NCBI GenBank assembly: GCA_016235425.1
Contig: JACRLC010000017.1
Coordinates: 1-64,000 of the forward strand
From: Chloroflexota bacterium
Lineage (GTDB): Bacteria; Chloroflexota; Anaerolineae; Anaerolineales; Villigracilaceae
Direction of reading: 5' to 3'
DNA length: 64,000 nucleotides
Both the position numbers and the translations under genes were made by a program. A model generated the notes under the pieces. The model was not told the origin of the DNA and searched no databases. It saw only the letters and a list, made by a program, of their open reading frames with translations. Each line of letters starts with the position of its first letter. Positions within the stretch are counted from its first letter, which is position 1. Below, piece by piece: positions 1 to 64,000 of the stretch.

Positions 1-126
1 GAATACTCCAAGAAGAAGGTTGTCGGAGAGCCGGATGAGGGAAAACCTCATGTCCGGTTCGATGTGGCAGGGGATGGAAACCAGGATTTATATCCCAGGC
101 GCCATCCCTTGACCCTACCACCCGAC
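1..126 (+). mobile_element. 3' end of a group II intron (domains V and VI)
   Basis: Positions 28-60 fold as a group II domain V: the arms begin GAGCCGGATGAGG and end CCTCATGTCCGGTTC around a GAAAA loop, with the catalytic AGC triad at 29-31. Positions 63-120 can form a domain VI hairpin (GTGG/CCAC, AGGG/CCCT and GATGG/CCATC segments) with an unpaired A near the 3' side. The intron probably ends at about 120-126. Any maturase/reverse-transcriptase ORF would lie upstream, outside the window. The exact 3' splice point and the intron class are not determinable here. Confidence 0.75.
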
Positions 127-183
127 GCTGGGGAGTCTGCGGCAATCTCAAGCAGTTTTCTACGCCTTAGCATTTTTCTGGTT

Positions 184-200
184 GGACGGCTTCGCCGTCC
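184..200 (+). other. Short GC hairpin with a UUCG-type loop
   Basis: A GGACGG stem closes on CCGTCC around CTTCG, just downstream of the intron end. The stretch 127-265 otherwise shows no recognisable gene. It may be the 3' exon or the leader of the next gene. Confidence 0.3.
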
Positions 201-265
201 CCGCCCCAGCGCAGGTAACGCAAATCGTTGGGCAACCCAGTTTATTTGAAAGAGGCCGGAAAATC

Positions 266-1087
266 ATGAACTCCCGCACATCAGCAAACAAGTTCCCCTG
301 GGCTTTTTTCTTTTTAGTCTTCATTCTTTCCATTCCGCTCTTGTTGATTAGTTCCATATTGGGAAATAAACTGCCCATTCCAATTAATCTCCCCATAAGC
401 GCATTTATGTTCATCATCCCATTGGCGGTAGCCTTAATTCTTTCATACAGGCAGCGTGGAAGCAATGGCATAAAGGAACTCTTAAAGAAGATATTTGATT
501 TCAAGAAAATAAAAAATGGGATTTGGTACGCGCCCATCCTGTTATTAACACCTCTCATATATTTCCTGTCTTACGTAATCATGCGTTTGATGGGGTTGTC
601 GCTCCCCGAGCCAAAAATTCCATTTCTAATAGCGCCGGTCCTTTTTTTAGTGTTTTTTATCGGCGCCACATGCGAAGAACTGGGGTGGACGGGTTATGCC
701 ATTGATCCAATGCAAAATCAATTGGGAGCCTCGAACGCCAGCATTATTTTGGGGATTGTGTGGCAGATATGGCACATCGTTCCAGATATCCAGGCTCAAA
801 ACACTGCAAATTGGATTGTATGGCACAGCCTCTATTCGGTCGCATTACGAATTTTTATCGTCTGGATATACAACAACACAGGGAAAAGCGTTTTTGCGGC
901 AATCGTAGTCCACGCCATGGATAATATCAGTTGGTCCCTATTTCCAAATTACGGTTCAGGGTATGACCCGTTTTTTACTTGTATCGTTGCCTGGATAATA
1001 GTGGTGGTCGTTATATTCCTATGGAACCCGAAAACACTGGCTCAATATAGATATACCCGCTTGAGCGGGTCGGATGTCAAGAAATGA
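266..1087 (+). CDS. CPBP family intramembrane metalloprotease
   Basis: 273-residue, strongly hydrophobic protein with about seven or eight membrane segments. The CPBP (Abi/CAAX-protease) signature motifs are present in order: Glu-Glu at 137-138 in CEELGWTGYA, WQIWH around 166-170, and HAMDN with His216. In the family the first motif is EExxxR. Here the Arg position is Thr (EELGWT), which may alter or abolish proteolysis. The ATG at 266 is preferred over an upstream in-frame TTG at 182 because hydrophobic family-like sequence begins here and purine-rich AGAGG lies upstream. Substrate unknown. The gene follows the intron end and is convergent with ffh. Confidence 0.8.
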   Translation: MNSRTSANKFPWAFFFLVFILSIPLLLISSILGNKLPIPINLPISAFMFIIPLAVALILSYRQRGSNGIKELLKKIFDFKKIKNGIWYAPILLLTPLIYFLSYVIMRLMGLSLPEPKIPFLIAPVLFLVFFIGATCEELGWTGYAIDPMQNQLGASNASIILGIVWQIWHIVPDIQAQNTANWIVWHSLYSVALRIFIVWIYNNTGKSVFAAIVVHAMDNISWSLFPNYGSGYDPFFTCIVAWIIVVVVIFLWNPKTLAQYRYTRLSGSDVKK

Positions 1088-1124
1088 ACAAAAAATGGCG
1101 GACACTTTGCAGCGACCGCCATTT
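1086..1124 (-). terminator. Intrinsic terminator of ffh
   Basis: On the minus strand AAATGGCGG pairs with CCGCCATTT and is followed by a T run. It lies directly after the ffh stop codon. Its A/T flanks may also let it stop transcription arriving from the CPBP gene. Confidence 0.7.
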
Positions 1125-1127
1125 CAT

Positions 1128-2459
1128 TTACCCAAACAACCTCCCCAGCCCCTTTCCCCCCGTTTTCTGGATCATCTTCATCATTTTCTGCGCTTCGCGG
1201 AATTGCTTGATCAGGCGGTTGACGTCCTGCACTTCCACGCCGGAACCTGCGGCGATGCGGCGGCGGCGGGAGGCGTTCAAAATATCAGGGTTGCGGCGTT
1301 CCTTCAAGGTCATTGAATGGATGATGGCCTCGGACGATTTGAAAGACCGCTCCACTTCCTTCGGGTCCACCTGGCGCGCGGCCTGCCCCATCTGCCCGGG
1401 GAGCATGTCCATGATCTGGCTGAGCGGCCCCATCTTTTTCATTTGTTTCATTTGTTCGAGCCAGTCTTCGAGCGAGAACTGGCCCTTCATCATGCGATCA
1501 GCGTTCTTCTGCAAGGACTGCGCGCTTTGCGCGTCGAAGGCGGCTTCTGCTTTTTCGATCAGGCCGATCATGTCGCCCATGCCCAAAATACGGGACGACA
1601 GGCGCGCGGGATCATACGTTTCAAGCGCGTCCAATTTTTCGCCGGTACCGATGAACTTGATCGGCACACCCGTCACCGAGCGGATCGAGATGGCCGCGCC
1701 GCCGCGCGAGTCGCCATCCATTTTGGTGAGCATCAGGCCGGTGATGGACACGTTGCCGCGGAATCCCTGCGCTATGTTCAACGCTTCCTGGCCGATCATC
1801 GAATCAATGACAAGCAGGGTCTCGACAGGATTGACTTTCGCGGCGATGGCTTTTAACTCGTCCATCAACTCCGCATCCAATTGCGACCGACCGGCTGTGT
1901 CCATTATCATGACGCCGAATCCGCCCTTTTCAGCTTTCTCGAAAGCCCGTTTCGCGAGTTCGGGCGGCTTGAGGGACATGTCCGCTTCGACGGGGACATC
2001 CAGCCGTTCGCCGAGTTGTTGCAACTGCTGAACCGCGGCGGGGCGATACGGGTCGCCTGCAACCATCATCACGCGCTCCCCTTTCGAGCGAAGGAGACGC
2101 GCCAGCTTGCCAGCGCCGGTCGTTTTACCGGAGCCTTGCAAGCCGACCATCATGATAACGCGCGGCTTGGGGCCGGTCATATTCAACGGCGCGGGTTCGC
2201 CCAGTGTGCCGATCAGTTCGTCGTTGACGATCTTGATGACTTGCTGTCCAGGGTTCAGCGCTTTCGATACCTCCACGCCGACAGCGCGTTCGCGCACGCG
2301 TGCGATGAAGGATTTGACCACGCTGAAATGCACGTCCGCTTCCAATAAAGCGAGGTGCACTTCGCGCATGGCCGCATCCACGTCCGCTTCGGAGAGCTTG
2401 CCGCGGCGGCGGAGTTGGTCAAAGATTTGGTTGAGTCGTCCGGTGAGGTTTTCAAACAT
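1128..2459 (-). CDS. ffh: Signal recognition particle protein Ffh (SRP54)
   Basis: 443 residues, close to normal Ffh length. It is the GTPase of the signal recognition particle, binding 4.5S RNA and targeting nascent membrane and secreted proteins to FtsY. Order of parts: helical N domain (about 1-90), NG GTPase domain with P-loop GLQGSGKTT (107-115), DTAGR G3 motif, TKMDGDSRGG G4 region, and a Met-rich M domain from about 300 containing MKQMKKMGPL and the RRRRIAAGSG RNA-binding stretch. The sequence is intact. It is transcribed alone toward its own terminator, and the gene upstream is divergent. Confidence 0.97.
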   Translation of the reverse strand: MFENLTGRLNQIFDQLRRRGKLSEADVDAAMREVHLALLEADVHFSVVKSFIARVRERAVGVEVSKALNPGQQVIKIVNDELIGTLGEPAPLNMTGPKPRVIMMVGLQGSGKTTGAGKLARLLRSKGERVMMVAGDPYRPAAVQQLQQLGERLDVPVEADMSLKPPELAKRAFEKAEKGGFGVMIMDTAGRSQLDAELMDELKAIAAKVNPVETLLVIDSMIGQEALNIAQGFRGNVSITGLMLTKMDGDSRGGAAISIRSVTGVPIKFIGTGEKLDALETYDPARLSSRILGMGDMIGLIEKAEAAFDAQSAQSLQKNADRMMKGQFSLEDWLEQMKQMKKMGPLSQIMDMLPGQMGQAARQVDPKEVERSFKSSEAIIHSMTLKERRNPDILNASRRRRIAAGSGVEVQDVNRLIKQFREAQKMMKMIQKTGGKGLGRLFG

Positions 2460-2720
2460 AAATTATTTTCCGTCATTGCTTCGGGCCAGCGCCTTCGCAA
2501 TGACAAATGGTGAGGGTAGGCGGGCATTATAGTGCGGAAGCAGGTTGAGGGTCAAGCAGGATGCGAATTGGATTTTACTCTGGAGTCGGACAGCTTGCTG
2601 TCCATTGGTTAACATTTCGTGAACAGCGGGGCATCCAGTCATTCACGCTTATAATCAGACCGAAACTTCCCTTGTAAGCGCGTGTTTTTTCATACATCCT
2701 ATTCACCCGGTGGAGGACTC
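2460..2720. repeat. Intergenic region with two repeat-family copies and a -10 box
   Basis: Three things are seen in this 261-base gap. At about 2464-2508 is a degenerate member of the GATTGCTTCG...CGCAATGACA family (also at 23.9 and 49.1 kb). At 2573-2603 is a TTTTACTCTGGA motif followed by the perfect palindrome GGACAGCTTGCTGTCC (relatives at 38.2 and 40.97 kb). At 2650-2655 is a TATAAT that could serve the MFS gene, without a convincing -35. Confidence 0.5.
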
Positions 2721-4106
2721 ATGACAGCATCGCAAGCTAGTGTTAATGACAGGAAGGAAATTTTCGGCTGGGCCATGTACGACTGGGCAAATTCGGCCTT
2801 CAGCACCACAGTGGGGACAGTGTTCCTTGCACCGTATGTTGCATCACTGGCACGGAGCGCGGCAGAAGCCGCAGGTTCGGAATTCGTATATCTCTTTGGG
2901 ATTCCCATCGCTCCCGATTCGTTCCTGCCATACTGCATTTCGTTTTCCGTGGGTATGCAGGTGCTCTTCCTCCCCATCCTCGGCGCAATCGCGGATTATT
3001 CTCACCGCCGCAAACAAATGATGCAACTCTTCGCGTTCATCGGGGCGGTCTCCACGATCCTGCTGTTCGCAGTCACCGGCAATTTGTGGTGGCTCGGCGG
3101 ACTCCTGTTCGTTGTTGCCAACCTTGCATTCGGCGCGGCAATCGTTTTTTATAATTCGTATTTGCCGTCCATTGCGAGCGAAGACCAGCGCGACCGCGTT
3201 TCTTCGTATGGCTGGGCAATGGGTTATCTCGGCGGCGGTATCCTGCTGGCACTTAATCTGGCGTTCTTTATTTTCAGTGAAGACATTGGCGTGCCAACAT
3301 CCCTGGCGGTTCGCATCAATCTTGCTTCGGCGGGCATCTGGTGGCTGGGATTCTCGTTCATCACGTGGGCACGCGTCCACCCGCGCCACGCGGTTCATAA
3401 ATTACCTCCCGGTGAGACTTACACCAGCGCAGGCTTCAAACAACTCCGCCATACACTTGGAGAAGTAAAACACTTCCCTGAAACGCTCAAATACCTGTTG
3501 GCCTATTTTCTTTACAACGATGGCATCCAGACCGTGATCGCAGTCGCATCCACTTTTGCGGCGGCTCCGTTGATTCAGGGCGGCCTCGAATTGGAACAGA
3601 CCACGCTTACGGCGGTCATCCTCATGATCCAGTTCGTGGCATTTGGCGGCGCGTTGTTCTGGGGCAGGCTTGCAGCATGGATCGGCGCGAAGCAATCCAT
3701 CGTTGTCAGCCTGGTGATTTGGGCGGGCGTGGTGATCTACGCTTACGGCGGGTTATACGGCGACACACGCACCACACAGTTCTTCATTCTCGGCATTTTC
3801 ATCGCATTGGTGATGGGCGGCTCGCAGGCGATCAGCCGCAGTCTCTTCGCACAGATGATCCCGTCAGGCAAAGAGGCCGAGTTCTATTCCTTTTATGAAA
3901 TCTCGGAGCGCGGCACTTCATGGACCGGGCCATTAATCTTTGGGCTGGCGAATCAGGTGTTCGGCAGTTTGCGCTACGGCATCCTTTCGTTGATCTTTTA
4001 TTTCATCGCGGGGTTGATCGTTCTGCCGATGGTGAATGTCAAAAAGGCAGTGGGTGATGTGAAGAAGTACGATGGGATGAAGGCAAATGGAGAAGAAAGC
4101 AAGTAA
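2721..4106 (+). CDS. MFS transporter, UMF1/Atg22-like
   Basis: 461-residue polytopic membrane protein with about 11-12 hydrophobic segments. The opening FGWAMYDWANSAFSTT is characteristic of the UMF1 / vacuole-effluxer Atg22-like branch of the major facilitator superfamily. The charged loop YSHRRKQMM after the early helices and ERGTSWTGP near the end also fit. The ATG at 2721 is chosen because GGTGGAGG lies just upstream. Thirteen extra in-frame codons exist before it, but they cover this ribosome-binding site. Substrate unknown. Bacterial members are usually annotated only as MFS transporters. Ends at a strong terminator shared with the convergent selenoprotein candidate. Confidence 0.88.
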   Translation: MTASQASVNDRKEIFGWAMYDWANSAFSTTVGTVFLAPYVASLARSAAEAAGSEFVYLFGIPIAPDSFLPYCISFSVGMQVLFLPILGAIADYSHRRKQMMQLFAFIGAVSTILLFAVTGNLWWLGGLLFVVANLAFGAAIVFYNSYLPSIASEDQRDRVSSYGWAMGYLGGGILLALNLAFFIFSEDIGVPTSLAVRINLASAGIWWLGFSFITWARVHPRHAVHKLPPGETYTSAGFKQLRHTLGEVKHFPETLKYLLAYFLYNDGIQTVIAVASTFAAAPLIQGGLELEQTTLTAVILMIQFVAFGGALFWGRLAAWIGAKQSIVVSLVIWAGVVIYAYGGLYGDTRTTQFFILGIFIALVMGGSQAISRSLFAQMIPSGKEAEFYSFYEISERGTSWTGPLIFGLANQVFGSLRYGILSLIFYFIAGLIVLPMVNVKKAVGDVKKYDGMKANGEESK

Positions 4107-4147
4107 CGAAACGTGAGGATGAGCAACGAGAAATGAGTAGATAGCAA

Positions 4148-4183
4148 AAGACCTCCGGTGTACACCGGAGGTCTTCGTTTTTT
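4148..4183 (+). terminator. Intrinsic terminator after the MFS gene
   Basis: AAGACCTCCGGTG pairs perfectly with CACCGGAGGTCTT (13 bp, two-base loop) and is followed by CGTTTTTT. It separates two convergent genes. Confidence 0.9.
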
Positions 4184-4192
4184 CTGGTATTT

Positions 4193-4735
4193 TTATTGGA
4201 TGTGTTGAGAAAACTCCGCTTCCAAATCTGCCTGCTGGACATAACCAACCCACTTTTTCAGGACATTACCGCTTGCATCCAACAGGTAAAGTTCGGGCTG
4301 ATAATAGAAACCGAGGGCACGCTGGAATTCGCCTGTGCGGGGATCGTCGGCATCGAGGTAGCTGAATTTGATCTTTCCAAAATATTGCGCTTCAAGCCCA
4401 TGAACCATGGGCGCCATGGCGCGGCAGGTGCCTCAGGTGAAGCGGAAGAATTCGACGAGTTGCAGACCACCGGATGCGAGACTAACCGTCGTTGGGTCGG
4501 TGGCTTCGAGATCGGGGCCGCGTGAGGTGGCAATAGGTTGGACTTCGGCCAGCGCGGTCGGAGCGGCGATTGTTTCCACGGGCGCGAGCGTGGGCGGCAG
4601 AGTCGCTGTCGGCGTAGCGGGTTCGGGGGAAAATGCCTCGGCCGGCGCGTTTGACGGAGTCACTGCCGGGGCGCAGGCAGATGCCAGTAAAACGGCGAGC
4701 AGGATAACAGTCCGGAATTTGAAGCGGGTTTTCAT
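4193..4735 (-). CDS. Thioredoxin-fold lipoprotein, putative selenoprotein with a UxxC active site
   Basis: The frame runs 180 codons if the TGA at 4433-4435 (codon 101) is decoded. Residues 1-21 form a lipoprotein signal ending in the lipobox LLASAC, then comes a Thr/Pro-rich linker. The thioredoxin-fold part is VEFFRFT-U-GTCRAMAPM, with the TGA exactly at the first Cys of the CxxC site and the second Cys (104) kept. Downstream, YLDADDP and the cis-Pro region YYQPELYLLD are intact. Reading both sides in one frame gives a continuous thioredoxin-like domain to the stop at 4193. A 7-bp hairpin with a G-starting loop sits at bSECIS distance after the TGA. Likely role: extracytoplasmic thiol/disulfide exchange. 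Alternative: a pseudogene with a Cys-to-stop mutation. No SelA/B/C/D genes lie in the window. Confidence 0.7.
4396..4412 (-). promoter_or_regulatory. Candidate bacterial SECIS hairpin
   Basis: On the minus strand GCCCATG-GTT-CATGGGC forms a perfect 7-bp stem. The apical loop starts with G at the 28th base after the TGA codon. Known bacterial SECIS elements have the loop about 16-37 nt after UGA, with a G among the first two loop bases. Both conditions are met. The loop of only three bases is at the short end. Confidence 0.55.
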
Positions 4736-4852
4736 CTTGTCCTCACAATAAGGTGGCTTGTGAGTCAGACAACTTGTTTTTAAACAGTCTTACACATTCT
4801 CATCCTTTTCTAAGTAGGGAAAATCGTCACATCCAAAAACGGACGCTTCACT

Positions 4853-4881
4853 TTGACGGTTGTGAATTCCTACGCTATACT
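4853..4881 (+). promoter_or_regulatory. Sigma-70-type promoter of the aldehyde dehydrogenase gene
   Basis: TTGACG (4853-4858), a 17-base spacer and TATACT (4876-4881). Predicted start is about 4888, giving a leader of about 105 bases that contains the inverted repeat 4886-4977. Confidence 0.7.
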
Positions 4882-4885
4882 GGGT

Positions 4886-4977
4886 TTAGTTCGGTAGTTA
4901 GTTAGTTCGATAGTTTCGTAGTTTATTGACGTGCAGTCTAACTACCCAACTACAAAACTATCCAACTATTCAACTAA
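4886..4977. repeat. AACTA/TAGTT inverted repeat in the 5' leader
   Basis: The left arm (about 4888-4923) is built of TAGTT units and the right arm (about 4938-4974) of AACTA units. They can fold on each other imperfectly around TATTGACGTGCAGTC. The structure lies between the promoter and the ribosome-binding site TAGGAGG of the dehydrogenase gene. Confidence 0.6.
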
Positions 4978-4992
4978 ATCTAGGAGGCTCGT

Positions 4993-6567
4993 ATGGCAGA
5001 TTTCAAGCTCACTTATGCGACCATGTTCAACCCGCCCGAAGAGTTGCACACCGGCTTCGACAAGGCCGTGGAAAAGCTCAAGAAAAACCTGGGCAGGGAA
5101 TATGGCATGATCATCAACGGCAAGGACGTGATGGCCGATGAAAAGTTCGACGATCATTCCCCGGTCAACACGGACTGGGTGCTGGCTAAAATGCAGAGAG
5201 GCAGCGCCAAACACGCCCAGGAGGCATTGGCGGCGGCGCGCGCGGCGTTCCCGAAATGGAGCCGCACACCGTGGCAGGAACGCGTGAAACTGCTTCGCAA
5301 AGCGGCTGGTTTGATCGAGGAACGCATTTTTGATCTGGGCGCGGCGATGGCGCTTGAGGTCGGCAAGAACCGCATGGAGTCTTTGGGCGATGTGCAGGAG
5401 ACAGCCGATCTTATTTATTATTCGTGCTACCAAATGGAGAAGAACGACGGTTACATCGTCGAGATGGGCAAGGACCCGCTCGTGGGCTATGATGCGCGGA
5501 ACGTGTCTGTGTTGAGACCGTACGGTGTGTGGCTGGTAGTCAGTCCGTTTAACTTTCCGTTCGCGTTGACCGGCGGCCCTTCGGGCGCGGCGCTCGTGGC
5601 GGGCAATACCCTCGTCATCAAACCCGCGACGGACACCGCCTGGATCGTGCGCTTGCTGGCAGAATGTTTCCGCGATGCGGGCCTGCCCGATGGTGTGGTC
5701 AACTTCGTGACCGGCCCCGGCTCCACACTGGGTCAGGCGCTTGTGGACAGTCCCGAAGTGAACGGCGTAACCTTCACCGGCTCCTTCGATGTGGGCATGA
5801 AGATGTACCAGGATTTTGCGAAGGGCAAGTATGTGCGCCCGGTGATTTTGGAACTCGGCGGAAAGAATCCCGCGATTGTTTCAAAACATGCCGACCTCGA
5901 ACGCGCCACGATTGGCATTGTCCGCTCGGCGTTTGGTTTGCAGGGACAAAAATGCTCTGCCGCCTCCCGCGTGATTGTGGAGGAACCGGTTTACGATGAA
6001 CTCATTGGCCGCCTCAGAGAGGCGACCGAAAAATTAGCCATTGGCGACCCAACCGACCGCGCCACCTATCTTGGCCCGGTAATCAACAAATCGTCCTACA
6101 ACGATTTCAAGAACTTCACCGAGGAGATTTCGCAGGGCGGCGGCAAATTCCTGACCGGCGGACACGTCAAAACCGGTGACGGCTTCGACAAGGGCTACTT
6201 CTGCGAGCCAACCTTCGTCACCGACCTGCCGTTTGGGCATCGCCTATGGCAGTACGAAATGTTCCTGCCCATTACCACCATCGGCAAAGTCCAGAGCATG
6301 GATGAAGCGATGAAAATCGCCAACAGCGTGAACTACGGTCTCACCGCGGGCTTCTACGGTTCACCCGAAGAGACCGATTGGTTCTTCGACCAGATCGAAG
6401 CAGGCGTCACTTACGCCAACCGTCCACAAGGCGCGACCACCGGCGCGTGGCCTGGCTTCCAACCGTTCGGCGGCTGGAAAGGCTCCGGCTCCAGCGGCAA
6501 GAATGCGGGCGGCCACTACTACGTTCCCCTCTATATGCACGAGCAGATCCGCACGCTCGTGAAGTAA
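4993..6567 (+). CDS. Aldehyde dehydrogenase, probably L-glutamate gamma-semialdehyde (P5C) dehydrogenase
   Basis: 524 residues, matching the 510-540 aa of single-domain P5C dehydrogenases (RocA/PruA type), which oxidise glutamate semialdehyde to glutamate with NAD in proline and arginine breakdown. Seen: VVSPFNFPFALTGGPSGAAL near the cofactor site, VTFTGSFDVG, catalytic base Glu287 in LELGGKNP, and nucleophile Cys321 in GQKCSAASR, a context typical of P5C dehydrogenases. The start at 4993 follows TAGGAGG. No proline dehydrogenase is adjacent, so the substrate is inferred from sequence only; another semialdehyde is possible. It has its own promoter and terminator, suggesting a single-gene unit. 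Confidence 0.88.
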   Translation: MADFKLTYATMFNPPEELHTGFDKAVEKLKKNLGREYGMIINGKDVMADEKFDDHSPVNTDWVLAKMQRGSAKHAQEALAAARAAFPKWSRTPWQERVKLLRKAAGLIEERIFDLGAAMALEVGKNRMESLGDVQETADLIYYSCYQMEKNDGYIVEMGKDPLVGYDARNVSVLRPYGVWLVVSPFNFPFALTGGPSGAALVAGNTLVIKPATDTAWIVRLLAECFRDAGLPDGVVNFVTGPGSTLGQALVDSPEVNGVTFTGSFDVGMKMYQDFAKGKYVRPVILELGGKNPAIVSKHADLERATIGIVRSAFGLQGQKCSAASRVIVEEPVYDELIGRLREATEKLAIGDPTDRATYLGPVINKSSYNDFKNFTEEISQGGGKFLTGGHVKTGDGFDKGYFCEPTFVTDLPFGHRLWQYEMFLPITTIGKVQSMDEAMKIANSVNYGLTAGFYGSPEETDWFFDQIEAGVTYANRPQGATTGAWPGFQPFGGWKGSGSSGKNAGGHYYVPLYMHEQIRTLVK

Positions 6568-6585
6568 CATCACATCAACCTGCAG

Positions 6586-6619
6586 CCCCTTCCTCGCAAT
6601 CGAGGAAGGGGTTTCTTTT
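6586..6619 (+). terminator. Intrinsic terminator after the aldehyde dehydrogenase
   Basis: CCCCTTCCTCG pairs with CGAGGAAGGGG (11 bp, CAAT loop) followed by TTTCTTTT. The next gene starts only ten bases later, so its expression would depend on read-through. Confidence 0.88.
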
Positions 6620-6629
6620 GGATAACATC

Positions 6630-7388
6630 ATGCCCTGGAATCCCGACCAATACCATAAATTCCAATCCGAACGCTCCGCGCCGTTTTATGACTTGATGAA
6701 ACTTGTCCAGGTTCGTCCGCGTCTCAAGGTTGTTGACCTCGGCTGCGGCACAGGCGAATTGACCCGCGCGCTGGCAGACACTCTTCCCGAAAGCGACGTG
6801 ACCGGCATGGACTCGTCCCCTCAAATGCTGGAAAAGGCCGCCTCTTTCTCGACCGATAACCTGCGTTTTGAACAAGGAGATTTATCCAGTCTGACAGGAA
6901 GCTGGGACCTCATCTACAGCAACGCCGCGATCCAATGGCGTGAGAATCACACTTCGCTCATTCCATCTCTTTTTTCAAAATTGAATCCCAGCGGACAACT
7001 CTGTGTGCAAATCCCATCCAACCACAATCACATCTCGCATCAATTAATCCGCGAGACCGCGCGGGAGGAACCGTTCAAAACCGCGCTGGATGGATTTGAA
7101 CGTCTATCCCCCGTTCTATCCATTGAGCAATACGCGCAGATCCTTTTCGATTGTGGCGCGGAGGATATTACCGTCTTTGAAAAAGTTTACCCCCACGTTA
7201 TGGAAGACGCGGATGCTGTGATCGAGTGGATTTCGGGGACTGCACTGGTTCCCTGCTTTGAAAGACTCGGCGGGCGAAAACCCGAATTCCTTGCCGCTCT
7301 TCGTGAAAAAATGAAGGCCGCCCTGCCGGGTTCTCCCGTCTTCTATCCCTTCCGGCGGACGTTCTTTTCGGCGCACAGACCTGCCTAA
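6630..7388 (+). CDS. Class I SAM-dependent methyltransferase (trans-aconitate methyltransferase-like)
   Basis: 252 residues. MPWNPDQYHKFQSERSAPFY at the start and SAM-binding motif I VVDLGCGTGE (34-43), followed by VTGMDSSPQML, SNAAIQW and GQLCVQIPSN, match the trans-aconitate 2-methyltransferase (Tam) family, which methylates acidic metabolites such as trans-aconitate. The C-terminal ISGTALVPC segment also fits. The true substrate cannot be read from sequence. Start ATG 6630 is taken because the family N-terminus begins there. The longer frame upstream is a shadow of the dehydrogenase gene. It sits directly behind a terminator, so it may be weakly transcribed by read-through. Confidence 0.85.
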   Translation: MPWNPDQYHKFQSERSAPFYDLMKLVQVRPRLKVVDLGCGTGELTRALADTLPESDVTGMDSSPQMLEKAASFSTDNLRFEQGDLSSLTGSWDLIYSNAAIQWRENHTSLIPSLFSKLNPSGQLCVQIPSNHNHISHQLIRETAREEPFKTALDGFERLSPVLSIEQYAQILFDCGAEDITVFEKVYPHVMEDADAVIEWISGTALVPCFERLGGRKPEFLAALREKMKAALPGSPVFYPFRRTFFSAHRPA

Positions 7389-7398
7389 TCGGGTGAGG

Positions 7399-7404
7399 TA
7401 AAAT
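7399..7404 (+). promoter_or_regulatory. -10 box six bases before an ATG (leaderless type)
   Basis: TAAAAT followed by ATTTGC and then the ATG at 7411. A start site seven bases after the box would put the first mRNA base on the A of ATG. The upstream GGGTGAGG is not at ribosome-binding distance. Confidence 0.45.
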
Positions 7405-7410
7405 ATTTGC

Positions 7411-7668
7411 ATGGAAGATGAACCGCTTGTCGTACGTGTGGGCACATTTTTTTGGGTGCTAGGAATAGGCGCTTTCATTCTATTCGTCGCGTCGGACATG
7501 GCCGAGAAACCGGATTTCGACTACCTTTTCGTCGCGATGCTCCTGATCGGATTCGGATGGATATTCCGGCGCAAGAAAGCCCCACCGCCATCCGCCGGCC
7601 GGTTTTCAATTCTCCGAAAAATGCGCGAACCAAAGAAAAAAGGCAAACAGGAAGAAAAAAAGAAATAA
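7411..7668 (+). CDS. Small membrane protein of unknown function
   Basis: 85 residues. Two hydrophobic segments (about 10-28 and 37-52) are separated by a short acidic loop, followed by a very basic tail rich in Lys/Arg (RRKKAPPP... and KKKGKQEEKKK), so the topology is probably both ends in the cytoplasm. No family recognised. Its stop is one base before the ATG of the CoA-transferase subunit, so the two are almost certainly co-transcribed and possibly translationally coupled. Likely expressed as a leaderless mRNA. Confidence 0.6.
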   Translation: MEDEPLVVRVGTFFWVLGIGAFILFVASDMAEKPDFDYLFVAMLLIGFGWIFRRKKAPPPSAGRFSILRKMREPKKKGKQEEKKK

Positions 7669-7669
7669 C

Positions 7670-8572
7670 ATGACCAAACTCATTTCTCTCAACGAAGCCG
7701 TTTCGAAATACGTCAGCGACGGGGATGCCGTTTACGCGGCAGGGTTCACACACCTGATCCCTTTCGCGGCGGGACACGAGATCATCCGCCTCAAAAAACG
7801 GGACCTGGTACTTGCGCGCGCCACACCGGATTTGATCTACGACCAGATGGCCGCGGCAAACTGCGCACGCAAAGTCATTTTCTCGTACATGGGAAATCCC
7901 GGCGTGGGGTCGCTTCGGATCGTGCGTTCTGCCATCGAGCAGGGCAAACTCGAATGGGAGGAATACTCGCACTTCGGCATGATTACGCGCTTGCAAGCGG
8001 GCGCCTCGGGCCTGCCCTTCCTCCCGATGAACCAAACCGGCGCGGCCGACCTTGAAAGATCAAATCCAAACATCAAGCGCATCCCTGATCCGTACGGCGG
8101 CAAGGATGTGATCGTCGTGCCTGCGCTGAATCCCGACGTAGCCATCGTCCACGTGCAACGCGCGGATGCGCAGGGCAACTCGCATCTGTGGGGCATCATC
8201 GGCGAACAGAAGGAAGCCGCCTTCGCCGCGAAGAAGGTCATCGTCACCGCGGAAGAGATCGTGGACGAATCCGTCATCCGTTCCGACCCAAACCGCACCA
8301 TGATCCCCGGCATCGTCGTCGACGCGGTGTGCCACGTTCCGCACGCCTGTCATCCCTCTTACGCACAGGGATATTACGACCGCGACAACGAGTTCTATCT
8401 CTCCTGGGATAAGATCAGCGAGTCGGCGGATTCGGTCAAGTCATATCTCGATGAGTGGGTCTATGGCGTGAAGGACCGCGAAGAGTACTGGGAAAAACTC
8501 GGCACGAAGACTCACAAAAGACTCGAAGTTCCAGACCTAATGAGCCAGCCGATCAATTACGGGAAGTATTGA
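7670..8572 (+). CDS. CoA-transferase family protein, subunit A (glutaconate CoA-transferase/IpdA-like)
   Basis: 300 residues. The opening DGDAVYAAGFTHLIPFAAGHEIIR, the segment RATPDLIYDQM and the core VPALNPDVAIVHVQRADAQG are typical of the alpha subunits of glutaconate-type CoA-transferases and of IpdA, the steroid-ring hydrolase subunit that shares this fold. The matching beta subunit lies 2.6 kb downstream at 11205, which is unusual because these genes are normally adjacent. Substrate unknown: the family includes glutaconate, 3-oxoacid and ring-opening hydrolase activities. In operon with the small membrane protein before it. Confidence 0.85.
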   Translation: MTKLISLNEAVSKYVSDGDAVYAAGFTHLIPFAAGHEIIRLKKRDLVLARATPDLIYDQMAAANCARKVIFSYMGNPGVGSLRIVRSAIEQGKLEWEEYSHFGMITRLQAGASGLPFLPMNQTGAADLERSNPNIKRIPDPYGGKDVIVVPALNPDVAIVHVQRADAQGNSHLWGIIGEQKEAAFAAKKVIVTAEEIVDESVIRSDPNRTMIPGIVVDAVCHVPHACHPSYAQGYYDRDNEFYLSWDKISESADSVKSYLDEWVYGVKDREEYWEKLGTKTHKRLEVPDLMSQPINYGKY

Positions 8573-8574
8573 GT

Positions 8575-9106
8575 CCGCTAATCTTCGCAAATCGGCGCTA
8601 ATCTTTTAATGGCAAGGAGGCAGTGATGACAGAGTTACTTTACAAGGATGAAGTATATGCGATTGTTGGCGCGGCGATGGAAGTCTACAATCAGTTGGGG
8701 CCGGGCTTTGGCGAAGCAATTTATCAGGAGGCATTGGAAATCGAATCGGATGCCCGCAAGTTGCCAAACAATCCCCAGCAGGAAATTTACATTGATTACA
8801 AAGGCACGAAATTGAAGCAGTTCTTCAAACCGGATTTTATCTATTACGACAAGATCATTGCCGAAATCAAAGCCCTGGACCGTTTAACATCGAGAGAAGA
8901 GGCACAATTGCTCAATTACCTAAAAGCCACCGGACTACCAGTAGGCATACTCATCAACTTCGGTCGTGAAAATGACTTGGAATGGAAACGTATGGTTCTC
9001 ACGCAACGAAAATCCAACAGAACTCCAAAAGTCATTATCCCTCCGTGTTCACCGCGCGTCAACGACCCAAAACCAATTAGCGAAGATTAGTGTGGATTAG
9101 CGGATG
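8575..9106. repeat. Inverted repeats flanking the GxxExxY gene
   Basis: A TCCGCTAATC... arm at about 8576-8605 and its imperfect inverted partner ending GGATTAGCGGATG at about 9076-9106 bracket the GxxExxY gene. The arms begin right after the stop of the upstream gene and run up to the ATG of the downstream gene. This looks like a roughly 530-bp cassette. Confidence 0.5.
8626..9090 (+). CDS. GxxExxY protein
   Basis: 154 residues, belonging to the uncharacterised GxxExxY family. The naming motif is present as Gly27-x-x-Glu30-x-x-Tyr33 in GPGFGEAIYQEAL. The later segment FFKPDFIYYD followed by IIAEIKAL resembles the D...ExK core of PD-(D/E)XK nucleases, so a nuclease-like fold is often suggested, but no activity is established. 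The ATG at 8626 is preferred over the GTG one codon earlier because AAGGAGG is well placed. The 3' end (from about residue 130) is basic and Pro-rich. The gene and its repeat flanks interrupt the CoA-transferase neighbourhood, consistent with insertion. Confidence 0.85.
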   Translation: MTELLYKDEVYAIVGAAMEVYNQLGPGFGEAIYQEALEIESDARKLPNNPQQEIYIDYKGTKLKQFFKPDFIYYDKIIAEIKALDRLTSREEAQLLNYLKATGLPVGILINFGRENDLEWKRMVLTQRKSNRTPKVIIPPCSPRVNDPKPISED

Positions 9107-9979
9107 AAACACTTTGATCTTGGCGGAACGGGCGCGCCGCTTCACTTCCTCCATGCCAACGGTTACCCGCCCGATTGTTACAAGCCGTTGTTTGAAATCT
9201 TGCAAACAGAATATCGTGTCTTCGGAATGCATCTTCGCCCGTTGTGGCCGGATGCGAAGATGGATGAACTCAAGGATTGGCATCCACTGTCGGACGACTT
9301 GCTCCGCTTCCTATCAATTCGTCCTGAGCGAAGTCGAAGGACATCCGCTTCGACTTCGCTCAGCGCGGAGGAACCCATTATCGGAGTTGGTCATTCCATC
9401 GGAGGCATCGTCACTTTGCGCGCGGCATTGCGCGACCCGCAGAAATTCCGCGCGCTGGTATTGCTCGACCCAGTGCTGTTCCCACCCCATTTCATCGCGA
9501 CGTGGAATCTGGCAAGACTGCTTGGCGTCGGATATCGCATCCATCCGTTGATTCCCAGCACGTTGAAGCGCCGCCGCGAGTTCGATAATCTTGAACTCGT
9601 CTTTCGCGGCTACCGAAACCGAAAAATCTTTCGATATTTTTCAGATGAAAATCTGCGAGCCTACATTACAGGCATGACCAGACCGAAAGCGGATGGAGGC
9701 TACGAACTGATCTTTTCACCGGAATGGGAGGCGCACATCTATTACACGGGCGTTTGGCGCGACATGGAACTTTGGCGCGATCTAAAAAACCTCCAGGTTC
9801 CCACCCTCATCATCCGCGGCGCGGAAACGGATACATTCTGGGAGAGCGCGGCAAAGCTCGTTAAACGGAAGCAGGCCAAGGTCCGAATTGAAGCGGTCAG
9901 TCAGTCCACGCATCTCGTTCCACTGGAACGTCCGCGGGAAGTCTTTGAAATCATGCAGTCGTTTTTAAACGGGATATAA
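9104..9979 (+). CDS. Alpha/beta hydrolase with a repeat-encoded insert
   Basis: 291 residues. An alpha/beta-hydrolase fold is shown by the oxyanion region FLHANGYPPDCY, the nucleophile elbow GVGHSIGG (Ser98), the acid region LIIRGAETD and the His in STHLVPLERP. Substrate unknown. Residues about 72-90, just before the strand leading to the nucleophile, are low-complexity and Arg/Ser-rich. Their codons contain a perfect 16-bp inverted repeat (9324-9363), so a palindromic repeat seems to have entered the frame without breaking it. The start overlaps the right arm of the GxxExxY cassette. Confidence 0.85.
   Translation: MKHFDLGGTGAPLHFLHANGYPPDCYKPLFEILQTEYRVFGMHLRPLWPDAKMDELKDWHPLSDDLLRFLSIRPERSRRTSASTSLSAEEPIIGVGHSIGGIVTLRAALRDPQKFRALVLLDPVLFPPHFIATWNLARLLGVGYRIHPLIPSTLKRRREFDNLELVFRGYRNRKIFRYFSDENLRAYITGMTRPKADGGYELIFSPEWEAHIYYTGVWRDMELWRDLKNLQVPTLIIRGAETDTFWESAAKLVKRKQAKVRIEAVSQSTHLVPLERPREVFEIMQSFLNGI
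9324..9363. repeat. Perfect palindromic repeat inside a coding sequence
   Basis: CTGAGCGAAGTCGAAG (9324-9339) and its exact inverse CTTCGACTTCGCTCAG (9348-9363) with an 8-base loop. Related sequences occur between genes at about 23990-24015, 45240-45262 and 48162-48192. Confidence 0.85.
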
Positions 9980-9987
9980 ATCTTTGT

Positions 9988-10995
9988 TCATTTAGGCGGC
10001 AAACAGCGTTGCGGTTCCTGACCTGTTCCGGTAAAGCCATACGCTTCGCGGCAGACGTTATCCACGGCGTACAAAGCCTTGAGCGGATAAAACTCTTCGT
10101 TCCTTTCGGGTGAACCTGCTTCAGCTTCGGTAAAGCGATCCACGTAATCGAGGTCGGCGATGCTCTTCAATCCCGCATCCGCGATCACGCCGCACATAAA
10201 GCGATTTTCCGCCAGCGCCAGCTTAAATGCGAACTGCACAGTAGCATACTTTCCCGCGTTCACGCGCACCCACGCCAGGTCGGGGTCGTCTTCCGGCCCG
10301 CGCCCGCCGTCGAAGATGACCGTATCATATCCATCGCCGGGCAGGGGCGCATCCGATCTTTCCGCGGAGAGGCCGCCGGTATCATGGTTCGTATCCTGAA
10401 CCACCTGCACATTGTCGGCTGTCCAATCAACGCTGTAGGGCGGGCGGGCGGCGATAATGTAATCGCCGAAGCCGTCCGCGTCGGTATCCAACTCCACTGC
10501 ATAATTAATGCCGATCGCGTTATTCGGGTTCGTACCGACGAGTTCAATCGAGATGTAATAGAACTTTTCATCCTTGCTCAAGTTGTAACTTGCAATATCC
10601 AGGTCTGGGATGTAAGTCATATCCTGCGTGAAGGGACGTTCAAAGAGATTAATCTTGTAAGAATCGCCGTAAGGTGCGCGCTTCTCGGCGGCGTTATCCA
10701 CAGACACAACGTCATTGACCAGCTTGCCTGTCTTCACAGAGGTCGTTGGAATTAACACATGCGAAACAGCGATTGTTGGCGTGGGCAGTTCGGTTGTGGG
10801 CGAAGGGACTGCCGTCTCGGTAACGGGTTCGGCCTGCGTGACGGAAGCAACAATGACCACGGGCGTGTCTGTGACGGTCGCGGTAACCGGTTCCCCTCCC
10901 GGATTTGCAGAAAGCCCCGGCAGGTTACACGCCAGCGCAACGAGCATAAGAATGAAGCCAGATACAACAAAGGGTTTACGGCGAAAGGTTTTCAT
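9988..10995 (-). CDS. Lipoprotein with a Thr/Pro linker and a C-terminal beta-rich domain
   Basis: 335 residues from the ATG at 10993-10995, which has GAGGAG upstream; an in-frame ATG seven codons earlier lacks this. An export signal ends at a lipobox-like LVALAC, followed by a Val/Thr/Pro-rich linker (about 30-85). The remaining part contains LDTDADGFGDYIIAARPP and other Asp-rich strands resembling calcium-binding secreted domains. No named family recognised. Probably an outer-face lipoprotein. It is convergent with the hydrolase (nine bases between stops) and divergent from CoA-transferase subunit B. Confidence 0.75.
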   Translation of the reverse strand: MKTFRRKPFVVSGFILMLVALACNLPGLSANPGGEPVTATVTDTPVVIVASVTQAEPVTETAVPSPTTELPTPTIAVSHVLIPTTSVKTGKLVNDVVSVDNAAEKRAPYGDSYKINLFERPFTQDMTYIPDLDIASYNLSKDEKFYYISIELVGTNPNNAIGINYAVELDTDADGFGDYIIAARPPYSVDWTADNVQVVQDTNHDTGGLSAERSDAPLPGDGYDTVIFDGGRGPEDDPDLAWVRVNAGKYATVQFAFKLALAENRFMCGVIADAGLKSIADLDYVDRFTEAEAGSPERNEEFYPLKALYAVDNVCREAYGFTGTGQEPQRCLPPK

Positions 10996-11167
10996 GGGTG
11001 TTCTCCTCGCTGTCAATTATCCTTCTTTTTAAAATTTGAATCAATGGTTATTGCTTCCTTTCTTCCACCCTTTCTCCCTTGTCAGGCAAGGCGTCTTCAG
11101 GCAAAATAGTCCCGGCGGCGATGCGCGCTCCGCATCTTCGCAACACGACATCATGCCGCGACAAAGG

Positions 11168-11183
11168 GCGACATAAATGTCGC
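11168..11183. promoter_or_regulatory. Perfect palindrome upstream of CoA-transferase subunit B
   Basis: GCGACAT-AA-ATGTCGC, 22 bases before the ATG at 11205 and just ahead of the ACGAGGAAAC ribosome-binding region. It could be an operator or a leader hairpin. No regulator is identified. Confidence 0.4.
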
Positions 11184-11204
11184 AATACAAAATTACGAGG
11201 AAAC

Positions 11205-11972
11205 ATGAACTATTCTTCAGCAGAATTGATGATCATCAACGCCGCGCGTTTATTGCGTGACGGCGATGTGGTATTTGTCGGGGTCGGTCAACCCAATCTT
11301 GCGTGCAATCTTGCCAAGCGCACGCACGCGCCGAATCTGGTGATGATCTACGAAGCGGGCGTGATCGGCGCGGAGCCTGCGCGGCTTCCGCTTTCCATCG
11401 GCGACCCAACGCTCGTGAGCGGTTCGTTGTCCGTGGTAAGCATGTACGATATTTTCGCGAACTACCTGCAACGCGGCAACGTGGACGTGGGTTTCATGGG
11501 CGGCGCGCAAATTGACAAATACGGCAACATCAACGCGACCGTGATCGGCGGATACGATCATCCCAAAGTGCGCCTGCCCGGCTCCGGCGGTTCACAGGAG
11601 ATCGCGGCCTGGGCAAATCGTTGTTACATCATGACGCCGCACCAGAAACGCCGCTTCCCCGAAAAAGTGGAATTCATGACGTCCGCCGGGGCCATTGGCG
11701 GCAGGGGCGACCGCGAGAAAGCCGGTTTGCGCGGCAAAGGCATGCTTGCGGTGGTAACGGATATCGGCATGATGGAGCCCGATGAAACAGGAGAAATGAT
11801 ATTGACCGCGTTGCACCCCGGCAAAACCGTTGAAGAAGCCAAAGCAAACACAGGCTGGGATTTAAAAACCACACCGCAAGTGAGGGTGACCGAGCTTGTT
11901 ACAGAGAATGAATTACGGATTCTGCGCGAAGAGCTTGACCCGACAGGAATTTACCTGAAGAGCGGCGCATAA
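11205..11972 (+). CDS. CoA-transferase family protein, subunit B (glutaconate CoA-transferase/IpdB-like)
   Basis: 255 residues. FVGVGQPNLACNLAKRTHAPN, YEAGVIGAEPARLPLSIGDP, FMGGAQIDKYGNIN, LPGSGGSQEIAAWA and LTALHPGKTVEEA match the beta subunits of the glutaconate CoA-transferase/IpdB group. The Glu in YEAGVIG lies in the region where CoA-transferase beta subunits carry the catalytic Glu. Whether it acts as transferase or, like IpdAB, as hydrolase cannot be decided. The start at 11205 follows GAGGAAAC; the in-frame extension upstream covers the leader palindrome. Its partner subunit is at 7670. Confidence 0.87.
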   Translation: MNYSSAELMIINAARLLRDGDVVFVGVGQPNLACNLAKRTHAPNLVMIYEAGVIGAEPARLPLSIGDPTLVSGSLSVVSMYDIFANYLQRGNVDVGFMGGAQIDKYGNINATVIGGYDHPKVRLPGSGGSQEIAAWANRCYIMTPHQKRRFPEKVEFMTSAGAIGGRGDREKAGLRGKGMLAVVTDIGMMEPDETGEMILTALHPGKTVEEAKANTGWDLKTTPQVRVTELVTENELRILREELDPTGIYLKSGA

Positions 11973-11997
11973 ATAAACACAGTAACTCCAAGCTCAT

Positions 11998-12140
11998 GAA
12001 TTTAGCCGCGAATTTCACGAATTAGCGCAGATTATAAAATTCAACTACAAGAATGAGCCTCTCGACATAAATTGGCCGACTCATTATCTGAGTCGGCCAA
12101 ATCCGTGTAAATCGGTGAAATCCGTGGCTAAACCTTTGAA
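11998..12140. repeat. Long imperfect palindromic element with an internal hairpin
   Basis: The left arm starting TTTAGCCGCGAATTTCACG (about 12000-12035) is imperfectly inverted at about 12100-12137 (ending CCGTGGCTAAACC). Between them TTGGCCGACT...AGTCGGCCAA (about 12072-12099) forms a terminator-like hairpin. A partial copy of the right half is at about 32928-32982. Confidence 0.65.
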
Positions 12141-12173
12141 AAATTAAATATTGGAAGGAGTTGTGGTTTCAAT

Positions 12174-14066
12174 TTACTTCGACACCGCGCATCGAAAGCC
12201 AACGTACGCACCATAGTAGCCTGCGTCCAGCTTGAAGCGCGTGTCGGTGCGGACATTTCCGCTGTTGCCGCCAAATAGATGCCATGAGCCGCCGCGCGCC
12301 ATGCGGTCGCCTAATGCGTCAGGGTCTTCACGTCCATCCGCGGGGTCATACGGATAGAATTTAAATAAACTGCTCGTCCACTCCCACACATTACCCGACA
12401 TGCCGTACACGCCATAGACGCTTTGTCCTTTTTCATATTGATCCACCGGAGCCGTATCGCCAACACAGCCGGAGAGATTCGCAAAACTGCAATCGGGTTC
12501 ATCGGTTCCCCAGGGATATGGACGCCCGTCCGTGCCGCGTGCGGCTTTTTCCCATTCGGCTTCCGTGGGCAGGCGTGCGCCTCTCCATTCACAGTAGGTT
12601 TTCGCCATCTTCCAATCAACGTAGATCACCGGGTAATTGGCATAGACCGAGTTTTTGTAATAAGAGGATCGTGTGGCAGATCCCAACTGCAGCGGCCTCC
12701 TGCATTCAACCGCATAGACACATGCGTCGTACATTTCGTTGGTGACTTCAAATTTATCAATATAGAACGCTTCCATGTCAACTGTGAGAGCAGGGCGCGA
12801 ATCCAAATCACCGCTGTTGTCATCGCCCATGGTAAATTCCCCGGCAGGGATGAGGCGCATGGGAACGTTTTTGCTGTCCTTGATCTCAAGCGGGATGGGG
12901 GTTCCGGTGGGAAGAAGCGTATTCGTCGGTACGCCGGTCGGCTGGATCGTTTCTGTGGGAGGAATCTCGGTCGCTATGGATGAAGGAGTCGCTTGCTGGG
13001 TGGGAGTCGGCGCGGCGAACATGCCAGGGTTGGCGCTTACCAGCCAGTATCCACCGGAAGCGACAAGAACCGCGAGCACACCGAAAACCATCGTCAGGGC
13101 GAGAAATGTTTTTTTACGGCGGGCAGGTTGAAGGTCCGAGGGTGAAGCGGGGGTTCGACTTCGTTCGACCTTGCCGGTCATTTGCTCGCGCAGTCGTTCG
13201 GTCTTAATGGTCGAAGCGGAAACTTCCCTGCCGGCCAGTAAATTCTGCAATTCATCCGCAAAGGAGCACACATCGGGATAACGATCCTCCGGCTTTTTGG
13301 CAAGCACTTTGAGCAGTACCGATTCCACATTTTGCGGCAGGTCTGGAACATATTGTTTTGGAAGCGGCAGAGATTCAGTGGCCTGTTTGAGCAGGACGCC
13401 CGCCGGAGTATCGGCAATGTATGGCCTGTATCCGGTAATCATTTCATAGAGAACCACCCCCAGCGAATATAGATCGGACTGCGCCGTGGTTTGCCCCGTC
13501 CATTGTTCGGGGGCCATATAATCGGGTGTGCCAAGCCCCGTGCCCGAGGTGGTTAAATTTGTGGATTCTTTATTCTTGTCCTCGAACAACTTTACCAGCC
13601 CAAAATCGGTTAACATGGGCTGGCCATCTTCAGTCATCAAAATATTGGATGGCTTGACATCCCGATTGATAATATTATGGCTGTGGACATATTCCAACGC
13701 GCGGGCAATGGGAAGGATAAGTTGTATTGCCTCCCGCCAGGGCATGGGTTTTCCAAGACGTTGTTTGAGCGTGCCGCCAGGCAAATAGACCATGACCAGA
13801 TATGGCTGGCCTTCATATTCGCCATAGTCAATAACGCCAACAATGTTGGGATGTGACAATCTGCCCAATGCTTTGGCTTCGCGCTCAAAACGTTTGAGCA
13901 ACATTTCGATTTCTTCAGGTGGAAAGGCCGAGCGGCGAATTACTTTTATGGCAACTTCGCGTTCAAGGCGTGTGTCGTGGGCCTTGTACACGGTTGCCAT
14001 ACCGCCCTCCCCGAGGAGTTCAAGAATATGATAACGCCCAAAATTTTGACCAATCAGCCCCGACAT
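12174..14066 (-). CDS. Transmembrane Ser/Thr protein kinase with a C-terminal FGE-sulfatase (SUMF1-like) domain
   Basis: 630 residues from the ATG at 14064-14066, preceded by AAAAAGGA. Cytoplasmic Hanks-type kinase (about 10-280): Gly loop [10 protein letters not shown] (19-28), Lys41, DFGLVK (154-159) and APEQW. The catalytic loop reads INRDVKPSN, so the usual HRD His is Asn, while the catalytic Asp136 is present. Then a linker, one membrane helix (about 322-342), a Thr/Pro-rich stretch and an outside domain of the formylglycine-generating-enzyme/SUMF1 fold with [30 protein letters not shown] and RMARGGSW. In kinases such a domain is probably a binding module; enzymatic activity is not shown. 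Divergent from the gene at 14223. Confidence 0.9.
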
Positions 14067-14222
14067 GGGTTTTTCCTTTTTCATTGTAATGGGTGTGTCA
14101 GACGGGTTAATTATAAGCCACATTGAGAATCAGTAAATTACAAAAGCGTGGGTAATTACCGGAATTTTCCTAATGTAACAGGGACAAAAATCAGATAAAA
14201 TCTGAATGTCCCATGTTCAGGG

Positions 14223-15185
14223 ATGGCTGACATGCCAGAACAAATACTGCCACGTTTCTTTCCGCAAAATGCCAGGATCAGCAGGAGCGGCGGCTTCGCC
14301 GAAATGGAATCTCGCATCCGCGAGGAACATGCCAGCGGACTGATCGAGGTCCAGTTGAATACAGGCCGGCGGGCCTACCTTCTTTTTGGAAGCGGCGCCA
14401 TTGCGGGGGCCTATATTGTTGAAGACAGCTCGAGCAAACCAATATCCGTTGCAGAACTTACCGCATCCGCTGGCTGGGAAGAATTCCCACACATCACTTT
14501 TCACCTGCCAGACATGGCAAGCCGAATGGCCTGGCTGTCTCTTGAATCGCAAACGCAGAATGAATTCAAGATAGGAAACGCAGAAGAGTGGGATAAACAA
14601 ATGCGTCAGTGGAAGGCAGAGCGTTGGAACGGACTCATTGAAATTGGGTCACGCGACTTCAATGGCTTCCTGATCTTGTGGCGGGGTGAAGTATTGAATT
14701 CCGAAAGCATTTTTTCCCACGCGCAGGGATTTACCGCCAGCATCCCCTCCGCCGAAGATTTGGCGGGAAATCCCTGGAGAGTTTTAAGTTACACCATTTC
14801 AACCGATTCGCTGGCGTTTCACTGTTTCCTTCTCCGCCAGGGATCGGAATGGTGGGGCCACAAGATATTAAGTCACTATCAGGACATGGTTGGCCGGAAA
14901 CTTTTGCAGATCCTGGATCACGAACTGAACGTCCTGATCGAACCCTGGCATTGGAATATTTCGTTCGCAAACGACACGCTGATGGACGCACATTTCTTTG
15001 CCCGCCCAGCCGACGCCGCGGATGCGTATCGAACCTTGTTTATGGAAATGGGCGCACACATGAACTTTGTGATCGGAGATACGCTCACGCGGCGCATCCT
15101 GAACGAAACCTTTGCCCAGGTGGACCCGCAGGAACGCGCCGCCCTTGAAACGCAAAGATTGATCCCGGCGGCATTCTCGGATTGA
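14223..15185 (+). CDS. Unknown soluble protein in a signalling cluster
   Basis: 320 residues with no signal peptide or membrane segment. Two similar stretches are visible: ASGLIEVQLNTGRRAYLLFG with GAIAGAYIVED (about 39-69) and WNGLIEIGSRDFNGFLILWRG with EVLNSESIF (about 140-170). They resemble the strand pattern GxIxVxxxxGxxxLxFxxGxI of effector domains of the PATAN/DUF4388 kind, but I cannot assign a family. A TAAAAT box at 14196-14201 gives a short leader. Six bases separate it from the next gene, so it heads a probable operon 14223-18877 with two membrane proteins and a kinase. Confidence 0.65.
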   Translation: MADMPEQILPRFFPQNARISRSGGFAEMESRIREEHASGLIEVQLNTGRRAYLLFGSGAIAGAYIVEDSSSKPISVAELTASAGWEEFPHITFHLPDMASRMAWLSLESQTQNEFKIGNAEEWDKQMRQWKAERWNGLIEIGSRDFNGFLILWRGEVLNSESIFSHAQGFTASIPSAEDLAGNPWRVLSYTISTDSLAFHCFLLRQGSEWWGHKILSHYQDMVGRKLLQILDHELNVLIEPWHWNISFANDTLMDAHFFARPADAADAYRTLFMEMGAHMNFVIGDTLTRRILNETFAQVDPQERAALETQRLIPAAFSD

Positions 15186-15191
15186 ACAAAA

Positions 15192-16070
15192 ATGAATGAA
15201 ACGACTCAACAATCCCGCAAGCGCAAGTCCCCGCCCATCTTTTGGTGGAGCGCGGGGATGTCCGTCATTTTGCTGGCAATGCTGACATGGGTTTATTACG
15301 CCGAACCCTTAAATGAACTTGCATCAGAATATTGGAATGACAAGGTGGTGGATGCGCTCAACCTGATCGCGGCTGTGGCCGCCGCGGCATTGTCTGCCAT
15401 GTTTGCGCGTCAATTCGGGACCGGGGAGAGGCCGCGCCGCATCTGGCTGGCTTTTTCAATCGGATGGTGGTGCTGGGTAGCCGGGGAATTAAGCGGCTTT
15501 ATTTACGACTTGTATTATTACGAATCCGGATATCCGGATTTAACCCTGATCGATCTGTGCTGGTCTCTGGGATATTTTTTCTTCGGCCTTTCCCTCTATT
15601 ATCAATTCAGGCTGATCTATGGTTCGACCCAGAAACGCAAAACCATCATCTACTTCCTGCTCCTCGGCCTGGGTTTGATCGTCACATTGGGGTTGACGCA
15701 ACTGGCATTGCAGTTTGGCCTCGGAGAGGGCATCGGTTGGTTCGCCCTCTATCTCGCCGTCCTTTATCCCGTCTTTGACCTGGCCGAGGGCGCCGCCGCC
15801 ATCTGGCTGTCATTCCTTTTTGGGCGCGGACAGTGGGGGCGTCCCTGGTGGGGATTGATCGCTTTTGCCGTTGCGGACGGCATCAACATCTATTTCTGGA
15901 TCGGCGGATATGAACGGCTGCCTGAAAACACCGCGCTAATTCTCGATGTATTCTCAACGACCATGTACGCGGCAGGATATCTTGTCACAGCGCTGGCATT
16001 GCTGTCTAATTATCTGATGATGCGTCACGTGACCGTCAGAACACAAAAATTGCAGCCCGACACGGCCTAA
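15192..16070 (+). CDS. Polytopic membrane protein of unknown function
   Basis: 292 residues with about eight hydrophobic helices, a short basic N-terminus (SRKRKSPP) and a cytoplasmic C-terminal tail. Aromatic and acidic residues recur in the loops (GFIYDLYYYESGYPD, FWIGGYERLPEN). The pattern resembles sensory membrane domains found in front of kinases or cyclases, but no effector domain is attached. No family recognised. It lies six bases after the preceding gene and shortly before a CPBP protease and a membrane kinase, which suggests a joint membrane signalling role. Confidence 0.65.
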   Translation: MNETTQQSRKRKSPPIFWWSAGMSVILLAMLTWVYYAEPLNELASEYWNDKVVDALNLIAAVAAAALSAMFARQFGTGERPRRIWLAFSIGWWCWVAGELSGFIYDLYYYESGYPDLTLIDLCWSLGYFFFGLSLYYQFRLIYGSTQKRKTIIYFLLLGLGLIVTLGLTQLALQFGLGEGIGWFALYLAVLYPVFDLAEGAAAIWLSFLFGRGQWGRPWWGLIAFAVADGINIYFWIGGYERLPENTALILDVFSTTMYAAGYLVTALALLSNYLMMRHVTVRTQKLQPDTA

Positions 16071-16139
16071 GGTCATTTGCAAAGGGCCATCCAGCCGTTC
16101 GCGCATTTCACAGCCCAAACGATCACACCGGAGGACAAA

Positions 16140-17060
16140 ATGGCTGACATCCAGATCAAACCGAAGCGTTCGTTTTTAGCCCGCGTATTCATCTCACCCG
16201 ACGAGCCGCGCTTGCGCGCCGGTTGGAGGCTGTTGTTACAAACGCTTCTTATGATCGTAATCAGCCTGCTCGTTGGAATACTCGTCACGGCCTTTTTTAA
16301 AGGAGGGGTGGGCGGGAATGCGGGCTTTTTGATCAGCCAGATCGTTGAATTAGTTGTGTTCACTCTCTCGATCTACATCGCCCGCCGCTTTCTCGATAAA
16401 CGATCTTTCGCGAGTTTGGGTTTGGTTACAAACGCCCGAGCCTTTATTGATATCCTGGCAGGCATTGCCGTCACCTTCTTTATGATGGGATTGATATATC
16501 TCCTTGAATTTGCGATGGGCTGGTTAACATTCGACGCCTTTGCATGGCAGGTAGAGCCGGTCGGTGCAGTCTTTACAAGCGTCCTGAGTTTCTTTGTAAT
16601 TTTCATTCTCGTTGGATGGAATGAGGAACTGCTTTCGCGCGGCTATCACTTGCAAACAATTGCCAGCGGCATCAACACCTTCTGGGGAGTGGTGATCTCC
16701 TCTGCGGTCTTCGGCATCGCGCATCTCGGCAATCCGAACGCCACCTGGGTCAGCGCGGCGGGAATTTTCCTGGCGGGGTTGTTCCTGGCTTACGGATATT
16801 TACGAACCGGTCAACTCTGGCTTTCGATTGGACTGCATATCGGCTGGAATTTCTTTGAGGGCGTGGTCTTTGGGTTTCCGGTCTCCGGGCTGGACATTTA
16901 TCAACTCATGCGGATTCGGGTCCAAGGCCCGGAATTGTGGACCGGCGGCGCCTTTGGCCCGGAGGCAGGATTGATCGTCATTCCCGGCCTGATCCTGGGA
17001 ACTGTTTTGATCTACATTTACTCGAAGATGATCCGAAAAAACGCCGAGGTGGGCGCGTAA
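16140..17060 (+). CDS. CPBP family intramembrane metalloprotease
   Basis: 306 residues with about eight membrane helices. All CPBP motifs are present: EELLSRGYHLQ (intact EExxxR), FGIAHLGNPN with His, and GLHIGWNF with the final His. Unlike the copy at 266 the active-site Arg is retained, so this one is probably catalytic. The ATG at 16140 follows CCGGAGGAC; the upstream in-frame ATG at 16077 overlaps no ribosome-binding site. Substrate unknown; in bacteria relatives act on prenylated-like or membrane peptides. It is 23 bases from the kinase gene downstream. Confidence 0.87.
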   Translation: MADIQIKPKRSFLARVFISPDEPRLRAGWRLLLQTLLMIVISLLVGILVTAFFKGGVGGNAGFLISQIVELVVFTLSIYIARRFLDKRSFASLGLVTNARAFIDILAGIAVTFFMMGLIYLLEFAMGWLTFDAFAWQVEPVGAVFTSVLSFFVIFILVGWNEELLSRGYHLQTIASGINTFWGVVISSAVFGIAHLGNPNATWVSAAGIFLAGLFLAYGYLRTGQLWLSIGLHIGWNFFEGVVFGFPVSGLDIYQLMRIRVQGPELWTGGAFGPEAGLIVIPGLILGTVLIYIYSKMIRKNAEVGA

Positions 17061-17083
17061 GAAAACGGTTCAGGAGTGAACCC

Positions 17084-18877
17084 ATGCCCTTTGCAATAGG
17101 CGAAACGGTCGGCCCATATCAAATCGTGGAACAACTTGGTCAGGGCGGAATGGCAACCGTATTCAAGGCGTACCACGCCAGCTTGGATCGTTATGTGGCG
17201 CTCAAGGTTCTGCATCCAAATTTATATGAGGACCCCACTTTCACAGTCAGGTTTCAGCGCGAAGCCAGGCTGGTGGCGAAGATTGACCATCCAAATATTG
17301 TCCCGGTCCATGATTTCGCCGAACATGACAGGCATCCCTATCTTGTAATGAAATTCATCGAAGGGGGAACTCTCAAAGAGCGCCTGGGGCGCGGGCCGCT
17401 GACATCCGAAGAGATTGGCGACGTGCTGGAGTCGGTTGGCTCGGCACTGACCTACGCGCATCAGCAGGGAATTCTCCACCGCGACATTAAGCCGTCGAAT
17501 GTGCTGATCGCCGCTGACGGTCACGTTTATCTGGCGGACTTTGGGTTGGCGCGCCTTGCCCAGGATGGAAGCTCCACCTTTTCATCTGATTCGATCATGG
17601 GCACACCGCAGTATATCTCGCCGGAACAGGCCATCGGAAAAAAAGACCTGGACGAGGGCACGGACATTTATTCCTTTGGCGTGATGCTGTACGAAATGGT
17701 TGTGGGACAAGTGCCCTTTAATGCTGACACGCCGTTCAGCATCATCTTTGATCACATCTACACACCACTGCCCCTGCCGCGCATGATCAATCCCTCGGTG
17801 CCGGAGAGCGTTGAGGCGGTTCTGGTCAAGGCGCTTGCCAAAGAGCGCGCTGACCGCTACGCGACGGTCGCTGAGATGGTGTCGGCCTTCAGGTCCGCGT
17901 GGGAAGCGGCTGGGGTGCCAATGCAAGGCACGGCCATGATCCTCGGGCGGGAAACGGGAAAAACTACGGGGAAGGCTGGTGCAGTTGTAACGGGATCAGC
18001 TCACAGGGCGGAAGGAAGCGCAGGCGTTAAGTCGAAGAAAAAATTGCCGCTTTGGGCCTTTGTCAGTTTGAGCGCTGTGCTTGTGATCTGTTGTGTATCC
18101 ATTGCATCAACCCTGGGTTTGCTCAACCGATTTTGGCCCGCCCTGACGCCCCCGACTGTTACTGTCACGCCAACGGAATCTGCTTATTGCACAGGGGAAC
18201 AGACCTGGCTTAAACGGGATTATTTTCCAGAGCAGGAAATCCTGCATTGCTGGGAACAGGATCATTACATTACCGATCTGGCTTACGATGGCAGTGAATG
18301 GACGCTTGTAATGACCAGGGAAGTCAGCTACACGGATCAGGCTTATTTGACCGATGAAAATTTTCCCGAAACAGAAATCAAGGAATATTGGGATCGCGGT
18401 TTTGAAATTACGACGGTATATTATGGCAGCGGACAATGGATTGTGGTCATGAGCGATGGAACCGGCTTTACGAACCAGGCCTACCTCAACAATCCGAGTT
18501 TTCCATCAACAGATATCAACGATTATTGGGGACAGGAATACGGGATAACAACGCTCGGTTATGGAAATGGCAACTGGGTGGTGGTGATGTCGAAAGGCGG
18601 CGTTTTTGGGAAACAGGTTTATTTCACAGATGCGGCTTTTTCAGACGACAAGATCGGCAACTATTCGAATGCAGATTACTACATCACCAACGTTGCGTAT
18701 GGAAATGCAGGCTGGGTGGTTGTCATGTCGCAGGGAAATATGTTTTCGCATCAATACTACTATGATTATGATTATTTCCCCGAGGACGGCATCACCGAAG
18801 ATTGGGACAATAATTATTTCATAACGAATCTGGCCTACGGAGATTCGCTCTGGGTGGTAGTTACTTCAAAACCGTAG
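17084..18877 (+). CDS. Transmembrane Ser/Thr protein kinase with extracellular WVVVMS repeats
   Basis: 597 residues; the ATG at 17084 follows CAGGAG. Hanks-type kinase domain (about 12-275): GQGGMATVFK, Lys41, HRDIKPSN (His132-Asp134), DFGLAR (152-157), SPEQ. One membrane helix at about 324-346. Outside (about 370-597) are five repeats of roughly 45 residues with the pattern W...YFP..I...W...Y.IT.L.Y....WVVVMS. This pattern resembles DUF7477 at the C-terminus of plant MUT9-like kinases (from memory, not searched). It probably forms a beta-rich sensor. Its stop is one base from the stop of the convergent GAF/HD-GYP gene. Confidence 0.9.
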   Translation: MPFAIGETVGPYQIVEQLGQGGMATVFKAYHASLDRYVALKVLHPNLYEDPTFTVRFQREARLVAKIDHPNIVPVHDFAEHDRHPYLVMKFIEGGTLKERLGRGPLTSEEIGDVLESVGSALTYAHQQGILHRDIKPSNVLIAADGHVYLADFGLARLAQDGSSTFSSDSIMGTPQYISPEQAIGKKDLDEGTDIYSFGVMLYEMVVGQVPFNADTPFSIIFDHIYTPLPLPRMINPSVPESVEAVLVKALAKERADRYATVAEMVSAFRSAWEAAGVPMQGTAMILGRETGKTTGKAGAVVTGSAHRAEGSAGVKSKKKLPLWAFVSLSAVLVICCVSIASTLGLLNRFWPALTPPTVTVTPTESAYCTGEQTWLKRDYFPEQEILHCWEQDHYITDLAYDGSEWTLVMTREVSYTDQAYLTDENFPETEIKEYWDRGFEITTVYYGSGQWIVVMSDGTGFTNQAYLNNPSFPSTDINDYWGQEYGITTLGYGNGNWVVVMSKGGVFGKQVYFTDAAFSDDKIGNYSNADYYITNVAYGNAGWVVVMSQGNMFSHQYYYDYDYFPEDGITEDWDNNYFITNLAYGDSLWVVVTSKP

Positions 18878-18878
18878 C

Positions 18879-20189
18879 CTAAACCACTACCGGCAGGGAC
18901 GACAAATCTCCCAGGCTTAGAAAGGCATCCGCAATATGCGAATCAAAATGGGTGGCGGACTGCTTGCGGATATATTCCTGCACTTCGACGGGATTCAACG
19001 CCTTGCGGTAAGGCCGGTCGGAAGTCAGTGCATCCCAGACATCCACAATGGAAAAGATGCGGGCCATGATCGGAATCTCTTCGCCGCCCAGGCCGCGCGG
19101 ATACCCCGTGCCGTCCCATTTTTCGTGATGGCAATACGGGATGTCAATCGCGGGATGCAAAAATTGGATGGGGTTGAGCATCTCGTAGGCAAGCACCGGG
19201 TGCTGCTTCATGCGCTCCCGTTCGTCAGCCGTCAGATCCCCGGGTTTGAGCAGAATGCTGTCGGGGATGCCCATCTTGCCAATGTCATGGAGTAAGGCCC
19301 CGCGCGTGATGTGTACCAAATCTTCCCCCTCAAAACCAAGGGCTTTTGCCAATGTGCGTGTCAGTGTGGTCACGCGCTGGGTATGACCTTTCGTTTCCTT
19401 GTCGCGCAAATCCAACGCCCGCACCCAGCCTTTGAGGGTGGCGTCGTACGCGATTTCCAATTCCTCGTTTGCGGCTTCGAGATCGAGGTTGGCTGACTGC
19501 AAATCGTCGAACAGGCGCGCATTGTCAATGGCAACCGCGGCCTGGTCTGCAAATGCGGAAAGCAACTCCAGGTCATTGTCTTGAAAAAGGCCGGTATGCG
19601 CGCGGTTATCAACAAATATGACGCCGATGATCTCGTCTTTTATTTTCAACGGGGCGCACAGAATGGAACGGAGGTGAAGCGATATGACGCTCATCTCCTT
19701 CCCGAAACGTGGATCTTCCTGCGCGTTGGTAGTCAGAACCGGCTCTCCCGAATTCGCCACACGTTGGACAATCGTCCTGCTGACGGCAAAGGCGTCTCCC
19801 TCCAAATCCATGTGGTCAATGCCGCGCGCCATGCGAACGACAAGCTCGCCCGCCGCATTTCGCAGCATCAAAAAGCCGCGCTCGGCCTGCATCAATGCGA
19901 TTAACGCGTCCATCACCTCTGCCAATACCCGCTCCAGGCCCAAAGACGAGTTGATTACATGTCCCACCTCCATCAACGACGCCAGCCGATATTTCCCCGT
20001 ATGCAGGTGGTCGGATACCCCGCCCTGCAAAAAACCCAAAGAATCAGAGATGCTTTTCAAATCCTGCATGGCAGTCAAAGCGGAAGGATCGGGGACGCGG
20101 GCAAGGTCGCGCATCGCTTTCAAGAGCAGGATATTCACACCCTGAAATTGCCTTTGAATGGACTGTGTATCGGAGAGTTTGTCACTCAT
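18879..20189 (-). CDS. GAF domain / HD-GYP phosphodiesterase
   Basis: 436 residues, cytoplasmic. A helical N-terminal region (1-70) precedes a GAF domain (about 75-235), then a short helix (LEAANEELEIAYDATL) and an HD-GYP domain (about 250-425). The metal and catalytic motifs are complete: HDIGKMGIPDSIL, HP...YEML, HHEKWDGTGYP and DVWDALTSDRPYR. The family hydrolyses cyclic di-GMP (or related dinucleotides), with the GAF domain sensing a ligand. A good promoter lies upstream. Its position at the end of the kinase cluster links Ser/Thr phosphorylation and cyclic-dinucleotide signalling by context only. Confidence 0.93.
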   Translation of the reverse strand: MSDKLSDTQSIQRQFQGVNILLLKAMRDLARVPDPSALTAMQDLKSISDSLGFLQGGVSDHLHTGKYRLASLMEVGHVINSSLGLERVLAEVMDALIALMQAERGFLMLRNAAGELVVRMARGIDHMDLEGDAFAVSRTIVQRVANSGEPVLTTNAQEDPRFGKEMSVISLHLRSILCAPLKIKDEIIGVIFVDNRAHTGLFQDNDLELLSAFADQAAVAIDNARLFDDLQSANLDLEAANEELEIAYDATLKGWVRALDLRDKETKGHTQRVTTLTRTLAKALGFEGEDLVHITRGALLHDIGKMGIPDSILLKPGDLTADERERMKQHPVLAYEMLNPIQFLHPAIDIPYCHHEKWDGTGYPRGLGGEEIPIMARIFSIVDVWDALTSDRPYRKALNPVEVQEYIRKQSATHFDSHIADAFLSLGDLSSLPVVV

Positions 20190-20212
20190 GCAGACCTCCG
20201 TTTCCTACGTTC

Positions 20213-20241
20213 ATTGTACTCCGCGGAGGAACGTACTTCAA
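20213..20241 (-). promoter_or_regulatory. Promoter of the GAF/HD-GYP gene
   Basis: On the minus strand TTGAAG, 17 bases, TACAAT, followed by a leader of about 20 bases containing AACGGAGG before the ATG at 20189. Confidence 0.65.
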
Positions 20242-20339
20242 CCATGGCTTGCTCAAACCCTACCATAGTCCACTTTACGAAACGCGCCTTTGACAGTAAA
20301 TTTAGCCAGTGCATCCAAAGGCACAACTCACCCAATTTT

Positions 20340-21080
20340 ATGTCCCGCTTCATCCGAGCCATCCTCTTTGACCTTGGCGGCACCCTCATGTATTCACGCG
20401 GCCCCTGGCCGCCCATCGAGGCCCGCGCCGACCTTATGTTCGCAGAGAATCTGCGCTCATCGGGATTGGATATTGACCCGTCTGAATTTGCACTCCTATT
20501 TCGCAAACGATTGAAGGAATATTACGTTCGCCGCGAGGAGGACCTCTTTGAAACCACCTATCGTTCGGTGGCATTGGAACTGCTTCAAGAGGAGGGATAT
20601 GCAAACATAACGGAGCCAGTTCTCCAGTCCGCGCTGGACGCGTTGTATTCCGTCACGCAGGCGAATTGGGAGCTGGAGTCGGATGCCATCCCCATGTTGA
20701 AGAATCTTGAGTCGAGCGGTTATCGGCTCGGCCTCGTCTCGAACGCGGGCGATAACAAGGACGTCTTTCAACTTGCCGAACGTTTTCGTATCGAACCCTA
20801 CTTTGATTTCATTCTCACGTCGGCGGCCTGCTCGTATCGCAAACCCCATCCGCGCATTTTCGAGCTTGCCCTCGCACATTGGAATATCCCCGCCAGCGAA
20901 TCTGCCATGGTTGGCGACACGCTCGATGCAGACATCCTCGGCGCACAACGCGCCGGACTTTTCACGATTTGGATTACCCGCCGCGCAACCCCCAAAGCGG
21001 AGGACCTGCTCCGCATCAAACCGGACCTCAGCCTGCCCTCGCTACAAGACATTCCTGCCGCTGTAAACGGACTCCACTAA
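20340..21080 (+). CDS. HAD-superfamily hydrolase
   Basis: 246 residues. HAD motifs in order: AILFDLGGTLMYS (Asp nucleophile in D-x-G-x-T), LGLVSNAGDN (motif II Ser), YRKPHPRIFELAL (motif III Lys) and MVGDTLDADILGA (motif IV Asp pair). The cap is helical and inserted after motif I, as in subfamily I phosphatases such as phosphoglycolate or nucleotide phosphatases. Natural substrate unknown. ATG 20340 is chosen because motif I follows directly; the long in-frame extension upstream reads through the HD-GYP promoter region and is not credible. Confidence 0.88.
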   Translation: MSRFIRAILFDLGGTLMYSRGPWPPIEARADLMFAENLRSSGLDIDPSEFALLFRKRLKEYYVRREEDLFETTYRSVALELLQEEGYANITEPVLQSALDALYSVTQANWELESDAIPMLKNLESSGYRLGLVSNAGDNKDVFQLAERFRIEPYFDFILTSAACSYRKPHPRIFELALAHWNIPASESAMVGDTLDADILGAQRAGLFTIWITRRATPKAEDLLRIKPDLSLPSLQDIPAAVNGLH

Positions 21081-21109
21081 ACTCCCGCCCGAATCGCCTG
21101 TAAAAAATA

Positions 21110-21142
21110 CAAGCCTGGCTCATTGACCGGGCTTATGCTTTT
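21110..21142 (+). terminator. Terminator between the HAD and ABC-importer genes
   Basis: AAGCCTGG pairs with CCGGGCTT (one mismatch) around CTCATTGA, followed by ATGCTTTTCTTT. Lies between convergent genes. Confidence 0.6.
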
Positions 21143-21145
21143 CTT

Positions 21146-21928
21146 TCAACCTGCCTGCTTCACTTCCGAATGGATGAGCGAAAGCACCTGCTTGCGTAAT
21201 TTCACAAAACGCTCGTCGCCTTCCGTTTCCATGAACGCCCGCGGGCGCGGCAAGTCCACAACGATTTCGGCTTTGATCCTTCCGGGGCGCGCGGTCATCA
21301 CGTAGATTCGATCCGAAAGCAGGATCGCCTCCTCCACGTCGTGCGTCACAAATAGAACCGTTGTCCGGTCTGCCTGCCAGATGTTGAGGAGCAGTTCCTG
21401 CATCAACATGCGCGTCTGCGCGTCGAGCGCGCCGAACGGCTCATCCATCAACAACATCTGCGGACGATACACAAGTGCCCGCGCAATCGCCACGCGCTGG
21501 CGCATTCCGCCCGAAAGCTGGTTGGGCATGGCGCGCGCAAAATCCTCCAGCCCAACCAACCGCAAATGATCGCGGACGAGTTCATCCTGTTTCGATTTTT
21601 CCACTCCACTCTTCTTGAGCGCAAAGCGGACATTCTCTTCGACGGTCAGCCACGGGAACAACGTGTAAGTCTGGAAGACCACCCCGCGATCCGGGCCGGG
21701 ACCGAAGACTGTTCCACCGTCCACTTTGATCTCGCCCTCGGTGATGGGTTCCAGCCCCGCGGCCATCATCAGCATTGTGGACTTGCCGCAACCCGAAGGC
21801 CCCACCAGCGAAACAAACTCGTTTGGCTGGACGGTCATGGACAGATCCTGCACCGCCACGAGAGCCTCCCCCTTCTCGACAGGGAATCGCTTCCACACAT
21901 TTTGGACTTGCAATTTTGGTGTTGTCAT
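21146..21928 (-). CDS. ABC importer ATP-binding protein (SsuB/TauB type)
   Basis: 260 residues from the ATG at 21926-21928. Walker A GPSGCGKST, Q-loop QTYTLFPWLTV, signature LSGGMRQRVAIARAL, Walker B LLMDEPFGALD and switch His in VTHDVEEAI are all intact. The sequence is of the nitrate/sulfonate/taurine importer class. The ATG overlaps the permease stop by four bases, indicating translational coupling. The long in-frame extension upstream is a shadow of the permease gene. Last gene of the importer operon. Confidence 0.93.
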   Translation of the reverse strand: MTTPKLQVQNVWKRFPVEKGEALVAVQDLSMTVQPNEFVSLVGPSGCGKSTMLMMAAGLEPITEGEIKVDGGTVFGPGPDRGVVFQTYTLFPWLTVEENVRFALKKSGVEKSKQDELVRDHLRLVGLEDFARAMPNQLSGGMRQRVAIARALVYRPQMLLMDEPFGALDAQTRMLMQELLLNIWQADRTTVLFVTHDVEEAILLSDRIYVMTARPGRIKAEIVVDLPRPRAFMETEGDERFVKLRKQVLSLIHSEVKQAG

Positions 21929-22749
21929 CGTGCTTGAATCACCCACGGAAATAATTTCTTGTACGATAACTTGAAAAGATAATCGGTGATCAGCCCCAGC
22001 ACACCGATGACCAGAATGCCCAGGATGATCGTCTCGGTTTCGAGAAAGCGCTGGGCGCGCATGATGCGGTAGCCCAGACCGACGTTCGCCGCGACCAGTT
22101 CGGCCACCACAAGATACGTCCATGCCCAGCCAAGGGTGATGCGGAATGTGTCCCACACGCCGGGCAGGGCCGCGCGCAAAATGACATTCCACAGGATTTC
22201 CCATTTGCTCAGTCCAAACGTGTAACTGACCTGGATCAAATCGCGCGGCACGGTCTTGACGTTGTCCATGATGAGCAGGACTTCCTGGAAAAATGTGCCG
22301 ATGAAAAGAATGGCAAACTTCTGGCTGTCATCCACGCCGAGCCAGAGAATCGTCAGCGGGACGAATGCGACGGCAGGCATGTACCGAACGAGGTCAATGA
22401 ACGGTTCGAAGAGTCCTTCAAAGAAATGAAAGTTGCCCATCAAAATGCCGATCGGCACGGCGAACAACGTCGAAAGAAGCCAGCCAACCATGATGCGATA
22501 CAGGCTCGCGCCCGCATCCTGCCAAAGCACACCGCTCTGGATTTGCTTCATCAGCTCTCCCCACACAGCCGCAGGCGAAGGCAAAAATATCTTTGAGACA
22601 AAACCAAATGAGGTCAATAAAAACCAGGCGGCCACAAAAACAGCGATGAAGCCGATGCCCGCGCCGACGTAATACTGCCGGGGAATTTCCCGGCGCAATT
22701 CCAGCAGTTGGATTTTTTCTTTCGGTCGGGCGATGGGTGAATTTGCCAT
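21925..22749 (-). CDS. ABC importer permease (SsuC/TauC type)
   Basis: 274 residues with about six membrane helices, and the ABC-binding loop signature around LRAALPGVWDTFRITLGWAW (EAA loop variant). It pairs with the SsuB/TauB-type ATPase and the NMT1/SsuA-type binding protein. The start at 22747-22749 (MANSPIARPK) is preferred since the cytoplasmic tail then leads into the first helix (YVGAGIGFIAVFVAAWFLL). The alternative ATG at 22800 would extend into the palindrome 22768-22820. No strong ribosome-binding site is visible. Confidence 0.92.
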   Translation of the reverse strand: MANSPIARPKEKIQLLELRREIPRQYYVGAGIGFIAVFVAAWFLLTSFGFVSKIFLPSPAAVWGELMKQIQSGVLWQDAGASLYRIMVGWLLSTLFAVPIGILMGNFHFFEGLFEPFIDLVRYMPAVAFVPLTILWLGVDDSQKFAILFIGTFFQEVLLIMDNVKTVPRDLIQVSYTFGLSKWEILWNVILRAALPGVWDTFRITLGWAWTYLVVAELVAANVGLGYRIMRAQRFLETETIILGILVIGVLGLITDYLFKLSYKKLFPWVIQAR

Positions 22750-22767
22750 GTGATAAATTTCGGCGAG

Positions 22768-22820
22768 AGTGCGTCGCACCTTACAAACAGGAAAAATCAA
22801 CCCGTCAGGTGCGACGCACT
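22768..22820. repeat. Inverted repeat between binding-protein and permease genes
   Basis: AGTGCGTCGCACCT (22768-22781) and AGGTGCGACGCACT (22807-22820) are exact inverses separated by 25 bases, and each arm contains a GTGCGTCGCAC-type self-complementary core. Lying inside the operon, it could stabilise the upstream mRNA end or attenuate the downstream genes. Confidence 0.8.
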
Positions 22821-22831
22821 ACGCGATCAAT

Positions 22832-23797
22832 TTACTCGCCCAGGAAGGACGCGTCAACCAGCGCCTTCAAATCGGGGATCGAATCGAACAGGCCGATGGA
22901 CATCGAGACATTCGCCACATCCTCAATCGTCGCGGCAAAATCGCCGGTCAATTGGGAGCGGTTCTCGGCCAGGTCATAGAACTGCACGCCGTCGAAAGCG
23001 GTGGTCAATTCTTCGGGCGCGCTTCCAACTGCGGTGGCGATGATCCCTTTCGCCTCATCGGGGTTGGACTTGTAGAAAGCCATTGCCTCATCCCAGACCT
23101 TCAACAATTCCTTCGCGGCCTCTGGATTCTCGCTCGCGAACTTGCCGCTGATCACGAACACATCCGAGATCAAGCCGGGGCGCTCGCCCGCGGTGTAGAC
23201 CACATGCAGGTCGCTGTTTTCAGCCAGAGCGGCGGAGATGTACGGCTCGTAGGTCACAGCCGCGGCCACCTGACCTGCGATCAACGCGGAACCGGCATCC
23301 GAAGCAGGCATGGGTGCGGGGGAAATATCCGCGAGCGACATGCCGTTCTGCGAAAGCGCGTAGTTCAGCAAAAGGTCGCTGGTGGAGCCTTCTTCATAAG
23401 CCACGGATTTTCCCGCCAGATCGGCAATGGATTGGACATCCGGCCCGGCCATCATCGCGTCGGCTTCGTAGGAAGCATCTTCGAGCAGGACAACTTTCAG
23501 GTCCACGCCGTTTGCGAACAACTTGATGGCGGTATGGGTGGCGAGATTGGCGGCATCCATCTCACCGGAAGCGAACGCGGCATTGACTTCGGTATCCTGC
23601 ACGAAGTCCACCAATTCCACGTCCAGCCCGTGAGCGGTGAACATGCCTTTCTCCTGGGCGATCCACCATGGGCCGTAACCGATCCACGGCTGGGTGCCAA
23701 TGCGAATTTTTACCGGCTCGGCCGCTTTCGGCGCGCAGGCGCTGACTGCCAGCATGGCGATGAGCAGAACAGCTGGAACAAATCGGGAAGTACGCAT
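22832..23797 (-). CDS. ABC importer substrate-binding lipoprotein (NMT1/SsuA-like)
   Basis: 321 residues from the ATG at 23795-23797 preceded by GGAGGAG. Lipoprotein signal with lipobox AVSAC, then a type II periplasmic-binding fold: IRIGTQPWIGYGPWWIAQEKG, AAFASGEMDAAN, SIADLAGKSVAYEEGSTSD and AAAVTYEPY. The family covers sulfonates, taurine, nitrate and pyrimidine precursors of thiamine. The ligand cannot be fixed from sequence. First gene of the operon 23797-21146. Confidence 0.9.
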   Translation of the reverse strand: MRTSRFVPAVLLIAMLAVSACAPKAAEPVKIRIGTQPWIGYGPWWIAQEKGMFTAHGLDVELVDFVQDTEVNAAFASGEMDAANLATHTAIKLFANGVDLKVVLLEDASYEADAMMAGPDVQSIADLAGKSVAYEEGSTSDLLLNYALSQNGMSLADISPAPMPASDAGSALIAGQVAAAVTYEPYISAALAENSDLHVVYTAGERPGLISDVFVISGKFASENPEAAKELLKVWDEAMAFYKSNPDEAKGIIATAVGSAPEELTTAFDGVQFYDLAENRSQLTGDFAATIEDVANVSMSIGLFDSIPDLKALVDASFLGE

Positions 23798-23874
23798 ACT
23801 TTCTCCTCCATAAAAAATATTTAAAGTGGGCGCGCTTGTGCCCTCCACTTTATTAACCCGGCAAAGTCCGCCGT

Positions 23875-23904
23875 ATTATAATTCGTCTCACTATATTATG
23901 TCAC
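23875..23904 (-). promoter_or_regulatory. Promoter of the ABC-importer operon
   Basis: On the minus strand GTGACA, 18 bases, TATAAT. The leader of about 70 bases includes an AAAGTGG/CCACTTT hairpin (about 23824-23851) before the ribosome-binding site. Confidence 0.55.
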
Positions 23905-24125
23905 TGCGAGGAACGAAGCAGTCTCCTATTAAACGGGCAAACCTCACGTGAAGACTTTTTCGTTTATCGGGGATTGCTTCGTCGGGAAGCGACGCCCTGA
24001 GCTTATCGAAGGGAACGCCCTCCTCGGAATCCCGCCATACTTCCCCGCACCGAACGCCCCGCACCTTTCATCCCCGATCCAACGAAGGTGCGGGGACGCA
24101 GGACGGTGTGGCGGGGCAATGACAT
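23900..24125. repeat. Composite intergenic repeat between the ABC operon and hisD
   Basis: The block runs from TCACTGCGAGGAACGAAGCA to CGGGGCAATGACATGCC. It contains GGATTGCTTCGTCGGGAAGC, CCTGAGCTTATCGAAGGG and a CCCCGCACCTTTC/GAAGGTGCGGGG inverted repeat. It is the largest member of the GATTGCTTCG...GCAATGACA family in the window. The reading frame through it (in phase with hisD) is an artefact. No gene is seen in 23905-24142. Confidence 0.7.
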
Positions 24126-24142
24126 GCCAACCAGGAGAAACC

Positions 24143-25477
24143 ATGATCAGAATCCTCGACGTTCCCGCCGCGCAATCATCCATCCTAAAACGCATGGCAT
24201 GGGACGAGTTCGCCGTTCCCGAATCCATCCTTGCAAAACTTGAGTCCATGTTCGGCGAACGCGTCTCGCCGGATGAAGCGGTGCGCCGCATTCTGGCGGA
24301 CATCCGTCGAAACGGCGACCAGGCCATCGTTCAGTGGACGAAGCGCATCGATTCCATCGACCTGAAAACTGTCTCCGTTTCGACGGATCAAATCAAGGCC
24401 GCGTATGATCTCGTTGATCCGCAAGTCGTGGAGGCTTTGAAATTATCGGCGCGACGCGTCGAAGCGTTCCATCGCAGGCAACCCAACATCAGTTGGATCC
24501 ACAACAGCGACGAAGGCACGCTCGGACAGTTGGTGAGGCCGATTGCGCGCGTGGGCGTGTACGCGCCGGGCGGGAGCGCGCCACTGCCAAGTACGGTGCT
24601 GATGACGGCCATTCCCGCAAAGGTGGCGGGCGTGCCGTTTATCGCCATCATCTCGCCGCCGCAACGCGAGACGGGACTGCCCCACCCAGCCGTGTTGGCC
24701 GCGGCGGATATCGTCGGCGCGCAGGCGGTGTATTGCGCGGGCGGCGCGCAGGCGATTGGCGCTTTGGCATTTGGCACAGACAGCGTCCAGCGCGTGGACA
24801 AAATCTGCGGCCCCGGAAGTCTGTTCACCACGCTTGCAAAGCGGCAGGTTTATGGAATGGTCGGCATTGACGGATTGCCCGGCCCGACGGAAACGGTCGT
24901 CATCGCCGACGAAAGCGCTGACCCGAATCTGGCCGCGTCCGATTTGCTGGCGCAGGCCGAACATGACGTACTTGCTTCCGCAATTATGCTCACACCCAGC
25001 CGCGGGCTTGCGGAGAAAGTTCAAGCTGCCGTTGCGAAACAAATGGAGTCACTCAGCCGCGCCGAGATTATTTCGCAGTCACTCGAACGCGGAAGCGGAA
25101 TCATTGTCACGAAGAATCTCGATCAAGCCTTTGACCTTGCAAACGAATACGCGCCCGAACATCTTTGCCTGCTTGTGAAAGACCCGTGGGAGCATGTGAG
25201 CAAAGTGCAGAACGCGGGCGGAATCTTCCTCGGCGAAATGAGTTTTGAAGTGCTTGGAGATTACGTGGCCGGGCCGAGTCACACCATGCCTACCGGCGCG
25301 ACCGCGCGCTTCGCCAGCCCCGCCAACGTCAATGACTTCATCAAGATCATCAGCCTCGTGGACTTGAACGAAAAAGCCCTGCGCGCCATCGGCCCCGCGG
25401 CTGAAACCATCGCAAACGAAGAAGGTCTCTCTGCGCATGCGTCCGCGGTGAGGCAGAGGCTGGAGATACTGAAATAA
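24143..25477 (+). CDS. hisD: Histidinol dehydrogenase
   Basis: 444 residues, full length. It catalyses the two-step NAD-dependent oxidation of L-histidinol to L-histidine. Seen: [67 protein letters not shown], the zinc-ligand segment DLLAQAEHD and the C-terminal [17 protein letters not shown]. The start at 24143 follows CCAGGAGAAA. No other histidine genes are near, so it is an isolated member of the pathway or a hisD-like enzyme of other substrate range. Some hisD paralogues act on other amino alcohols. Confidence 0.93.
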
Positions 25478-25582
25478 CCAAATAACAGGAGCGTTTTCGC
25501 GCCTGTTTTTGATTCCCCAATGGATCAAATACCAATATAAACATATCCGCCCTCTTCAACCGCGCCGATCAGTTCATCGTTG

Positions 25583-25588
25583 TATAAT
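25583..25588 (+). promoter_or_regulatory. -10 box six bases before the rarA ATG (leaderless type)
   Basis: TATAAT, then CACGCC, then the ATG at 25595. No Shine-Dalgarno sequence precedes this ATG. Confidence 0.55.
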
Positions 25589-25594
25589 CACGCC

Positions 25595-27001
25595 ATGTCT
25601 GACCTCTTCGACCACGCCATGCAGGAACGCATGAAAAGCGAAGCGCCGCTCGCCGCGCGTATGCGTCCGCGCACATTGGATGAATACATCGGGCAGGAAC
25701 ACATCGTTGGCGAAGGCAAACTATTGCGCCGCGCCATCGAAGCCGACAGGCTATTTTCGTCCATCATTTTGTGGGGGCCTCCCGGCACGGGCAAAACCAC
25801 CCTCGCGCAGGTCATCGCCAACACCACCAAAAGCCACTTCGTCACCATCTCCGCCATCCTTGCGGGCAAAGCCGATTTGCGCGTCATCATCGAAGAGGCC
25901 CTCGAGCGCCGCCGCCTGCGCAACGAACGCACCATCCTCTTCGTGGATGAAGTCCATCGCTGGAACAAAGCCCAGCAGGACGCGCTTCTCCCCCACGTCG
26001 AAAACGGCGCGGTCACGCTCATCGGCGCGACGACCGAGAATCCATACTTCGAAGTCATCAAAGCCTTGATCTCGCGTTCGCGCGTCTTTCAATTACGGAA
26101 TCTGAATCAAGAAGAAACTGGCGTCCTGATCGACCGCGCCCTCGCGGACAAGGAGCGCGGCTACGGAAACAAGCGCGTCAACCTGGACCTCGAGGCCCGC
26201 TCCCATTTAATTGACATGGCCAGCGGCGACGCGCGCAACGCGTTAAACGCCATCGAGTTGGCCGTGGAATCCACATCTCCCGATGTTGACGGCGCGATTC
26301 ACATCACTTTGGATGTCGCCCAGGAATCCATCCAACGCCGCGCGGTGCTCTACGACAAGGACGGCGACGCGCACTACGACACCATCTCTGCCTTCATCAA
26401 ATCCGTGCGCGGCTCCGATCCTGACGCGGCGCTTTATTGGCTTGCCAAAATGATCTACGCCGGTGAAGACCCGCGCTTCATCATCCGCCGCCTGATCATT
26501 CTCGCAGGCGAAGATATCGGTCTCGCCGATCCAATGGGATTAGTCGTCGCTTCGTCCGCCGCACAAGCCTTTGACTTTATCGGCCTGCCCGAAGGCGTTT
26601 ACCCCATCGTCGAAGCGACGCTGTATCTCGCCACCGCGCCCAAGTCCAACAGCGCGGCCTCCTACTTCAAAGCCATGCAAAAACTGGAAGAGGAAGGCCA
26701 GGCCTCCGTCCCGCGCCACCTCATGGACGGCAACCGCGATGCCGCCGCGATGGGACACGGCAAGGATTACGTTTACCCGCACGACGGCGAGGGACACTTC
26801 GTTCCACAACAATATTTGCCGAAACGATTGCTTGGAACGTATTTCTACAAGCCATCACAAGAGGGCTACGAATCACAAGTTACTGCGCGGCTCGAAATGT
26901 GGCGCGAGGCGCAGAGGAAAGCGTTGGGAATTTCAAAGGTTGAAAATGTTCCTGATTTAAGCGAAGAGAAGATTCAGGAGATGAAGAGGAAGATAAAGTA
27001 A
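25595..27001 (+). CDS. rarA: Replication-associated recombination protein A (RarA/MgsA AAA+ ATPase)
   Basis: 468 residues. AAA+ clamp-loader-like ATPase acting at stalled replication forks. Seen: LAARMRPRTLDEYIGQEHI, Walker A GPPGTGKTT, Walker B LFVDEVHRWN, sensor 1 LIGATTENPYF and the arginine-finger region ISRSRVF. The RarA-specific C-terminal part follows (DTISAFIKSVRGSDPDAALYWLA..., PMGLVVASSAAQAFDFIGLP, PKSNSAA). The ATG 25595 is preferred over one five codons upstream, because the -10 box would lie inside the longer reading and the family N-terminus is short. Single-gene unit, apparently leaderless. Confidence 0.95.
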   Translation: MSDLFDHAMQERMKSEAPLAARMRPRTLDEYIGQEHIVGEGKLLRRAIEADRLFSSIILWGPPGTGKTTLAQVIANTTKSHFVTISAILAGKADLRVIIEEALERRRLRNERTILFVDEVHRWNKAQQDALLPHVENGAVTLIGATTENPYFEVIKALISRSRVFQLRNLNQEETGVLIDRALADKERGYGNKRVNLDLEARSHLIDMASGDARNALNAIELAVESTSPDVDGAIHITLDVAQESIQRRAVLYDKDGDAHYDTISAFIKSVRGSDPDAALYWLAKMIYAGEDPRFIIRRLIILAGEDIGLADPMGLVVASSAAQAFDFIGLPEGVYPIVEATLYLATAPKSNSAASYFKAMQKLEEEGQASVPRHLMDGNRDAAAMGHGKDYVYPHDGEGHFVPQQYLPKRLLGTYFYKPSQEGYESQVTARLEMWREAQRKALGISKVENVPDLSEEKIQEMKRKIK

Positions 27002-27025
27002 AACCGCCATCTCCTCACGTAAGAG

Positions 27026-27031
27026 TATAAT
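27026..27031 (+). promoter_or_regulatory. -10 box six bases before the DUF4160 ATG (leaderless type)
   Basis: TATAAT, then TATTCC, then the ATG at 27038. No ribosome-binding site. Confidence 0.55.
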
Positions 27032-27037
27032 TATTCC

Positions 27038-27298
27038 ATGCCGCGAATCGCAGAATTCTTTGGAGTCGTGATCAGCATGTTCTACAAAGAACATGCGCCG
27101 CCGCATTTTCACGCGGCCTACGGACAGTTCGAAGCTTCCGTTACGATAGACCCCATCCAAATTAACAAAGGCCAATTGCCGCCGCGCGTAAAATCGCTTG
27201 TGTTTGAATGGGCGGCAATGTATCAACAGGAACTGCGGGAAAATTGGGATCTGGCTCGTAAAGGCGAGCCATTGAAAAAGATCCCGCCGTTGGAATAG
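27038..27298 (+). CDS. DUF4160 protein, partner of DUF2442
   Basis: 86 residues. MPRIAEFFGVVISMFYKEHAPPHFHAAYG is the typical start of DUF4160, with the conserved H-x-P-P-H-F-H-A core. DUF4160 genes are very often followed by a DUF2442 gene, as here, and the pair has been proposed to be toxin-antitoxin-like. Function is unproven. Transcription looks leaderless. Eleven bases separate it from the DUF2442 gene. Confidence 0.85.
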   Translation: MPRIAEFFGVVISMFYKEHAPPHFHAAYGQFEASVTIDPIQINKGQLPPRVKSLVFEWAAMYQQELRENWDLARKGEPLKKIPPLE

Positions 27299-27309
27299 GC
27301 AGGTGTCGG

Positions 27310-27594
27310 ATGATTTTGCACATTATTGAAGCAAAAGTTTGCGGAGAACACTCGCTTGAATTGACATTCAATGACGGCACACATAAACGGGTCAATGTTT
27401 TGCCTTTGTTGGAAGGGCCAATCTTCAAGCCGTTGCGCGATCCCGCCTACTTTGCGCGCGTCGTTCTCGACCCCGTGCTTGGTACGGTCGTCTGGCCGAA
27501 TGAAGCAGATTTCGCTCCAGAGGCCTTATATGAATTGCCGGCAGAAAAGAAAAAGACTAAACCGCGCACTCGAAAACGCGAACTTGCAAGATAA
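27310..27594 (+). CDS. DUF2442 protein, partner of DUF4160
   Basis: 94 residues. ILHIIEAKVCGEHSLELTFNDG, LLEGPIFKPLRDP, YFARVVLDPVLGTVVWPNEADFAPEALYE are the DUF2442 hallmarks. A basic tail (KKKTKPRTRKRELAR) follows, which could bind nucleic acid. In operon with DUF4160; the terminator 27601-27636 closes the unit. Function unknown; antitoxin-like role is only inferred from the pairing. Confidence 0.85.
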   Translation: MILHIIEAKVCGEHSLELTFNDGTHKRVNVLPLLEGPIFKPLRDPAYFARVVLDPVLGTVVWPNEADFAPEALYELPAEKKKTKPRTRKRELAR

Positions 27595-27600
27595 ATCCCA

Positions 27601-27636
27601 AAAACCCTGTCTGGTTTGGAAGGCAGGGTTTTCTGT
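27601..27636 (+). terminator. Terminator of the DUF4160/DUF2442 operon
   Basis: AAAACCCTG pairs with CAGGGTTTT across a 14-base loop, followed by TTCTGTAATT. Confidence 0.6.
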
Positions 27637-27637
27637 A

Positions 27638-27651
27638 ATTGACAACGTTGT
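27638..27651. promoter_or_regulatory. 14-bp perfect palindrome upstream of the histidine phosphatase
   Basis: TGACAACGTTGTCA, with TTGACA overlapping its left end. It lies 24 bases before the ATG at 27675. It could be an operator overlapping a promoter, but no -10 box fits before the gene. Confidence 0.35.
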
Positions 27652-27674
27652 CATTGTCGTTCTGGAAAAATCTC

Positions 27675-28304
27675 ATGTCTCTCCTCCTCCTCATCCGTCA
27701 CGGCGAAAATGAATATGTCAAAACAGGCAAAATGGCGGGACGCATCTCCGGCGTCCATTTGAATGAACGCGGGCAGAAGCAGGCACAGTCCCTGGCGGAT
27801 GCCTTGAAAGACGCGCCGATCAAAGCCATCTATTCGAGTCCGCTGGAACGCGCCGTCGAGACGGCAATGCCCATCGCAAACGCGCGCAGGCTCGAGGTCC
27901 AGATTGAAGCGGGGGTGATCGAGTCGAATGTCGGCAACTGGCAGGGAAAGTCCTGGAAGATGCTCCGTCGCACAAACGCGTGGAAGATCGTCCAGCATTC
28001 GCCATCGCGTTTCCGGTTTCCCGGGGGCGAGTCATTTCCTGAAATGCAGACCCGCATCGTTGCCGCGCTTGAGGGAATTTGCGCCAAACATAAAAAGCCG
28101 CAGGACATCGTCGCGGTCGTCTTTCACGCCGACCCGATCAAACTGGCCGTGGCACATTTTATCGGCCTGCCGCTCGATTACTTTCAACGGCTCGGATGCG
28201 ATACCGGCTCGATGACCATATTGAATGTCGGGGAGATGGGCGCTCACCTGTTGCGCCTCAACCAAAAGCCGCCTTTTGATTCTCTCCTCCCTAAAAAAGG
28301 ATGA
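27675..28304 (+). CDS. Histidine phosphatase family protein (phosphoglycerate mutase-like)
   Basis: 209 residues. The catalytic RHGE motif is in LLLIRHGENEYVKTGKMAGR at the very N-terminus. HLNERGQKQAQSLADAL, IYSSPLERAVETA (second Arg), VIESNVGNWQGKSW and VVFHADPIKLAVAHFIGLP with the second catalytic His complete the family pattern. MSMEG/CobC-type proteins of this group dephosphorylate small molecules; the substrate is unknown. The ATG at 27675 begins right at the motif; upstream in-frame codons are not conserved-looking. Confidence 0.9.
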   Translation: MSLLLLIRHGENEYVKTGKMAGRISGVHLNERGQKQAQSLADALKDAPIKAIYSSPLERAVETAMPIANARRLEVQIEAGVIESNVGNWQGKSWKMLRRTNAWKIVQHSPSRFRFPGGESFPEMQTRIVAALEGICAKHKKPQDIVAVVFHADPIKLAVAHFIGLPLDYFQRLGCDTGSMTILNVGEMGAHLLRLNQKPPFDSLLPKKG

Positions 28305-28314
28305 TACATTTCAA

Positions 28315-28342
28315 CACCTATCAAAAGTGATAGGTGCTTTTA
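28315..28342 (+). terminator. Terminator of the histidine phosphatase gene
   Basis: CACCTATCA pairs with TGATAGGTG around AAAG, followed by CTTTTACC. Confidence 0.7.
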
Positions 28343-28488
28343 CCTTAAAATTGAATGAGCGGAAAACGACACAGATTAAAATTCGGTTGCCCAAAAATCC
28401 ATACATTCAACCCCGGGAAAATTTCGGGGACAGATGACAATCAACACTAAATCCACTTTTCAAGTTATGAAGGTGGGGAGGAATATCA

Positions 28489-31400
28489 ATGACGCCAGCC
28501 AGCCATCTCAACCGCCGTTTGCACCAATCATTCAAAATCATCTTCAATGCGCTTGTCCTGATCATTCTTGTGTTTGGCAGCTTGCCGCCTTCGATGGCGC
28601 AGGCAGCGGGTGGAGCAAGTCCATCCAATGGAACTGCCCTGCTCCCTTCGGAAATGCCGCAATTCGCACCAACCCCAAATGTAAACATCGGCATTAAACC
28701 ACTTGAGCGCGTCCTGGTCGGGGAGACATTTAACTTCTACCTTACTTTTGACAATTCATCTGCCGACGAAGGATACGGTCCCTTCATTGACCTGATCTTT
28801 CCATCAAACGGGGCAGACGGCGCGGCCGGGACGGATGTGCCGGATGGAATTGACTTTGTAGACGCGGCTTTCAAAAACTACACATTGAATTCCGTTGATC
28901 TGGTATTTCCAGACGATGATGGCCCCGATCAGCCTGGGACCACGGGATGTGTTTCGCATCCCTTTGCAATCGATAACCAGGGCAATGCCGTGCCGGTTTG
29001 CGGAACGACAGGTGACACGCTGGTCGTTCTCGAATTGCCGTTCAGTTCCATTACACAGGGCATGCCCCAGCTTTGGATCAATGTGAATGCCAGAGTCTCC
29101 GTGCTTGCCGATGCAAACTTTCCGCTCGTGATCCTGGCACGGAGCGGATTCCGCTATGGGTCAGACAGTCTCAACAACCCCGCCACAGATCCTGCCGTGC
29201 TCAACCCGGCCTCCAGCGACGGCGCCGGCTGGCCCAGCCTTGAAGTAACTCCGCAAGTCATCCATATCGAAAAAGATTATGACGGCCCGAAAGAATGCCC
29301 TTACCTGCTGCCTTCCTTCGAGCCGGTCATTGACGAAACAGACTGCCCTTACGCCGATCTCAACCCCGTCTACGAGAGTGTTACCGGTCCCAACTATCCC
29401 CGCCACTACACCATCACGGTTGACGTTGCCAACGGACAGACAGTCACCGACCTGGAAGTAACCGATTATTTCCCGAACAACCTGGCTTATTTGGGCGTTG
29501 TTTCAACATCACCAAGCGGCGGGACAATTGTCGACGCGCCGACGGTTGGTTCAGCCGCCAATCCCCCGGATAATGACCTGGTGATCAACTTTCCGTCGGT
29601 CAGCGGCAGTGCCACCATTGTCATTAATTTCTTCATCCCTGAATTCGACGCCGATGGCAATCCGGTTATCAACCCAAACACCGGAAATGCCGTTCTCACC
29701 GAGAACATCGCCAGCGCGGTCGGAGACTGGGACCCGGTGGATGATCGCGACCTCCCGGAGCCGGACAACGCACGCGCCAACGGTCCCTGCCCGGATTGCG
29801 TCCCTCTCCACGAATTGTATCTGCGCTCCATCGCCGTTCAAAAATCCATTGCAATAGTGACCGATACCGGTATGCCAGGATATAGTCCCGGCGACAGGTT
29901 GAAGTACACGCTGGACTTCCAGATTTCGGATTATTTCACCTTCGGCGATTTGGTCCTCACCGACCTGCTTACGGATGGCCAGCGCTTTGACGATTCCGGC
30001 GGGGCATACTCACCGGTCTTTTCAGTGAGCGAACGGAACACAACCATAACAAATGCGCCGTTCTCCTACACGGTTTATCCATTCGGAACCACGCCGCCCG
30101 CCACACCCGATCCCGGCGATGATCTGATCGTTGATGAAACTGAAATTGAAAACACACCCGGCGGCGGGACGGATGGCAGTACCACACTGAAATTCTTCAT
30201 ATCCATCGCGATGACCAACCCGCCACAAACCGAACTCGATGACATCCTTGAAGGCGGCGAAGTCGGAACACCGGATATCCCTGCCACCGGGTCGGTTACT
30301 TTCTATGCCATCATCCAGGAGGATTTCTCGGATAGCTATCCTTCCGGTGACTCCAGTGTGGATCACGGCGATGTGCTTTATAACTCCGTCATCCTTACCG
30401 GGACCGTGCGCGACAATGCTTCGATCACCACAACCCTGGGAACTGAAGACAACGATAGCGCCCAAAAACTCGAGATCAAATATGGCGGGATGACAAAGGA
30501 AGTGTACGCCGTCAATGGGAACACATCTTTCACTCCCGCGGTTCAACCCGGCGATACGATCACGTTCCGGCTGAGGCAGTCTTTGCCTTCAAGCGATTCG
30601 GACAATCTCACCCTGACGGATTTCCTGCCCTTGCCGATCTTCGACGCCAACGAAATCACCACCTTTGACGACTTGACGGATCCAACCGTCCCCGCGGCTG
30701 GTTCCGCTAAATTCGGCCCCGCCAGCACCCTGAACAGTGTCCTGCTCACCCCCGTTCTCCCAACGATCAGCGCAGACGGGATATCCAACAGCCTGTCATT
30801 TGAATTTGGCAATTTCGACGATCCCGGCGATGCAACCACTGAAATTGACATACTCTTCACCGTCACCACATCGAACGATCCATATGTGGATGGCGCACTG
30901 CTTACCAACCTTGCCCTCGGCCTCGAAGATACGACCAATTCCTATTTGCACACCTACCTGGCCGCGGATCAATTCACCCTCAAGGAACCCGGCATATCCC
31001 TGCGCAAGGGAGTCGTCGCCAGCACGAATGCTTTGGCCATCTTCGTACCCAATCCGCCGGGACCGGTCGCGTTCAACCCGCCGGGAAGCGTCCCCTCCTG
31101 GAGCGGCGTGATTGCATCAAGCGACCAGGACCCGGCCACCGACTTAATCAACTCGAATATTTTTGACGTGGTTGGCGGAGATTTTGTAACCTTCGCAGTT
31201 GTGCTTGAAAATTTGGGATCCAGTTCATTGGGAGCCTTCGATATTTCGGTCAAGGATACCCTGCCCGCCAATTTGGAAATTCCCACAAACGGAATCAACC
31301 TCCAGGTCCGGCGCGGAGACGGAATTGGCGTCGCCTTTGCACCCGTCGGAAGCACAACCACTGAACCGTCCGGTTTATTCGATGATGGGATCATCTTCGA

Positions 31401-32583
31401 CGATGAAAGCGCAACACAAGGCATTGCCCACGTGTACGATCCGTCTTCGGGCACGAACACCATCGTCATTACCTACGACCTGGAAATTGCCCCGGATTTG
31501 GAACCCGGAAGCGAGATGGTAAATACCGCCACTTTGCTTAGCTACGCCGGAACGGATGGCGGACCAAATCACGTCGGCGTTACGCCCACCAATAACGTTC
31601 ACAGCGACGATGCCACAGTCACGCTTCTCAACCCCGCCCCTACAGTAGTCTTTGGAGCTTACACAGCTCCCACCGACGGCGATGTGCTTGATGAAGGACC
31701 GGAACGGCTTGTAGTTCAATTCAGCAAGGAAGTAAGGAGCGGCGGCTCTGCAATCCCCGGCGCGGCAGATAACCTCAGCAATTACTTGTTGATTCAACCC
31801 GGACAGAACGACAGCTTCCAAACGTCATCGTGTGCCGGCGGCATCCAAACGGATGATGAGCTGGTACCCATCAGTCGAGCAGTCTACAGCAATAACGGAG
31901 GCCACGGACCATTCCTGACGACATTGTCATTTACCGAGCCATTGGATTTTGGAGTTTATCGTCTGCTGGTGTGTGGGACCACCTCGATTGAAGATCTTGA
32001 TGGCAATGAGCTGAATGACGGCGCGAGGGATACGCCCATCACCTTCACAGTAAGCCGAGGCAAGATGCCCTCCACCGGCTTTGCGCCTGGCAAGACCACC
32101 GTCCTGCCCGCCCAGCCAGCCGACAAGGCCTACACCGATCAAGGGATGTGGCTCGAAATTCCGGCGCTTGGGGTCAAGCGTCCCATCGTCGGCGTGCCGC
32201 AAGCGACCGAAGGCTGGAATGTAAACTGGCTTGGAAACGATATTGGCTATCTGCAAGGCACAGCCTTCCCCACCTGGAGAGGCAATTCAGTGCTGACCGG
32301 CCATGCCTACAACGCCGAAGGCAAAGCAGGCCCGTTCGCAGGATTGGAGGATCTCTGGTCAGGTCAGCAAATCATCATCCACGCCTGGGGCCAGCGATAT
32401 ATCTACGAAGTGCGCTCCACCTCCAAGTGGATAAAGCCAACGGACACCAGCGCGATCAGCAAACACGAGGAATATCCCTGGCTCACGCTCATCACCTGCC
32501 GGAGCTATGACCAGAAATCCGATGCTTACCGCTATCGGACTGTAGTGCGGGCAGTGCTGATCAAGGTTGAAGACGAGCAATAG
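28489..32583 (+). CDS. Large secreted DUF11-type repeat protein fused to a C-terminal sortase domain
   Basis: 1364 residues; start preceded by GGGGAGG. A signal peptide (hydrophobic about 17-36, ends near MAQAAGG) leads to a long all-beta region with several DUF11-like adhesin/isopeptide modules, e.g. YPRHYTITVDVANGQTVTDL and GDFVTFAVVLENLGSSSLG. An Ig-like module around 1060-1190 precedes the motif MPSTG at 1193, which resembles an LPxTG sorting signal. Residues about 1220-1362 are a sortase: WLEIPALGVKRPIVGVP, His1272 in LTGHAYNAEG, Cys1337 in TLITC and Arg in DAYRYRTVVRA. There is no C-terminal anchor helix. Likely surface protein whose own sortase may cleave or crosslink it. Flanked by terminators, so a single-gene unit. 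Confidence 0.88.
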   Translation: MTPASHLNRRLHQSFKIIFNALVLIILVFGSLPPSMAQAAGGASPSNGTALLPSEMPQFAPTPNVNIGIKPLERVLVGETFNFYLTFDNSSADEGYGPFIDLIFPSNGADGAAGTDVPDGIDFVDAAFKNYTLNSVDLVFPDDDGPDQPGTTGCVSHPFAIDNQGNAVPVCGTTGDTLVVLELPFSSITQGMPQLWINVNARVSVLADANFPLVILARSGFRYGSDSLNNPATDPAVLNPASSDGAGWPSLEVTPQVIHIEKDYDGPKECPYLLPSFEPVIDETDCPYADLNPVYESVTGPNYPRHYTITVDVANGQTVTDLEVTDYFPNNLAYLGVVSTSPSGGTIVDAPTVGSAANPPDNDLVINFPSVSGSATIVINFFIPEFDADGNPVINPNTGNAVLTENIASAVGDWDPVDDRDLPEPDNARANGPCPDCVPLHELYLRSIAVQKSIAIVTDTGMPGYSPGDRLKYTLDFQISDYFTFGDLVLTDLLTDGQRFDDSGGAYSPVFSVSERNTTITNAPFSYTVYPFGTTPPATPDPGDDLIVDETEIENTPGGGTDGSTTLKFFISIAMTNPPQTELDDILEGGEVGTPDIPATGSVTFYAIIQEDFSDSYPSGDSSVDHGDVLYNSVILTGTVRDNASITTTLGTEDNDSAQKLEIKYGGMTKEVYAVNGNTSFTPAVQPGDTITFRLRQSLPSSDSDNLTLTDFLPLPIFDANEITTFDDLTDPTVPAAGSAKFGPASTLNSVLLTPVLPTISADGISNSLSFEFGNFDDPGDATTEIDILFTVTTSNDPYVDGALLTNLALGLEDTTNSYLHTYLAADQFTLKEPGISLRKGVVASTNALAIFVPNPPGPVAFNPPGSVPSWSGVIASSDQDPATDLINSNIFDVVGGDFVTFAVVLENLGSSSLGAFDISVKDTLPANLEIPTNGINLQVRRGDGIGVAFAPVGSTTTEPSGLFDDGIIFDDESATQGIAHVYDPSSGTNTIVITYDLEIAPDLEPGSEMVNTATLLSYAGTDGGPNHVGVTPTNNVHSDDATVTLLNPAPTVVFGAYTAPTDGDVLDEGPERLVVQFSKEVRSGGSAIPGAADNLSNYLLIQPGQNDSFQTSSCAGGIQTDDELVPISRAVYSNNGGHGPFLTTLSFTEPLDFGVYRLLVCGTTSIEDLDGNELNDGARDTPITFTVSRGKMPSTGFAPGKTTVLPAQPADKAYTDQGMWLEIPALGVKRPIVGVPQATEGWNVNWLGNDIGYLQGTAFPTWRGNSVLTGHAYNAEGKAGPFAGLEDLWSGQQIIIHAWGQRYIYEVRSTSKWIKPTDTSAISKHEEYPWLTLITCRSYDQKSDAYRYRTVVRAVLIKVEDEQ

Positions 32584-32587
32584 ATGA

Positions 32588-32630
32588 GAAAAGAGCGGTT
32601 TCTTTGTGCGAAACCGCTCTTTATAAAAAA
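32588..32630 (+). terminator. Terminator after the adhesin-sortase gene
   Basis: AAAGAGCGGTTTC pairs with GAAACCGCTCTTT (13 bp) around TTTGTGC. The T/A tail runs into the ATG of the next gene. Confidence 0.9.
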
Positions 32631-32884
32631 TGGCAAAACTCAAACTTGACCTGCATGACATTTACAATCGCGGCGATCAGATTGACGCGGAATTGAATCG
32701 CATCGTGGAAGAAGCAATCGAAAAGAAAATCGCGCTTGTTGAGATCATCCCCGGCAAAGGAAGCGGACAACTCAAGAAAAAGGTTTTGCGATTTCTAAAT
32801 CAGGGACATATCAAGAAGTTATATCATCGCGTCGAGAAGGATGATAAAAATTTCGGGAGGATTTTTATTCACTTCAAGTTTTGA
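32630..32884 (+). CDS. Small Smr-domain protein
   Basis: 84 residues, a stand-alone Smr domain. KLDLHDIYNRGDQID gives the LDLH motif and EIIPGKGSGQLKKKVLRFL gives the GxGxG-type (IIPGKGSG) motif. The end GRIFIHFKF closes the fold. Smr domains bind nucleic acid and some are endonucleases. The ATG sits at the end of the preceding terminator with no ribosome-binding site in the few intervening bases, so translation may rely on the hairpin tail or on a separate start. Confidence 0.8.
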   Translation: MAKLKLDLHDIYNRGDQIDAELNRIVEEAIEKKIALVEIIPGKGSGQLKKKVLRFLNQGHIKKLYHRVEKDDKNFGRIFIHFKF

Positions 32885-32927
32885 GGAAGAAAGACAAACG
32901 GAATAATCCATTAAAAACAAAAAGGAT

Positions 32928-32982
32928 TTGGCCGACTTGTAACATGGGTCGGCCAAATCTGTTTAAAGCGGTGAAATCTATA
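32928..32982. repeat. GGCCGAC hairpin plus CGGTGAAATC tail, partial copy of the 12-kb element
   Basis: TTTGGCCGAC...GTCGGCCAAA followed by TCTGTTTAAAGCGGTGAAATC matches the central hairpin and right arm of the element at 11998-12140. The hairpin could also terminate the Smr gene. Confidence 0.6.
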
Positions 32983-32988
32983 TTCGAG

Positions 32989-33351
32989 TTAGCGAGGGTT
33001 CATGCTTGTGTAAAGCGCGATCCTGTTGCCGGTTGGGTCCTGGAATACCCCGAACCAGCCGGTCTGCGGGATCTCCATCTTTTCCTGGATAATCTTCCCG
33101 CCAAGCGATTTGGCCTTCTTCAAATCCGCTTCGATGTCATCGCTGTCAATGTAAACCAGCACTTGTCCCACAGGATTATCGTCTGACACCTCAGTGAAAC
33201 CGCCGCCCGTATGATCTCCTGCCTCCCACATGGTGTAATTCATTTCGGGAAAGTGCTGTAACTTCCAGCCGAATAGGGCTTCGTAAAACTTTCCCGCGGC
33301 TTCCAAATTTGCGGCGGGAATCTCGACATGGACAACGTTTCGTTTGGACAT
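32989..33351 (-). CDS. VOC (glyoxalase/bleomycin-resistance) family protein
   Basis: 120 residues. NVVHVEIPAANLEAAGKFYEALFGW, GGGFTEV, VLVYIDSDDIEADLKKAKSLGGKI and TGWFGVFQDPTGNRIALY are the single-module VOC pattern, usually a homodimeric metal site. Function unknown; such small proteins often have no assigned substrate. A ribosome-binding AGGAG lies upstream of the start. Monocistronic between the Smr gene and the FtsX permease. Confidence 0.88.
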   Translation of the reverse strand: MSKRNVVHVEIPAANLEAAGKFYEALFGWKLQHFPEMNYTMWEAGDHTGGGFTEVSDDNPVGQVLVYIDSDDIEADLKKAKSLGGKIIQEKMEIPQTGWFGVFQDPTGNRIALYTSMNPR

Positions 33352-33467
33352 GGTAATCTCCTCTTCTGCAAAAAACGGATATCGTTGACCAATTATAGAA
33401 CATATATTCTATTTTTTCAACCCTTCAGAAGAACTATTTTTTCAGTAAACGTCCCGCGTAAGGTGAG

Positions 33468-34805
33468 TTATTCATACTTCAACGCCTGAACAGGAATCAT
33501 TGTCGCCGCGCGCAAGGCAGGATAAAGGCCGGAGAGCATTCCGATAATCGTGGAAAACACCAAAGCGAAGGCAATCAACCATGCAGGAGTGTAAATCGCC
33601 ACACTGGGCGGCGCGCCGCCTTGCTGGCTTGCCTGTTGCGCCAGGTAAACAATTGCCAGCACGTTCATCCCTTGCGCCGCGAGCCAGCCAATTGCCACAC
33701 CTCCCACCCCGCCGATAAATCCGATCCCCGCCGCCTCGCCGAGAAAAATGGACAGCACATCGCGGTTCGTTGCGCCGACTGCCTTCATCAAGCCGATCTC
33801 GCGCGTCCGCTCCAGGATGGACATTGCCATCGTGTTTGCAATCCCAATCGCCGCGACCAGCAGCGCAATTGCGCCCACGCCGCCGAAGATGATCTGCAGA
33901 ACCACAAAAAAACTGTTGATACCCTGCAAAAATTCCTGCGGCGTGATCGCCTGATAACCCAACTGCGTGATCTGGTCCGCAATATCGAGCGCCTGGTTGG
34001 CCTCCGCAACTTTTACGATCACCTGGTTATAGCCGCTCTTGTTGTAGTCAATGCGCGCACCGTTGACCCACTCATTCAGCGCCTTGACCTGGGCCAGCGG
34101 CAGATAAATTGCATAGTCCGATTCGCCGCGGGTCTCGGTCAGAATCCCCGTCACGCGCAGGCTTAGCATTTTGTGGACTTCCTTCCCCTCGTTGTCCCAT
34201 TTGACGGCATCCAACTGAATCTGCTGATTATACAAATCGGGAGGAGGGGGCGGCTCTTCTCCGGGACGCAGGTTTGGATCGTAAAAACTACTGAGCGCCA
34301 TCACCCCGACAACGACCGACCCGTTCGAAAGCGTCGTCGTCCCCTGGCTGGCCTCCAGTCCCAGGTTAGCAAGATCGGTGGTTTCAACGCCGATCAGCGC
34401 GTTCACCCAGCCGTCCAACCGCTGGTATTTCATTGTGGCGCTGCCGTAGAAATAATCGCGCGGGATTACTTCCAGCACGCCGGGGATGGCGCGAATTTCG
34501 TTCAACGCGGATTTCGTGAGCAGGTGTTCCTCCTGGGCGGAACTCGAACCGTCAACAGGTTTGGAAATTATCGGCCCGTAAAATCCGCCGCCGCCGTCTC
34601 CAAACGTGGGCATCACCTGGATTTGAGTCAGATCGCCAATGCCATAGAGTTGCTCGGTGGCGTTTTTCTGCAAACCGATTGCCAGCGAGACGAGGATCAC
34701 AACTGCCGCGGTGCCAATGACCACGCCAATGGCCGTCAATGCGACACGCGCTTTACGCCGGTTCAGGTTACCGATGATGAGTCGGAACAGGTCAAGAGGT
34801 TTCAT
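33468..34805 (-). CDS. MacB/FtsX-type ABC transporter permease
   Basis: 445 residues with the MacB layout: one N-terminal helix in KARVALTAIGVVIGTAAVVILVSLAIG, a large extracytoplasmic domain (about 50-285), and three C-terminal helices in an FtsX domain (VGAIALLVAAIGIANTMAMSILERTREIGLMKAVGATNRDVLSIFLGEA...). EIGLMKAVGA is the typical FtsX loop. These permeases act mechanically across the membrane rather than as simple channels. It is the last gene of the YIP1-ATPase-TIG-permease operon; it ends in VQALKYE, the usual MacB C-terminus. Confidence 0.92.
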   Translation of the reverse strand: MKPLDLFRLIIGNLNRRKARVALTAIGVVIGTAAVVILVSLAIGLQKNATEQLYGIGDLTQIQVMPTFGDGGGGFYGPIISKPVDGSSSAQEEHLLTKSALNEIRAIPGVLEVIPRDYFYGSATMKYQRLDGWVNALIGVETTDLANLGLEASQGTTTLSNGSVVVGVMALSSFYDPNLRPGEEPPPPPDLYNQQIQLDAVKWDNEGKEVHKMLSLRVTGILTETRGESDYAIYLPLAQVKALNEWVNGARIDYNKSGYNQVIVKVAEANQALDIADQITQLGYQAITPQEFLQGINSFFVVLQIIFGGVGAIALLVAAIGIANTMAMSILERTREIGLMKAVGATNRDVLSIFLGEAAGIGFIGGVGGVAIGWLAAQGMNVLAIVYLAQQASQQGGAPPSVAIYTPAWLIAFALVFSTIIGMLSGLYPALRAATMIPVQALKYE

Positions 34806-34850
34806 GGATAACGGAATCAGGAATCGGGGCGGAAAGAAGCGAGGGAGTAA

Positions 34851-36518
34851 TCATCCTTTTCCACCGCCAGGCGGTGCAATCGGTACGGTATCGGGTGAAA
34901 TTTCCTCGCCGGGAACCGTCCCATCGTCCGGCGGAGCAGAATCCAATCCAAATACCCCAAGGATAAAACGCCAGATTTTATGAAAGATATTCTCTTCACT
35001 TGCAATCGCCTCTTCGCCGCCGGGTTTAGAGGGATCGGAAGGCGATTCAACGAAGGTTTCCTCCACTATAAGATCAAATGTATGTGTGATGGATCGAGGC
35101 TGATTAAAATCATCTGTGTAGTCCACGGTTACGGTCACTTGAAGGGGACCGGAAGTCTCAGGCGTCAGATTCGCGTCAAAGGTAAAGTATGAATCGAGCG
35201 GCCCTACCAAAGTTGAAGCCTGGTCCAGTGTTCCGTTCGACGTTTCAATTTTCATGTTACCCAGCACCGCAGAGCGCTTTCCCAGGTTAACGATCTGGAT
35301 CGGCAGGACGTTTGGCTGGCCTGCAAAAATCTGCCCCGGATCGCGATAGAAACTGATGTCCAGTTTTGGCAGGTCATATACCAGCAGGGTGATCACCTGC
35401 TCATCGTTGATCACTTCACCTTTATCGTTCACGTAGGAGAACGTGATCTTCATGGGATAAGCGCCCGGCGTGGTTGATACGTTTACGATCAGGTTTTGCG
35501 ACACTTGCATCATGGCCCCGCCGGCCATATCGCCAAGCGATTGGACATTGGACGCGCCGACCGGGGCAAAATTGGTAAACTCACCGCTTCCACCAGAAAC
35601 CCCGCCCGGCGACGGTGTGCCTCCGTTACTGCCACCGGATGATCCGCCGCCCACGATCATGGTCACGCGCTGGGCACGGGCGTTACCTACGTTTTGGACC
35701 GTCATCGTCAGCGTAAATTGCAGTCCGGGTTGAAGAAATTCGAGATTGATCCCATAACTGGTGATCATGAGCTGCGAACTTCTCACGCCGGTTGGTGTGG
35801 CAGTTACAACAGCCCAGGCCATGGCTTTGACGGCCAGGACAAAGCTGTCTGTATAGGAAGCGCCCAGGCTGTCAAAATAAGTGACGGCCGCGGTAAGCAG
35901 GACGATTTCCTTGCCATACAACGATCCAGTTGGAATCAATCTCTGGTCTACCGAGGCGTTTCCACCGGCAGGAATTGTGCCAATCGCCTCCACCCCGCCG
36001 TTCTTGGTGGGGGTCAAATCCTCAGACGTGAATGTGACTTTCACGTCATAAGCATCCACAGTTCCTGCATTTTCAAAATTCACTGTGAATTTAAATTCCT
36101 GGCCGTACTGAACTACGCTCACATTGGTATCGGTGGATTTGACCACGATTTGCGGACGCCCGGAAAGCGAGGCACCTATCACCACCAGACATTGAGAACA
36201 AGTCGTAGAATCGCTATCCGAGTTCTTCACAGTGACATCATAATTGCCAGCTGTAATCCCAGCAGGAACAACGGCCGTTAATGTGCCGCTGTTCAAGAAA
36301 GTAGTGGCAAGAGCTCCGTATCCGCTCAACAAAACGACTGAAGTATCCGCGAAACCCGTTCCGATGATGGTGATCGTATTCGACGTGCCATTCACAATTG
36401 AGTCTGGGGTTACCGAAGTAATCCCCACCGCCGCGTATGCAGTTGTGGGCGTCAGAAATGCAGTGAGCATGACAACCAAAAGTGAAATCGCTGAAATGCG
36501 GACAAATTTACCAGGCAT
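34851..36518 (-). CDS. Secreted IPT/TIG and CARDB-like repeat protein
   Basis: 555 residues. A signal peptide (about 1-29, ending YAA) is followed by an IPT/TIG module (VTPDSIVNGTSNTITIIGTGF, about 36-110). Then come several NEW3/CARDB/S-layer-type beta modules (YGQEFKFTVNFENAGTVDAYDV, PGLQFTLTMTVQNVGNARAQRV, IFAGQPNVLPIQIVNLGKRS). A Gly/Ser-rich linker lies about 295-320. A hydrophobic patch near 495-510 (IWRFILGVFGL) may anchor it. It sits between an ABC ATPase and an FtsX permease, as COG1361-like proteins do in such operons, and is probably the extracytoplasmic partner of the transporter. Confidence 0.85.
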   Translation of the reverse strand: MPGKFVRISAISLLVVMLTAFLTPTTAYAAVGITSVTPDSIVNGTSNTITIIGTGFADTSVVLLSGYGALATTFLNSGTLTAVVPAGITAGNYDVTVKNSDSDSTTCSQCLVVIGASLSGRPQIVVKSTDTNVSVVQYGQEFKFTVNFENAGTVDAYDVKVTFTSEDLTPTKNGGVEAIGTIPAGGNASVDQRLIPTGSLYGKEIVLLTAAVTYFDSLGASYTDSFVLAVKAMAWAVVTATPTGVRSSQLMITSYGINLEFLQPGLQFTLTMTVQNVGNARAQRVTMIVGGGSSGGSNGGTPSPGGVSGGSGEFTNFAPVGASNVQSLGDMAGGAMMQVSQNLIVNVSTTPGAYPMKITFSYVNDKGEVINDEQVITLLVYDLPKLDISFYRDPGQIFAGQPNVLPIQIVNLGKRSAVLGNMKIETSNGTLDQASTLVGPLDSYFTFDANLTPETSGPLQVTVTVDYTDDFNQPRSITHTFDLIVEETFVESPSDPSKPGGEEAIASEENIFHKIWRFILGVFGLDSAPPDDGTVPGEEISPDTVPIAPPGGGKG

Positions 36519-36551
36519 GTGCCTCTCCCTGTAATTGAATATCCGGAAATA

Positions 36552-37271
36552 TTATGAATCAGACATCGCATCGAGCGTGGCGGACTGATACTCGGCCTCG
36601 CTCACCACGTGCCCATCGAGCAGGAATATTTTATGGGTCGCAAAACGCATCATGCGCGCATCGTGTGTGACGACGAGGACCGTCCGGCCGGCGCGGTGCA
36701 AATCTGCCAGCATCTGCATGATGGACGCGCCGCTGGAGGTGTCCAGGTTGCCGGTCGGCTCATCGGCCAGGATCAAGGCCGGGTCATTGACGAGAGCACG
36801 CGCGATAGCCACGCGTTGCTGCTGCCCGCCGGAGAGTTCGGATGGTTTGTGGTGACTGCGGTCGGCCAATCCCACCTGTTTGAGCAAGTCATGTGATCGT
36901 TCCGTGCGGCGCATAGCTGGCACACCCGCGAACTGCATTGGGAAGGCCACATTCTCAGCCGCGGACATGCTCTGCACCAAATTGAAAGACTGAAAGATAA
37001 AACCCATGGCGCGGCGGCGAAACACGGCCAGCTGATTTTCATCCATCGTATCCAGCCGCTCGCCGTTCACCCAAATTTCCCCGGCTGTAGGACGATCCAA
37101 CCCGCCGAGCAGGTAGAGCAGGCTGCTCTTGCCCGAACCGGATGGCCCCATCACCACCGTGAACGTATGTGACTCAATGTCAACATTCACGCCATCCAAA
37201 GCGCGCACAGTTGTCCCGCCCATCTGGTAATGCCGGGCAAGCCCGAAGATGCGGATAAATGGTCCGGTCAT
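36552..37271 (-). CDS. MacB/LolD-type ABC transporter ATP-binding protein
   Basis: 239 residues from the ATG at 37269-37271 (MTGPFIRIF). Walker A GPSGSGKSS, Q-loop FIFQSFNLV, signature LSGGQQQRVAIARAL, Walker B LILADEPTGNLD and switch VTHDARMMRF are intact. DEPTGNLD is typical of the MacB/LolD/FtsE class. The alternative upstream ATG at 37307 lies within the YIP1 gene. Four bases separate its start from the YIP1 stop, so it belongs to the same operon. Confidence 0.95.
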   Translation of the reverse strand: MTGPFIRIFGLARHYQMGGTTVRALDGVNVDIESHTFTVVMGPSGSGKSSLLYLLGGLDRPTAGEIWVNGERLDTMDENQLAVFRRRAMGFIFQSFNLVQSMSAAENVAFPMQFAGVPAMRRTERSHDLLKQVGLADRSHHKPSELSGGQQQRVAIARALVNDPALILADEPTGNLDTSSGASIMQMLADLHRAGRTVLVVTHDARMMRFATHKIFLLDGHVVSEAEYQSATLDAMSDS

Positions 37272-37275
37272 GGAT

Positions 37276-38025
37276 TTAGAAGAACGGTTGGGCGGCCATT
37301 TCCCCAAGTCCCGCCATCATTGCTCCCACCCCTGCCTGGGCTAGAAGGGAAATCGCGATCACGATCAGAACCGCAGTAATAGACTTGGGCTTTGAAAGGC
37401 TCTCGGTCCCGCTGATGCCTAGGATCAGCAAAAATGCGTACCAAATATAGAAAATATCTACGCGCATCAAAATTTGCGCCCAAAATCCTCCCCCGCTGAC
37501 AAAGCCTGAAAGCCCCGGACTATTAATGGTATGTCCCGCGAGAAGCATGAAAATGATCCGCAGAACATCCCGCAGGGCGAAAGGCAGGCTGGCCCATGCG
37601 ACGAGATTCAACGTCCCGCCCATTACTCCGCGTCCACCCAGCAAAGTGGACGTGAGATGGAGCATGCCGCCAAAGATCAGCCAGCCGAGCCACAACGCGA
37701 TCAGCGCGCCGACCAACGGCATTACGTATACAAGCACCGGGCTTTGTGTGGTTTGCTGGGACTGGAAAAAATTGTCCTGCATTTCGGGCGTCCAGTATTG
37801 AAAATCGGGCGGTAATTCAACAGCCGCCGACACCGCGGCGCGCGCCTTCAAGAAGCCGGTGACGATAATGGTCAAAATTGATGAAATGCTCAAAATAAGC
37901 ATCGGCGTTCGCCAACCGGAACCAGCCTCTGCGCCAAACGCCTGACGCGGATGCAGGATAACCGCTAGAACTCGGGAAAAATCAAGCCGCGGTTTTACGT
38001 CTGCAATTGTGGAAGTATCACTCAT
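37276..38025 (-). CDS. YIP1 family membrane protein
   Basis: 249 residues with five or six membrane helices. The N-terminal VLAVILHPRQAF and the helix pattern IALWLGWLIFGGMLHLTSTLLGG, LRIIFMLLAGHTI match bacterial YIP1-domain proteins, whose function is unknown. First gene of the operon with an ABC ATPase, a secreted TIG/CARDB protein and a MacB-like permease. The combination suggests a four-part envelope machine. Confidence 0.82.
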   Translation of the reverse strand: MSDTSTIADVKPRLDFSRVLAVILHPRQAFGAEAGSGWRTPMLILSISSILTIIVTGFLKARAAVSAAVELPPDFQYWTPEMQDNFFQSQQTTQSPVLVYVMPLVGALIALWLGWLIFGGMLHLTSTLLGGRGVMGGTLNLVAWASLPFALRDVLRIIFMLLAGHTINSPGLSGFVSGGGFWAQILMRVDIFYIWYAFLLILGISGTESLSKPKSITAVLIVIAISLLAQAGVGAMMAGLGEMAAQPFF

Positions 38026-38504
38026 AAAACAGGTAGCCCTCCGATTTTGCAGGATTCTATCATGCTTTGAAATTGCAGGTCTGACGGCAAAAACGCGCGG
38101 AATGTTCCCTCCTCACAAATCCCCATGAACAAATTTAAATTCCAGCACCTGAAACCGTGAGTAAAACGATTCTGAAGTCCAGAAGAAGCTTGCTTCTAGG
38201 CATCTGGACGACAAGCTGCTCGCATCCAGAGTAAAACTGTAATTTACCGAATTTTGCAATTATTCGTTATCTGCAAAAACTTGTATAAAAAAGCACTGGG
38301 TCGTATAATGAATTTTATTAGAATGGGTGAAATAATAATTTGGGACGCGATCAAACGCAGCAAACAAATAAGTTGAAATCAGCATTTTCTACAACATTTT
38401 ATTCTGACAAAGTAAATGTAAGCGCATCATCACCAGTTTTGGAGGAAACTTTACAATCTTTCCATAATGCTGCGAGGAGTTAGACACATGCAAAGGCGGA
38501 AAAC
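38026..38504. other. Intergenic region: repeat copy, promoter and possible 47-codon frame
   Basis: At 38206-38236 is an inverted relative of the repeat at 2573-2603 (ends CCAGAGTAAAA on the plus strand). A promoter lies at 38281-38309. A TTG-initiated frame 38340-38483 (47 codons, ending LEETLQSFHNAARS) could be a small gene or remnant, but no family or ribosome-binding site supports it. From about 38270 on, base composition becomes clearly AT-rich. Confidence 0.35.
38281..38309 (+). promoter_or_regulatory. Sigma-70-type promoter ahead of the AT-rich gene pair
   Basis: TTGTAT (38281-38286), 17 bases, TATAAT (38304-38309). The first annotated gene starts about 190 bases later. Confidence 0.5.
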
Positions 38505-39173
38505 ATGACTAAGCGGATTACAAGAGTATTAGCATATATTGTGTTAACATTTGTTATTTTTTGGTTGATCAGTTCTGGATTAGTAAGTCCAGAGCCATTG
38601 ACAGAGCTTATTAAAGAGAGCATAAATCCCTACTTTACAGCAATATCTCTTAGTTCGGTATTCGCCAGCTTGGTATTATTTTTGTTATCGCTGGGCGCGA
38701 CAATTTTTATACCAGGTATAGGCACTCTTAAAAAAGAGGAAAAAGATGGGGATTTGAAAAAAATATGGGAGTATCTACTATTACCAATTAATTTCATCTA
38801 TATTTATTTTATCTTTGGCTTGCTATCAGCTTTTGGTTGGTGGTTCGGTGGTAAATCCTGCGATCTGCCAATCGTTGATGTTTATGAAATTGTGGATGAG
38901 AGCCGTCAACGCATTTCGTCACTTTCTACAATTGAAATATCCAACAATGAATATATAGACCTATCGGTTGAGTCCGGGGAATCAATTATTTGTAGATGGG
39001 AAAAAACAAACGATGAATTAATCATTCTAGACAGTTCATCCTGCAAGACGCGGCTACATACTCACAGCAATAGCAAAGGAACGTTAATATTATCTTTATC
39101 TGTTAATGAGCCGTTTTGCGATGTCAAGGCTATTATTCCCTTCACAATTTCACTGACAGGAGATGAGCCATGA
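38505..39173 (+). CDS. Membrane protein of unknown function in an AT-rich insert
   Basis: 222 residues. Three hydrophobic segments (about 8-26, 45-72, 91-116) are followed by an apparently extracytoplasmic beta-rich domain of about 100 residues with Cys residues (GGKSCDLP, SIICRWEK, SSSCKTRL, NEPFCDV). No family recognised. Codon use and base composition are AT-rich, unlike neighbouring genes, suggesting acquisition. Start ATG follows AGGCGG. The stop overlaps the next ATG by four bases, so the two genes are coupled. Confidence 0.65.
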   Translation: MTKRITRVLAYIVLTFVIFWLISSGLVSPEPLTELIKESINPYFTAISLSSVFASLVLFLLSLGATIFIPGIGTLKKEEKDGDLKKIWEYLLLPINFIYIYFIFGLLSAFGWWFGGKSCDLPIVDVYEIVDESRQRISSLSTIEISNNEYIDLSVESGESIICRWEKTNDELIILDSSSCKTRLHTHSNSKGTLILSLSVNEPFCDVKAIIPFTISLTGDEP

Positions 39174-39976
39174 AAAAAATGTTTTCCTGTATACTGCTTT
39201 TCGCTTTCTTCATTTCAGCATGTACCGGCAATTCACCAGAAGACAAGATAACTATCATTCCAAAAGATTGCAACATAAAACCTGGGGAGGAATTTCCTTT
39301 TTCCGTTGAAATCACTGGGAAGATAGAAAGTATAGAATGGAAAGCTGAAAAAGGTGAAATAACACAATCACCAAGTGGGCAAACAGCAAAATATGTCGCG
39401 CCCAAAGGTGGAGGTAGTGTGGTTATCTCAGTAATCATTACAATGGACGATGGAACGAAAAAACTAAAAGATATTAATTGCAAAATTGATTCAGAAGAAA
39501 TTTTGACAACTCCCACACCTATACCATCCCAGACTGAAGAAGGAGGAGAAGTTGAAGTTATCACTACTGTTAAATGGGCATATCTATATGTTGAGCCAAA
39601 CATATCATCTGACGTAATAGACCGATATCCTCGCGGAACCAAGCTGATTTTGATCGAGAAAACAGACGATTCTTTGTGGTTTTTTGCTAGAACCGAAAGC
39701 GGTCATTCAGGATGGATATATAAGGAATGGTTTAATTTTTCTGATATTGATACTTCCACCGTTCCACTTCATTTATCAACTCCATTGTTGCCAACCCCAA
39801 AAGAAACAAAAGAGGGTCCCATTATAAGGCCGCCTACAGAAGCTACTGAGCCACCCATAGTAACTGAGCCACCCATAGTAACTGAGCCACCCATAGTAAC
39901 TGAGCCACCTATAATAACTGAGCCACCCGTAGTGACGGAGCCACCCGTAGTGACGGAGCCACCCACATCTCCATAG
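39170..39976 (+). CDS. Lipoprotein with SH3b domain and Thr-Glu-Pro-Pro repeats
   Basis: 268 residues. The lipoprotein signal ends at FFISAC. Residues about 25-105 are beta-rich (KITIIPKDCNIKPGEEFPFS). A bacterial SH3-like domain follows (about 125-185: WAYLYVEPNISSDVIDRYPRG ... SGWIYKEWF). The C-terminus (about 220-268) is a tandem array of EPPIVT units encoded by seven near-identical 18-bp repeats. The SH3b module usually binds cell-wall or peptide ligands. AT-rich and translationally coupled to the membrane protein before it. Confidence 0.75.
   Translation: MKKMFSCILLFAFFISACTGNSPEDKITIIPKDCNIKPGEEFPFSVEITGKIESIEWKAEKGEITQSPSGQTAKYVAPKGGGSVVISVIITMDDGTKKLKDINCKIDSEEILTTPTPIPSQTEEGGEVEVITTVKWAYLYVEPNISSDVIDRYPRGTKLILIEKTDDSLWFFARTESGHSGWIYKEWFNFSDIDTSTVPLHLSTPLLPTPKETKEGPIIRPPTEATEPPIVTEPPIVTEPPIVTEPPIITEPPVVTEPPVVTEPPTSP
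39838..39966 (+). repeat. 18-bp tandem repeat inside the SH3b lipoprotein gene
   Basis: About seven units of ACTGAGCCACCCATAGTA with minor changes, encoding T-E-P-P-I-V. Likely to vary in copy number between strains. Confidence 0.85.
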
Positions 39977-40007
39977 ATCGACCGTAATTACAATAAAACG
40001 ACTAAGA

Positions 40008-40040
40008 TTAATTGAGGCGCTTTTGAAGCGCCTCAATTAA
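40008..40040. terminator. Bidirectional terminator between SH3b lipoprotein and PIG-L genes
   Basis: TTAATTGAGGCGC pairs with GCGCCTCAATTAA (with one more A/T pair at the loop side) around TTTTGA. A/T flanks on both sides suit two convergent genes. Confidence 0.8.
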
Positions 40041-40041
40041 A

Positions 40042-40887
40042 TTAAATCCCCTCGAACAAATCCTTTGCCTGCCCATGATTTCCGTTCACCGGCGGATAGG
40101 CGCGCATGAAATCTTCCTTCTCGCCCAGGACGCGCATGATGAATCCCATCAAGCCGGTTCGCATTCCTGCCCCGCCCTGCGAGGCATGACAGGCGCCGGC
40201 TTCGCGTTTGGCATCCACAACCGAACGAATATCCAAACGGACGTGAACCGGGAAATCCACTTCAGCGAGTTCCTTCAGGTTGATGTCTCCATTGCGTCCC
40301 CATTTGCGCGGGTCCTTTCCGATAAGAGGCATGAGGCGGGTCATCCACTTCAGGAAGGCGCGTGGGAAAACCTGATAGTAGAGAGCCTGCGGCTTAAACG
40401 GCGACCCGGCGTCGGGGCGGAAGGAGGCGTCGTCTGCTTTGTCGAAGGCGAGAACTGTCGCTTTGTGAATGTGAATGTGATCGGGATGTTTGTATCCGCC
40501 GACGGGATCAAAAGTTAGAACGACATCCGGTTTGAGTTCGCGAATGTATTTGACCACGCGTCCCGCGACTTCTTCAATCGGAGCGTTGATCTGCGCTTCG
40601 GGATGATTGTTGGCGTCCATGCCGGGCATGCCCGAATCGCGATAGCCCAATAAATAAACTCCCTTGAGTCCAAGATGCTGGGCCGCACATCGAAGCTCGG
40701 CTTCGCGCATTTCGGCAGTTGATGAAAAGCCCTGCATGAATTCAGGGTCGGCAGAACCGGCTTCGCCTCTCGTCGCGCAGACGAGGTAGGTATCGCAGCC
40801 GCGTTGGGAATAAAGTGCGAGTGTGCCGCCAAGGCCAAACGATTCATCGTCGGGATGCGCAAGGACGGCAAGTAAAGTTTTGGTCAT
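40042..40887 (-). CDS. PIG-L family deacetylase
   Basis: 281 residues. Zinc site AHPDDESFGLGG at the N-terminus and second His motif HPDHIHIH, with the YRDSGMPG segment, place it in the PIG-L/LmbE group close to MshB/Mca enzymes, which remove acetyl groups from GlcNAc-type compounds or cleave mycothiol S-conjugates. The residue run and length are near those of Mca/BshB-type proteins. The exact substrate is open. A GAGGAAAC ribosome-binding site precedes the ATG. Divergent from the cystathionine enzyme gene, which may hint at thiol metabolism. Confidence 0.88.
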   Translation of the reverse strand: MTKTLLAVLAHPDDESFGLGGTLALYSQRGCDTYLVCATRGEAGSADPEFMQGFSSTAEMREAELRCAAQHLGLKGVYLLGYRDSGMPGMDANNHPEAQINAPIEEVAGRVVKYIRELKPDVVLTFDPVGGYKHPDHIHIHKATVLAFDKADDASFRPDAGSPFKPQALYYQVFPRAFLKWMTRLMPLIGKDPRKWGRNGDINLKELAEVDFPVHVRLDIRSVVDAKREAGACHASQGGAGMRTGLMGFIMRVLGEKEDFMRAYPPVNGNHGQAKDLFEGI

Positions 40888-40961
40888 GTTTCCTCGTTTA
40901 TAATGCTGCTCTGAATTTTACTTTATGACGCGTCATGAATGTTGGAATTTACACGATTCTG

Positions 40962-40992
40962 GAAAATCGGACAGCAAGCTATCCGATTCCAA
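40962..40992. repeat. Hairpin repeat related to 2573-2603
   Basis: TTCTGGAAAATCGGACAGCAAGCTATCCGAT contains an ATCGGACAG/CTATCCGAT stem with one mismatch. It shares TCTGGA and GGACAGC with the copies at 2.6 and 38.2 kb. It lies in the 122-base gap before the cystathionine enzyme gene. Confidence 0.45.
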
Positions 40993-41009
40993 ATTAACAA
41001 GGAGAATAA

Positions 41010-42146
41010 ATGAAATTTGAAACGCTCGCCATTCATGCAGGCCAGGAACCTGACCCAAACAACGGTGCGGTGATGACGCCGGTTTATCTTACGTCCACGT
41101 ACGCGCAGGACGGCGTCGGCAGGCCGCGGCAGGGTTATGAATATTCGCGCACACAAAACCCCACGCGCAAGGCATTGCAGGATTGCATCGCCGCGCTCGA
41201 AGGCGGGAACTATGGTCTGGCATTTTCATCGGGTCTCGCCGCAACGGATACAGTCCTTCGTTTATTAAATGCGGACTCACACGTACTGGCAGGCAATGAC
41301 GTTTACGGCGGCACATTCCGTTTATTTGACAAGGTGCTCCGCCGCTTCAACCTGGACTTTACATTTGCCGACACAACCGATCCCGAATCTGTCGCCGAGG
41401 CTTTGACTCCGTCAACGCGGCTCGTCTGGCTTGAGACTCCGACCAATCCATTTCTGCGGGTGACGGATATCCGCGCCATTGCGGAAGTAGTTCACGCGCA
41501 TCCGAACAAGCCCTTGCTGGTGGTGGATAACACTTTCGCCACACCCTATTTGCAACGCCCGCTCGAATTGGGCGCGGACATCGTCGTCCATTCGACGACC
41601 AAATATCTCGGCGGTCATTCGGACGTGGTTGGCGGCGCGGTGATCGTGAAAGACAAGGAACTCGCCGACAAATTATATTTCCTGCAAAACGCGGTCGGCG
41701 CGGTGCCGGGACCGATGGACTGTTTCCTCGTCCTGCGCGGCATCAAAACCCTGCCCCTCCGCATGGATCGTCATGCCGGGAACGCGAATGCAATTGTTGA
41801 ATTCCTTGAGAAGCATCCCAAGGTGGAGAAACTGATCTATCCTCATCACCCGTCACATCCGCAGTACAAAGTTGCAAAACAGCAAATGAAGAACGGCGGC
41901 GGCATGATTTCGTTCATCCTGAAAGGCGGGCGCGACGCGGCGGTCAAAGTGGTGGAAGCGACAAGGATTTTCACATTGGCAGAATCACTTGGCGGCGTGG
42001 AATCACTCATCGAAGTCCCCGCGGCGATGACACATCTCTCGGTTGCGGGGTCGCAGTTGGCCGTTGATCCAGGACTGGTTAGGTTATCTGTTGGGATTGA
42101 ACACAAGGATGATTTGCTGGAGGACTTGGAACAGGCGTTGAGGTAG
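41010..42146 (+). CDS. Cystathionine gamma-synthase/gamma-lyase family PLP enzyme
   Basis: 378 residues. Trans-sulfuration PLP enzyme: TLAIHAGQEPDPNNGAVMTPVYLTSTY start, YEYSRTQNPTR, ALEGGNYGLAFSSGLAA, VDNTFATPYLQRPLELGADIVVHSTTKYLGGHSD (PLP Lys in STTKY) and the C-terminal SLGGVESLIEVPAAMTH. Synthase (MetB) and lyase (MccB/Mgl-like) members are not separable by eye. ATG follows AAGGAGAAT. Single gene. Confidence 0.92.
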   Translation: MKFETLAIHAGQEPDPNNGAVMTPVYLTSTYAQDGVGRPRQGYEYSRTQNPTRKALQDCIAALEGGNYGLAFSSGLAATDTVLRLLNADSHVLAGNDVYGGTFRLFDKVLRRFNLDFTFADTTDPESVAEALTPSTRLVWLETPTNPFLRVTDIRAIAEVVHAHPNKPLLVVDNTFATPYLQRPLELGADIVVHSTTKYLGGHSDVVGGAVIVKDKELADKLYFLQNAVGAVPGPMDCFLVLRGIKTLPLRMDRHAGNANAIVEFLEKHPKVEKLIYPHHPSHPQYKVAKQQMKNGGGMISFILKGGRDAAVKVVEATRIFTLAESLGGVESLIEVPAAMTHLSVAGSQLAVDPGLVRLSVGIEHKDDLLEDLEQALR

Positions 42147-42178
42147 AAATTCGCGCTGAGCGGAGTGTTATCCTGAGC

Positions 42179-43414
42179 TTATTCCACGTGCATAGCAACC
42201 AGCGTCACGTCATCATCCTGCTTCGAGCCGTTTTGGTAATGCTTGAGTGTATCGAGCAGTTCGTCACAGACTTGTTGCGCTGTCAGGTTGGTGAAGCGGC
42301 ACAAGGTCTGTTTGATGCGTTCCAATCCGAAGGCTTCGCCGTTGGGGTCGCGGCAGTCGGTCATACCATCGGTGAAAAGAAGCAGGGTTGAGCCGGAGGG
42401 CAGGGTGATCGTGCGTTCGTCCAGTGTGATCGCATCCCAAAGTCCGATTGCCATGCCGGGGCTGTAAGGGATGCGTTCCACATTTCCATCGGCAGATAGA
42501 ACCAGCGGCGGTTCGTGGCCTGCACGGGCATATGTGAACTCGCGCGCCCGACGATCAAGGATGCCATACAAGACAGTGACAAATTGCGTTGACTTCTGCA
42601 AGCGCGTGACGTGACGGTTGACCAGTCCCATCACTTCGCCGGGGGTGAGACCGATATCCGCCTCAGCCATGATGAGGGCATGGGCGCGCGCCATGAACAA
42701 CGCGGACGGGACGCCTTTATCGGCCACGTCACCGATCAGTACGCCGATACGATTACCGTCCAACTCAAAGACATCGTAAAAATCGCCGCCAACCTGGCGG
42801 GCGGGAAGAATGCGCGCGCCGAAGTCGTAGCCTTTTACCTTTGGAAGCGAATCAGGCAAAATGCTGATTTGAATTTCCGCGGCGACCTGCAATTCGCGTT
42901 CGAGTCTTTCCTTTTCGATCAGTTGCGCCTGCGCGGCTTTCAGTTCATCGTAGGCAATCTGAAGCTGGCGATTTTTCTCGGTCAGGTTATGGAAAGTTTG
43001 TGTGTTGGTCGCGTCGAGGCGCTGGCTGAGGACGCGCATCATGGACGAGGAAAGCGCGGGGTAGCGCTTGGTGATGTCCATAAATTGGGTGCGGCTCATG
43101 GAAAGAAGCACCACCGGTCCGCGCGCCCGCACACTGGCAGTGCGATGCCCGCCTGGAACGATCAAGCTCATTTCGCCGAGATATTCACCCGAACGCAAAA
43201 CGTTGAGGAGTAGTTCATCGGGTTTTCCCTCCCCCATCAACACGTCAAGTTCGCCATCCACTACCACATAAAGATGTTCACCGGGGTCGCCTTCGCGAAA
43301 GAGAATTTCCCCTGCCTGCATCTCTTTTACATCCAGCGCGGCGACGAGTCTGTCCAGTTCCTCCACGGGGAGGTCGGAAAATAATGGGATTTTTGCAAGC
43401 AGGTTGACGGTCAT
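42179..43414 (-). CDS. Cyclic-nucleotide-binding PP2C (SpoIIE/RsbU-type) phosphatase
   Basis: 411 residues. An N-terminal cyclic-nucleotide-binding domain (about 1-125: GEILFREGDPGEHLYVVVDGEL, GEYLGEMSL, RTASVRA) is joined by a coiled-coil helix (about 135-175) to a SpoIIE-type phosphatase domain (about 185-410: RQVGGDFYDVFELDG, VLIGDVADKGVPSALFMA, TVLYGILD, AGHEPPL, LLLFTDGMTDCRD, DDDVTLVAM). The metal-binding Asp residues are present. Such proteins dephosphorylate anti-sigma-factor antagonists in partner-switching. The STAS-like protein at 44862 is a possible but unproven partner. Confidence 0.93.
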   Translation of the reverse strand: MTVNLLAKIPLFSDLPVEELDRLVAALDVKEMQAGEILFREGDPGEHLYVVVDGELDVLMGEGKPDELLLNVLRSGEYLGEMSLIVPGGHRTASVRARGPVVLLSMSRTQFMDITKRYPALSSSMMRVLSQRLDATNTQTFHNLTEKNRQLQIAYDELKAAQAQLIEKERLERELQVAAEIQISILPDSLPKVKGYDFGARILPARQVGGDFYDVFELDGNRIGVLIGDVADKGVPSALFMARAHALIMAEADIGLTPGEVMGLVNRHVTRLQKSTQFVTVLYGILDRRAREFTYARAGHEPPLVLSADGNVERIPYSPGMAIGLWDAITLDERTITLPSGSTLLLFTDGMTDCRDPNGEAFGLERIKQTLCRFTNLTAQQVCDELLDTLKHYQNGSKQDDDVTLVAMHVE

Positions 43415-43509
43415 GATGGAAGCGCCTCGTAAGATGTAAGGCCGGCGAATCCCCTCGCGTCCAAATCTTCGGTTAAACCGTTAAAGTCCATAAAAGCTCC
43501 TTGAAAAAA

Positions 43510-44154
43510 TCAACTTTTCGATAAATCCATCTCTTCCTTGCCCGCGAGTTTTTCCTGAATCCTTTGAACGACGGTTTCCAAATGTCCTGGATGGTGGACA
43601 AAATCCAGATCATCCGAGCGAAGGGTAAGGACGGGACAAAGGTCGAATGCGGCCAGCCATTCGTCGTAAAACGAATCAAGCAGGGAAAGATATTCCGCAG
43701 AGATGCCGGTTTCCATGTTGCGGGCGCGCTTGCGAATGCGATCCATCAAAACGTTCACGGGGGCTTTGAGATAGATCAGCAAATCGGGCCGCGGTAAACC
43801 ATTGATAATCAGTTCAAAGAGGTTTCGATAGGCAAGATAATCACGCTCCGCAAGGTTGCCCATGTGATGAAGCGCGCGGGCAAAGATGTGCGCATCTTCG
43901 TAAATGCTTCTATCGAGGATGGCGGAACGCGCGTCGTGTGAGGCCTCAAGATATTGTTCGGCGCGATGCCCAAGAAAAAAGATTTGCAAATGAAAAGACC
44001 AGGCATGCATGTCAGTATAAAAATCCGAGAGGTAGGGATTATCAGCCACCGATTCATACCCCGTCCACCAGCCCAGCCGCGAACCAATGCGCTCCGTCAG
44101 CGACGTTTTTCCCGCACCAATATTGCCTGCCACAAGCACCAAATGTTTTGCCAT
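43510..44154 (-). CDS. Deoxynucleoside kinase
   Basis: 214 residues. P-loop VAGNIGAGKTS (8-18), W-rich region YESVADNPYLSDFY, FFLGHRAEQY, the DRS motif in ILDRSIYEDAHIFA, and the LID RIRKRARNMETGISAEYL match the dCK/dGK family that phosphorylates deoxynucleosides for salvage. Length is normal for the bacterial members. Which base it prefers is not clear. The start follows CGGAGAGATTTTC. Single gene. Confidence 0.92.
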   Translation of the reverse strand: MAKHLVLVAGNIGAGKTSLTERIGSRLGWWTGYESVADNPYLSDFYTDMHAWSFHLQIFFLGHRAEQYLEASHDARSAILDRSIYEDAHIFARALHHMGNLAERDYLAYRNLFELIINGLPRPDLLIYLKAPVNVLMDRIRKRARNMETGISAEYLSLLDSFYDEWLAAFDLCPVLTLRSDDLDFVHHPGHLETVVQRIQEKLAGKEEMDLSKS

Positions 44155-44199
44155 GAAAATCTCTCCGAAGTTTTTTTCTGCCGCTTGTTACATGAATTA

Positions 44200-44292
44200 C
44201 TAACTGATGTTACGCACCGTCCCGAAGGTTTGAGTGGAAAGCCAGCCTGAATTATGGGAACCTTCGGGACGTTTGCGTAAAGTGAGTTACTA
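44200..44292. repeat. About 30-bp imperfect inverted repeat
   Basis: CGTCCCGAAGGTT and AACCTTCGGGACG are exact inverses, extended outward by TTACGCA/TGCGTAA-like and AACT/AGTT segments, around a 33-base loop. GCGTAA(A/G)GTGAGTTA recurs at about 33456-33471. The gap 44155-44446 contains nothing else coding. Confidence 0.7.
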
Positions 44293-44416
44293 AACTTGTT
44301 GGCAAAATTCCGAGTAAAAATGATGATTCCAGTTTAGTTGTTTAGCGACACTATGTAGTATAGCAGAAAAGGGATTGCCAAACAATTTTGCAAAAAGAAA
44401 ACTCGTGCTTTGCGTG

Positions 44417-44422
44417 TATAAT
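44417..44422 (+). promoter_or_regulatory. -10 box of the membrane protein gene at 44447
   Basis: TATAAT followed by a 24-base interval with CCAGGAGAAC before the ATG. No clear -35. Confidence 0.45.
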
Positions 44423-44446
44423 TTTCGCCAGGAGAACAATACACTC

Positions 44447-44848
44447 ATGAAAATCCGCGACGCCTCCGGCTGGACGATGTTTATCTTCGGAATTCTTGCG
44501 TTCCTTCTCGGACTTTTGGGCCTGATCCGCCCCGAATTGGTTTTATCCCTCCTCGGCTTTGAAGTGGTTGACCGCGCCCAGCGCGCCGCGAGCGATTACA
44601 CCATCGTCTTCATGACGGCCTCTTCCATGGCTTCCTTCAATATGGGAGCTTATTACGTGCTGGCGGCATGGAATGATTTGAAGAAATTTTACAGATGGAC
44701 TGTGCCGTTCCGCATGGTCACATTCGCAGTGTTTACAAGCATTACTTTGATGGGCATTGCGCCCATGCGTTTTCTCGGTGTGGGAGTTTGGGAACTTGCC
44801 GGCGCAGTCGCCACAGGATACGCCCTGTATTCTGAAAACCGCAAGTAG
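44447..44848 (+). CDS. Small membrane protein of unknown function
   Basis: 133 residues with four hydrophobic helices (about 8-32, 48-70, 82-105, 110-128). The sequence begins MKIRDASGWTMFIFGILAFLLG. No family recognised. Start ATG 44447 is chosen for the CAGGAGAAC site upstream; the longer frame from 44375 would cover the promoter. Thirteen bases separate it from the STAS-like gene, so they are likely co-transcribed. Confidence 0.7.
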   Translation: MKIRDASGWTMFIFGILAFLLGLLGLIRPELVLSLLGFEVVDRAQRAASDYTIVFMTASSMASFNMGAYYVLAAWNDLKKFYRWTVPFRMVTFAVFTSITLMGIAPMRFLGVGVWELAGAVATGYALYSENRK

Positions 44849-44861
44849 ATAGGAAAAAGAA

Positions 44862-45224
44862 ATGCGCTCCAGGTGGATCGAATACAAAGGCAAAAAGATC
44901 TTCTATCAGGATTTCTCCGATCTGTTCTTCAACACCCAGGCTGTGAAGCAGGAGCTTGTGGAAGTCCAGTCCATCGTGATCAATGAACCGAACGATTCCG
45001 TTTTGGTGATGTCCAATTTTCAGGATACGGAAATTGGAAGTGAACTGATGCCCATCCTGAACGCGGCCTCGAAGATGACCAAGGATCACGTCCACAAAAC
45101 TGCGGTATTGGGCGTGACCGGCATCAAGCGCACACTCGGCGATCTGCTTTCCCGCCTGACGGGCCAGCCTTTGATGTATTTCGATACAGAAGAGGAAGCC
45201 AAGGAATGGCTGGTAAAAGAGTAG
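44862..45224 (+). CDS. STAS/SpoIIAA-like protein
   Basis: 120 residues, no signal or membrane segment. RSRWIEYKGKKIFYQDFSDL, SVLVMSNFQDTEIGSELM, TAVLGVTGIKRTLGDLLSRLTG and YFDTEEEAKEWLVKE give the alpha/beta alternation and the C-terminal helix seen in SpoIIAA-like STAS domains, which bind lipids or act as anti-anti-sigma factors. No conserved phosphorylatable Ser context is obvious. Function unknown. It follows the small membrane protein gene. Confidence 0.6.
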   Translation: MRSRWIEYKGKKIFYQDFSDLFFNTQAVKQELVEVQSIVINEPNDSVLVMSNFQDTEIGSELMPILNAASKMTKDHVHKTAVLGVTGIKRTLGDLLSRLTGQPLMYFDTEEEAKEWLVKE

Positions 45225-45395
45225 AGTAACCTGCCATTCGGCCTGAGCGTCCTTCGACAGGGTTTCGACAACGTTTCAATGAACTCAACGCGGCGGCTCA
45301 ACCTGCCAGCTCAGTACAGATTCGATTGGTGAGGTCAATTATTAGGGAGGAAAGCTGAGGAAAGAGAGTTTAGTTTTTGCTACGGAAATCCATAG
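45225..45395. other. Intergenic stretch with a degenerate CTGAGC...TTCGAC repeat
   Basis: CCTGAGCGTCCTTCGACAGGGTTTCGAC at about 45242-45269 resembles the palindromic family at 9324-9363. The rest shows no coding signal up to the promoter at 45396. Confidence 0.4.
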
Positions 45396-45424
45396 TTGAC
45401 TTTTACAAAGAATTTCTGTATAGT
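45396..45424 (+). promoter_or_regulatory. Promoter of the secreted protease locus
   Basis: TTGACT (45396-45401), 17 bases, TATAGT (45419-45424). The leader is about 85 bases and ends with AAGGAGGG before the ATG at 45516. Confidence 0.75.
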
Positions 45425-45515
45425 ATTAACAGTAATCCAAACATCTTCTCGGGATACAGAAAAAAGCAAAAACATACAAGAGAAGTTTTCATTCCTACCC
45501 AATAAGGAGGGTAAT

Positions 45516-47207
45516 ATGTATCACCTGCGCCGCTTACCCATATTTACATTGATATTGATCTTGCTGATGGCCTTTTCACCATTAGGGCCAAGCATACAAA
45601 ATGAGAATGATCCGGATCTCGGCGATGCGGAAACATACGCAAAACTTAATGGGGTGAGTGTCGAGGAAGCTCTTCGCAGATTCCATATTCAAGATATTGC
45701 TGGCGATTTGGATGCTGAATTAAGTGTGAAAGAGGCAGAGACTTTTGCCGGGCTTTGGATTGAGCATACCCCTAAATTCAAAGTTGTTGTGTTGTTTACC
45801 CAGGATGGCGAGAAAAGCATTGGGTCATATTTGACAGAAGAATTGGTTGCTATCGTTGATGTGCAGCCTGCCAAAATATCCCTCGTAGAACTTCAGTATG
45901 CTCAAAAAGAAACTTTATCTTCCCTTTGGAATATGGAAATACCTGTAGAGTCGGAAATAAACGTATATGAAAACAACATCAAGATATTTGTAACCCAGGC
46001 GGATAGGATGCGCCTTGATGATGCTTTGCAAGATAAGCTGCTTACTATCCCGGATTATATAAAAATAATCACGGTTCCAGAACTGGGGAAAACTGAGGTT
46101 AACATACATGGGGGACTTGGTTTGAATCCATGTACTAGCGCTTTTTCTGTAGAGAATTCTCAAGGAGTGAGAGGCGTTACGACAGCTGCTCATTGTAGTC
46201 AATCTTATTCTTTGTCTTATAATGGAATATATTTACCTCTCCAATCCTGGATAAAAAGTACTAGTTATGATGTCAGTTGGTACACCACACCCGGATTGAC
46301 TATAACAAATCAAATACAGGTCGCTACCACTGGTACCCTCCGCAGAATTAACGCGACGAAATCCAGAGATTCTCAAGCAATTGGTGGATATGTTTGCAAG
46401 TAAGGGGTGGTTAGTGGTTATACGTGCGGTTACATCAGATCTAAATCTTATTCTTCGCCAGGTGTTGATTATCCGTCACCTACTTTTATAATTGTGGATA
46501 ATACCGCTGGCTATGGCGACCTTTCTTCTCCCGGGGACAGTGGCAGTCCATGGTTTAACGGCAATACTGCATATGGAATACATCATGGTACGCCTGCAGG
46601 AGATTCAAATGACGCGGTTTACATGGCGGTCAACTATGTAGGCGGACTTGGCGTGAGTGTAGTGTTAGCTCCTGTCTTTGCGGATGTTCCATGGGACTAC
46701 TGGGCCTGGCAGGATATCGAGCGCTTGTATAACTCCGGCGTCACAGGTGGATGCTCAACCAATCCAATGTATTATTGCCCGGATAATAGTGTGACACGCG
46801 CTCAGATGGCGGTCTTCCTGTTGAAAGGCAAATATGGCTCAACTTATACCCCGCCTGCTGTGGGAAGCAGTACAGGTTTCAATGATGTAGCAACGAATTA
46901 CTGGGCGGCGGCCTGGATCAAGCAATTGGCGGCTGAGGGAATTACTTCCGGGTGTTCATGGAGTCCGCCGCTTTACTGTCCAGAATCAACTACAACCCAT
47001 GCCCAGATGGCGATCTTCCTATTGAAGTCTAAACATGGCTCTGCTTATACTCCACCTGCCGTGGGAAACGCGGTAATAAGGAGGCAGCAATTGCTCCGAC
47101 GCTTGAAACTACTGCTGTATCATCAAATACCCCTTCACTTGGCGCTCACTTTCCCCAAACAAATATTCTACTTGGTAACACGGACTTACTGGTCAGGGGC
47201 GAATTAA
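45516..47207 (+). pseudogene. Secreted S1-type serine protease with SLH repeats, interrupted by an in-frame TAA
   Basis: A signal peptide (about 1-24), a pro-region, then a chymotrypsin-like domain resembling streptogrisin/alpha-lytic proteases: His in TTAAHC, Asp in SYDVSW, Ser in SPGDSGSPWF. A TAA at 46401-46403 lies in the segment VCK-stop-GVVSGYTCGYI. The family usually reads VCKSG...TG..CG, so the lost codon is probably Ser (TCA to TAA). The frame resumes at once with no shift. Two SLH-like modules (FADVPWDYWAWQDIERLYNSG, FNDVATNYWAAAWIKQLA) follow, and a third appears cut off at about 47070, where the frame runs into unrelated sequence of the next gene. Promoter and ribosome-binding site are intact. 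A sequencing error is the alternative to decay. Confidence 0.75.
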
Positions 47208-47497
47208 CGCTTGATAATGGCTGTTTACGAGTGAGTGAAACGAACACATTGCATGAAGACAGTTTTTTGCTCATCTGGGATTCAACCTTTTCAAGTCGCA
47301 CAGAGCAGGGGGTTGTACATGTTATTGATAGCAGCACAGGTGAGGTGCTTGCAAGAGTAGGCGACTATGTAGAAGTTGGCGGCGGTGTCGCTTCAATAGC
47401 AGAGGTAGAGTGGGCTTTGAAAGAACCGATTCCAAAAGAATGCCTTGGGCCGTATTGGCTTGTTGGGGAGTATATAAAGCAAATTGACAGGCCGTGA
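47069..47497 (+). pseudogene. 5'-truncated copy of the lipoprotein gene at 47638
   Basis: In frame 2 the sequence APTLETTAVSSNTPS... continues to GELTLDNGCLRV and on to YWLVGEYIKQIDRP, closely paralleling the intact neighbour (GELVLNNGCLRV ... YWLVGEWIRKIDRP). No start codon or lipoprotein signal is present. Upstream the frame is closed by a TAA at 47030-47032. Its 5' part seems to have been replaced by the SLH end of the protease gene in another frame. A GTG at 47231 could give an 88-residue product, but this lacks the signal. Confidence 0.65.
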
Positions 47498-47637
47498 AGC
47501 TTGTATTTTGGTAGAAGCCGTAGAAACAAAATAACCTATAAGACTTCCGAGGTCTTTGAGACACATGCGCCTCGCTCCATTCCAATGGCGGGCTTATTGG
47601 TAAGGGTGCTTAGTCTGCCTTAATGAGGAAATGCAAC

Positions 47638-48090
47638 ATGTGGAAACATACATTATCATTCATAATTGTTTGCATAATGATAACTGCCTGTGCAAATCAG
47701 GTCACAAGCGCTCCCGCAACCACTCCCACAAGTCGTTCATCGCTTGTAACTTCTTTTCCACAAATAATAAACACTCCACCTGCTTATCTGGAAGCGCGGT
47801 TTACAGGCGAATTAGTACTTAATAATGGCTGCCTGCGAGTAAAAGACTCTGATGGATTTAGCGTTTTACTTATTTGGCGTCCAGGCTTTTCAACCCGCAC
47901 AGAACAAGGGGTTGTACAAATTGTTGATAGCACAGGCCAGGTGACGGCAAGCGTGGGAGATTTTGTGGAGGTTGGCGGGGGATTTGACTCAAATCCAACA
48001 TCATATGGTTTGGCAGAACCACTGCCAAAGGATTGCCCCGGCTCTTATTGGCTTGTTGGGGAATGGATTAGGAAAATCGACAGACCATGA
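47638..48090 (+). CDS. Lipoprotein of unknown function, duplicated locally
   Basis: 150 residues from the ATG at 47638 (GAGGA upstream); an ATG five codons earlier is also possible. The signal peptide ends at the lipobox MITAC, followed by a Thr/Ser/Pro linker and a beta-rich domain (ELVLNNGCLRVKDSDGFSVLLIW, RTEQGVVQIVDSTGQV, SVGDFVEVGGG, YWLVGEWIRKI). No family recognised. The truncated copy just upstream indicates a tandem duplication. Confidence 0.7.
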   Translation: MWKHTLSFIIVCIMITACANQVTSAPATTPTSRSSLVTSFPQIINTPPAYLEARFTGELVLNNGCLRVKDSDGFSVLLIWRPGFSTRTEQGVVQIVDSTGQVTASVGDFVEVGGGFDSNPTSYGLAEPLPKDCPGSYWLVGEWIRKIDRP

Positions 48091-48118
48091 CACTTTATAT
48101 TTAGATGGAAATTGTGCA

Positions 48119-48157
48119 AACAAAAGTCTCCTGCCCGCGACAGGAGATTTTTGTTCG
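48119..48157 (+). terminator. Terminator after the lipoprotein gene
   Basis: AACAAAAGTCTCCTG pairs with CAGGAGATTTTTGTT around CCCGCGA (one G-T pair). Confidence 0.8.
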
Positions 48158-48159
48158 CG

Positions 48160-48195
48160 GGGTTGGACGCTTCGACGCGCTCAGCGCGAAGTAAC
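48160..48195. repeat. Degenerate CTTCGACGCGCTCAGCGCG repeat
   Basis: GGACGCTTCGACGCGCTCAGCGCGAAG is another member of the TTCGAC...CTCAG palindromic family (compare 9324-9363), lying between two terminators. Confidence 0.45.
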
Positions 48196-48200
48196 CTAAT

Positions 48201-48239
48201 GAAAAACGCTCTCGTCAGTAAGCGAAAGCGTTTTTTTAT
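48201..48239. terminator. Terminator of the ABC-2 exporter operon (bidirectional)
   Basis: AAAAACGCTCTCG and CGAAAGCGTTTTT pair over 12 of 13 bases around TCAGTAAG. A and T runs on both sides suit the convergent genes. Confidence 0.75.
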
Positions 48240-49039
48240 CACACCGTTTCCAATGAGCCGCGCCGCTTGGCAACAACTTCAAACCAGTGGAACATGAAGT
48301 AGCCAAGTGTGCCGTAGACAAAACCAATGCCCAATTCGGTCAACAACATCGGGCCGATCTCGGCCAGTCCCTGCCCGGCGACCAATGCCCGCGAAGCCGC
48401 GATGCCGCGCGTCAATGGCAGGATTTGCGAGAGGGCCTGCATCCAGGCAGGAAGCTTGTCAATGGCGACGTTCGCACCCGAGAAAATCAGCAGCAGAAAA
48501 TAGACCGTGTTATTCACAAACATCACGTTGGATGTTATCAGGCTTAGGCAACCCATCAACAGGCCGAGGGCGCAGGTGCTTAATGTTGTGACAAGGATCG
48601 TCAACCCAAGCGCGGGCAAATTTGTGTGCGAGAGATCCAGCCCGAGGAGAGTCACACCCCAAATGAAGGCAATGACGACGCCAATCGTCCCGTCAATGAC
48701 GTGCATGAAGGCGCGGCCAAAGAACAGCATCACGCGGTTGGCGGGGGTGCCGAAGAGATAAGGCAAAGTTCCTGCCCAGCGGTCGCCGCCCACGCTCATG
48801 GTCACGCCGAAAATCCCGCTGACCGCGGTAATTTGCACCGCGTTGCCGATCACGTAAAAATCGACATTGTTGCTATTCGTGGCGTACGTTCCGAGAAAGA
48901 CAAAGAACAACATTTGCGCCAGCGGCATGACGATCTTGGAGGCCGCATAAGTAACCGGTCTCAGCCATGCGAACAGGGCAATATAGGAGAGCATCGTCCC
49001 CTGCCAAAAGAGACGCAGGTTTTTGGTTAATACATTCAT
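48239..49039 (-). CDS. ABC-2 type exporter permease (second subunit)
   Basis: 266 residues from the ATG at 49037-49039, with GAGGATGAT upstream. Six membrane helices in the ABC-2 pattern (LARPVTYAASKIVMPLAQM-like start, GDRWAGTLPYLFGTPANRVMLFFGRA, LLMGCLSLITSNVMFVNNTVYFLLLIFSGANV). GDRWAGTL...P is the usual ABC-2 motif. With the paralogous permease at 49152 it forms a heterodimer served by the ATPase at 49946. Substrate unknown: drugs, antibiotics or lipids are typical. Confidence 0.87.
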   Translation of the reverse strand: MNVLTKNLRLFWQGTMLSYIALFAWLRPVTYAASKIVMPLAQMLFFVFLGTYATNSNNVDFYVIGNAVQITAVSGIFGVTMSVGGDRWAGTLPYLFGTPANRVMLFFGRAFMHVIDGTIGVVIAFIWGVTLLGLDLSHTNLPALGLTILVTTLSTCALGLLMGCLSLITSNVMFVNNTVYFLLLIFSGANVAIDKLPAWMQALSQILPLTRGIAASRALVAGQGLAEIGPMLLTELGIGFVYGTLGYFMFHWFEVVAKRRGSLETV

Positions 49040-49079
49040 ATCATCCTCATTCCCATACCAGTGTAACAACAAATAATCC

Positions 49080-49147
49080 AAGTGGAGATTGCTTCGACGG
49101 ACCCCGAAAGATCATCGGGGCAGGCGAGCGCCGTCTCGCAATGACAT
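49080..49147. repeat. GATTGCTTCGACGG...CTCGCAATGACA repeat
   Basis: GAGATTGCTTCGACGG and GCCGTCTCGCAATGACA form the ends of a repeat whose middle contains CCCCGATGATCTTTCGGGG-like inverted sequence. It lies in the gap between the two permease genes, inside an operon. Confidence 0.65.
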
Positions 49148-49151
49148 AAAA

Positions 49152-49949
49152 CTATTCCGTATCCAGCGTGGCATCCACGCGAACCTTGTAAAGCATGAAC
49201 TTGAACAGGCGGCTGGCGATGAACAAATCCACGATGCTGAAGACCAGCATCAAGCCCCAGGCAAAGAAAGTCTCCTCCAGCGGTGCCGCGCCGGTGGTTG
49301 TACCATGCAAGGCAATCGCCGCCCAATATGGAGGCAGGACATAACTGATTGGCACCGTCCAAAATGGCAACAATGCAATCGGGAACAGGAACCCGGCCAA
49401 AATGTAAACCGGGAATTCCAGGGCATTTTGCCATTGCTGAACGCCGCGATACATGACGAAGATTGGAGCGATGATCAGCCCAAAGCTCACGAAAGCGAAC
49501 ACGGTCAGAAGCACGGACGCGATGAACATCAAGGGCTGGTCAACGTGGAGAGAATAACCAAAGAACAACGCCGCCAGCGCATAAGAGACAACCATCGAAA
49601 GCAGGGATTGCGCCACGCTGGCGAGGTTCTTGCCGAATACGATCACCTCAAACGGTGTCGGCACACCCACAAGCGTTTCCAGCGTTCCACTCCAGCGTTC
49701 CACATTGATGCTGTTGCCCGAAACAAACAGCAGGCTGCTCCACAAGCCGGTCAGCCCGCTTCCGACCACCACGAACATGGCATAATCCGTCCCCTTCTCC
49801 TTCAGCATGAACAGGGCCAAAATGGCGATGAGCATCGGCTGAATGAGTACGGCAAACACGATAAAGCTATCGTTCAGTTGGTGGCGCACAGTCATCTCGG
49901 CCACCGTCAACGTGACGCGCCAGTATTTGATGATGTTTCGGATATTCAT
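49152..49949 (-). CDS. ABC-2 type exporter permease (first subunit)
   Basis: 265 residues with six membrane helices. WSGTLETLVGVPTPFEVIVFGKNLA is the ABC-2 motif, and VYILAGFLFPIALLPFWTVPISYVLPPYWA the C-terminal helix pair. The start overlaps the stop of the ATPase gene by four bases. Paralogous to the permease at 48239. The short gap to it holds a repeat element. Confidence 0.88.
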   Translation of the reverse strand: MNIRNIIKYWRVTLTVAEMTVRHQLNDSFIVFAVLIQPMLIAILALFMLKEKGTDYAMFVVVGSGLTGLWSSLLFVSGNSINVERWSGTLETLVGVPTPFEVIVFGKNLASVAQSLLSMVVSYALAALFFGYSLHVDQPLMFIASVLLTVFAFVSFGLIIAPIFVMYRGVQQWQNALEFPVYILAGFLFPIALLPFWTVPISYVLPPYWAAIALHGTTTGAAPLEETFFAWGLMLVFSIVDLFIASRLFKFMLYKVRVDATLDTE

Positions 49950-50917
49950 ACCTTGCCTCCCACGAGGCGGACGTAGGCATCTTCAAGCGTTGGTTCGCGG
50001 ACGATGACCCGCCCCACGCGTTGACCGTCGAGGGCCGCCATTAAATCAGGCACTGCCTCCGCCCCGCGCTCCGTCTGCACTTTCAGCAGTTGACGCTGAT
50101 CCTGATCTTCGACAGACACCGCGTCAACGAAGGGCAATGCGCGAATCCCATTCAACACTTCCTCCGGTGCGCCGAAGGTTTCCATCTCAACGATGGAAAG
50201 ATCGCTCACGTGCTTCTTCAATCCACCTGGGGTATCCAACGCAACGGTGCATCCCTTGTCAATGACGGCGATGCGATCGCATAAAGCGTCGGCTTCGAAC
50301 ATATAGTGCGTGGTCAACAAAATGGTCTTCTTCTCGGTTTGCAGGTCGAGGATCACCTGCCGAAATTCGCGCGCGCCGACCGGATCGAGGCCGATGGTGG
50401 GTTCATCGAGGAAGAGCACTTCGGGATCGTGCAAAAGCGTACGCGCAACGTGCAGGCGTTGTTTCATGCCGCGCGAATAGCCTTCCACGCGTTCGTTGCC
50501 GCGTCCTTTCAAGCCGACCATTTCGAGCAAATAGGGGATGCGCTTCTTTGAAACTTCCGGGTCAGCGCCATACAGGCTGGCGAAATAACGCAAGTTGTCC
50601 TCAGCGGATAGACGCCAGTACAGGCCGCGCTCACCTCCGAAGATGAAGCCGATGCGTTTGCGTACTTCGTTGGCCTGCTTCACCACATCGAATCCCATGA
50701 TGGAAATGTTTCCGGCGGTCGGGATCAGCAAGGTGGCAAGCATCTTGACCGTCGTCGTCTTGCCCGCGCCGTTTGGGCCGAGCAAGCCAAAAAGTTCACC
50801 CTTCTCCACCGAGAAGGAGATGTCATCCACCGCGACGACTTCCTTGATACTGCGTTTGAAGACGCCGATGGCCGCGCGGTAGACGCGCTTCAGATGATTG
50901 ACTTCAATTGCGTTCAT
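49946..50917 (-). CDS. ABC-2 type exporter ATP-binding protein (DrrA/NatA-like)
   Basis: 323 residues. Walker A GLLGPNGAGKTTT (44-56), Q-loop region FIFGGERGLYWRLSAEDNLRYFA, signature YSRGMKQRLHVARTL, Walker B VLFLDEPTIGLD, switch His in LLTTHYMFEA. A C-terminal domain of about 90 residues follows (VEMETFGAPEEVLNGIRALP...), as in DrrA-type exporters. The signature has SRGMKQ instead of SGGQ, which is common in this subfamily. First gene of the exporter operon. Confidence 0.94.
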   Translation of the reverse strand: MNAIEVNHLKRVYRAAIGVFKRSIKEVVAVDDISFSVEKGELFGLLGPNGAGKTTTVKMLATLLIPTAGNISIMGFDVVKQANEVRKRIGFIFGGERGLYWRLSAEDNLRYFASLYGADPEVSKKRIPYLLEMVGLKGRGNERVEGYSRGMKQRLHVARTLLHDPEVLFLDEPTIGLDPVGAREFRQVILDLQTEKKTILLTTHYMFEADALCDRIAVIDKGCTVALDTPGGLKKHVSDLSIVEMETFGAPEEVLNGIRALPFVDAVSVEDQDQRQLLKVQTERGAEAVPDLMAALDGQRVGRVIVREPTLEDAYVRLVGGKV

Positions 50918-51194
50918 GTGATTCCTTTTCTAAAGTTTTATTCTTAGAACAATTGTACACGAAACGAAAGAGCAATACTAGATGGGTTTTACCATATCCC
51001 AAAATTTGGGCGGACGGCTGTGCGGAATTTTTCAGCGGTGGGAATGTTTGGGTTGGCGCGGCAGGATGAGGGGCGATTCGAAGCGCCCTGGTCATTCTGG
51101 TAGGAAACTTGTAGGGGGATCGCCCGTCTGTGAATTGCGGAAGTTTAGGTACAATTGTCATCTGCTTTGAGATTGAAAGGAGAAATAACACATA
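50918..51194. other. Divergent intergenic region
   Basis: 277 bases between the exporter operon and the NBR1-Ig lipoprotein gene. A GGGCG/CGCCC hairpin lies at about 51071-51088, and a TACAAT at 51150-51155 could be the -10 box of the lipoprotein gene. No conserved gene is seen; the reading frames here are shadows. Confidence 0.35.
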
Positions 51195-51875
51195 ATGATT
51201 ACGCGAAAAATATTTATTACATCTGCTCTGCTGGCTTTTGCCTTGCTTCTTGCCGCATGCGGACCCAGCGATGCAGAACTGACCCCGACGGTGAATCCCG
51301 ACGCGATCCGCACCGAGGCAGTTTCCACTTTCGCCTCTTCCCTGACCGAGACCGCGCTTGCCAACCCCACAGCCACCATCACACTGACGCCGACTCTTAC
51401 GAACACCCCCATTGCCCTGGCAACAACCAACCTGACGACGACATCCGCGGTTGTGACTTCTTGTTATAAACTTGTTTATGTTGCCGATGTGACAATCCCC
51501 GATAACACACAGATGACCCCGGGGCAAACCTTCACAAAAACGTGGCGCGTGCAAAACACCGGTAGTTGTGCGTGGGCTCCGGGCTTTAAATTCACCCTGG
51601 TCGGCGGCGACGCGATGGGCGGGCAAACATTGTCTCTTCCGCAAGCTGTGGCAATCGGAGCGACAACCGAACTTTCCATAGCCATGACCGCGCCCAGCAA
51701 TACGGGAACAGCTCAAGGAACGTGGCGTATGTCCGATGACAAGGGAGCCTACTTCGGCGATCCGCTGACCGTGGTGATCGTCGTGGGCGGAACAGGAGCA
51801 ACCAGCACACCGGGGACCCCGGCAACATCTGCGGCAACTTCCACAGCCACCCCAACAATCACAGCGACTCCATAA
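51195..51875 (+). CDS. Lipoprotein with NBR1-Ig-like domain
   Basis: 226 residues. Signal peptide with lipobox LLAAC (Cys about 22), a Thr/Pro/Ala-rich linker (about 27-85), then an Ig-like domain of the NBR1 central-domain type: VADVTIPDNTQMTPGQTFTKTWRVQNTGSCAWAPGFKF ... QGTWRMSDDKGAYFGDPLTVVIVV. A second low-complexity Thr/Ala tail ends the protein. Ribosome-binding AAAGGAG precedes the ATG. Probably anchored on the outer face; ligand unknown. Confidence 0.87.
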   Translation: MITRKIFITSALLAFALLLAACGPSDAELTPTVNPDAIRTEAVSTFASSLTETALANPTATITLTPTLTNTPIALATTNLTTTSAVVTSCYKLVYVADVTIPDNTQMTPGQTFTKTWRVQNTGSCAWAPGFKFTLVGGDAMGGQTLSLPQAVAIGATTELSIAMTAPSNTGTAQGTWRMSDDKGAYFGDPLTVVIVVGGTGATSTPGTPATSAATSTATPTITATP

Positions 51876-51891
51876 CTCTCGCAATTGAAAG

Positions 51892-51900
51892 TGCTATAAT
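51892..51900 (+). promoter_or_regulatory. Extended -10 promoter element
   Basis: TGCTATAAT ahead of the 72-residue protein gene, with AAAGGAG between it and the ATG at 51925. Confidence 0.55.
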
Positions 51901-51924
51901 TAAAACACAGCAAAGGAGTTAACC

Positions 51925-52143
51925 ATGGCCGAGAAATCCGAACGCGAAAAGAAGTTCAAACGTGAGATCCCGGAAGAGGCACGTGAGCATTTCAAAAAAG
52001 CCCGCGATGAGATGCGAAGCGCCATCGAAGGTTTTTTGCCGGAAGGCTTCATTGAGCATCGCCACGCGGCCCGCCGCGAAATGATGCTTGCCTGGCGCAG
52101 TATGCTGGATGCCGCCATCAAACGCATGGACGAAAAAGCGTAG
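51925..52143 (+). CDS. Small charged helical protein of unknown function
   Basis: 72 residues, about 40% charged, with predicted helices throughout (KSEREKKFKREIPEEAREHFKKARDEMRSA and HRHAARREMMLAWRSMLDAAIKRMDEKA). It has a good extended -10 promoter and ribosome-binding site, so it is likely expressed. No family recognised; the amphipathic repeats suggest a coiled coil or membrane-surface helix. Confidence 0.7.
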   Translation: MAEKSEREKKFKREIPEEAREHFKKARDEMRSAIEGFLPEGFIEHRHAARREMMLAWRSMLDAAIKRMDEKA

Positions 52144-52149
52144 CTCGCG

Positions 52150-52262
52150 AAACACCTAAAAAATCACGAACCGCGAAGAGCGCAAAGATCGCGAAGAAAA
52201 AAGACTCTCCTAAACAACAGAAGAGCCTGAAAATCTTTGTGGCCTTTGAGGCTTCGCGGTTT
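52150..52262. repeat. AACCGCGAAG...CTTCGCGGTT palindromic element
   Basis: The left arm GAACCGCGAAGAGCGCAAAGAT is imperfectly inverted at ATCTTTGTGGCCTTTGAGGCTTCGCGGTTT. The middle contains a GACTCTCCT/AGAAGAGCC-like hairpin that may terminate the small gene. Confidence 0.6.
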
Positions 52263-53940
52263 AGTCTTTTCCCCTGCCCCCGAACAAAATCCACAACAAT
52301 GTCGCGCCTGCGGCTCCAAGCAGCGCGTTGCCCAACGCGGGATTCCCCGCGTTCGCTATTACCGCGCCGCCCATCAAGAACGCGGCAAAGACCACCCCAC
52401 CCGTCAGCTTGTTCACAGATTTTGTCAACGCGCGCACTTCACGAGTAACCTGCGGAGATTGAAACACCAGCCCGCCGGATTCCGCTTGTGTGAGAACGCG
52501 GCTGGTCTGTGAAGGCAGGGCGAGTAACGTCTGCAACATTTCCCCAATCTGTTCCAGCCAGAAATCGAATCCTTTCGCAGCCTCCTGCTCGATCAGTTTG
52601 CGCGCATAGGGGGCAAGTTGATTCCATATATTGAAATCGGGATTGAGGCCTGTACACATGCCGCTGAGAATCGCCACCGTGCGCCCCAGCATGATTAAAT
52701 TCTGCGGAACCTGAAACGGCATACTGAAAATCAGGTCGCGGTATTGGTGCGCGAACTTGCGGATTTCATCCGGGCTGGTCTTACGCAGTTCGCTCATGGA
52801 CATACCCCAGAAGCGGTCGAACACCTGGGCTTCGGCCTGCTCGATCAACTTCACATCCGCGCCGGGGAGGATCATTCCCAGCTTTTGATATGACTTCACC
52901 ACGCGCGCGGCATCTTTTGTGCCAACGCCGATCAACATTTCGCGCAAGCCCTCGCGTACGCCTTCCGGCACGCGCGCGGTCATGCCAAAATCCACGAAGG
53001 TCAATCGCCATTTGCGGGGGGAATCATTTTCAGCGCCGAGAGGCGTCACGAAGAGGTTGCCAGGATGAGGGTCCGCGTGAACGAAGCCATCTTCGAAAAT
53101 CTGCTTGAGGTAGGTATCCAGCAAACGCCGCGCTACTTCACCGCGGTCAATGCCTGCGGCGGTGATCTCCGCGTAATCAGTGATCTTGATGGCATACACA
53201 TCTTCGAGCGTGAGCACGCGGCGGGTCGAAAGTCCATGCACAACGCGCGGCACGTGAACTTCGTTATCATCCTTGAACATCTCGAAAAACTTCGCGGCAT
53301 TTCCGGCCTCGCGTACGTAATCAATCTCCTCGCGCACCGTGGACGAAAACTCGCGCAGGAGCGACGGCACATCCGCATGTTCACTGACCGGGCGATATTG
53401 CATCAGCCACTTACCCACGCGCCCCAACGCGGACAAATCCACTTCGACGATCTGCTCGATGTGCGGACGCTGGACTTTGACGACGACTTCCGTGAATCCG
53501 CCCGCTTCTTCCTGGACCCGAAGCCTGGCGCGGTGGACCTGACCTAACGAGGCCGCCGCGAGAGGACTCTCGTCAAACCACTCAAATTTTTCCGGGAGGG
53601 ACGCGCCCAATTCGCTTTCAGCCAATTCCTTGATGGCCGCGTAGGATTCGGCAGGCACTTCATCCTGCAAGCCCGAAAGCTCATCGGTCACCTCCGGCGG
53701 AAGGATATCGAGGCGGGACGAAAGGAACTGTCCCACCTTAATCATCACCCCGCCCATGCGGATGGCCAGTCCGCGAAAACGGACGGCCTCGCGGCGGAAA
53801 CGATCCGGGCGCGTGCTTCTCACCCATTTGCGAAGGCCGAGGCGCGCCAGAAAAAGTTCCCACAAAATGAAACGGGCAATCACGCCCCCAAAGAAAAAAA
53901 GGATCATACGATAGCGTCCGCGCAGGCGGGAGGGATTCAT
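52261..53940 (-). CDS. UbiB/ABC1-type atypical kinase
   Basis: 559 residues. N-terminal ABC1-specific motif MIKVGQFLSSRLDILPPEV (the KxGQ segment), Ala-rich nucleotide loop ESPLAAASLGQVHRARL, QRPHIEQI with the invariant Lys region VVVKVQRP, FVHADPHPGNLFV (catalytic loop) and FVDFGMTARV (DFG). Two C-terminal hydrophobic helices (about 505-525 and 535-552) are typical of membrane-bound members. In the family UbiB supports ubiquinone synthesis and others act in lipid homeostasis. The role here is unknown, as no quinone genes are near. Confidence 0.92.
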   Translation of the reverse strand: MNPSRLRGRYRMILFFFGGVIARFILWELFLARLGLRKWVRSTRPDRFRREAVRFRGLAIRMGGVMIKVGQFLSSRLDILPPEVTDELSGLQDEVPAESYAAIKELAESELGASLPEKFEWFDESPLAAASLGQVHRARLRVQEEAGGFTEVVVKVQRPHIEQIVEVDLSALGRVGKWLMQYRPVSEHADVPSLLREFSSTVREEIDYVREAGNAAKFFEMFKDDNEVHVPRVVHGLSTRRVLTLEDVYAIKITDYAEITAAGIDRGEVARRLLDTYLKQIFEDGFVHADPHPGNLFVTPLGAENDSPRKWRLTFVDFGMTARVPEGVREGLREMLIGVGTKDAARVVKSYQKLGMILPGADVKLIEQAEAQVFDRFWGMSMSELRKTSPDEIRKFAHQYRDLIFSMPFQVPQNLIMLGRTVAILSGMCTGLNPDFNIWNQLAPYARKLIEQEAAKGFDFWLEQIGEMLQTLLALPSQTSRVLTQAESGGLVFQSPQVTREVRALTKSVNKLTGGVVFAAFLMGGAVIANAGNPALGNALLGAAGATLLWILFGGRGKD

Positions 53941-54081
53941 TGACTGCTCCAGGTAAGGTGATGGTTCATTTTATCACTGGACGTTTGGCATTCACCGAAG
54001 AGGGAAATGTAATTAAATCCCAAGTAAATCCATCCGGCCAAGGTGGTATGATATTTGTATAAACCTTTATCGGGTATTGTA
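53941..54081. other. Intergenic stretch, no gene seen
   Basis: AT-rich 140 bases with TATGAT and TATAAA boxes (54046-54063) that could be promoter elements of the remnant at 54082. Confidence 0.3.
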
Positions 54082-54234
54082 ATGGCCGGCAGATTCCTTT
54101 CCCGCTTGAGCCTCCTGGCTCGTTTTTCAATACTATCCCTGATCGTCACGGTTTTGATCGCGGCGGGCTTGGCCTATCGCCTTGAATCCACCCTGGTTAG
54201 CGACGCGCTCGATGGAAAACCTGTGATTTACTGA
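54082..54234 (+). pseudogene. N-terminal remnant of a membrane sensor protein
   Basis: A 50-codon frame (MAGRFLSRLSLLARFSILSL...) encodes a basic N-terminus, one membrane helix (about 16-31) and the start of an outside region (LESTLVSDALDG), then stops where repeat sequence begins. This is the usual beginning of a transmembrane sensor (GGDEF, HD-GYP or histidine-kinase type), but the rest of the gene is absent. Probably a deletion remnant. Confidence 0.5.
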
Positions 54235-54237
54235 CAG

Positions 54238-54305
54238 GGCTTTCGCTTGGAGTGCAAAATCCCCTGATTTTGCGCCGGAGTCGGGAAACTTCGGACTCCA
54301 TGAAA
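54238..54305. repeat. GGAGTGCAAAATC...GACTCC repeat
   Basis: GCAAAATC-CCCT-GATTTTGC is a perfect hairpin and GGAGTCGGGAAACTTCGGACTCC a second one. Related repeats with GGACTCC ends lie at 59779-59853 and 61040-61136. Confidence 0.6.
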
Positions 54306-54415
54306 ACGAAAGTTCTAACTCAAATATCAAATACCATAAGAGGGGAATTGGCCATTGCAACATTTTGCATCCACAACCTGTAATCCAGATGAACATCCAA
54401 TTCGAGGAGGTTTTT

Positions 54416-55531
54416 ATGCGCGGTTTCTATATTTTTATTGGCGCACTGATCATCGTAACGCTGGCTTGTGATGGCGGCACACCGACTGTTCCATCCACAC
54501 CTCAGGATTCAATTTTTGATTCGAGCCAAACGGCTTACGGTTTCTTCCCTTCCCCGCCCGAAGTCACACTCGAAAGCGTCATGCAAATGTACAAGGACCT
54601 CGGCGATCATGCCGATGTCGTTCTGCTTCAACAAAACATCCCGTGGGAGGCATTCGCCCAAAGCGCGGAGGTTGAATCCGGGGATATCACTGACATCAAG
54701 AACCAGCATATTCTCGCCGTGCAAAACAGCCTCGAGATCATCTTTGTGGTTGATCCGCTCAACGGTCTAAACCGACGCGAGTTTCTCGGACTGCCCAGCG
54801 GTTGGGAGGCAAGTTTCGCCAACCCCGATGTCCGAACGGCGTACAAGAATTACACCTTGCGTGTCGTGCGCGAATTTCACCCGCGCTATCTCGGCCTCGC
54901 ATCGGAAATCAACACCTACGCAGACGCGCACCCCGAGGATTTTCCAACCTTTTTGAGTTTGTACAACGAAGTCTATGACGCGGTCAAAGCCGAAGCGCCG
55001 CAAACGCAAATCTTCGTCACGTTTCAATGGGAAGATCTGAACAATATTTTCCCCCAGCCCAATGAGGGCAACCGCCAGAAATTTGACATCAACTGGGATC
55101 AAGTGGAAATCTTCGAACCAAAACTTGACCTGTGGGCGATCTCTTCGTATCCGTTCGTTGCATTTGAAAACGCCTCCGACATTCCTCCCGACTATTACAC
55201 CCCGCTTCTTTCCCGGACCTCAAAGCCGGTCGCCGTTGCAGAGGGCGGATTCGCCAGCCGCGACATTGACCCGTTTCACGGCGACCCGCAGGATCAGGTG
55301 GATTACCTGAACGCCATTCACACACAAATCGGCGAAAGACTCAACTTCTGGATTTACCTGCTCCTGACCGACTTCAACATGGATTCATATGAACCGCTCA
55401 TGCGCGCACAAGGCCAGGGTGACGACGACATAAACACTCTCGGTTTGTTCGCGTCCGTTGGCTTGAGGGAATTCGACGGAACACCCAAACCTGCGCTGGA
55501 CGTATGGGATGGTTTCAGAGACGGACGATAG
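54416..55531 (+). CDS. Lipoprotein with a glycosidase-like TIM-barrel domain
   Basis: 371 residues; the ATG at 54416 follows CGAGGAGG. A lipoprotein signal (VTLAC) precedes a (beta/alpha)8-type domain. LGLASEINTYADAHPEDF gives a candidate acid/base Glu after strand 4 and PVAVAEGGFASRDI a candidate nucleophile Glu after strand 7, as in clan GH-A enzymes (for example GH53-type). WAISSYPFVAF and FWIYLLLTDFN fit barrel strands. Catalysis is inferred, not shown. Monocistronic. Confidence 0.75.
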   Translation: MRGFYIFIGALIIVTLACDGGTPTVPSTPQDSIFDSSQTAYGFFPSPPEVTLESVMQMYKDLGDHADVVLLQQNIPWEAFAQSAEVESGDITDIKNQHILAVQNSLEIIFVVDPLNGLNRREFLGLPSGWEASFANPDVRTAYKNYTLRVVREFHPRYLGLASEINTYADAHPEDFPTFLSLYNEVYDAVKAEAPQTQIFVTFQWEDLNNIFPQPNEGNRQKFDINWDQVEIFEPKLDLWAISSYPFVAFENASDIPPDYYTPLLSRTSKPVAVAEGGFASRDIDPFHGDPQDQVDYLNAIHTQIGERLNFWIYLLLTDFNMDSYEPLMRAQGQGDDDINTLGLFASVGLREFDGTPKPALDVWDGFRDGR

Positions 55532-55586
55532 AAGCGGATATTTACGCGGTGATGGTTCCATGAGACAATAAGAACCTGAATATGAA

Positions 55587-56519
55587 ATGGGTACGTTTGA
55601 TCCTGCCTACCTGTCTCTAAGCCATTCGGGGGAACTTGCCCGGCGCGCCGAACAGGCCCGCGAACATCTGGCTAAATGCGACTTGTGCGCGTGGGAATGC
55701 AAAGTAGATCGGTTGGCTGGAAAAACAGGGGTATGTAAGACGGGGAAAAAAGCCAAAGTGAACAGTTTCGGACCTCATCCAGGTGAAGAAGATCCGTTAC
55801 GCGGCTGGAGCGGCTCGGGGACGATTTTCTTCACGCGTTGCAACTTGCTCTGCCAGTTCTGTCAGAATCATGAGATCAGCCAGACGGAGGCGGGAAAAGA
55901 AGTGACAACGGAAGAACTGGCACACATCATGCTCGAACTGCAAGCATCCGGTTGCCACAATATAAACTTTGTCTCCCCGAGTCACGTGGTGGCACAAATC
56001 CTTGCCGGACTGGTTATCGCTGCGAAAGATGGGCTTCATATTCCCCTGGTCTACAACACAGGTGGATACGACTCTCTCCCAGCCCTTGGACTTCTCGACG
56101 GTGTGATTGACATTTATATGCCGGATATGAAATACGCCCATCCTCTGACAGCCCTGAAATATTCAAAGGCGCGTGATTACCCGAAATGCAACCAAATTGC
56201 TGTGGAAGAAATGCACCGGCAGGTTGGTGATTTGCAGGTGGACGAACACGGCATCGCGACGCGCGGTCTGCTCGTGCGGCACCTGATATTGCCAAACGGA
56301 CTGGCAGGCACGAAGGAAATTGTCCGCTTTCTGGCTGGGAAGATTTCCCGCGACACCTATTTGAACCTGATGGATCAGTACCGCCCTTGTTACAACGCTC
56401 GTCTTTTCCCTCAATTAAACCGCCCAATCACCACACGTGAATACGAAGAAGCCGTTCAACTGGCTCATGCAGAGGGGCTATACCGGCTGGATCATCGTAC
56501 ACATCCTTTATTAGCCTGA
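55587..56519 (+). CDS. Radical SAM protein, PflA/AmmeMemoRadiSam-related
   Basis: 310 residues. An N-terminal Cys-rich segment (CDLCAWECKVDRLAGKTGVC) precedes the radical SAM motif CNLLCQFCQN (Cx3Cx2C). GSGTIFF, GCHNINFVSPSHVVAQI, VYNTGGYDSL and IDIYMPDMKYA are as in the COG1313 group of PflX/PflA-like activating enzymes. Likely uses a [4Fe-4S] cluster and SAM; partner enzyme unknown. No clear ribosome-binding site precedes the ATG. Confidence 0.88.
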   Translation: MGTFDPAYLSLSHSGELARRAEQAREHLAKCDLCAWECKVDRLAGKTGVCKTGKKAKVNSFGPHPGEEDPLRGWSGSGTIFFTRCNLLCQFCQNHEISQTEAGKEVTTEELAHIMLELQASGCHNINFVSPSHVVAQILAGLVIAAKDGLHIPLVYNTGGYDSLPALGLLDGVIDIYMPDMKYAHPLTALKYSKARDYPKCNQIAVEEMHRQVGDLQVDEHGIATRGLLVRHLILPNGLAGTKEIVRFLAGKISRDTYLNLMDQYRPCYNARLFPQLNRPITTREYEEAVQLAHAEGLYRLDHRTHPLLA

Positions 56520-56525
56520 ACAAAA

Positions 56526-57632
56526 TCATGGGCAGGCGTTCTGCAAATGCTCTTCAAACGTCTCTTCAAAGACGTGGTAGCCGCCATCGTCACATTTAGC
56601 GCGAAAGAAAAAGTAAGACGTATCGGCGGGAAAGGCCACCGCGCGCAGAGCATCCATACCAGGGTTGGAGATTGGAGCAGGCGGCGGGCCTGAGATCAGA
56701 TACGTGTTGTACGGTGAGTTGACTTGCAAATCTTCCAGCCCAAGTGGATTCGTCCACCAGGTATTTTGGGTTGCATCGAATCCCAACGCGTATTGGACAG
56801 TCGGATCGGCGTCGAGCTTCATACCGATGTTCAAACGGTTGAGATAGACGGACGCGATGAGCGGAGACTCCTCCGCTTGAATTGCCTCGCGCTCCACGAT
56901 GGACGCGAGAGTCACGGCCTGATAAACCGTCAAACCGTGTGCGGAAAAACCATCGCGCAAATCCTGTGTGAGATGCTGGGCAAAGCTGCGCGTGAGGGCG
57001 TCCACAAGCTGCTCGGCTGTCGTCTCGCGCGGCAGGATGTATGAATCGGGGAAGAAAAATCCTTCGTTGCTGATCATGCCTTCGACCGAGTCAATCGGCA
57101 ACGGGTTATTTGCAACGGCGAGAAACTGCTCGGGAGCGATGATCAAGCCGGAGGTCGGGAGTGAAGCGGCGATCTCCTCCATCCGCCAGCCGGGCAGGAC
57201 AACGAAGGTCACATCTTCGGGAGTCGCATCCTGCATTTCGCGGGCAATGTCCACAATGGACATGCCGGGACTGAGCGAATACCTGCCCGCCTGGAGCGTC
57301 ACGTCAAGGCCGGTGTAAATGAGGTAGTCGCGGAACGCATTTGAGTTTGAAATGATGCCGTTCTCTTCGAGGCGGATCGCAATCAAGCGCACCGACTCGG
57401 CCTCATCCACGATAAAGGTTTGTTCGGGCGCGCCGGGGCTGAGAGGCGTGAGCAGGTCATCGCCATACCAAAGCAGGAGCGCGGAATATTGAATGCGCTG
57501 TGAAATACTGAGTTGCGCCGCTGGCGGCCCATACAAACGAGACGCCCGCGCGGGAATGAAGAAAATGGCAAAAAACAAAGCAGTGAAACTGGCAATGGCA
57601 AAAAGAATGAGGATGAGATGATAACGACGCAT
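56526..57632 (-). CDS. mltG: Endolytic murein transglycosylase MltG (YceG-like)
   Basis: 368 residues. One N-terminal membrane helix (about 5-27), a LysM-like region (EAESVRLIAIRLEENGII ... LQAGRYSLSPGMSIVDIAREM), and the catalytic YceG domain: EGFFFPDSYILP, TLASIVEREA (catalytic Glu), DADPTVQYALG, SPYNTYLISGPPPAPISNPG. It cleaves nascent glycan strands and limits their length. Next to ruvX, as in many bacteria where mltG and ruvX/yqgF are linked. Confidence 0.95.
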   Translation of the reverse strand: MRRYHLILILFAIASFTALFFAIFFIPARASRLYGPPAAQLSISQRIQYSALLLWYGDDLLTPLSPGAPEQTFIVDEAESVRLIAIRLEENGIISNSNAFRDYLIYTGLDVTLQAGRYSLSPGMSIVDIAREMQDATPEDVTFVVLPGWRMEEIAASLPTSGLIIAPEQFLAVANNPLPIDSVEGMISNEGFFFPDSYILPRETTAEQLVDALTRSFAQHLTQDLRDGFSAHGLTVYQAVTLASIVEREAIQAEESPLIASVYLNRLNIGMKLDADPTVQYALGFDATQNTWWTNPLGLEDLQVNSPYNTYLISGPPPAPISNPGMDALRAVAFPADTSYFFFRAKCDDGGYHVFEETFEEHLQNACP

Positions 57633-57719
57633 TTTGATTTACGATTTCAGATTTACGATTTTGATTTGAAATGGGGATTTACAGGTGTGTAGTAATTGTT
57701 GCGTATTGCGTGTTCCGTT

Positions 57720-57741
57720 GTTTACCTGTCTACTTGTTTAC
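57720..57741 (+). repeat. 22-bp direct repeat, left copy
   Basis: The sequence beginning GTTTACCTGTCTACTTG is identical over 22 bases to 58224-58245. The copies bracket ruvX. This copy overlaps the 3' end of ruvX and supplies its last codons and stop. Confidence 0.85.
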
Positions 57742-58162
57742 CTGTTTCCTTCTTTCCCCTCGCATCAAGATACGAGCGCAAAATCATCACCGCCGCCAGT
57801 TCATCCAAATGACCTGAGCGTTTCTTGCGCGAGACACCCATTTCAATGCGCGTCGCACGCGCATCCTGCGTGCTGAAAGATTCATCGAACAATTCAACCG
57901 GGATGTCTGTTTGATTTTTCAACTCGTCTGCAAAGCGCGCCGCGCGGCGGCCAGCCATGTTCGGCCTGCCCTCTTCATCAAACGATTGACCGATGACGAT
58001 CAAACCCGCGCCATTCTCCTGCGCAAGTGCTGCCACCTGCGCGGCATCCATCACACGAGAAATATGTTGAATCACTTTCAACGGGCTGGGGATCGTCGCG
58101 GTGGGGTCGCTGATGGCGAGACCGATTCTTTTCTCGCCGTGGTCAACTGCAAGGATTCGCAT
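57722..58162 (-). CDS. ruvX: Putative pre-16S rRNA nuclease / Holliday junction resolvase RuvX (YqgF)
   Basis: 146 residues. RNase H-fold protein: RILAVDHGEKRIGLAISDP (first Asp), LIVIGQSFDEEG, VELFDESFSTQDA (second acidic cluster) and GHLDELAAVMILRSYLD (third Asp) are the full YqgF pattern. The family processes the 5' end of 16S rRNA. The final residues GKKETGKQVDR lie in the 22-bp repeat, so the C-terminus was apparently rewritten by the repeat. Start follows a GGAGAATAA site. Confidence 0.92.
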   Translation of the reverse strand: MRILAVDHGEKRIGLAISDPTATIPSPLKVIQHISRVMDAAQVAALAQENGAGLIVIGQSFDEEGRPNMAGRRAARFADELKNQTDIPVELFDESFSTQDARATRIEMGVSRKKRSGHLDELAAVMILRSYLDARGKKETGKQVDR

Positions 58163-58179
58163 TTATTCTCCATGGGAAG

Positions 58180-58262
58180 CAGTAGACAGGCACATAAGTA
58201 AACACGTAGACACGACGGCGCATGTTTACCTGTCTACTTGTTTACTTGTGTACGTATTTACT
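58180..58262. repeat. GTAAACA/TGTTTAC repeat cluster upstream of ruvX
   Basis: Left part GTAGACAGGCACATAAGTAAAC is imperfectly inverted in the right part, which holds the second copy of the 22-bp repeat (58224-58245). A fold-back hairpin with GACGGCGCAT in its loop is possible. Confidence 0.65.
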
Positions 58263-58273
58263 CTATCCAAAAG

Positions 58274-59764
58274 TCACTTCACATCCACTGAAACATTGAA
58301 CGGGATTAACGGAAGCCACGGCCACCAGAATGGCACGAGTTCTATTTCGGGAGCTTCACGCAGGGACAAACTCGCCGCCAGTTTCTCGCGCGCGTTTTCG
58401 GGCTTGAGTCCTCGTGCGAGCGCAAAGACTTCTGCAAAACTGATTTTATGAAGCAGTGTCCGCGTTGCCTCCAAATCGAAGTGGATAACGTCCATTGCAT
58501 CAATGACCGGGTCATTTACAGGTTTGAACGCGGGTGCGGCGGAAGCGGCAAAATCAACAGGCAACGACGCATCCATCGAAGCCAGGGTCAACTGTTTCAA
58601 ATCTTCGGCAGAAACATAGCGCGCCGCGAATTCCACTTCCATCGTCAGGGTCAGTTCTTTTCCGGGCTGGCCAGCCGTGGGGGAAAACGCCTCATCCGTA
58701 ACTTTTGAAACATCGAACGTATCCATCAACAAAATATCGCCAGCCGCCAACTCCGCGCGCATTTGCTTTTCAGCCTCACGCCACAAATTTTCCATCACCG
58801 TTTTGCGAAGCCGCTCGCGGTCTGCATCGGTTGCGCCGGTCGTCTTCGCATCCGCACCGCCTTTGGTCGGCTCCGGGTTCGTCACCGAAACCGAAAGCCC
58901 AAGCGGCCCTTCCACAATCGTGATCGAGTCTGCATCCACATTGCCTTGCGCGCCCGCAACGATCGCCTCCACCGGCACGTCTACAAATTCCTCCGGCCCA
59001 GCATTCACGTGCGTTTCATGCAGAGTGGCAAAACGGATTCCGGGATCGCTCGAAGAAATCACAACGCTTCCCGCGGGAATGGTCACATCGGCCTGTCCCA
59101 AATTCATAAACCGCGCCACGCCCTTCGCCTTAGACTTCGGCACGGAAATCTGACTGCTCACCGCTGATGCCTGTTCAGCATTCACCGCAATTGACAACCT
59201 CCGCGCCGGGATGTTTCCGGTCAAGGAGACGGACGAAACGGACTCACTCGCGCTGACAGGAATGACGATGGACTGGGTTTGCGATTCGGGATACAAAGTC
59301 ACCGCGGCACGCGGGACGAATAAACCTGCCACCGCTAAAACGGCCATTACCCCCACCGTAAAAGTGATCATCCGCCCTGCCAGTGACGTCCGCCACACGG
59401 CCTCTTTTTCGTAAACGGAATCTCGCAACGCGCGCAAGTCACGGCGCGGCGCTTTCGGGACGCGTCTGCTTCTCGGGGCATGATCAGGCCAGAGGTCCCT
59501 TTGAGCGGCGGAGGTTGATTGAAAGACCGGGATGCCAAGCGACTCCGCGTCGCGCCTCACGTTCGCGCGGCGGGTCACCAATCCCAATTGTGCGCCGAGG
59601 GAATCGGCGTGCCTCTGCAAGACCTTCAAATCCAGCACGCGCAGGGTGACCTGCTCGTACTTCGGCCAAACGAGCAGGATGCGCGGTGTCTTCGCCCACG
59701 TCAGCCTGTCGCGGACGGAGATGAGGTCATCGTGAGATTCGAGGGTGATGATTTGGGTTTTCAA
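58274..59764 (-). CDS. Baseplate J/gp47-like membrane protein
   Basis: 496 residues. A cytoplasmic N-terminal region (1-125; ends SRRVPKAPRRDLRALR) is followed by one membrane helix (about 131-152, ITFTVGVMAVLAVAGLFV) and a long outside region. That region has a duplicated beta module (IPARRLSIAVNAEQASAVSSQ, VTIPAGSVVISSSDPGIRFATLHETHVNAG) resembling the baseplate J family. Such genes occur outside phage in this group, without tail genes, as here. Function unknown. Ends in WWPWLPLIPFNVSVDVK. Confidence 0.78.
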   Translation of the reverse strand: MKTQIITLESHDDLISVRDRLTWAKTPRILLVWPKYEQVTLRVLDLKVLQRHADSLGAQLGLVTRRANVRRDAESLGIPVFQSTSAAQRDLWPDHAPRSRRVPKAPRRDLRALRDSVYEKEAVWRTSLAGRMITFTVGVMAVLAVAGLFVPRAAVTLYPESQTQSIVIPVSASESVSSVSLTGNIPARRLSIAVNAEQASAVSSQISVPKSKAKGVARFMNLGQADVTIPAGSVVISSSDPGIRFATLHETHVNAGPEEFVDVPVEAIVAGAQGNVDADSITIVEGPLGLSVSVTNPEPTKGGADAKTTGATDADRERLRKTVMENLWREAEKQMRAELAAGDILLMDTFDVSKVTDEAFSPTAGQPGKELTLTMEVEFAARYVSAEDLKQLTLASMDASLPVDFAASAAPAFKPVNDPVIDAMDVIHFDLEATRTLLHKISFAEVFALARGLKPENAREKLAASLSLREAPEIELVPFWWPWLPLIPFNVSVDVK

Positions 59765-59778
59765 AATTCAGCTATGTT

Positions 59779-59853
59779 TCTTTGGACTCCAACGTCTCCC
59801 GACGTTGGAAATAATTTTGCAGTTCATCCAAAGTCTGGAGACTTTGGACTCCG
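59779..59853. repeat. GGACTCCAACGTCTCC ... CTTTGGACTCC repeat
   Basis: CCAACGTCTCCCGACGTTGG and CCAAAGTCTGGAGACTTTGG form two consecutive hairpins joined by AAATAATTTTGCAGTTCAT. A relative lies at 61040-61136. It sits between the start of the baseplate-J-like gene and the end of the cysteine desulfurase gene and may terminate the latter. Confidence 0.75.
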
Positions 59854-59862
59854 AATATACAA

Positions 59863-61017
59863 TCACCTCCGGTTCAAATCTCTGACTTTCTGCACCAAAG
59901 ACGGCAATACCTGCAAGAAGGAATCAATTTCAGCAGGTGTGGTGTTCACGCCCAGCGTAACGCGAAGCGAGCCCAGCGCCCAATCACGCGAAAGCCCAAG
60001 CGAGGTGACAACTTCACTCGGCTCAGGGTTTCCCGTTTTGCATGCCGAACCGGAAGAGCAGGCAAAACCAGCCGAATCAAGCAACTGCAAAAGCAGATTT
60101 CCATCCACATCCTTGAAGACAAAACTCGCGTGATTTGGGAGCCGCGCCTCGATGTGCCCGGTCAATCGAGAGTCGGGAATTGACTCAAGCACCGTGCCAA
60201 TCACCTTGTCACGCAACGGCCTGACATGAGCAATCCGCGCTTCGCGTTCTTCGTTCGCCAGCCACAACGCCTCCGCAAAACCGACGATGTACGGCACGTT
60301 CTGCGTCCCCGCCCTCAAACCAAATTCCTGCCCCCCACCCGTCAGATGCGAAACGAGTGGCGTTCCTTTGCGGACATACAACGCGCCCACACCTTTCGGC
60401 CCGTAAAACTTGTGAGCGCCAAGCGACATCAAGTCCACGCCCAGGGAATCGACATTCACCGGCAAATACGCCGCGGCTTGAACGGCATCGGTGTGAAAGA
60501 GGATTTTATTCTTCCGGCAAATCCCGGCAATCTCGCGAATCGGATTAATTGTGCCGATCTCATTATTGGCATACATCACCGAGACCAGCGCGGTTTGTTC
60601 ACGAATCGCCTTCTCGATAACCTGCGGTGTGACCATCCCATGCTCGTCCACATCCAGCCATTTGACTTGAAAGTCGAAGTACTTTTCGAGTTGCCCGGCA
60701 GTTTTGCTCACCGCGTGATGCTCGACGCGTGAAGTCAAAATCCAATTTGCGCCAGTCTCGTTTCGCTTCACAAGAGAAGCGCCGCGCAAGGCGAGGTTAT
60801 CCGATTCAGAACCGCAGGAGGTGAAAATGACCTCGTCCGCGCGGCAGCCAAGCACGAAAGCGGCCTTCTCACGCGCCTCATCCACTGCGGCTTCAGCCTT
60901 CTGCCCAAAACGATGCACCGACGATGGATTCCCAAACGACTCACGGAAATACGGCATCATCGCATCCAGCACGCGCTGGTCAACAGGTGTTGTGGCGGCA
61001 TAATCCAAATAAATCAT
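59863..61017 (-). CDS. Cysteine desulfurase (NifS/IscS family)
   Basis: 384 residues from the ATG at 61015-61017. MIYLDYAATTPVDQRVLDAM, GNPSSVHRFGQKAEAAVD, IFTSCGSESDNLAL, VEHHAVSKTA, HTDAVQAAAYLPVN, SLGAHKFYGPKGVGALYVR (PLP Lys in AHK) and GFACSSGSACKTG (catalytic Cys) are complete. It mobilises sulfur from cysteine for Fe-S clusters or thio-modification; this enzyme class can also deliver selenium from selenocysteine. An upstream TATAAT at 61025-61030 leaves only seven bases before the ATG. The long in-frame extension on the 5' side is repeat-derived. Confidence 0.94.
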   Translation of the reverse strand: MIYLDYAATTPVDQRVLDAMMPYFRESFGNPSSVHRFGQKAEAAVDEAREKAAFVLGCRADEVIFTSCGSESDNLALRGASLVKRNETGANWILTSRVEHHAVSKTAGQLEKYFDFQVKWLDVDEHGMVTPQVIEKAIREQTALVSVMYANNEIGTINPIREIAGICRKNKILFHTDAVQAAAYLPVNVDSLGVDLMSLGAHKFYGPKGVGALYVRKGTPLVSHLTGGGQEFGLRAGTQNVPYIVGFAEALWLANEEREARIAHVRPLRDKVIGTVLESIPDSRLTGHIEARLPNHASFVFKDVDGNLLLQLLDSAGFACSSGSACKTGNPEPSEVVTSLGLSRDWALGSLRVTLGVNTTPAEIDSFLQVLPSLVQKVRDLNRR

Positions 61018-61024
61018 GGGAGGG

Positions 61025-61030
61025 ATTATA
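61025..61030 (-). promoter_or_regulatory. -10 box seven bases before the cysteine desulfurase ATG
   Basis: On the minus strand TATAAT, then CCCTCCC, then ATG. The leader would be zero or one base. Confidence 0.45.
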
Positions 61031-61039
61031 GCAAACAAT

Positions 61040-61136
61040 TTCGGAGTCCAACGTCTTCGCGAAGCACCCCCGTGGGGCCTGATGTTGGTTTTGCGCCTTG
61101 GCGAGCATGTCAAATGTCTGGAGACTTTTGACTCCG
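61040..61136. repeat. GGAGTCCAACGTC ... GACTTTTGACTCC repeat
   Basis: Degenerate copy of 59779-59853 with inserted GAAGCACCCCCGTGGGGCCTGATG. The right end GTCTGGAGACTTTTGACTCCG is nearly the same as the other copy. Lies in the divergent gap between cysteine desulfurase and the membrane protein gene. Confidence 0.65.
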
Positions 61137-61154
61137 TCGAAAAAGCTTGAATGA

Positions 61155-61160
61155 TAAAAT
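61155..61160 (+). promoter_or_regulatory. -10 box six bases before the ATG at 61167 (leaderless type)
   Basis: TAAAAT, then TAGAGA, then ATG. No ribosome-binding site at the right distance. Confidence 0.5.
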
Positions 61161-61166
61161 TAGAGA

Positions 61167-62804
61167 ATGATGAGAAAACGGGAAACCGTCGCGGGCATGA
61201 TTCTGGGTTTGGCCGCCGCTGGAAGCATGTTTTTTGCATATCAACTTGGGCTGGATAACAACACCGCCTGGGGATCAAAACGAATCACTCTTTTCCTCAT
61301 TGGCGTCATCATCTTTGTCACGTCCCTGTCTTACCGCGAAGACAATCTCATCGGACGCCTCTTCAACTCAAAGAGAGGCAGACTTTATCTTACCGCCACG
61401 ATTGCAGGAAGCGGCATCATCCTCGTTTACGCCTGGTGGGTCAGTCTCGGCTTGTGGACGAACTGGCCTGCGACCACAAATTATTACGACCTGCTTGCCA
61501 CCGCATTCGGTCACGGTCAACTCGCGCTCGAAGTGGAGCCTGACCCCGCACTCCTCGCGCTCGCCGATCCATACATCCCGGATAATCGCCAGGGCATCCC
61601 CGTGCTTTGGGACGCCTCGCTTTACGAGAGCAAATATTACCTTTACTGGGGTCCCGCCCCCGCGCTCGTACTCACTCTCGTCAAGCTGTTTTATGCCAAA
61701 GAAATCGGCGACAACCTTCTCACTTTTGCGTTCATCACAGGCATGTTCGTCTTCCTGGCATTGATCCTCCTTGAAATAAAGAAAAATTATTTCAGCCAAA
61801 CACCGCGCCGGGTGGTAATTTTTGGCATTATGTTTGGGGGACTCATCAACCCCATCCTCTTCGTCCTCGTTAACCCGCGTGTTTATGAAGCCGCCGTCGC
61901 AAGCGGACAATTCTTTTTCACCGGCGGGTTGTATTGGCTGTTCACCGCATTCAACAGACCATCCATCCCGCGCCTCGCGCTTGCAGGAATCTTCTTCGCG
62001 TTGGCAGTCGGTTCACGCACGATTCTTGTTTTACCTGTGGCATTTCTCACGCTGGTCGTCCTCATCTGGGCGGTCAAAGCAAATCGCGCCAAAACGTTCG
62101 CCTTCATCCTCGCCCTGGCATTACCGCTTGCGCTCGGCGCGGCGGGTTATGCCTGGTACAACTACGCGCGCTTCGGCTCGGTCGCTGAGTTCGGCTACAG
62201 TTACCAGCTCACCGGCTTCAACATCCACGAAACCGCCGGCCAAACTTTTTCACTCACATACGTTCCTCTCAACCTTTTCAAAACGCTCCTCAACCCTTTC
62301 GAAACAAAAACCTCCTTTCCCTTCATCAGGCCAACACTCTGGGCCGGCCCGTCATGGTTTTATGGTTATCGTCCCAAAATTTATTATCTCCTTGCAGAAT
62401 CCATCACGGGAATTCTCGTCGGCAGTCCATTCCTCGTCTTTGCTTTCATCACGGGGCTTCGCAAAAAGCAGGATATTAATTGGATTTCCACCTCCCTGAT
62501 CGGCTCCACCCTTTTGATCTTTCTCACTTTACAGATATTTTTCTACACCACCATGCGCTACCTTCTGGACCTCGTACCTGCCCTGACCCTTCTGGCTGTG
62601 ATCGGCTTCTGGCAGGGACTCCACCTACTAAAACCGCGCCGCCTCGCGCAATACTTATTTGCAATCCTGGGCGCGGGCCTCTGGGCGTATACTATCCTTG
62701 TCAGTTTTTTGCTCGCGTTTTCGAGCAACCTTCAAAGGTTCAGGACATTCAATCCCGAATTAATCCAACAACTCACGTGGACGTTCAACAATTTGCTCAA
62801 ATAA
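61167..62804 (+). CDS. Polytopic membrane protein, possible GT-C glycosyltransferase
   Basis: 545 residues with about 11-12 membrane helices. A large outside loop after the third or fourth helix carries DLLATAFGHGQLALEVEPDPAL and YYLYWGPAPALVLTLV, a layout seen in dolichol/undecaprenyl-phosphate-dependent GT-C transferases, where the first loop holds acidic residues. No diagnostic motif is certain, so only the membrane class is firm. Probably leaderless. The downstream HhH/coiled-coil gene starts 13 bases after its stop, suggesting an operon. Confidence 0.7.
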   Translation: MMRKRETVAGMILGLAAAGSMFFAYQLGLDNNTAWGSKRITLFLIGVIIFVTSLSYREDNLIGRLFNSKRGRLYLTATIAGSGIILVYAWWVSLGLWTNWPATTNYYDLLATAFGHGQLALEVEPDPALLALADPYIPDNRQGIPVLWDASLYESKYYLYWGPAPALVLTLVKLFYAKEIGDNLLTFAFITGMFVFLALILLEIKKNYFSQTPRRVVIFGIMFGGLINPILFVLVNPRVYEAAVASGQFFFTGGLYWLFTAFNRPSIPRLALAGIFFALAVGSRTILVLPVAFLTLVVLIWAVKANRAKTFAFILALALPLALGAAGYAWYNYARFGSVAEFGYSYQLTGFNIHETAGQTFSLTYVPLNLFKTLLNPFETKTSFPFIRPTLWAGPSWFYGYRPKIYYLLAESITGILVGSPFLVFAFITGLRKKQDINWISTSLIGSTLLIFLTLQIFFYTTMRYLLDLVPALTLLAVIGFWQGLHLLKPRRLAQYLFAILGAGLWAYTILVSFLLAFSSNLQRFRTFNPELIQQLTWTFNNLLK

Positions 62805-62817
62805 AAGGCGGTGGTAT

Positions 62818-63861
62818 ATGACCGATTTCCTCAATTTCCTCAACACGGCAGAACTCGATACACTGACCAAAATCCCCGGCATCTCGCGTCAACTCGCAGG
62901 AAATATCATCGCGGCGCGTCCCTTCGATTTCGTGGAGGATGCCCTGCGCGTGAAAGGCATGGGAAAGAACCTGCTTGGACGGGCGCAGAGTCATTTTGAG
63001 GCGGAGCTAAATGACTCAGAAAGCCGCGCCATGATCCCGGTCCAGGAAGAAGCGGCGGCCATCGAGAAGAGTCAGCCCAAAGTGGAGTCGTCTGCCAGGA
63101 AAGAGCCGTCCGCTTTCGCGCGAGTCATTCGTTCAATTCTACATTTCGTGTGGTCGGTGATAAAAGTCGTCATCACGCTTGCCATCGGCATATTGATCGG
63201 CGGCGCGATTTATTTTTGGGGATTGCCGCTGTTCAACCAGCGATTCGTCGCGCCGGTGGAGCAGAACACATCACGCATCGAGCAACTGTCATCCGAAGTG
63301 ACCGCGTTGAATGAAAAAATCGCTTCACTTCAAACCCAACTCGAAGATGTGAATTCGCGGGTGGACACGATTGAGAAAACGATTGAGGCGCACAGCGCGT
63401 CGCTCGCGCAACTCGAAGAAATGCAGACCAGGCTGGACGACGAGATGAAGAATGGAAACGATACGCGCGCGCTTGAATTGAAACGCGAGATCATGCTCAC
63501 GCGTTCGATTGAATATTTATCGCGGGCACGCTTGTATCTTTCGCAAAGCAATTTCGGCCTGGCGCGTGAGGATGCGCAATCGGCGCGTGATCTGCTCGCA
63601 CAACTTCAAGGCGGCGCACCTGAATATCAAGTGGACGCGCTGGCGCAAATCATTGCGCGTTTGGACATGGCATTGGGCAATCTCCCCGCATTCCCCGTCA
63701 TTGCCGTGGACGATGTGGACATCGCCTGGCAATTGCTGATGAACGAACTGCCAGAAAGTGAAGCGGAGGCGGCAATTACACAGACCCCGGAAGTTGCACC
63801 AACGTTTACGTTTACATCCACACCCACTCCTGAGCCGGCCACAGTCACACCGACCCCGTAA
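62818..63861 (+). CDS. Membrane protein with helix-hairpin-helix and coiled coil
   Basis: 347 residues. N-terminal HhH-type segment (LTKIPGISRQLAGNIIAARP ... VKGMGKNLLGRA, about 17-56), a charged linker, one membrane helix (about 111-137), then a long coiled coil (about 145-225: SRIEQLSSEVTALNEKIASL...) and a helical bundle, ending in a Thr/Pro tail. The HhH motif on the cytoplasmic side normally binds DNA, so the protein may tether DNA to the membrane. That is an inference. The start follows AAGGCGGTG. Confidence 0.72.
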   Translation: MTDFLNFLNTAELDTLTKIPGISRQLAGNIIAARPFDFVEDALRVKGMGKNLLGRAQSHFEAELNDSESRAMIPVQEEAAAIEKSQPKVESSARKEPSAFARVIRSILHFVWSVIKVVITLAIGILIGGAIYFWGLPLFNQRFVAPVEQNTSRIEQLSSEVTALNEKIASLQTQLEDVNSRVDTIEKTIEAHSASLAQLEEMQTRLDDEMKNGNDTRALELKREIMLTRSIEYLSRARLYLSQSNFGLAREDAQSARDLLAQLQGGAPEYQVDALAQIIARLDMALGNLPAFPVIAVDDVDIAWQLLMNELPESEAEAAITQTPEVAPTFTFTSTPTPEPATVTPTP

Positions 63862-63867
63862 ATTTCA

Positions 63868-63899
63868 GACTCCGAGACAAAATCTCGGAGTTCTTTTTG
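63868..63899 (+). terminator. Terminator of the 61167-63861 operon
   Basis: ACTCCGAGA pairs with TCTCGGAGT around CAAAA and is followed by TCTTTTT. Confidence 0.88.
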
Positions 63900-63906
63900 C
63901 GAATGA

Positions 63907-63912
63907 TATAAT
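63907..63912 (+). promoter_or_regulatory. -10 box of the phosphohexomutase gene
   Basis: TATAAT followed by a 31-base interval with CAGGAGATC before the ATG at 63944. No -35 identified. Confidence 0.45.
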
Positions 63913-63943
63913 CCGCAGGTCATCATTTTTTCAGGAGATCATC

Positions 63944-64000
63944 ATGGCACAAAAAATCAAATTCGGCACGGACGGCTGGCGCGGCGTTATCGCAGAAGAT
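63944..64000 (+). CDS. Phosphoglucomutase/phosphomannomutase family protein, 5' end only
   Basis: The first 19 codons read MAQKIKFGTDGWRGVIAED. KFGTDGWRG is the N-terminal signature of the alpha-D-phosphohexomutase superfamily (PGM/PMM/GlmM), which interconvert sugar 1- and 6-phosphates. The phosphoserine loop and all other domains lie beyond the window, so the substrate class is open. A CAGGAGATC site precedes the start. Confidence 0.8.
   Translation, partial: MAQKIKFGTDGWRGVIAED

Follow-up and report, generated by a model that had tools for sequence, protein, structure and literature searches.

A thioredoxin-like lipoprotein gene apparently broken by TGA in an Anaerolineae bacterium very probably encodes a selenoprotein

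The window analysed here, that is the whole stretch of 64,000 nucleotides at positions 1 to 64,000 of contig JACRLC010000017.1 (Chloroflexota bacterium, assembly GCA_016235425.1), carries on its minus strand a gene of 180 codons plus a TAA stop codon that runs from 4735 down to 4193. When TGA is translated as selenocysteine (Sec), the product reads MKTRFKFRTVILLAVLLASAC...LVEFFRFT-U-GTC-RAMAPMVHGLE...YYQPELYLLD..., and the sole in-frame TGA is codon 101 (positions 4433-4435, minus strand), the first residue of the motif U-G-T-C as judged from translation and homologue alignment. A sequence-only reading of the same DNA had given the coordinates 4193-4735 with no strand and had described one 180-codon frame interrupted only by a TGA at the first redox position; the coordinates are correct, the strand is minus and translation confirms the frame. 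On the plus strand, frame 1 of the same span contains two TGAs and one TAA, and a search of the window's own genome recovered the gene with one TGA.

Several features can be placed along the gene, all on the minus strand. A Shine-Dalgarno-like GAGGA, named by inspection, lies immediately 5′ of the ATG (4740..4744). It is followed by a signal peptide with a lipobox (LASA-C) and a predicted lipid-anchored Cys 21 (4673..4735), a Pro/Ala/Thr-rich linker that lacks predicted secondary structure (4496..4672; block means of pLDDT 63-83 over residues 21-80) and a thioredoxin domain comprising residues 81-180 (4196..4495; block means of pLDDT 93-98). Within the domain are the TGA and the putative resolving Cys 104 (4424..4426), identified by translation and alignment and itself replaced by TGA in five relatives, and then a candidate bSECIS hairpin, recognized by folding and covariation, with a 7-bp stem (4396..4412) and the loop GUU at 4403-4405. 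Beyond the gene, an inverted repeat between two convergent genes (4148..4175) is a probable shared terminator; it came from a repeat search of the plus strand only, in which one such repeat was found against 1.3 expected by shuffling. Near the start of the window, positions 26-118 match the group II intron family RF00029 (Rfam, 48.2 bits against a cut-off of 40).

The protein is a thioredoxin by domain and by fold. PF00085 (Thioredoxin) matches residues 90-174 with 35.2 bits against a cut-off of 23.5, and this is the only cut-off passed: no NCBIfam cut-off is reached by the window protein, which scores 33.9 bits against 96.8 for the TrxA equivalog TIGR01068 and 28.6 against 123.15 for the curated dsbE model. 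Structure prediction gives a domain of high confidence at about residues 81-180, and the N-terminal stretch before it has no predicted secondary structure. Thioredoxins dominate the 50 best rows of a Foldseek search, and comparison of the predicted model with thioredoxin 7c3f_C gave a Z-score of 16.2 over 104 residues; the thioredoxin fold proposed from the letters is borne out by both profile and predicted structure. The second Cys and the cis-Pro region had likewise been described as intact; a 60-row alignment, in which U was written as C, shows no variation at redox position 1 or at Cys 104 and almost none at the cis-Pro P147. The features expected of a bacterial lipoprotein, a positively charged n-region and the lipobox LASA followed by Cys 21, are predicted at the N-terminus. 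Among 115 distinct upstream stretches, the lipobox pattern recurs in 110, three of the other five being cut by the locus edge; this recurrence lends support to anchoring at the surface as a prediction.

Relatives of the gene were collected in two sets. A search of 396 genomes of the class gave a list in which the best 43 matches have exactly one in-frame TGA each. The first set consists of 66 loci from two genome collections (30 and 36), 56 of them distinct by the last 100 residues, and 65 of the 66 have TGA at the codon aligned with codon 101. In the remaining locus, L086, a run of Ns breaks the gene and the same TGA stands in the readable 5′ piece; L086 comes from a public contig on which N runs interrupt the gene and a piece of it is repeated on either side of the gap, probably a scaffolding artefact. 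The second set comprises 60 further, more distant matches from the class-genome search list. After removal of identical sequences there are 115 distinct proteins, of which 98 have UxxC, five UxxU and 12 CxxC; two of the last (L134 and L141) are ordinary thioredoxins. L086 was dropped from the alignments and duplicates between collections from the distinct counts; L134 and L141 were left out of the selA, lipobox and codon-coupling counts and kept among the 115 and in the 12-row Cys set used for the hairpin. Thus, the relatives have TGA, or in a minority Cys, exactly at the codon aligned with codon 101, and unrelated stops elsewhere in the gene were not found among the family.

Names are attached to 36 loci of the first set: Anaerolineae and its subgroups, Chloroflexi or Chloroflexota, and one Brevefilum, which we take to belong to Anaerolineae. 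These names agree with the assignment to Chloroflexota that had been made from sequence. The lipoprotein family is common within the class and was seen twice outside it. When 400 genomes of the phylum were searched with a profile, the listed matches outside the class reached no better than 1.5e-24. Two of these, L197 (UPVC) and L199 (UPSC), each from a different genome, are lipoprotein-like, have Sec and carry the same hairpin, and because of them the family reaches beyond the class; the idea that the listed matches outside the class are general thioredoxins only was therefore rejected. A third TGA-bearing listed match checked there, L198, is an ordinary CGPC thioredoxin. A search of plasmids gave no match.

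Conservation in the relatives bears on the possibility that the TGA is a regulatory leaky stop, such that one of the main products would be a lipoprotein of 100 residues, the complete protein being made only with selenium. Sec insertion is generally inefficient, and a signal peptide with its linker could form a stable short lipoprotein. However, alignment A3 has 12 positions that do not vary or hardly vary, and 10 of them lie C-terminal of residue 101; the rows of A3 except the first were trimmed around the domain, so that the linker is outside the comparison. Cys forms without the stop also exist. We consider such a regulatory role very unlikely. The gene appears to be broken at its TGA but is almost certainly intact, the codon being very probably read as selenocysteine.

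The hairpin of the window sequence, taken by itself, says little. Its stem, GCCCAUG-GUU-CAUGGGC, has 7 bp and a folding energy of -9.9 kcal/mol; it starts 20 nt, and its loop 27 nt, 3′ of the UGA. In the available text of a 2026 inventory of prokaryotic selenoproteins, a bSECIS element is given a loop of 3-9 nt, a stem of 4-16 bp, a distance of 16-37 nt from the UGA, a minimum free energy of -7.5 or lower and a G within the first two loop positions (PMC13188914). The hairpin lies within all these limits (loop of 3 nt, stem of 7 bp, GUU, 27 nt, -9.9 kcal/mol). A hairpin with the required stem, loop and spacing is present in all 103 distinct Sec sequences, and -7.5 is reached over nt 19-45 in 88 of them. 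Hairpins scoring at least as well occur in 2.6% of 12,522 in-frame stretches (29 ORFs of more than 300 codons) and in 9.1% of 20,000 synonymous recodings, and the fold of 60 nt of the window sequence is not unusual (z = -0.62). The stem alone is no better than chance and is weak evidence, and the hairpin was rejected as a stand-alone proof since chance hairpins are so common.

It is the comparison among relatives that gives the hairpin its weight. In a gap-free alignment (A1) of 45 nt from 88 distinct Sec sequences, RNAalifold finds the same six pairs. Pairing is observed in 96.8% of cells against 85.3% in shuffled alignments, and it falls to 12-48% (at most 47.9%) when the partner is slid. 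Both sides change in five of the six pairs, and the number of double-changed cells is 74 against a shuffled mean of 17.8. On four measures (pairing percentage, covariation score, further pair types and double-changed cells) none of 500 shuffles comes up to the observed value. A fifth measure is unremarkable: 55 of the 500 shuffles reach five pairs in which a double change occurs. There are 17 different stem sequences among the Sec forms, whose relatedness inflates the covariation counts. In the loop, G31 and U32 are invariant among the 88 sequences, and the published pattern, as far as the available part of the inventory gives it, is G followed by G or U (PMC13188914). Thus, the hairpin noted from the single sequence both fits the published bSECIS constraints and covaries in the family.

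The Cys forms provide a counterpart. In the 12 Cys sequences, including the two ordinary thioredoxins, the helix is formed in 58.3% of cells. Two Cys forms, L124 and L128, retain all five core pairs and the other ten one to four; the complete hairpin core hints at a possible Sec ancestry for L124 and L128 only. Codons 110 and 112 are complementary in 88 of 88 Sec sequences as against five of ten Cys sequences; codon 110 specifies Met, Ile, Val, Thr, Ala or Ser, and codon 112 His, Asn, Asp, Arg, Ser and others. This coupling makes the family an unusually clear example from nature of protein sequence being held in check by a recoding hairpin.

A single sequence of this kind would look identical if the TGA had arisen in a thioredoxin gene of the Cys type by ordinary nonsense mutation or were due to a sequencing error, and comparable hairpins are not rare by chance. 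Against this stand 103 distinct relatives from many genera that have TGA at the codon (98 UxxC and five UxxU of 115) and a hairpin that covaries. Since the TGA is conserved, this explanation is refuted for the family, and for the window gene it is hardly credible. At the level of sequence, the joint conservation of TGA and hairpin across the relatives, with covariation, is far beyond chance.

The genome is equipped to decode UGA as Sec. The assembly (5.0 Mb, 109 contigs, 99.57% complete) encodes a tRNA-Sec with the anticodon UCA (70 bits, above the Rfam cut-off), SelB (332.8 bits), SelA (546.8 bits) and SelD (353 bits). The gene for SelD has its own catalytic in-frame TGA, in the motif GUASK, with a 7-bp hairpin of loop GUU 33 nt away. 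All four components for which a search of the same genome had been proposed (selA, selB, selD and tRNA-Sec) are therefore present. Another thioredoxin-like frame with TGA (UIAC) is found in the same genome (L175:1468-1947, minus strand, contig C100); by inspection it has N-terminal hydrophobic stretches, and its best hairpin is short (CGUC-GUU-GACG). That UGA is an ordinary sense codon for Trp, Gly or Cys, read independently of selenium, would also leave the frame open, but it is scarcely conceivable given that TGA ends 16 of the window's 44 non-overlapping ORFs with 200 codons or more, which are putative genes, and terminates 17 of 66 family reading frames, and that the UCA tRNA is typed as tRNA-Sec and accompanied by SelA, SelB and SelD.

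The occurrence of Sec or Cys can be compared with that of the Sec machinery in other genomes. SelA is above the cut-off in 315 of the 396 class genomes. In a table with one row per genome and the two ordinary thioredoxins dropped, the 80 genomes divide into 68 with Sec and selA, four with Sec and no selA, one with Cys and selA and seven with Cys and no selA; for genomes at least 90% complete the respective numbers are 61, 1, 1 and 7. A recheck of ten genomes, including all eight with Cys, agrees with the table. Five of the Cys genomes have no SelA match and two have weak ones only (G156 and G238, 19.4 and 39 bits); G232, with a full selA, is the one exception. As for the Sec genomes that count as lacking selA, G354 and G047 have an N-terminal piece of SelA at a contig end, no SelA match was obtained in G315 (78% complete), and G248 (91% complete, 570 contigs) has only a weak match that looks unrelated. 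Fisher's test with relatedness ignored gives p = 5e-8, and independent pairs on well-supported branches are 3 to 0 for the link with selA, too few for significance. The tree, which is unrooted and poorly resolved, requires at least eight changes between U and C; as it is unrooted, no direction of change is claimed. Judging from gene content, the identity of the residue follows the presence of the Sec machinery, and of this too the family is an unusually clear example. A separate observation concerns genus g136, where SelA matches as two model pieces (L181/L186 and L182/L185) within one frame of 528-542 codons, which seems to have an insert of roughly 30 residues following model position 244-245; a split selA was rejected in favour of one open frame with an insert.

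In five members (L108, L121, L125, L137 and L144) the thioredoxin-type domain is UxxU, each of its two redox positions being encoded by TGA. In alignment A1 their hairpin loop lies 26-27 nt past the first UGA and 17-18 nt past the second, both inside the published range of 16-37 nt, so that one hairpin could serve both UGAs. Apart from these, two proteins of 552-560 residues (L195:737-2416, minus strand; L196:389-2044, plus strand) have a C-terminal PF00085 thioredoxin domain with WUEAC, the Sec domain being fused to a glucose/sorbosone dehydrogenase domain (PF07995, 8e-43, scored for L195 only).

Neighbouring genes give little indication of a partner. Clustering covered 57 near-relative loci with flanks of up to 2 kb and 20 distant loci with about 6 kb where the contig allowed. 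A divergent aldehyde dehydrogenase adjoins the gene in 33 of the 57 and a convergent MFS-type protein in 14; in the distant set no gene besides that of the family recurs in more than five of the 20 loci. No conserved operon partner was found among the 57 and 20 loci. Three matches of the DsbD_TM/CcdA-like type are above the cut-off in the genome.

Taken with the UxxC motif, the fold and the predicted export as a lipoprotein suggest that the protein is a thiol-disulfide oxidoreductase working outside the cytoplasm. An outline of its synthesis and action may be proposed as follows. UGA 101 would be decoded by SelB and tRNA-Sec (UCA), with the hairpin 20 nt downstream as a guide. The product would be exported by its signal peptide and lipidated at Cys 21, and the flexible linker is predicted to tether the domain on the outer side of the membrane. 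By analogy with the thioredoxin family, Sec 101 would attack through its selenol, with Cys 104 as the resolving thiol, and the protein may serve as a reductase or isomerase for extracytoplasmic disulfides or sulfur oxidised in other ways. Electrons would come most plausibly through a membrane protein of the CcdA/DsbD type, for which, by analogy only, the three matches in the genome are candidates. We regard it as very probable that the product is a lipid-anchored selenoprotein of thioredoxin type located outside the cytoplasm, and that UGA 101 is read as Sec by means of the hairpin.

How does such a protein relate to known ones? TlpA, ResA and DsbE are exported thioredoxin-fold reductases, to whose type family members give weak profile matches; they have Cys, whereas the window protein has Sec and is below the cut-off for dsbE. 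Among selenoprotein-named models, TsoB has putative matches in 20 and SaoT in one of the 60 aligned members. The available text of the 2026 inventory lists Trx (PF00085) with UxxC (PMC13188914), and UxxC thioredoxins also appear in another inventory, as far as its available text goes (PMC9312934). The inventory's Trx shares with the window protein the thioredoxin family, UxxC and UGA with a bSECIS; its row stands for UxxC in general, whereas the clade of the window protein has a predicted lipoprotein form, a long linker and some UxxU members (PMC13188914). A thiol:disulfide interchange protein (PF13098) and a DsbG-like protein in the same source are also UxxC thiol-disulfide oxidoreductase selenoproteins, but they belong to other domain models, and the window protein passes the PF00085 cut-off only (PMC13188914). 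In the available tables of both inventories UxxU is listed for Prx-like thiol:disulfide oxidoreductases as well as a handful of further entries and is absent from the thioredoxin row (PMC13188914, PMC9312934); 'Chloroflex' and 'Anaerolin' have no occurrence in their main texts. An ocean survey, in the portion available, describes Trx-like 1 to 3, likewise UxxC and thioredoxin-like, and notes UxxU in its Prx-like 2 family (PMC2398784). Cys far outnumbers Sec in its Trx-like 1 (7,880 to 321), whereas the window family is mostly Sec; 'Chloroflex' and 'lipoprotein' do not occur in its main text (PMC2398784). According to the accessible part of a 2006 survey, Sec-to-Cys changes are few and fall in four families, some Cys forms keep remnant hairpins and Chloroflexi account for three selenoproteins (PMC1794560). 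UxxC thioredoxin-like selenoproteins are thus already known, and the mostly-Sec lipoprotein subfamily was not found named or described in our literature searches.

A wider reading can be put forward tentatively, with slightly less than even confidence: the outward-facing thioredoxin of these bacteria may be a Sec protein by default, Sec being the older state and Cys having arisen repeatedly after loss of selA, while the hairpin would have dictated amino-acid changes adjacent to the active site and served both UGAs of the UxxU forms. If true, the greater age of Sec would contradict the reported trend that thiol oxidoreductases change from Cys to Sec and rarely back. As automatic annotation would tend to cut such a gene at its TGA, many annotations probably lack the protein or have it in truncated form. 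It would be a redox protein widespread in a common environmental class, and selenium supply is a plausible determinant of the redox chemistry of the envelope in these bacteria.
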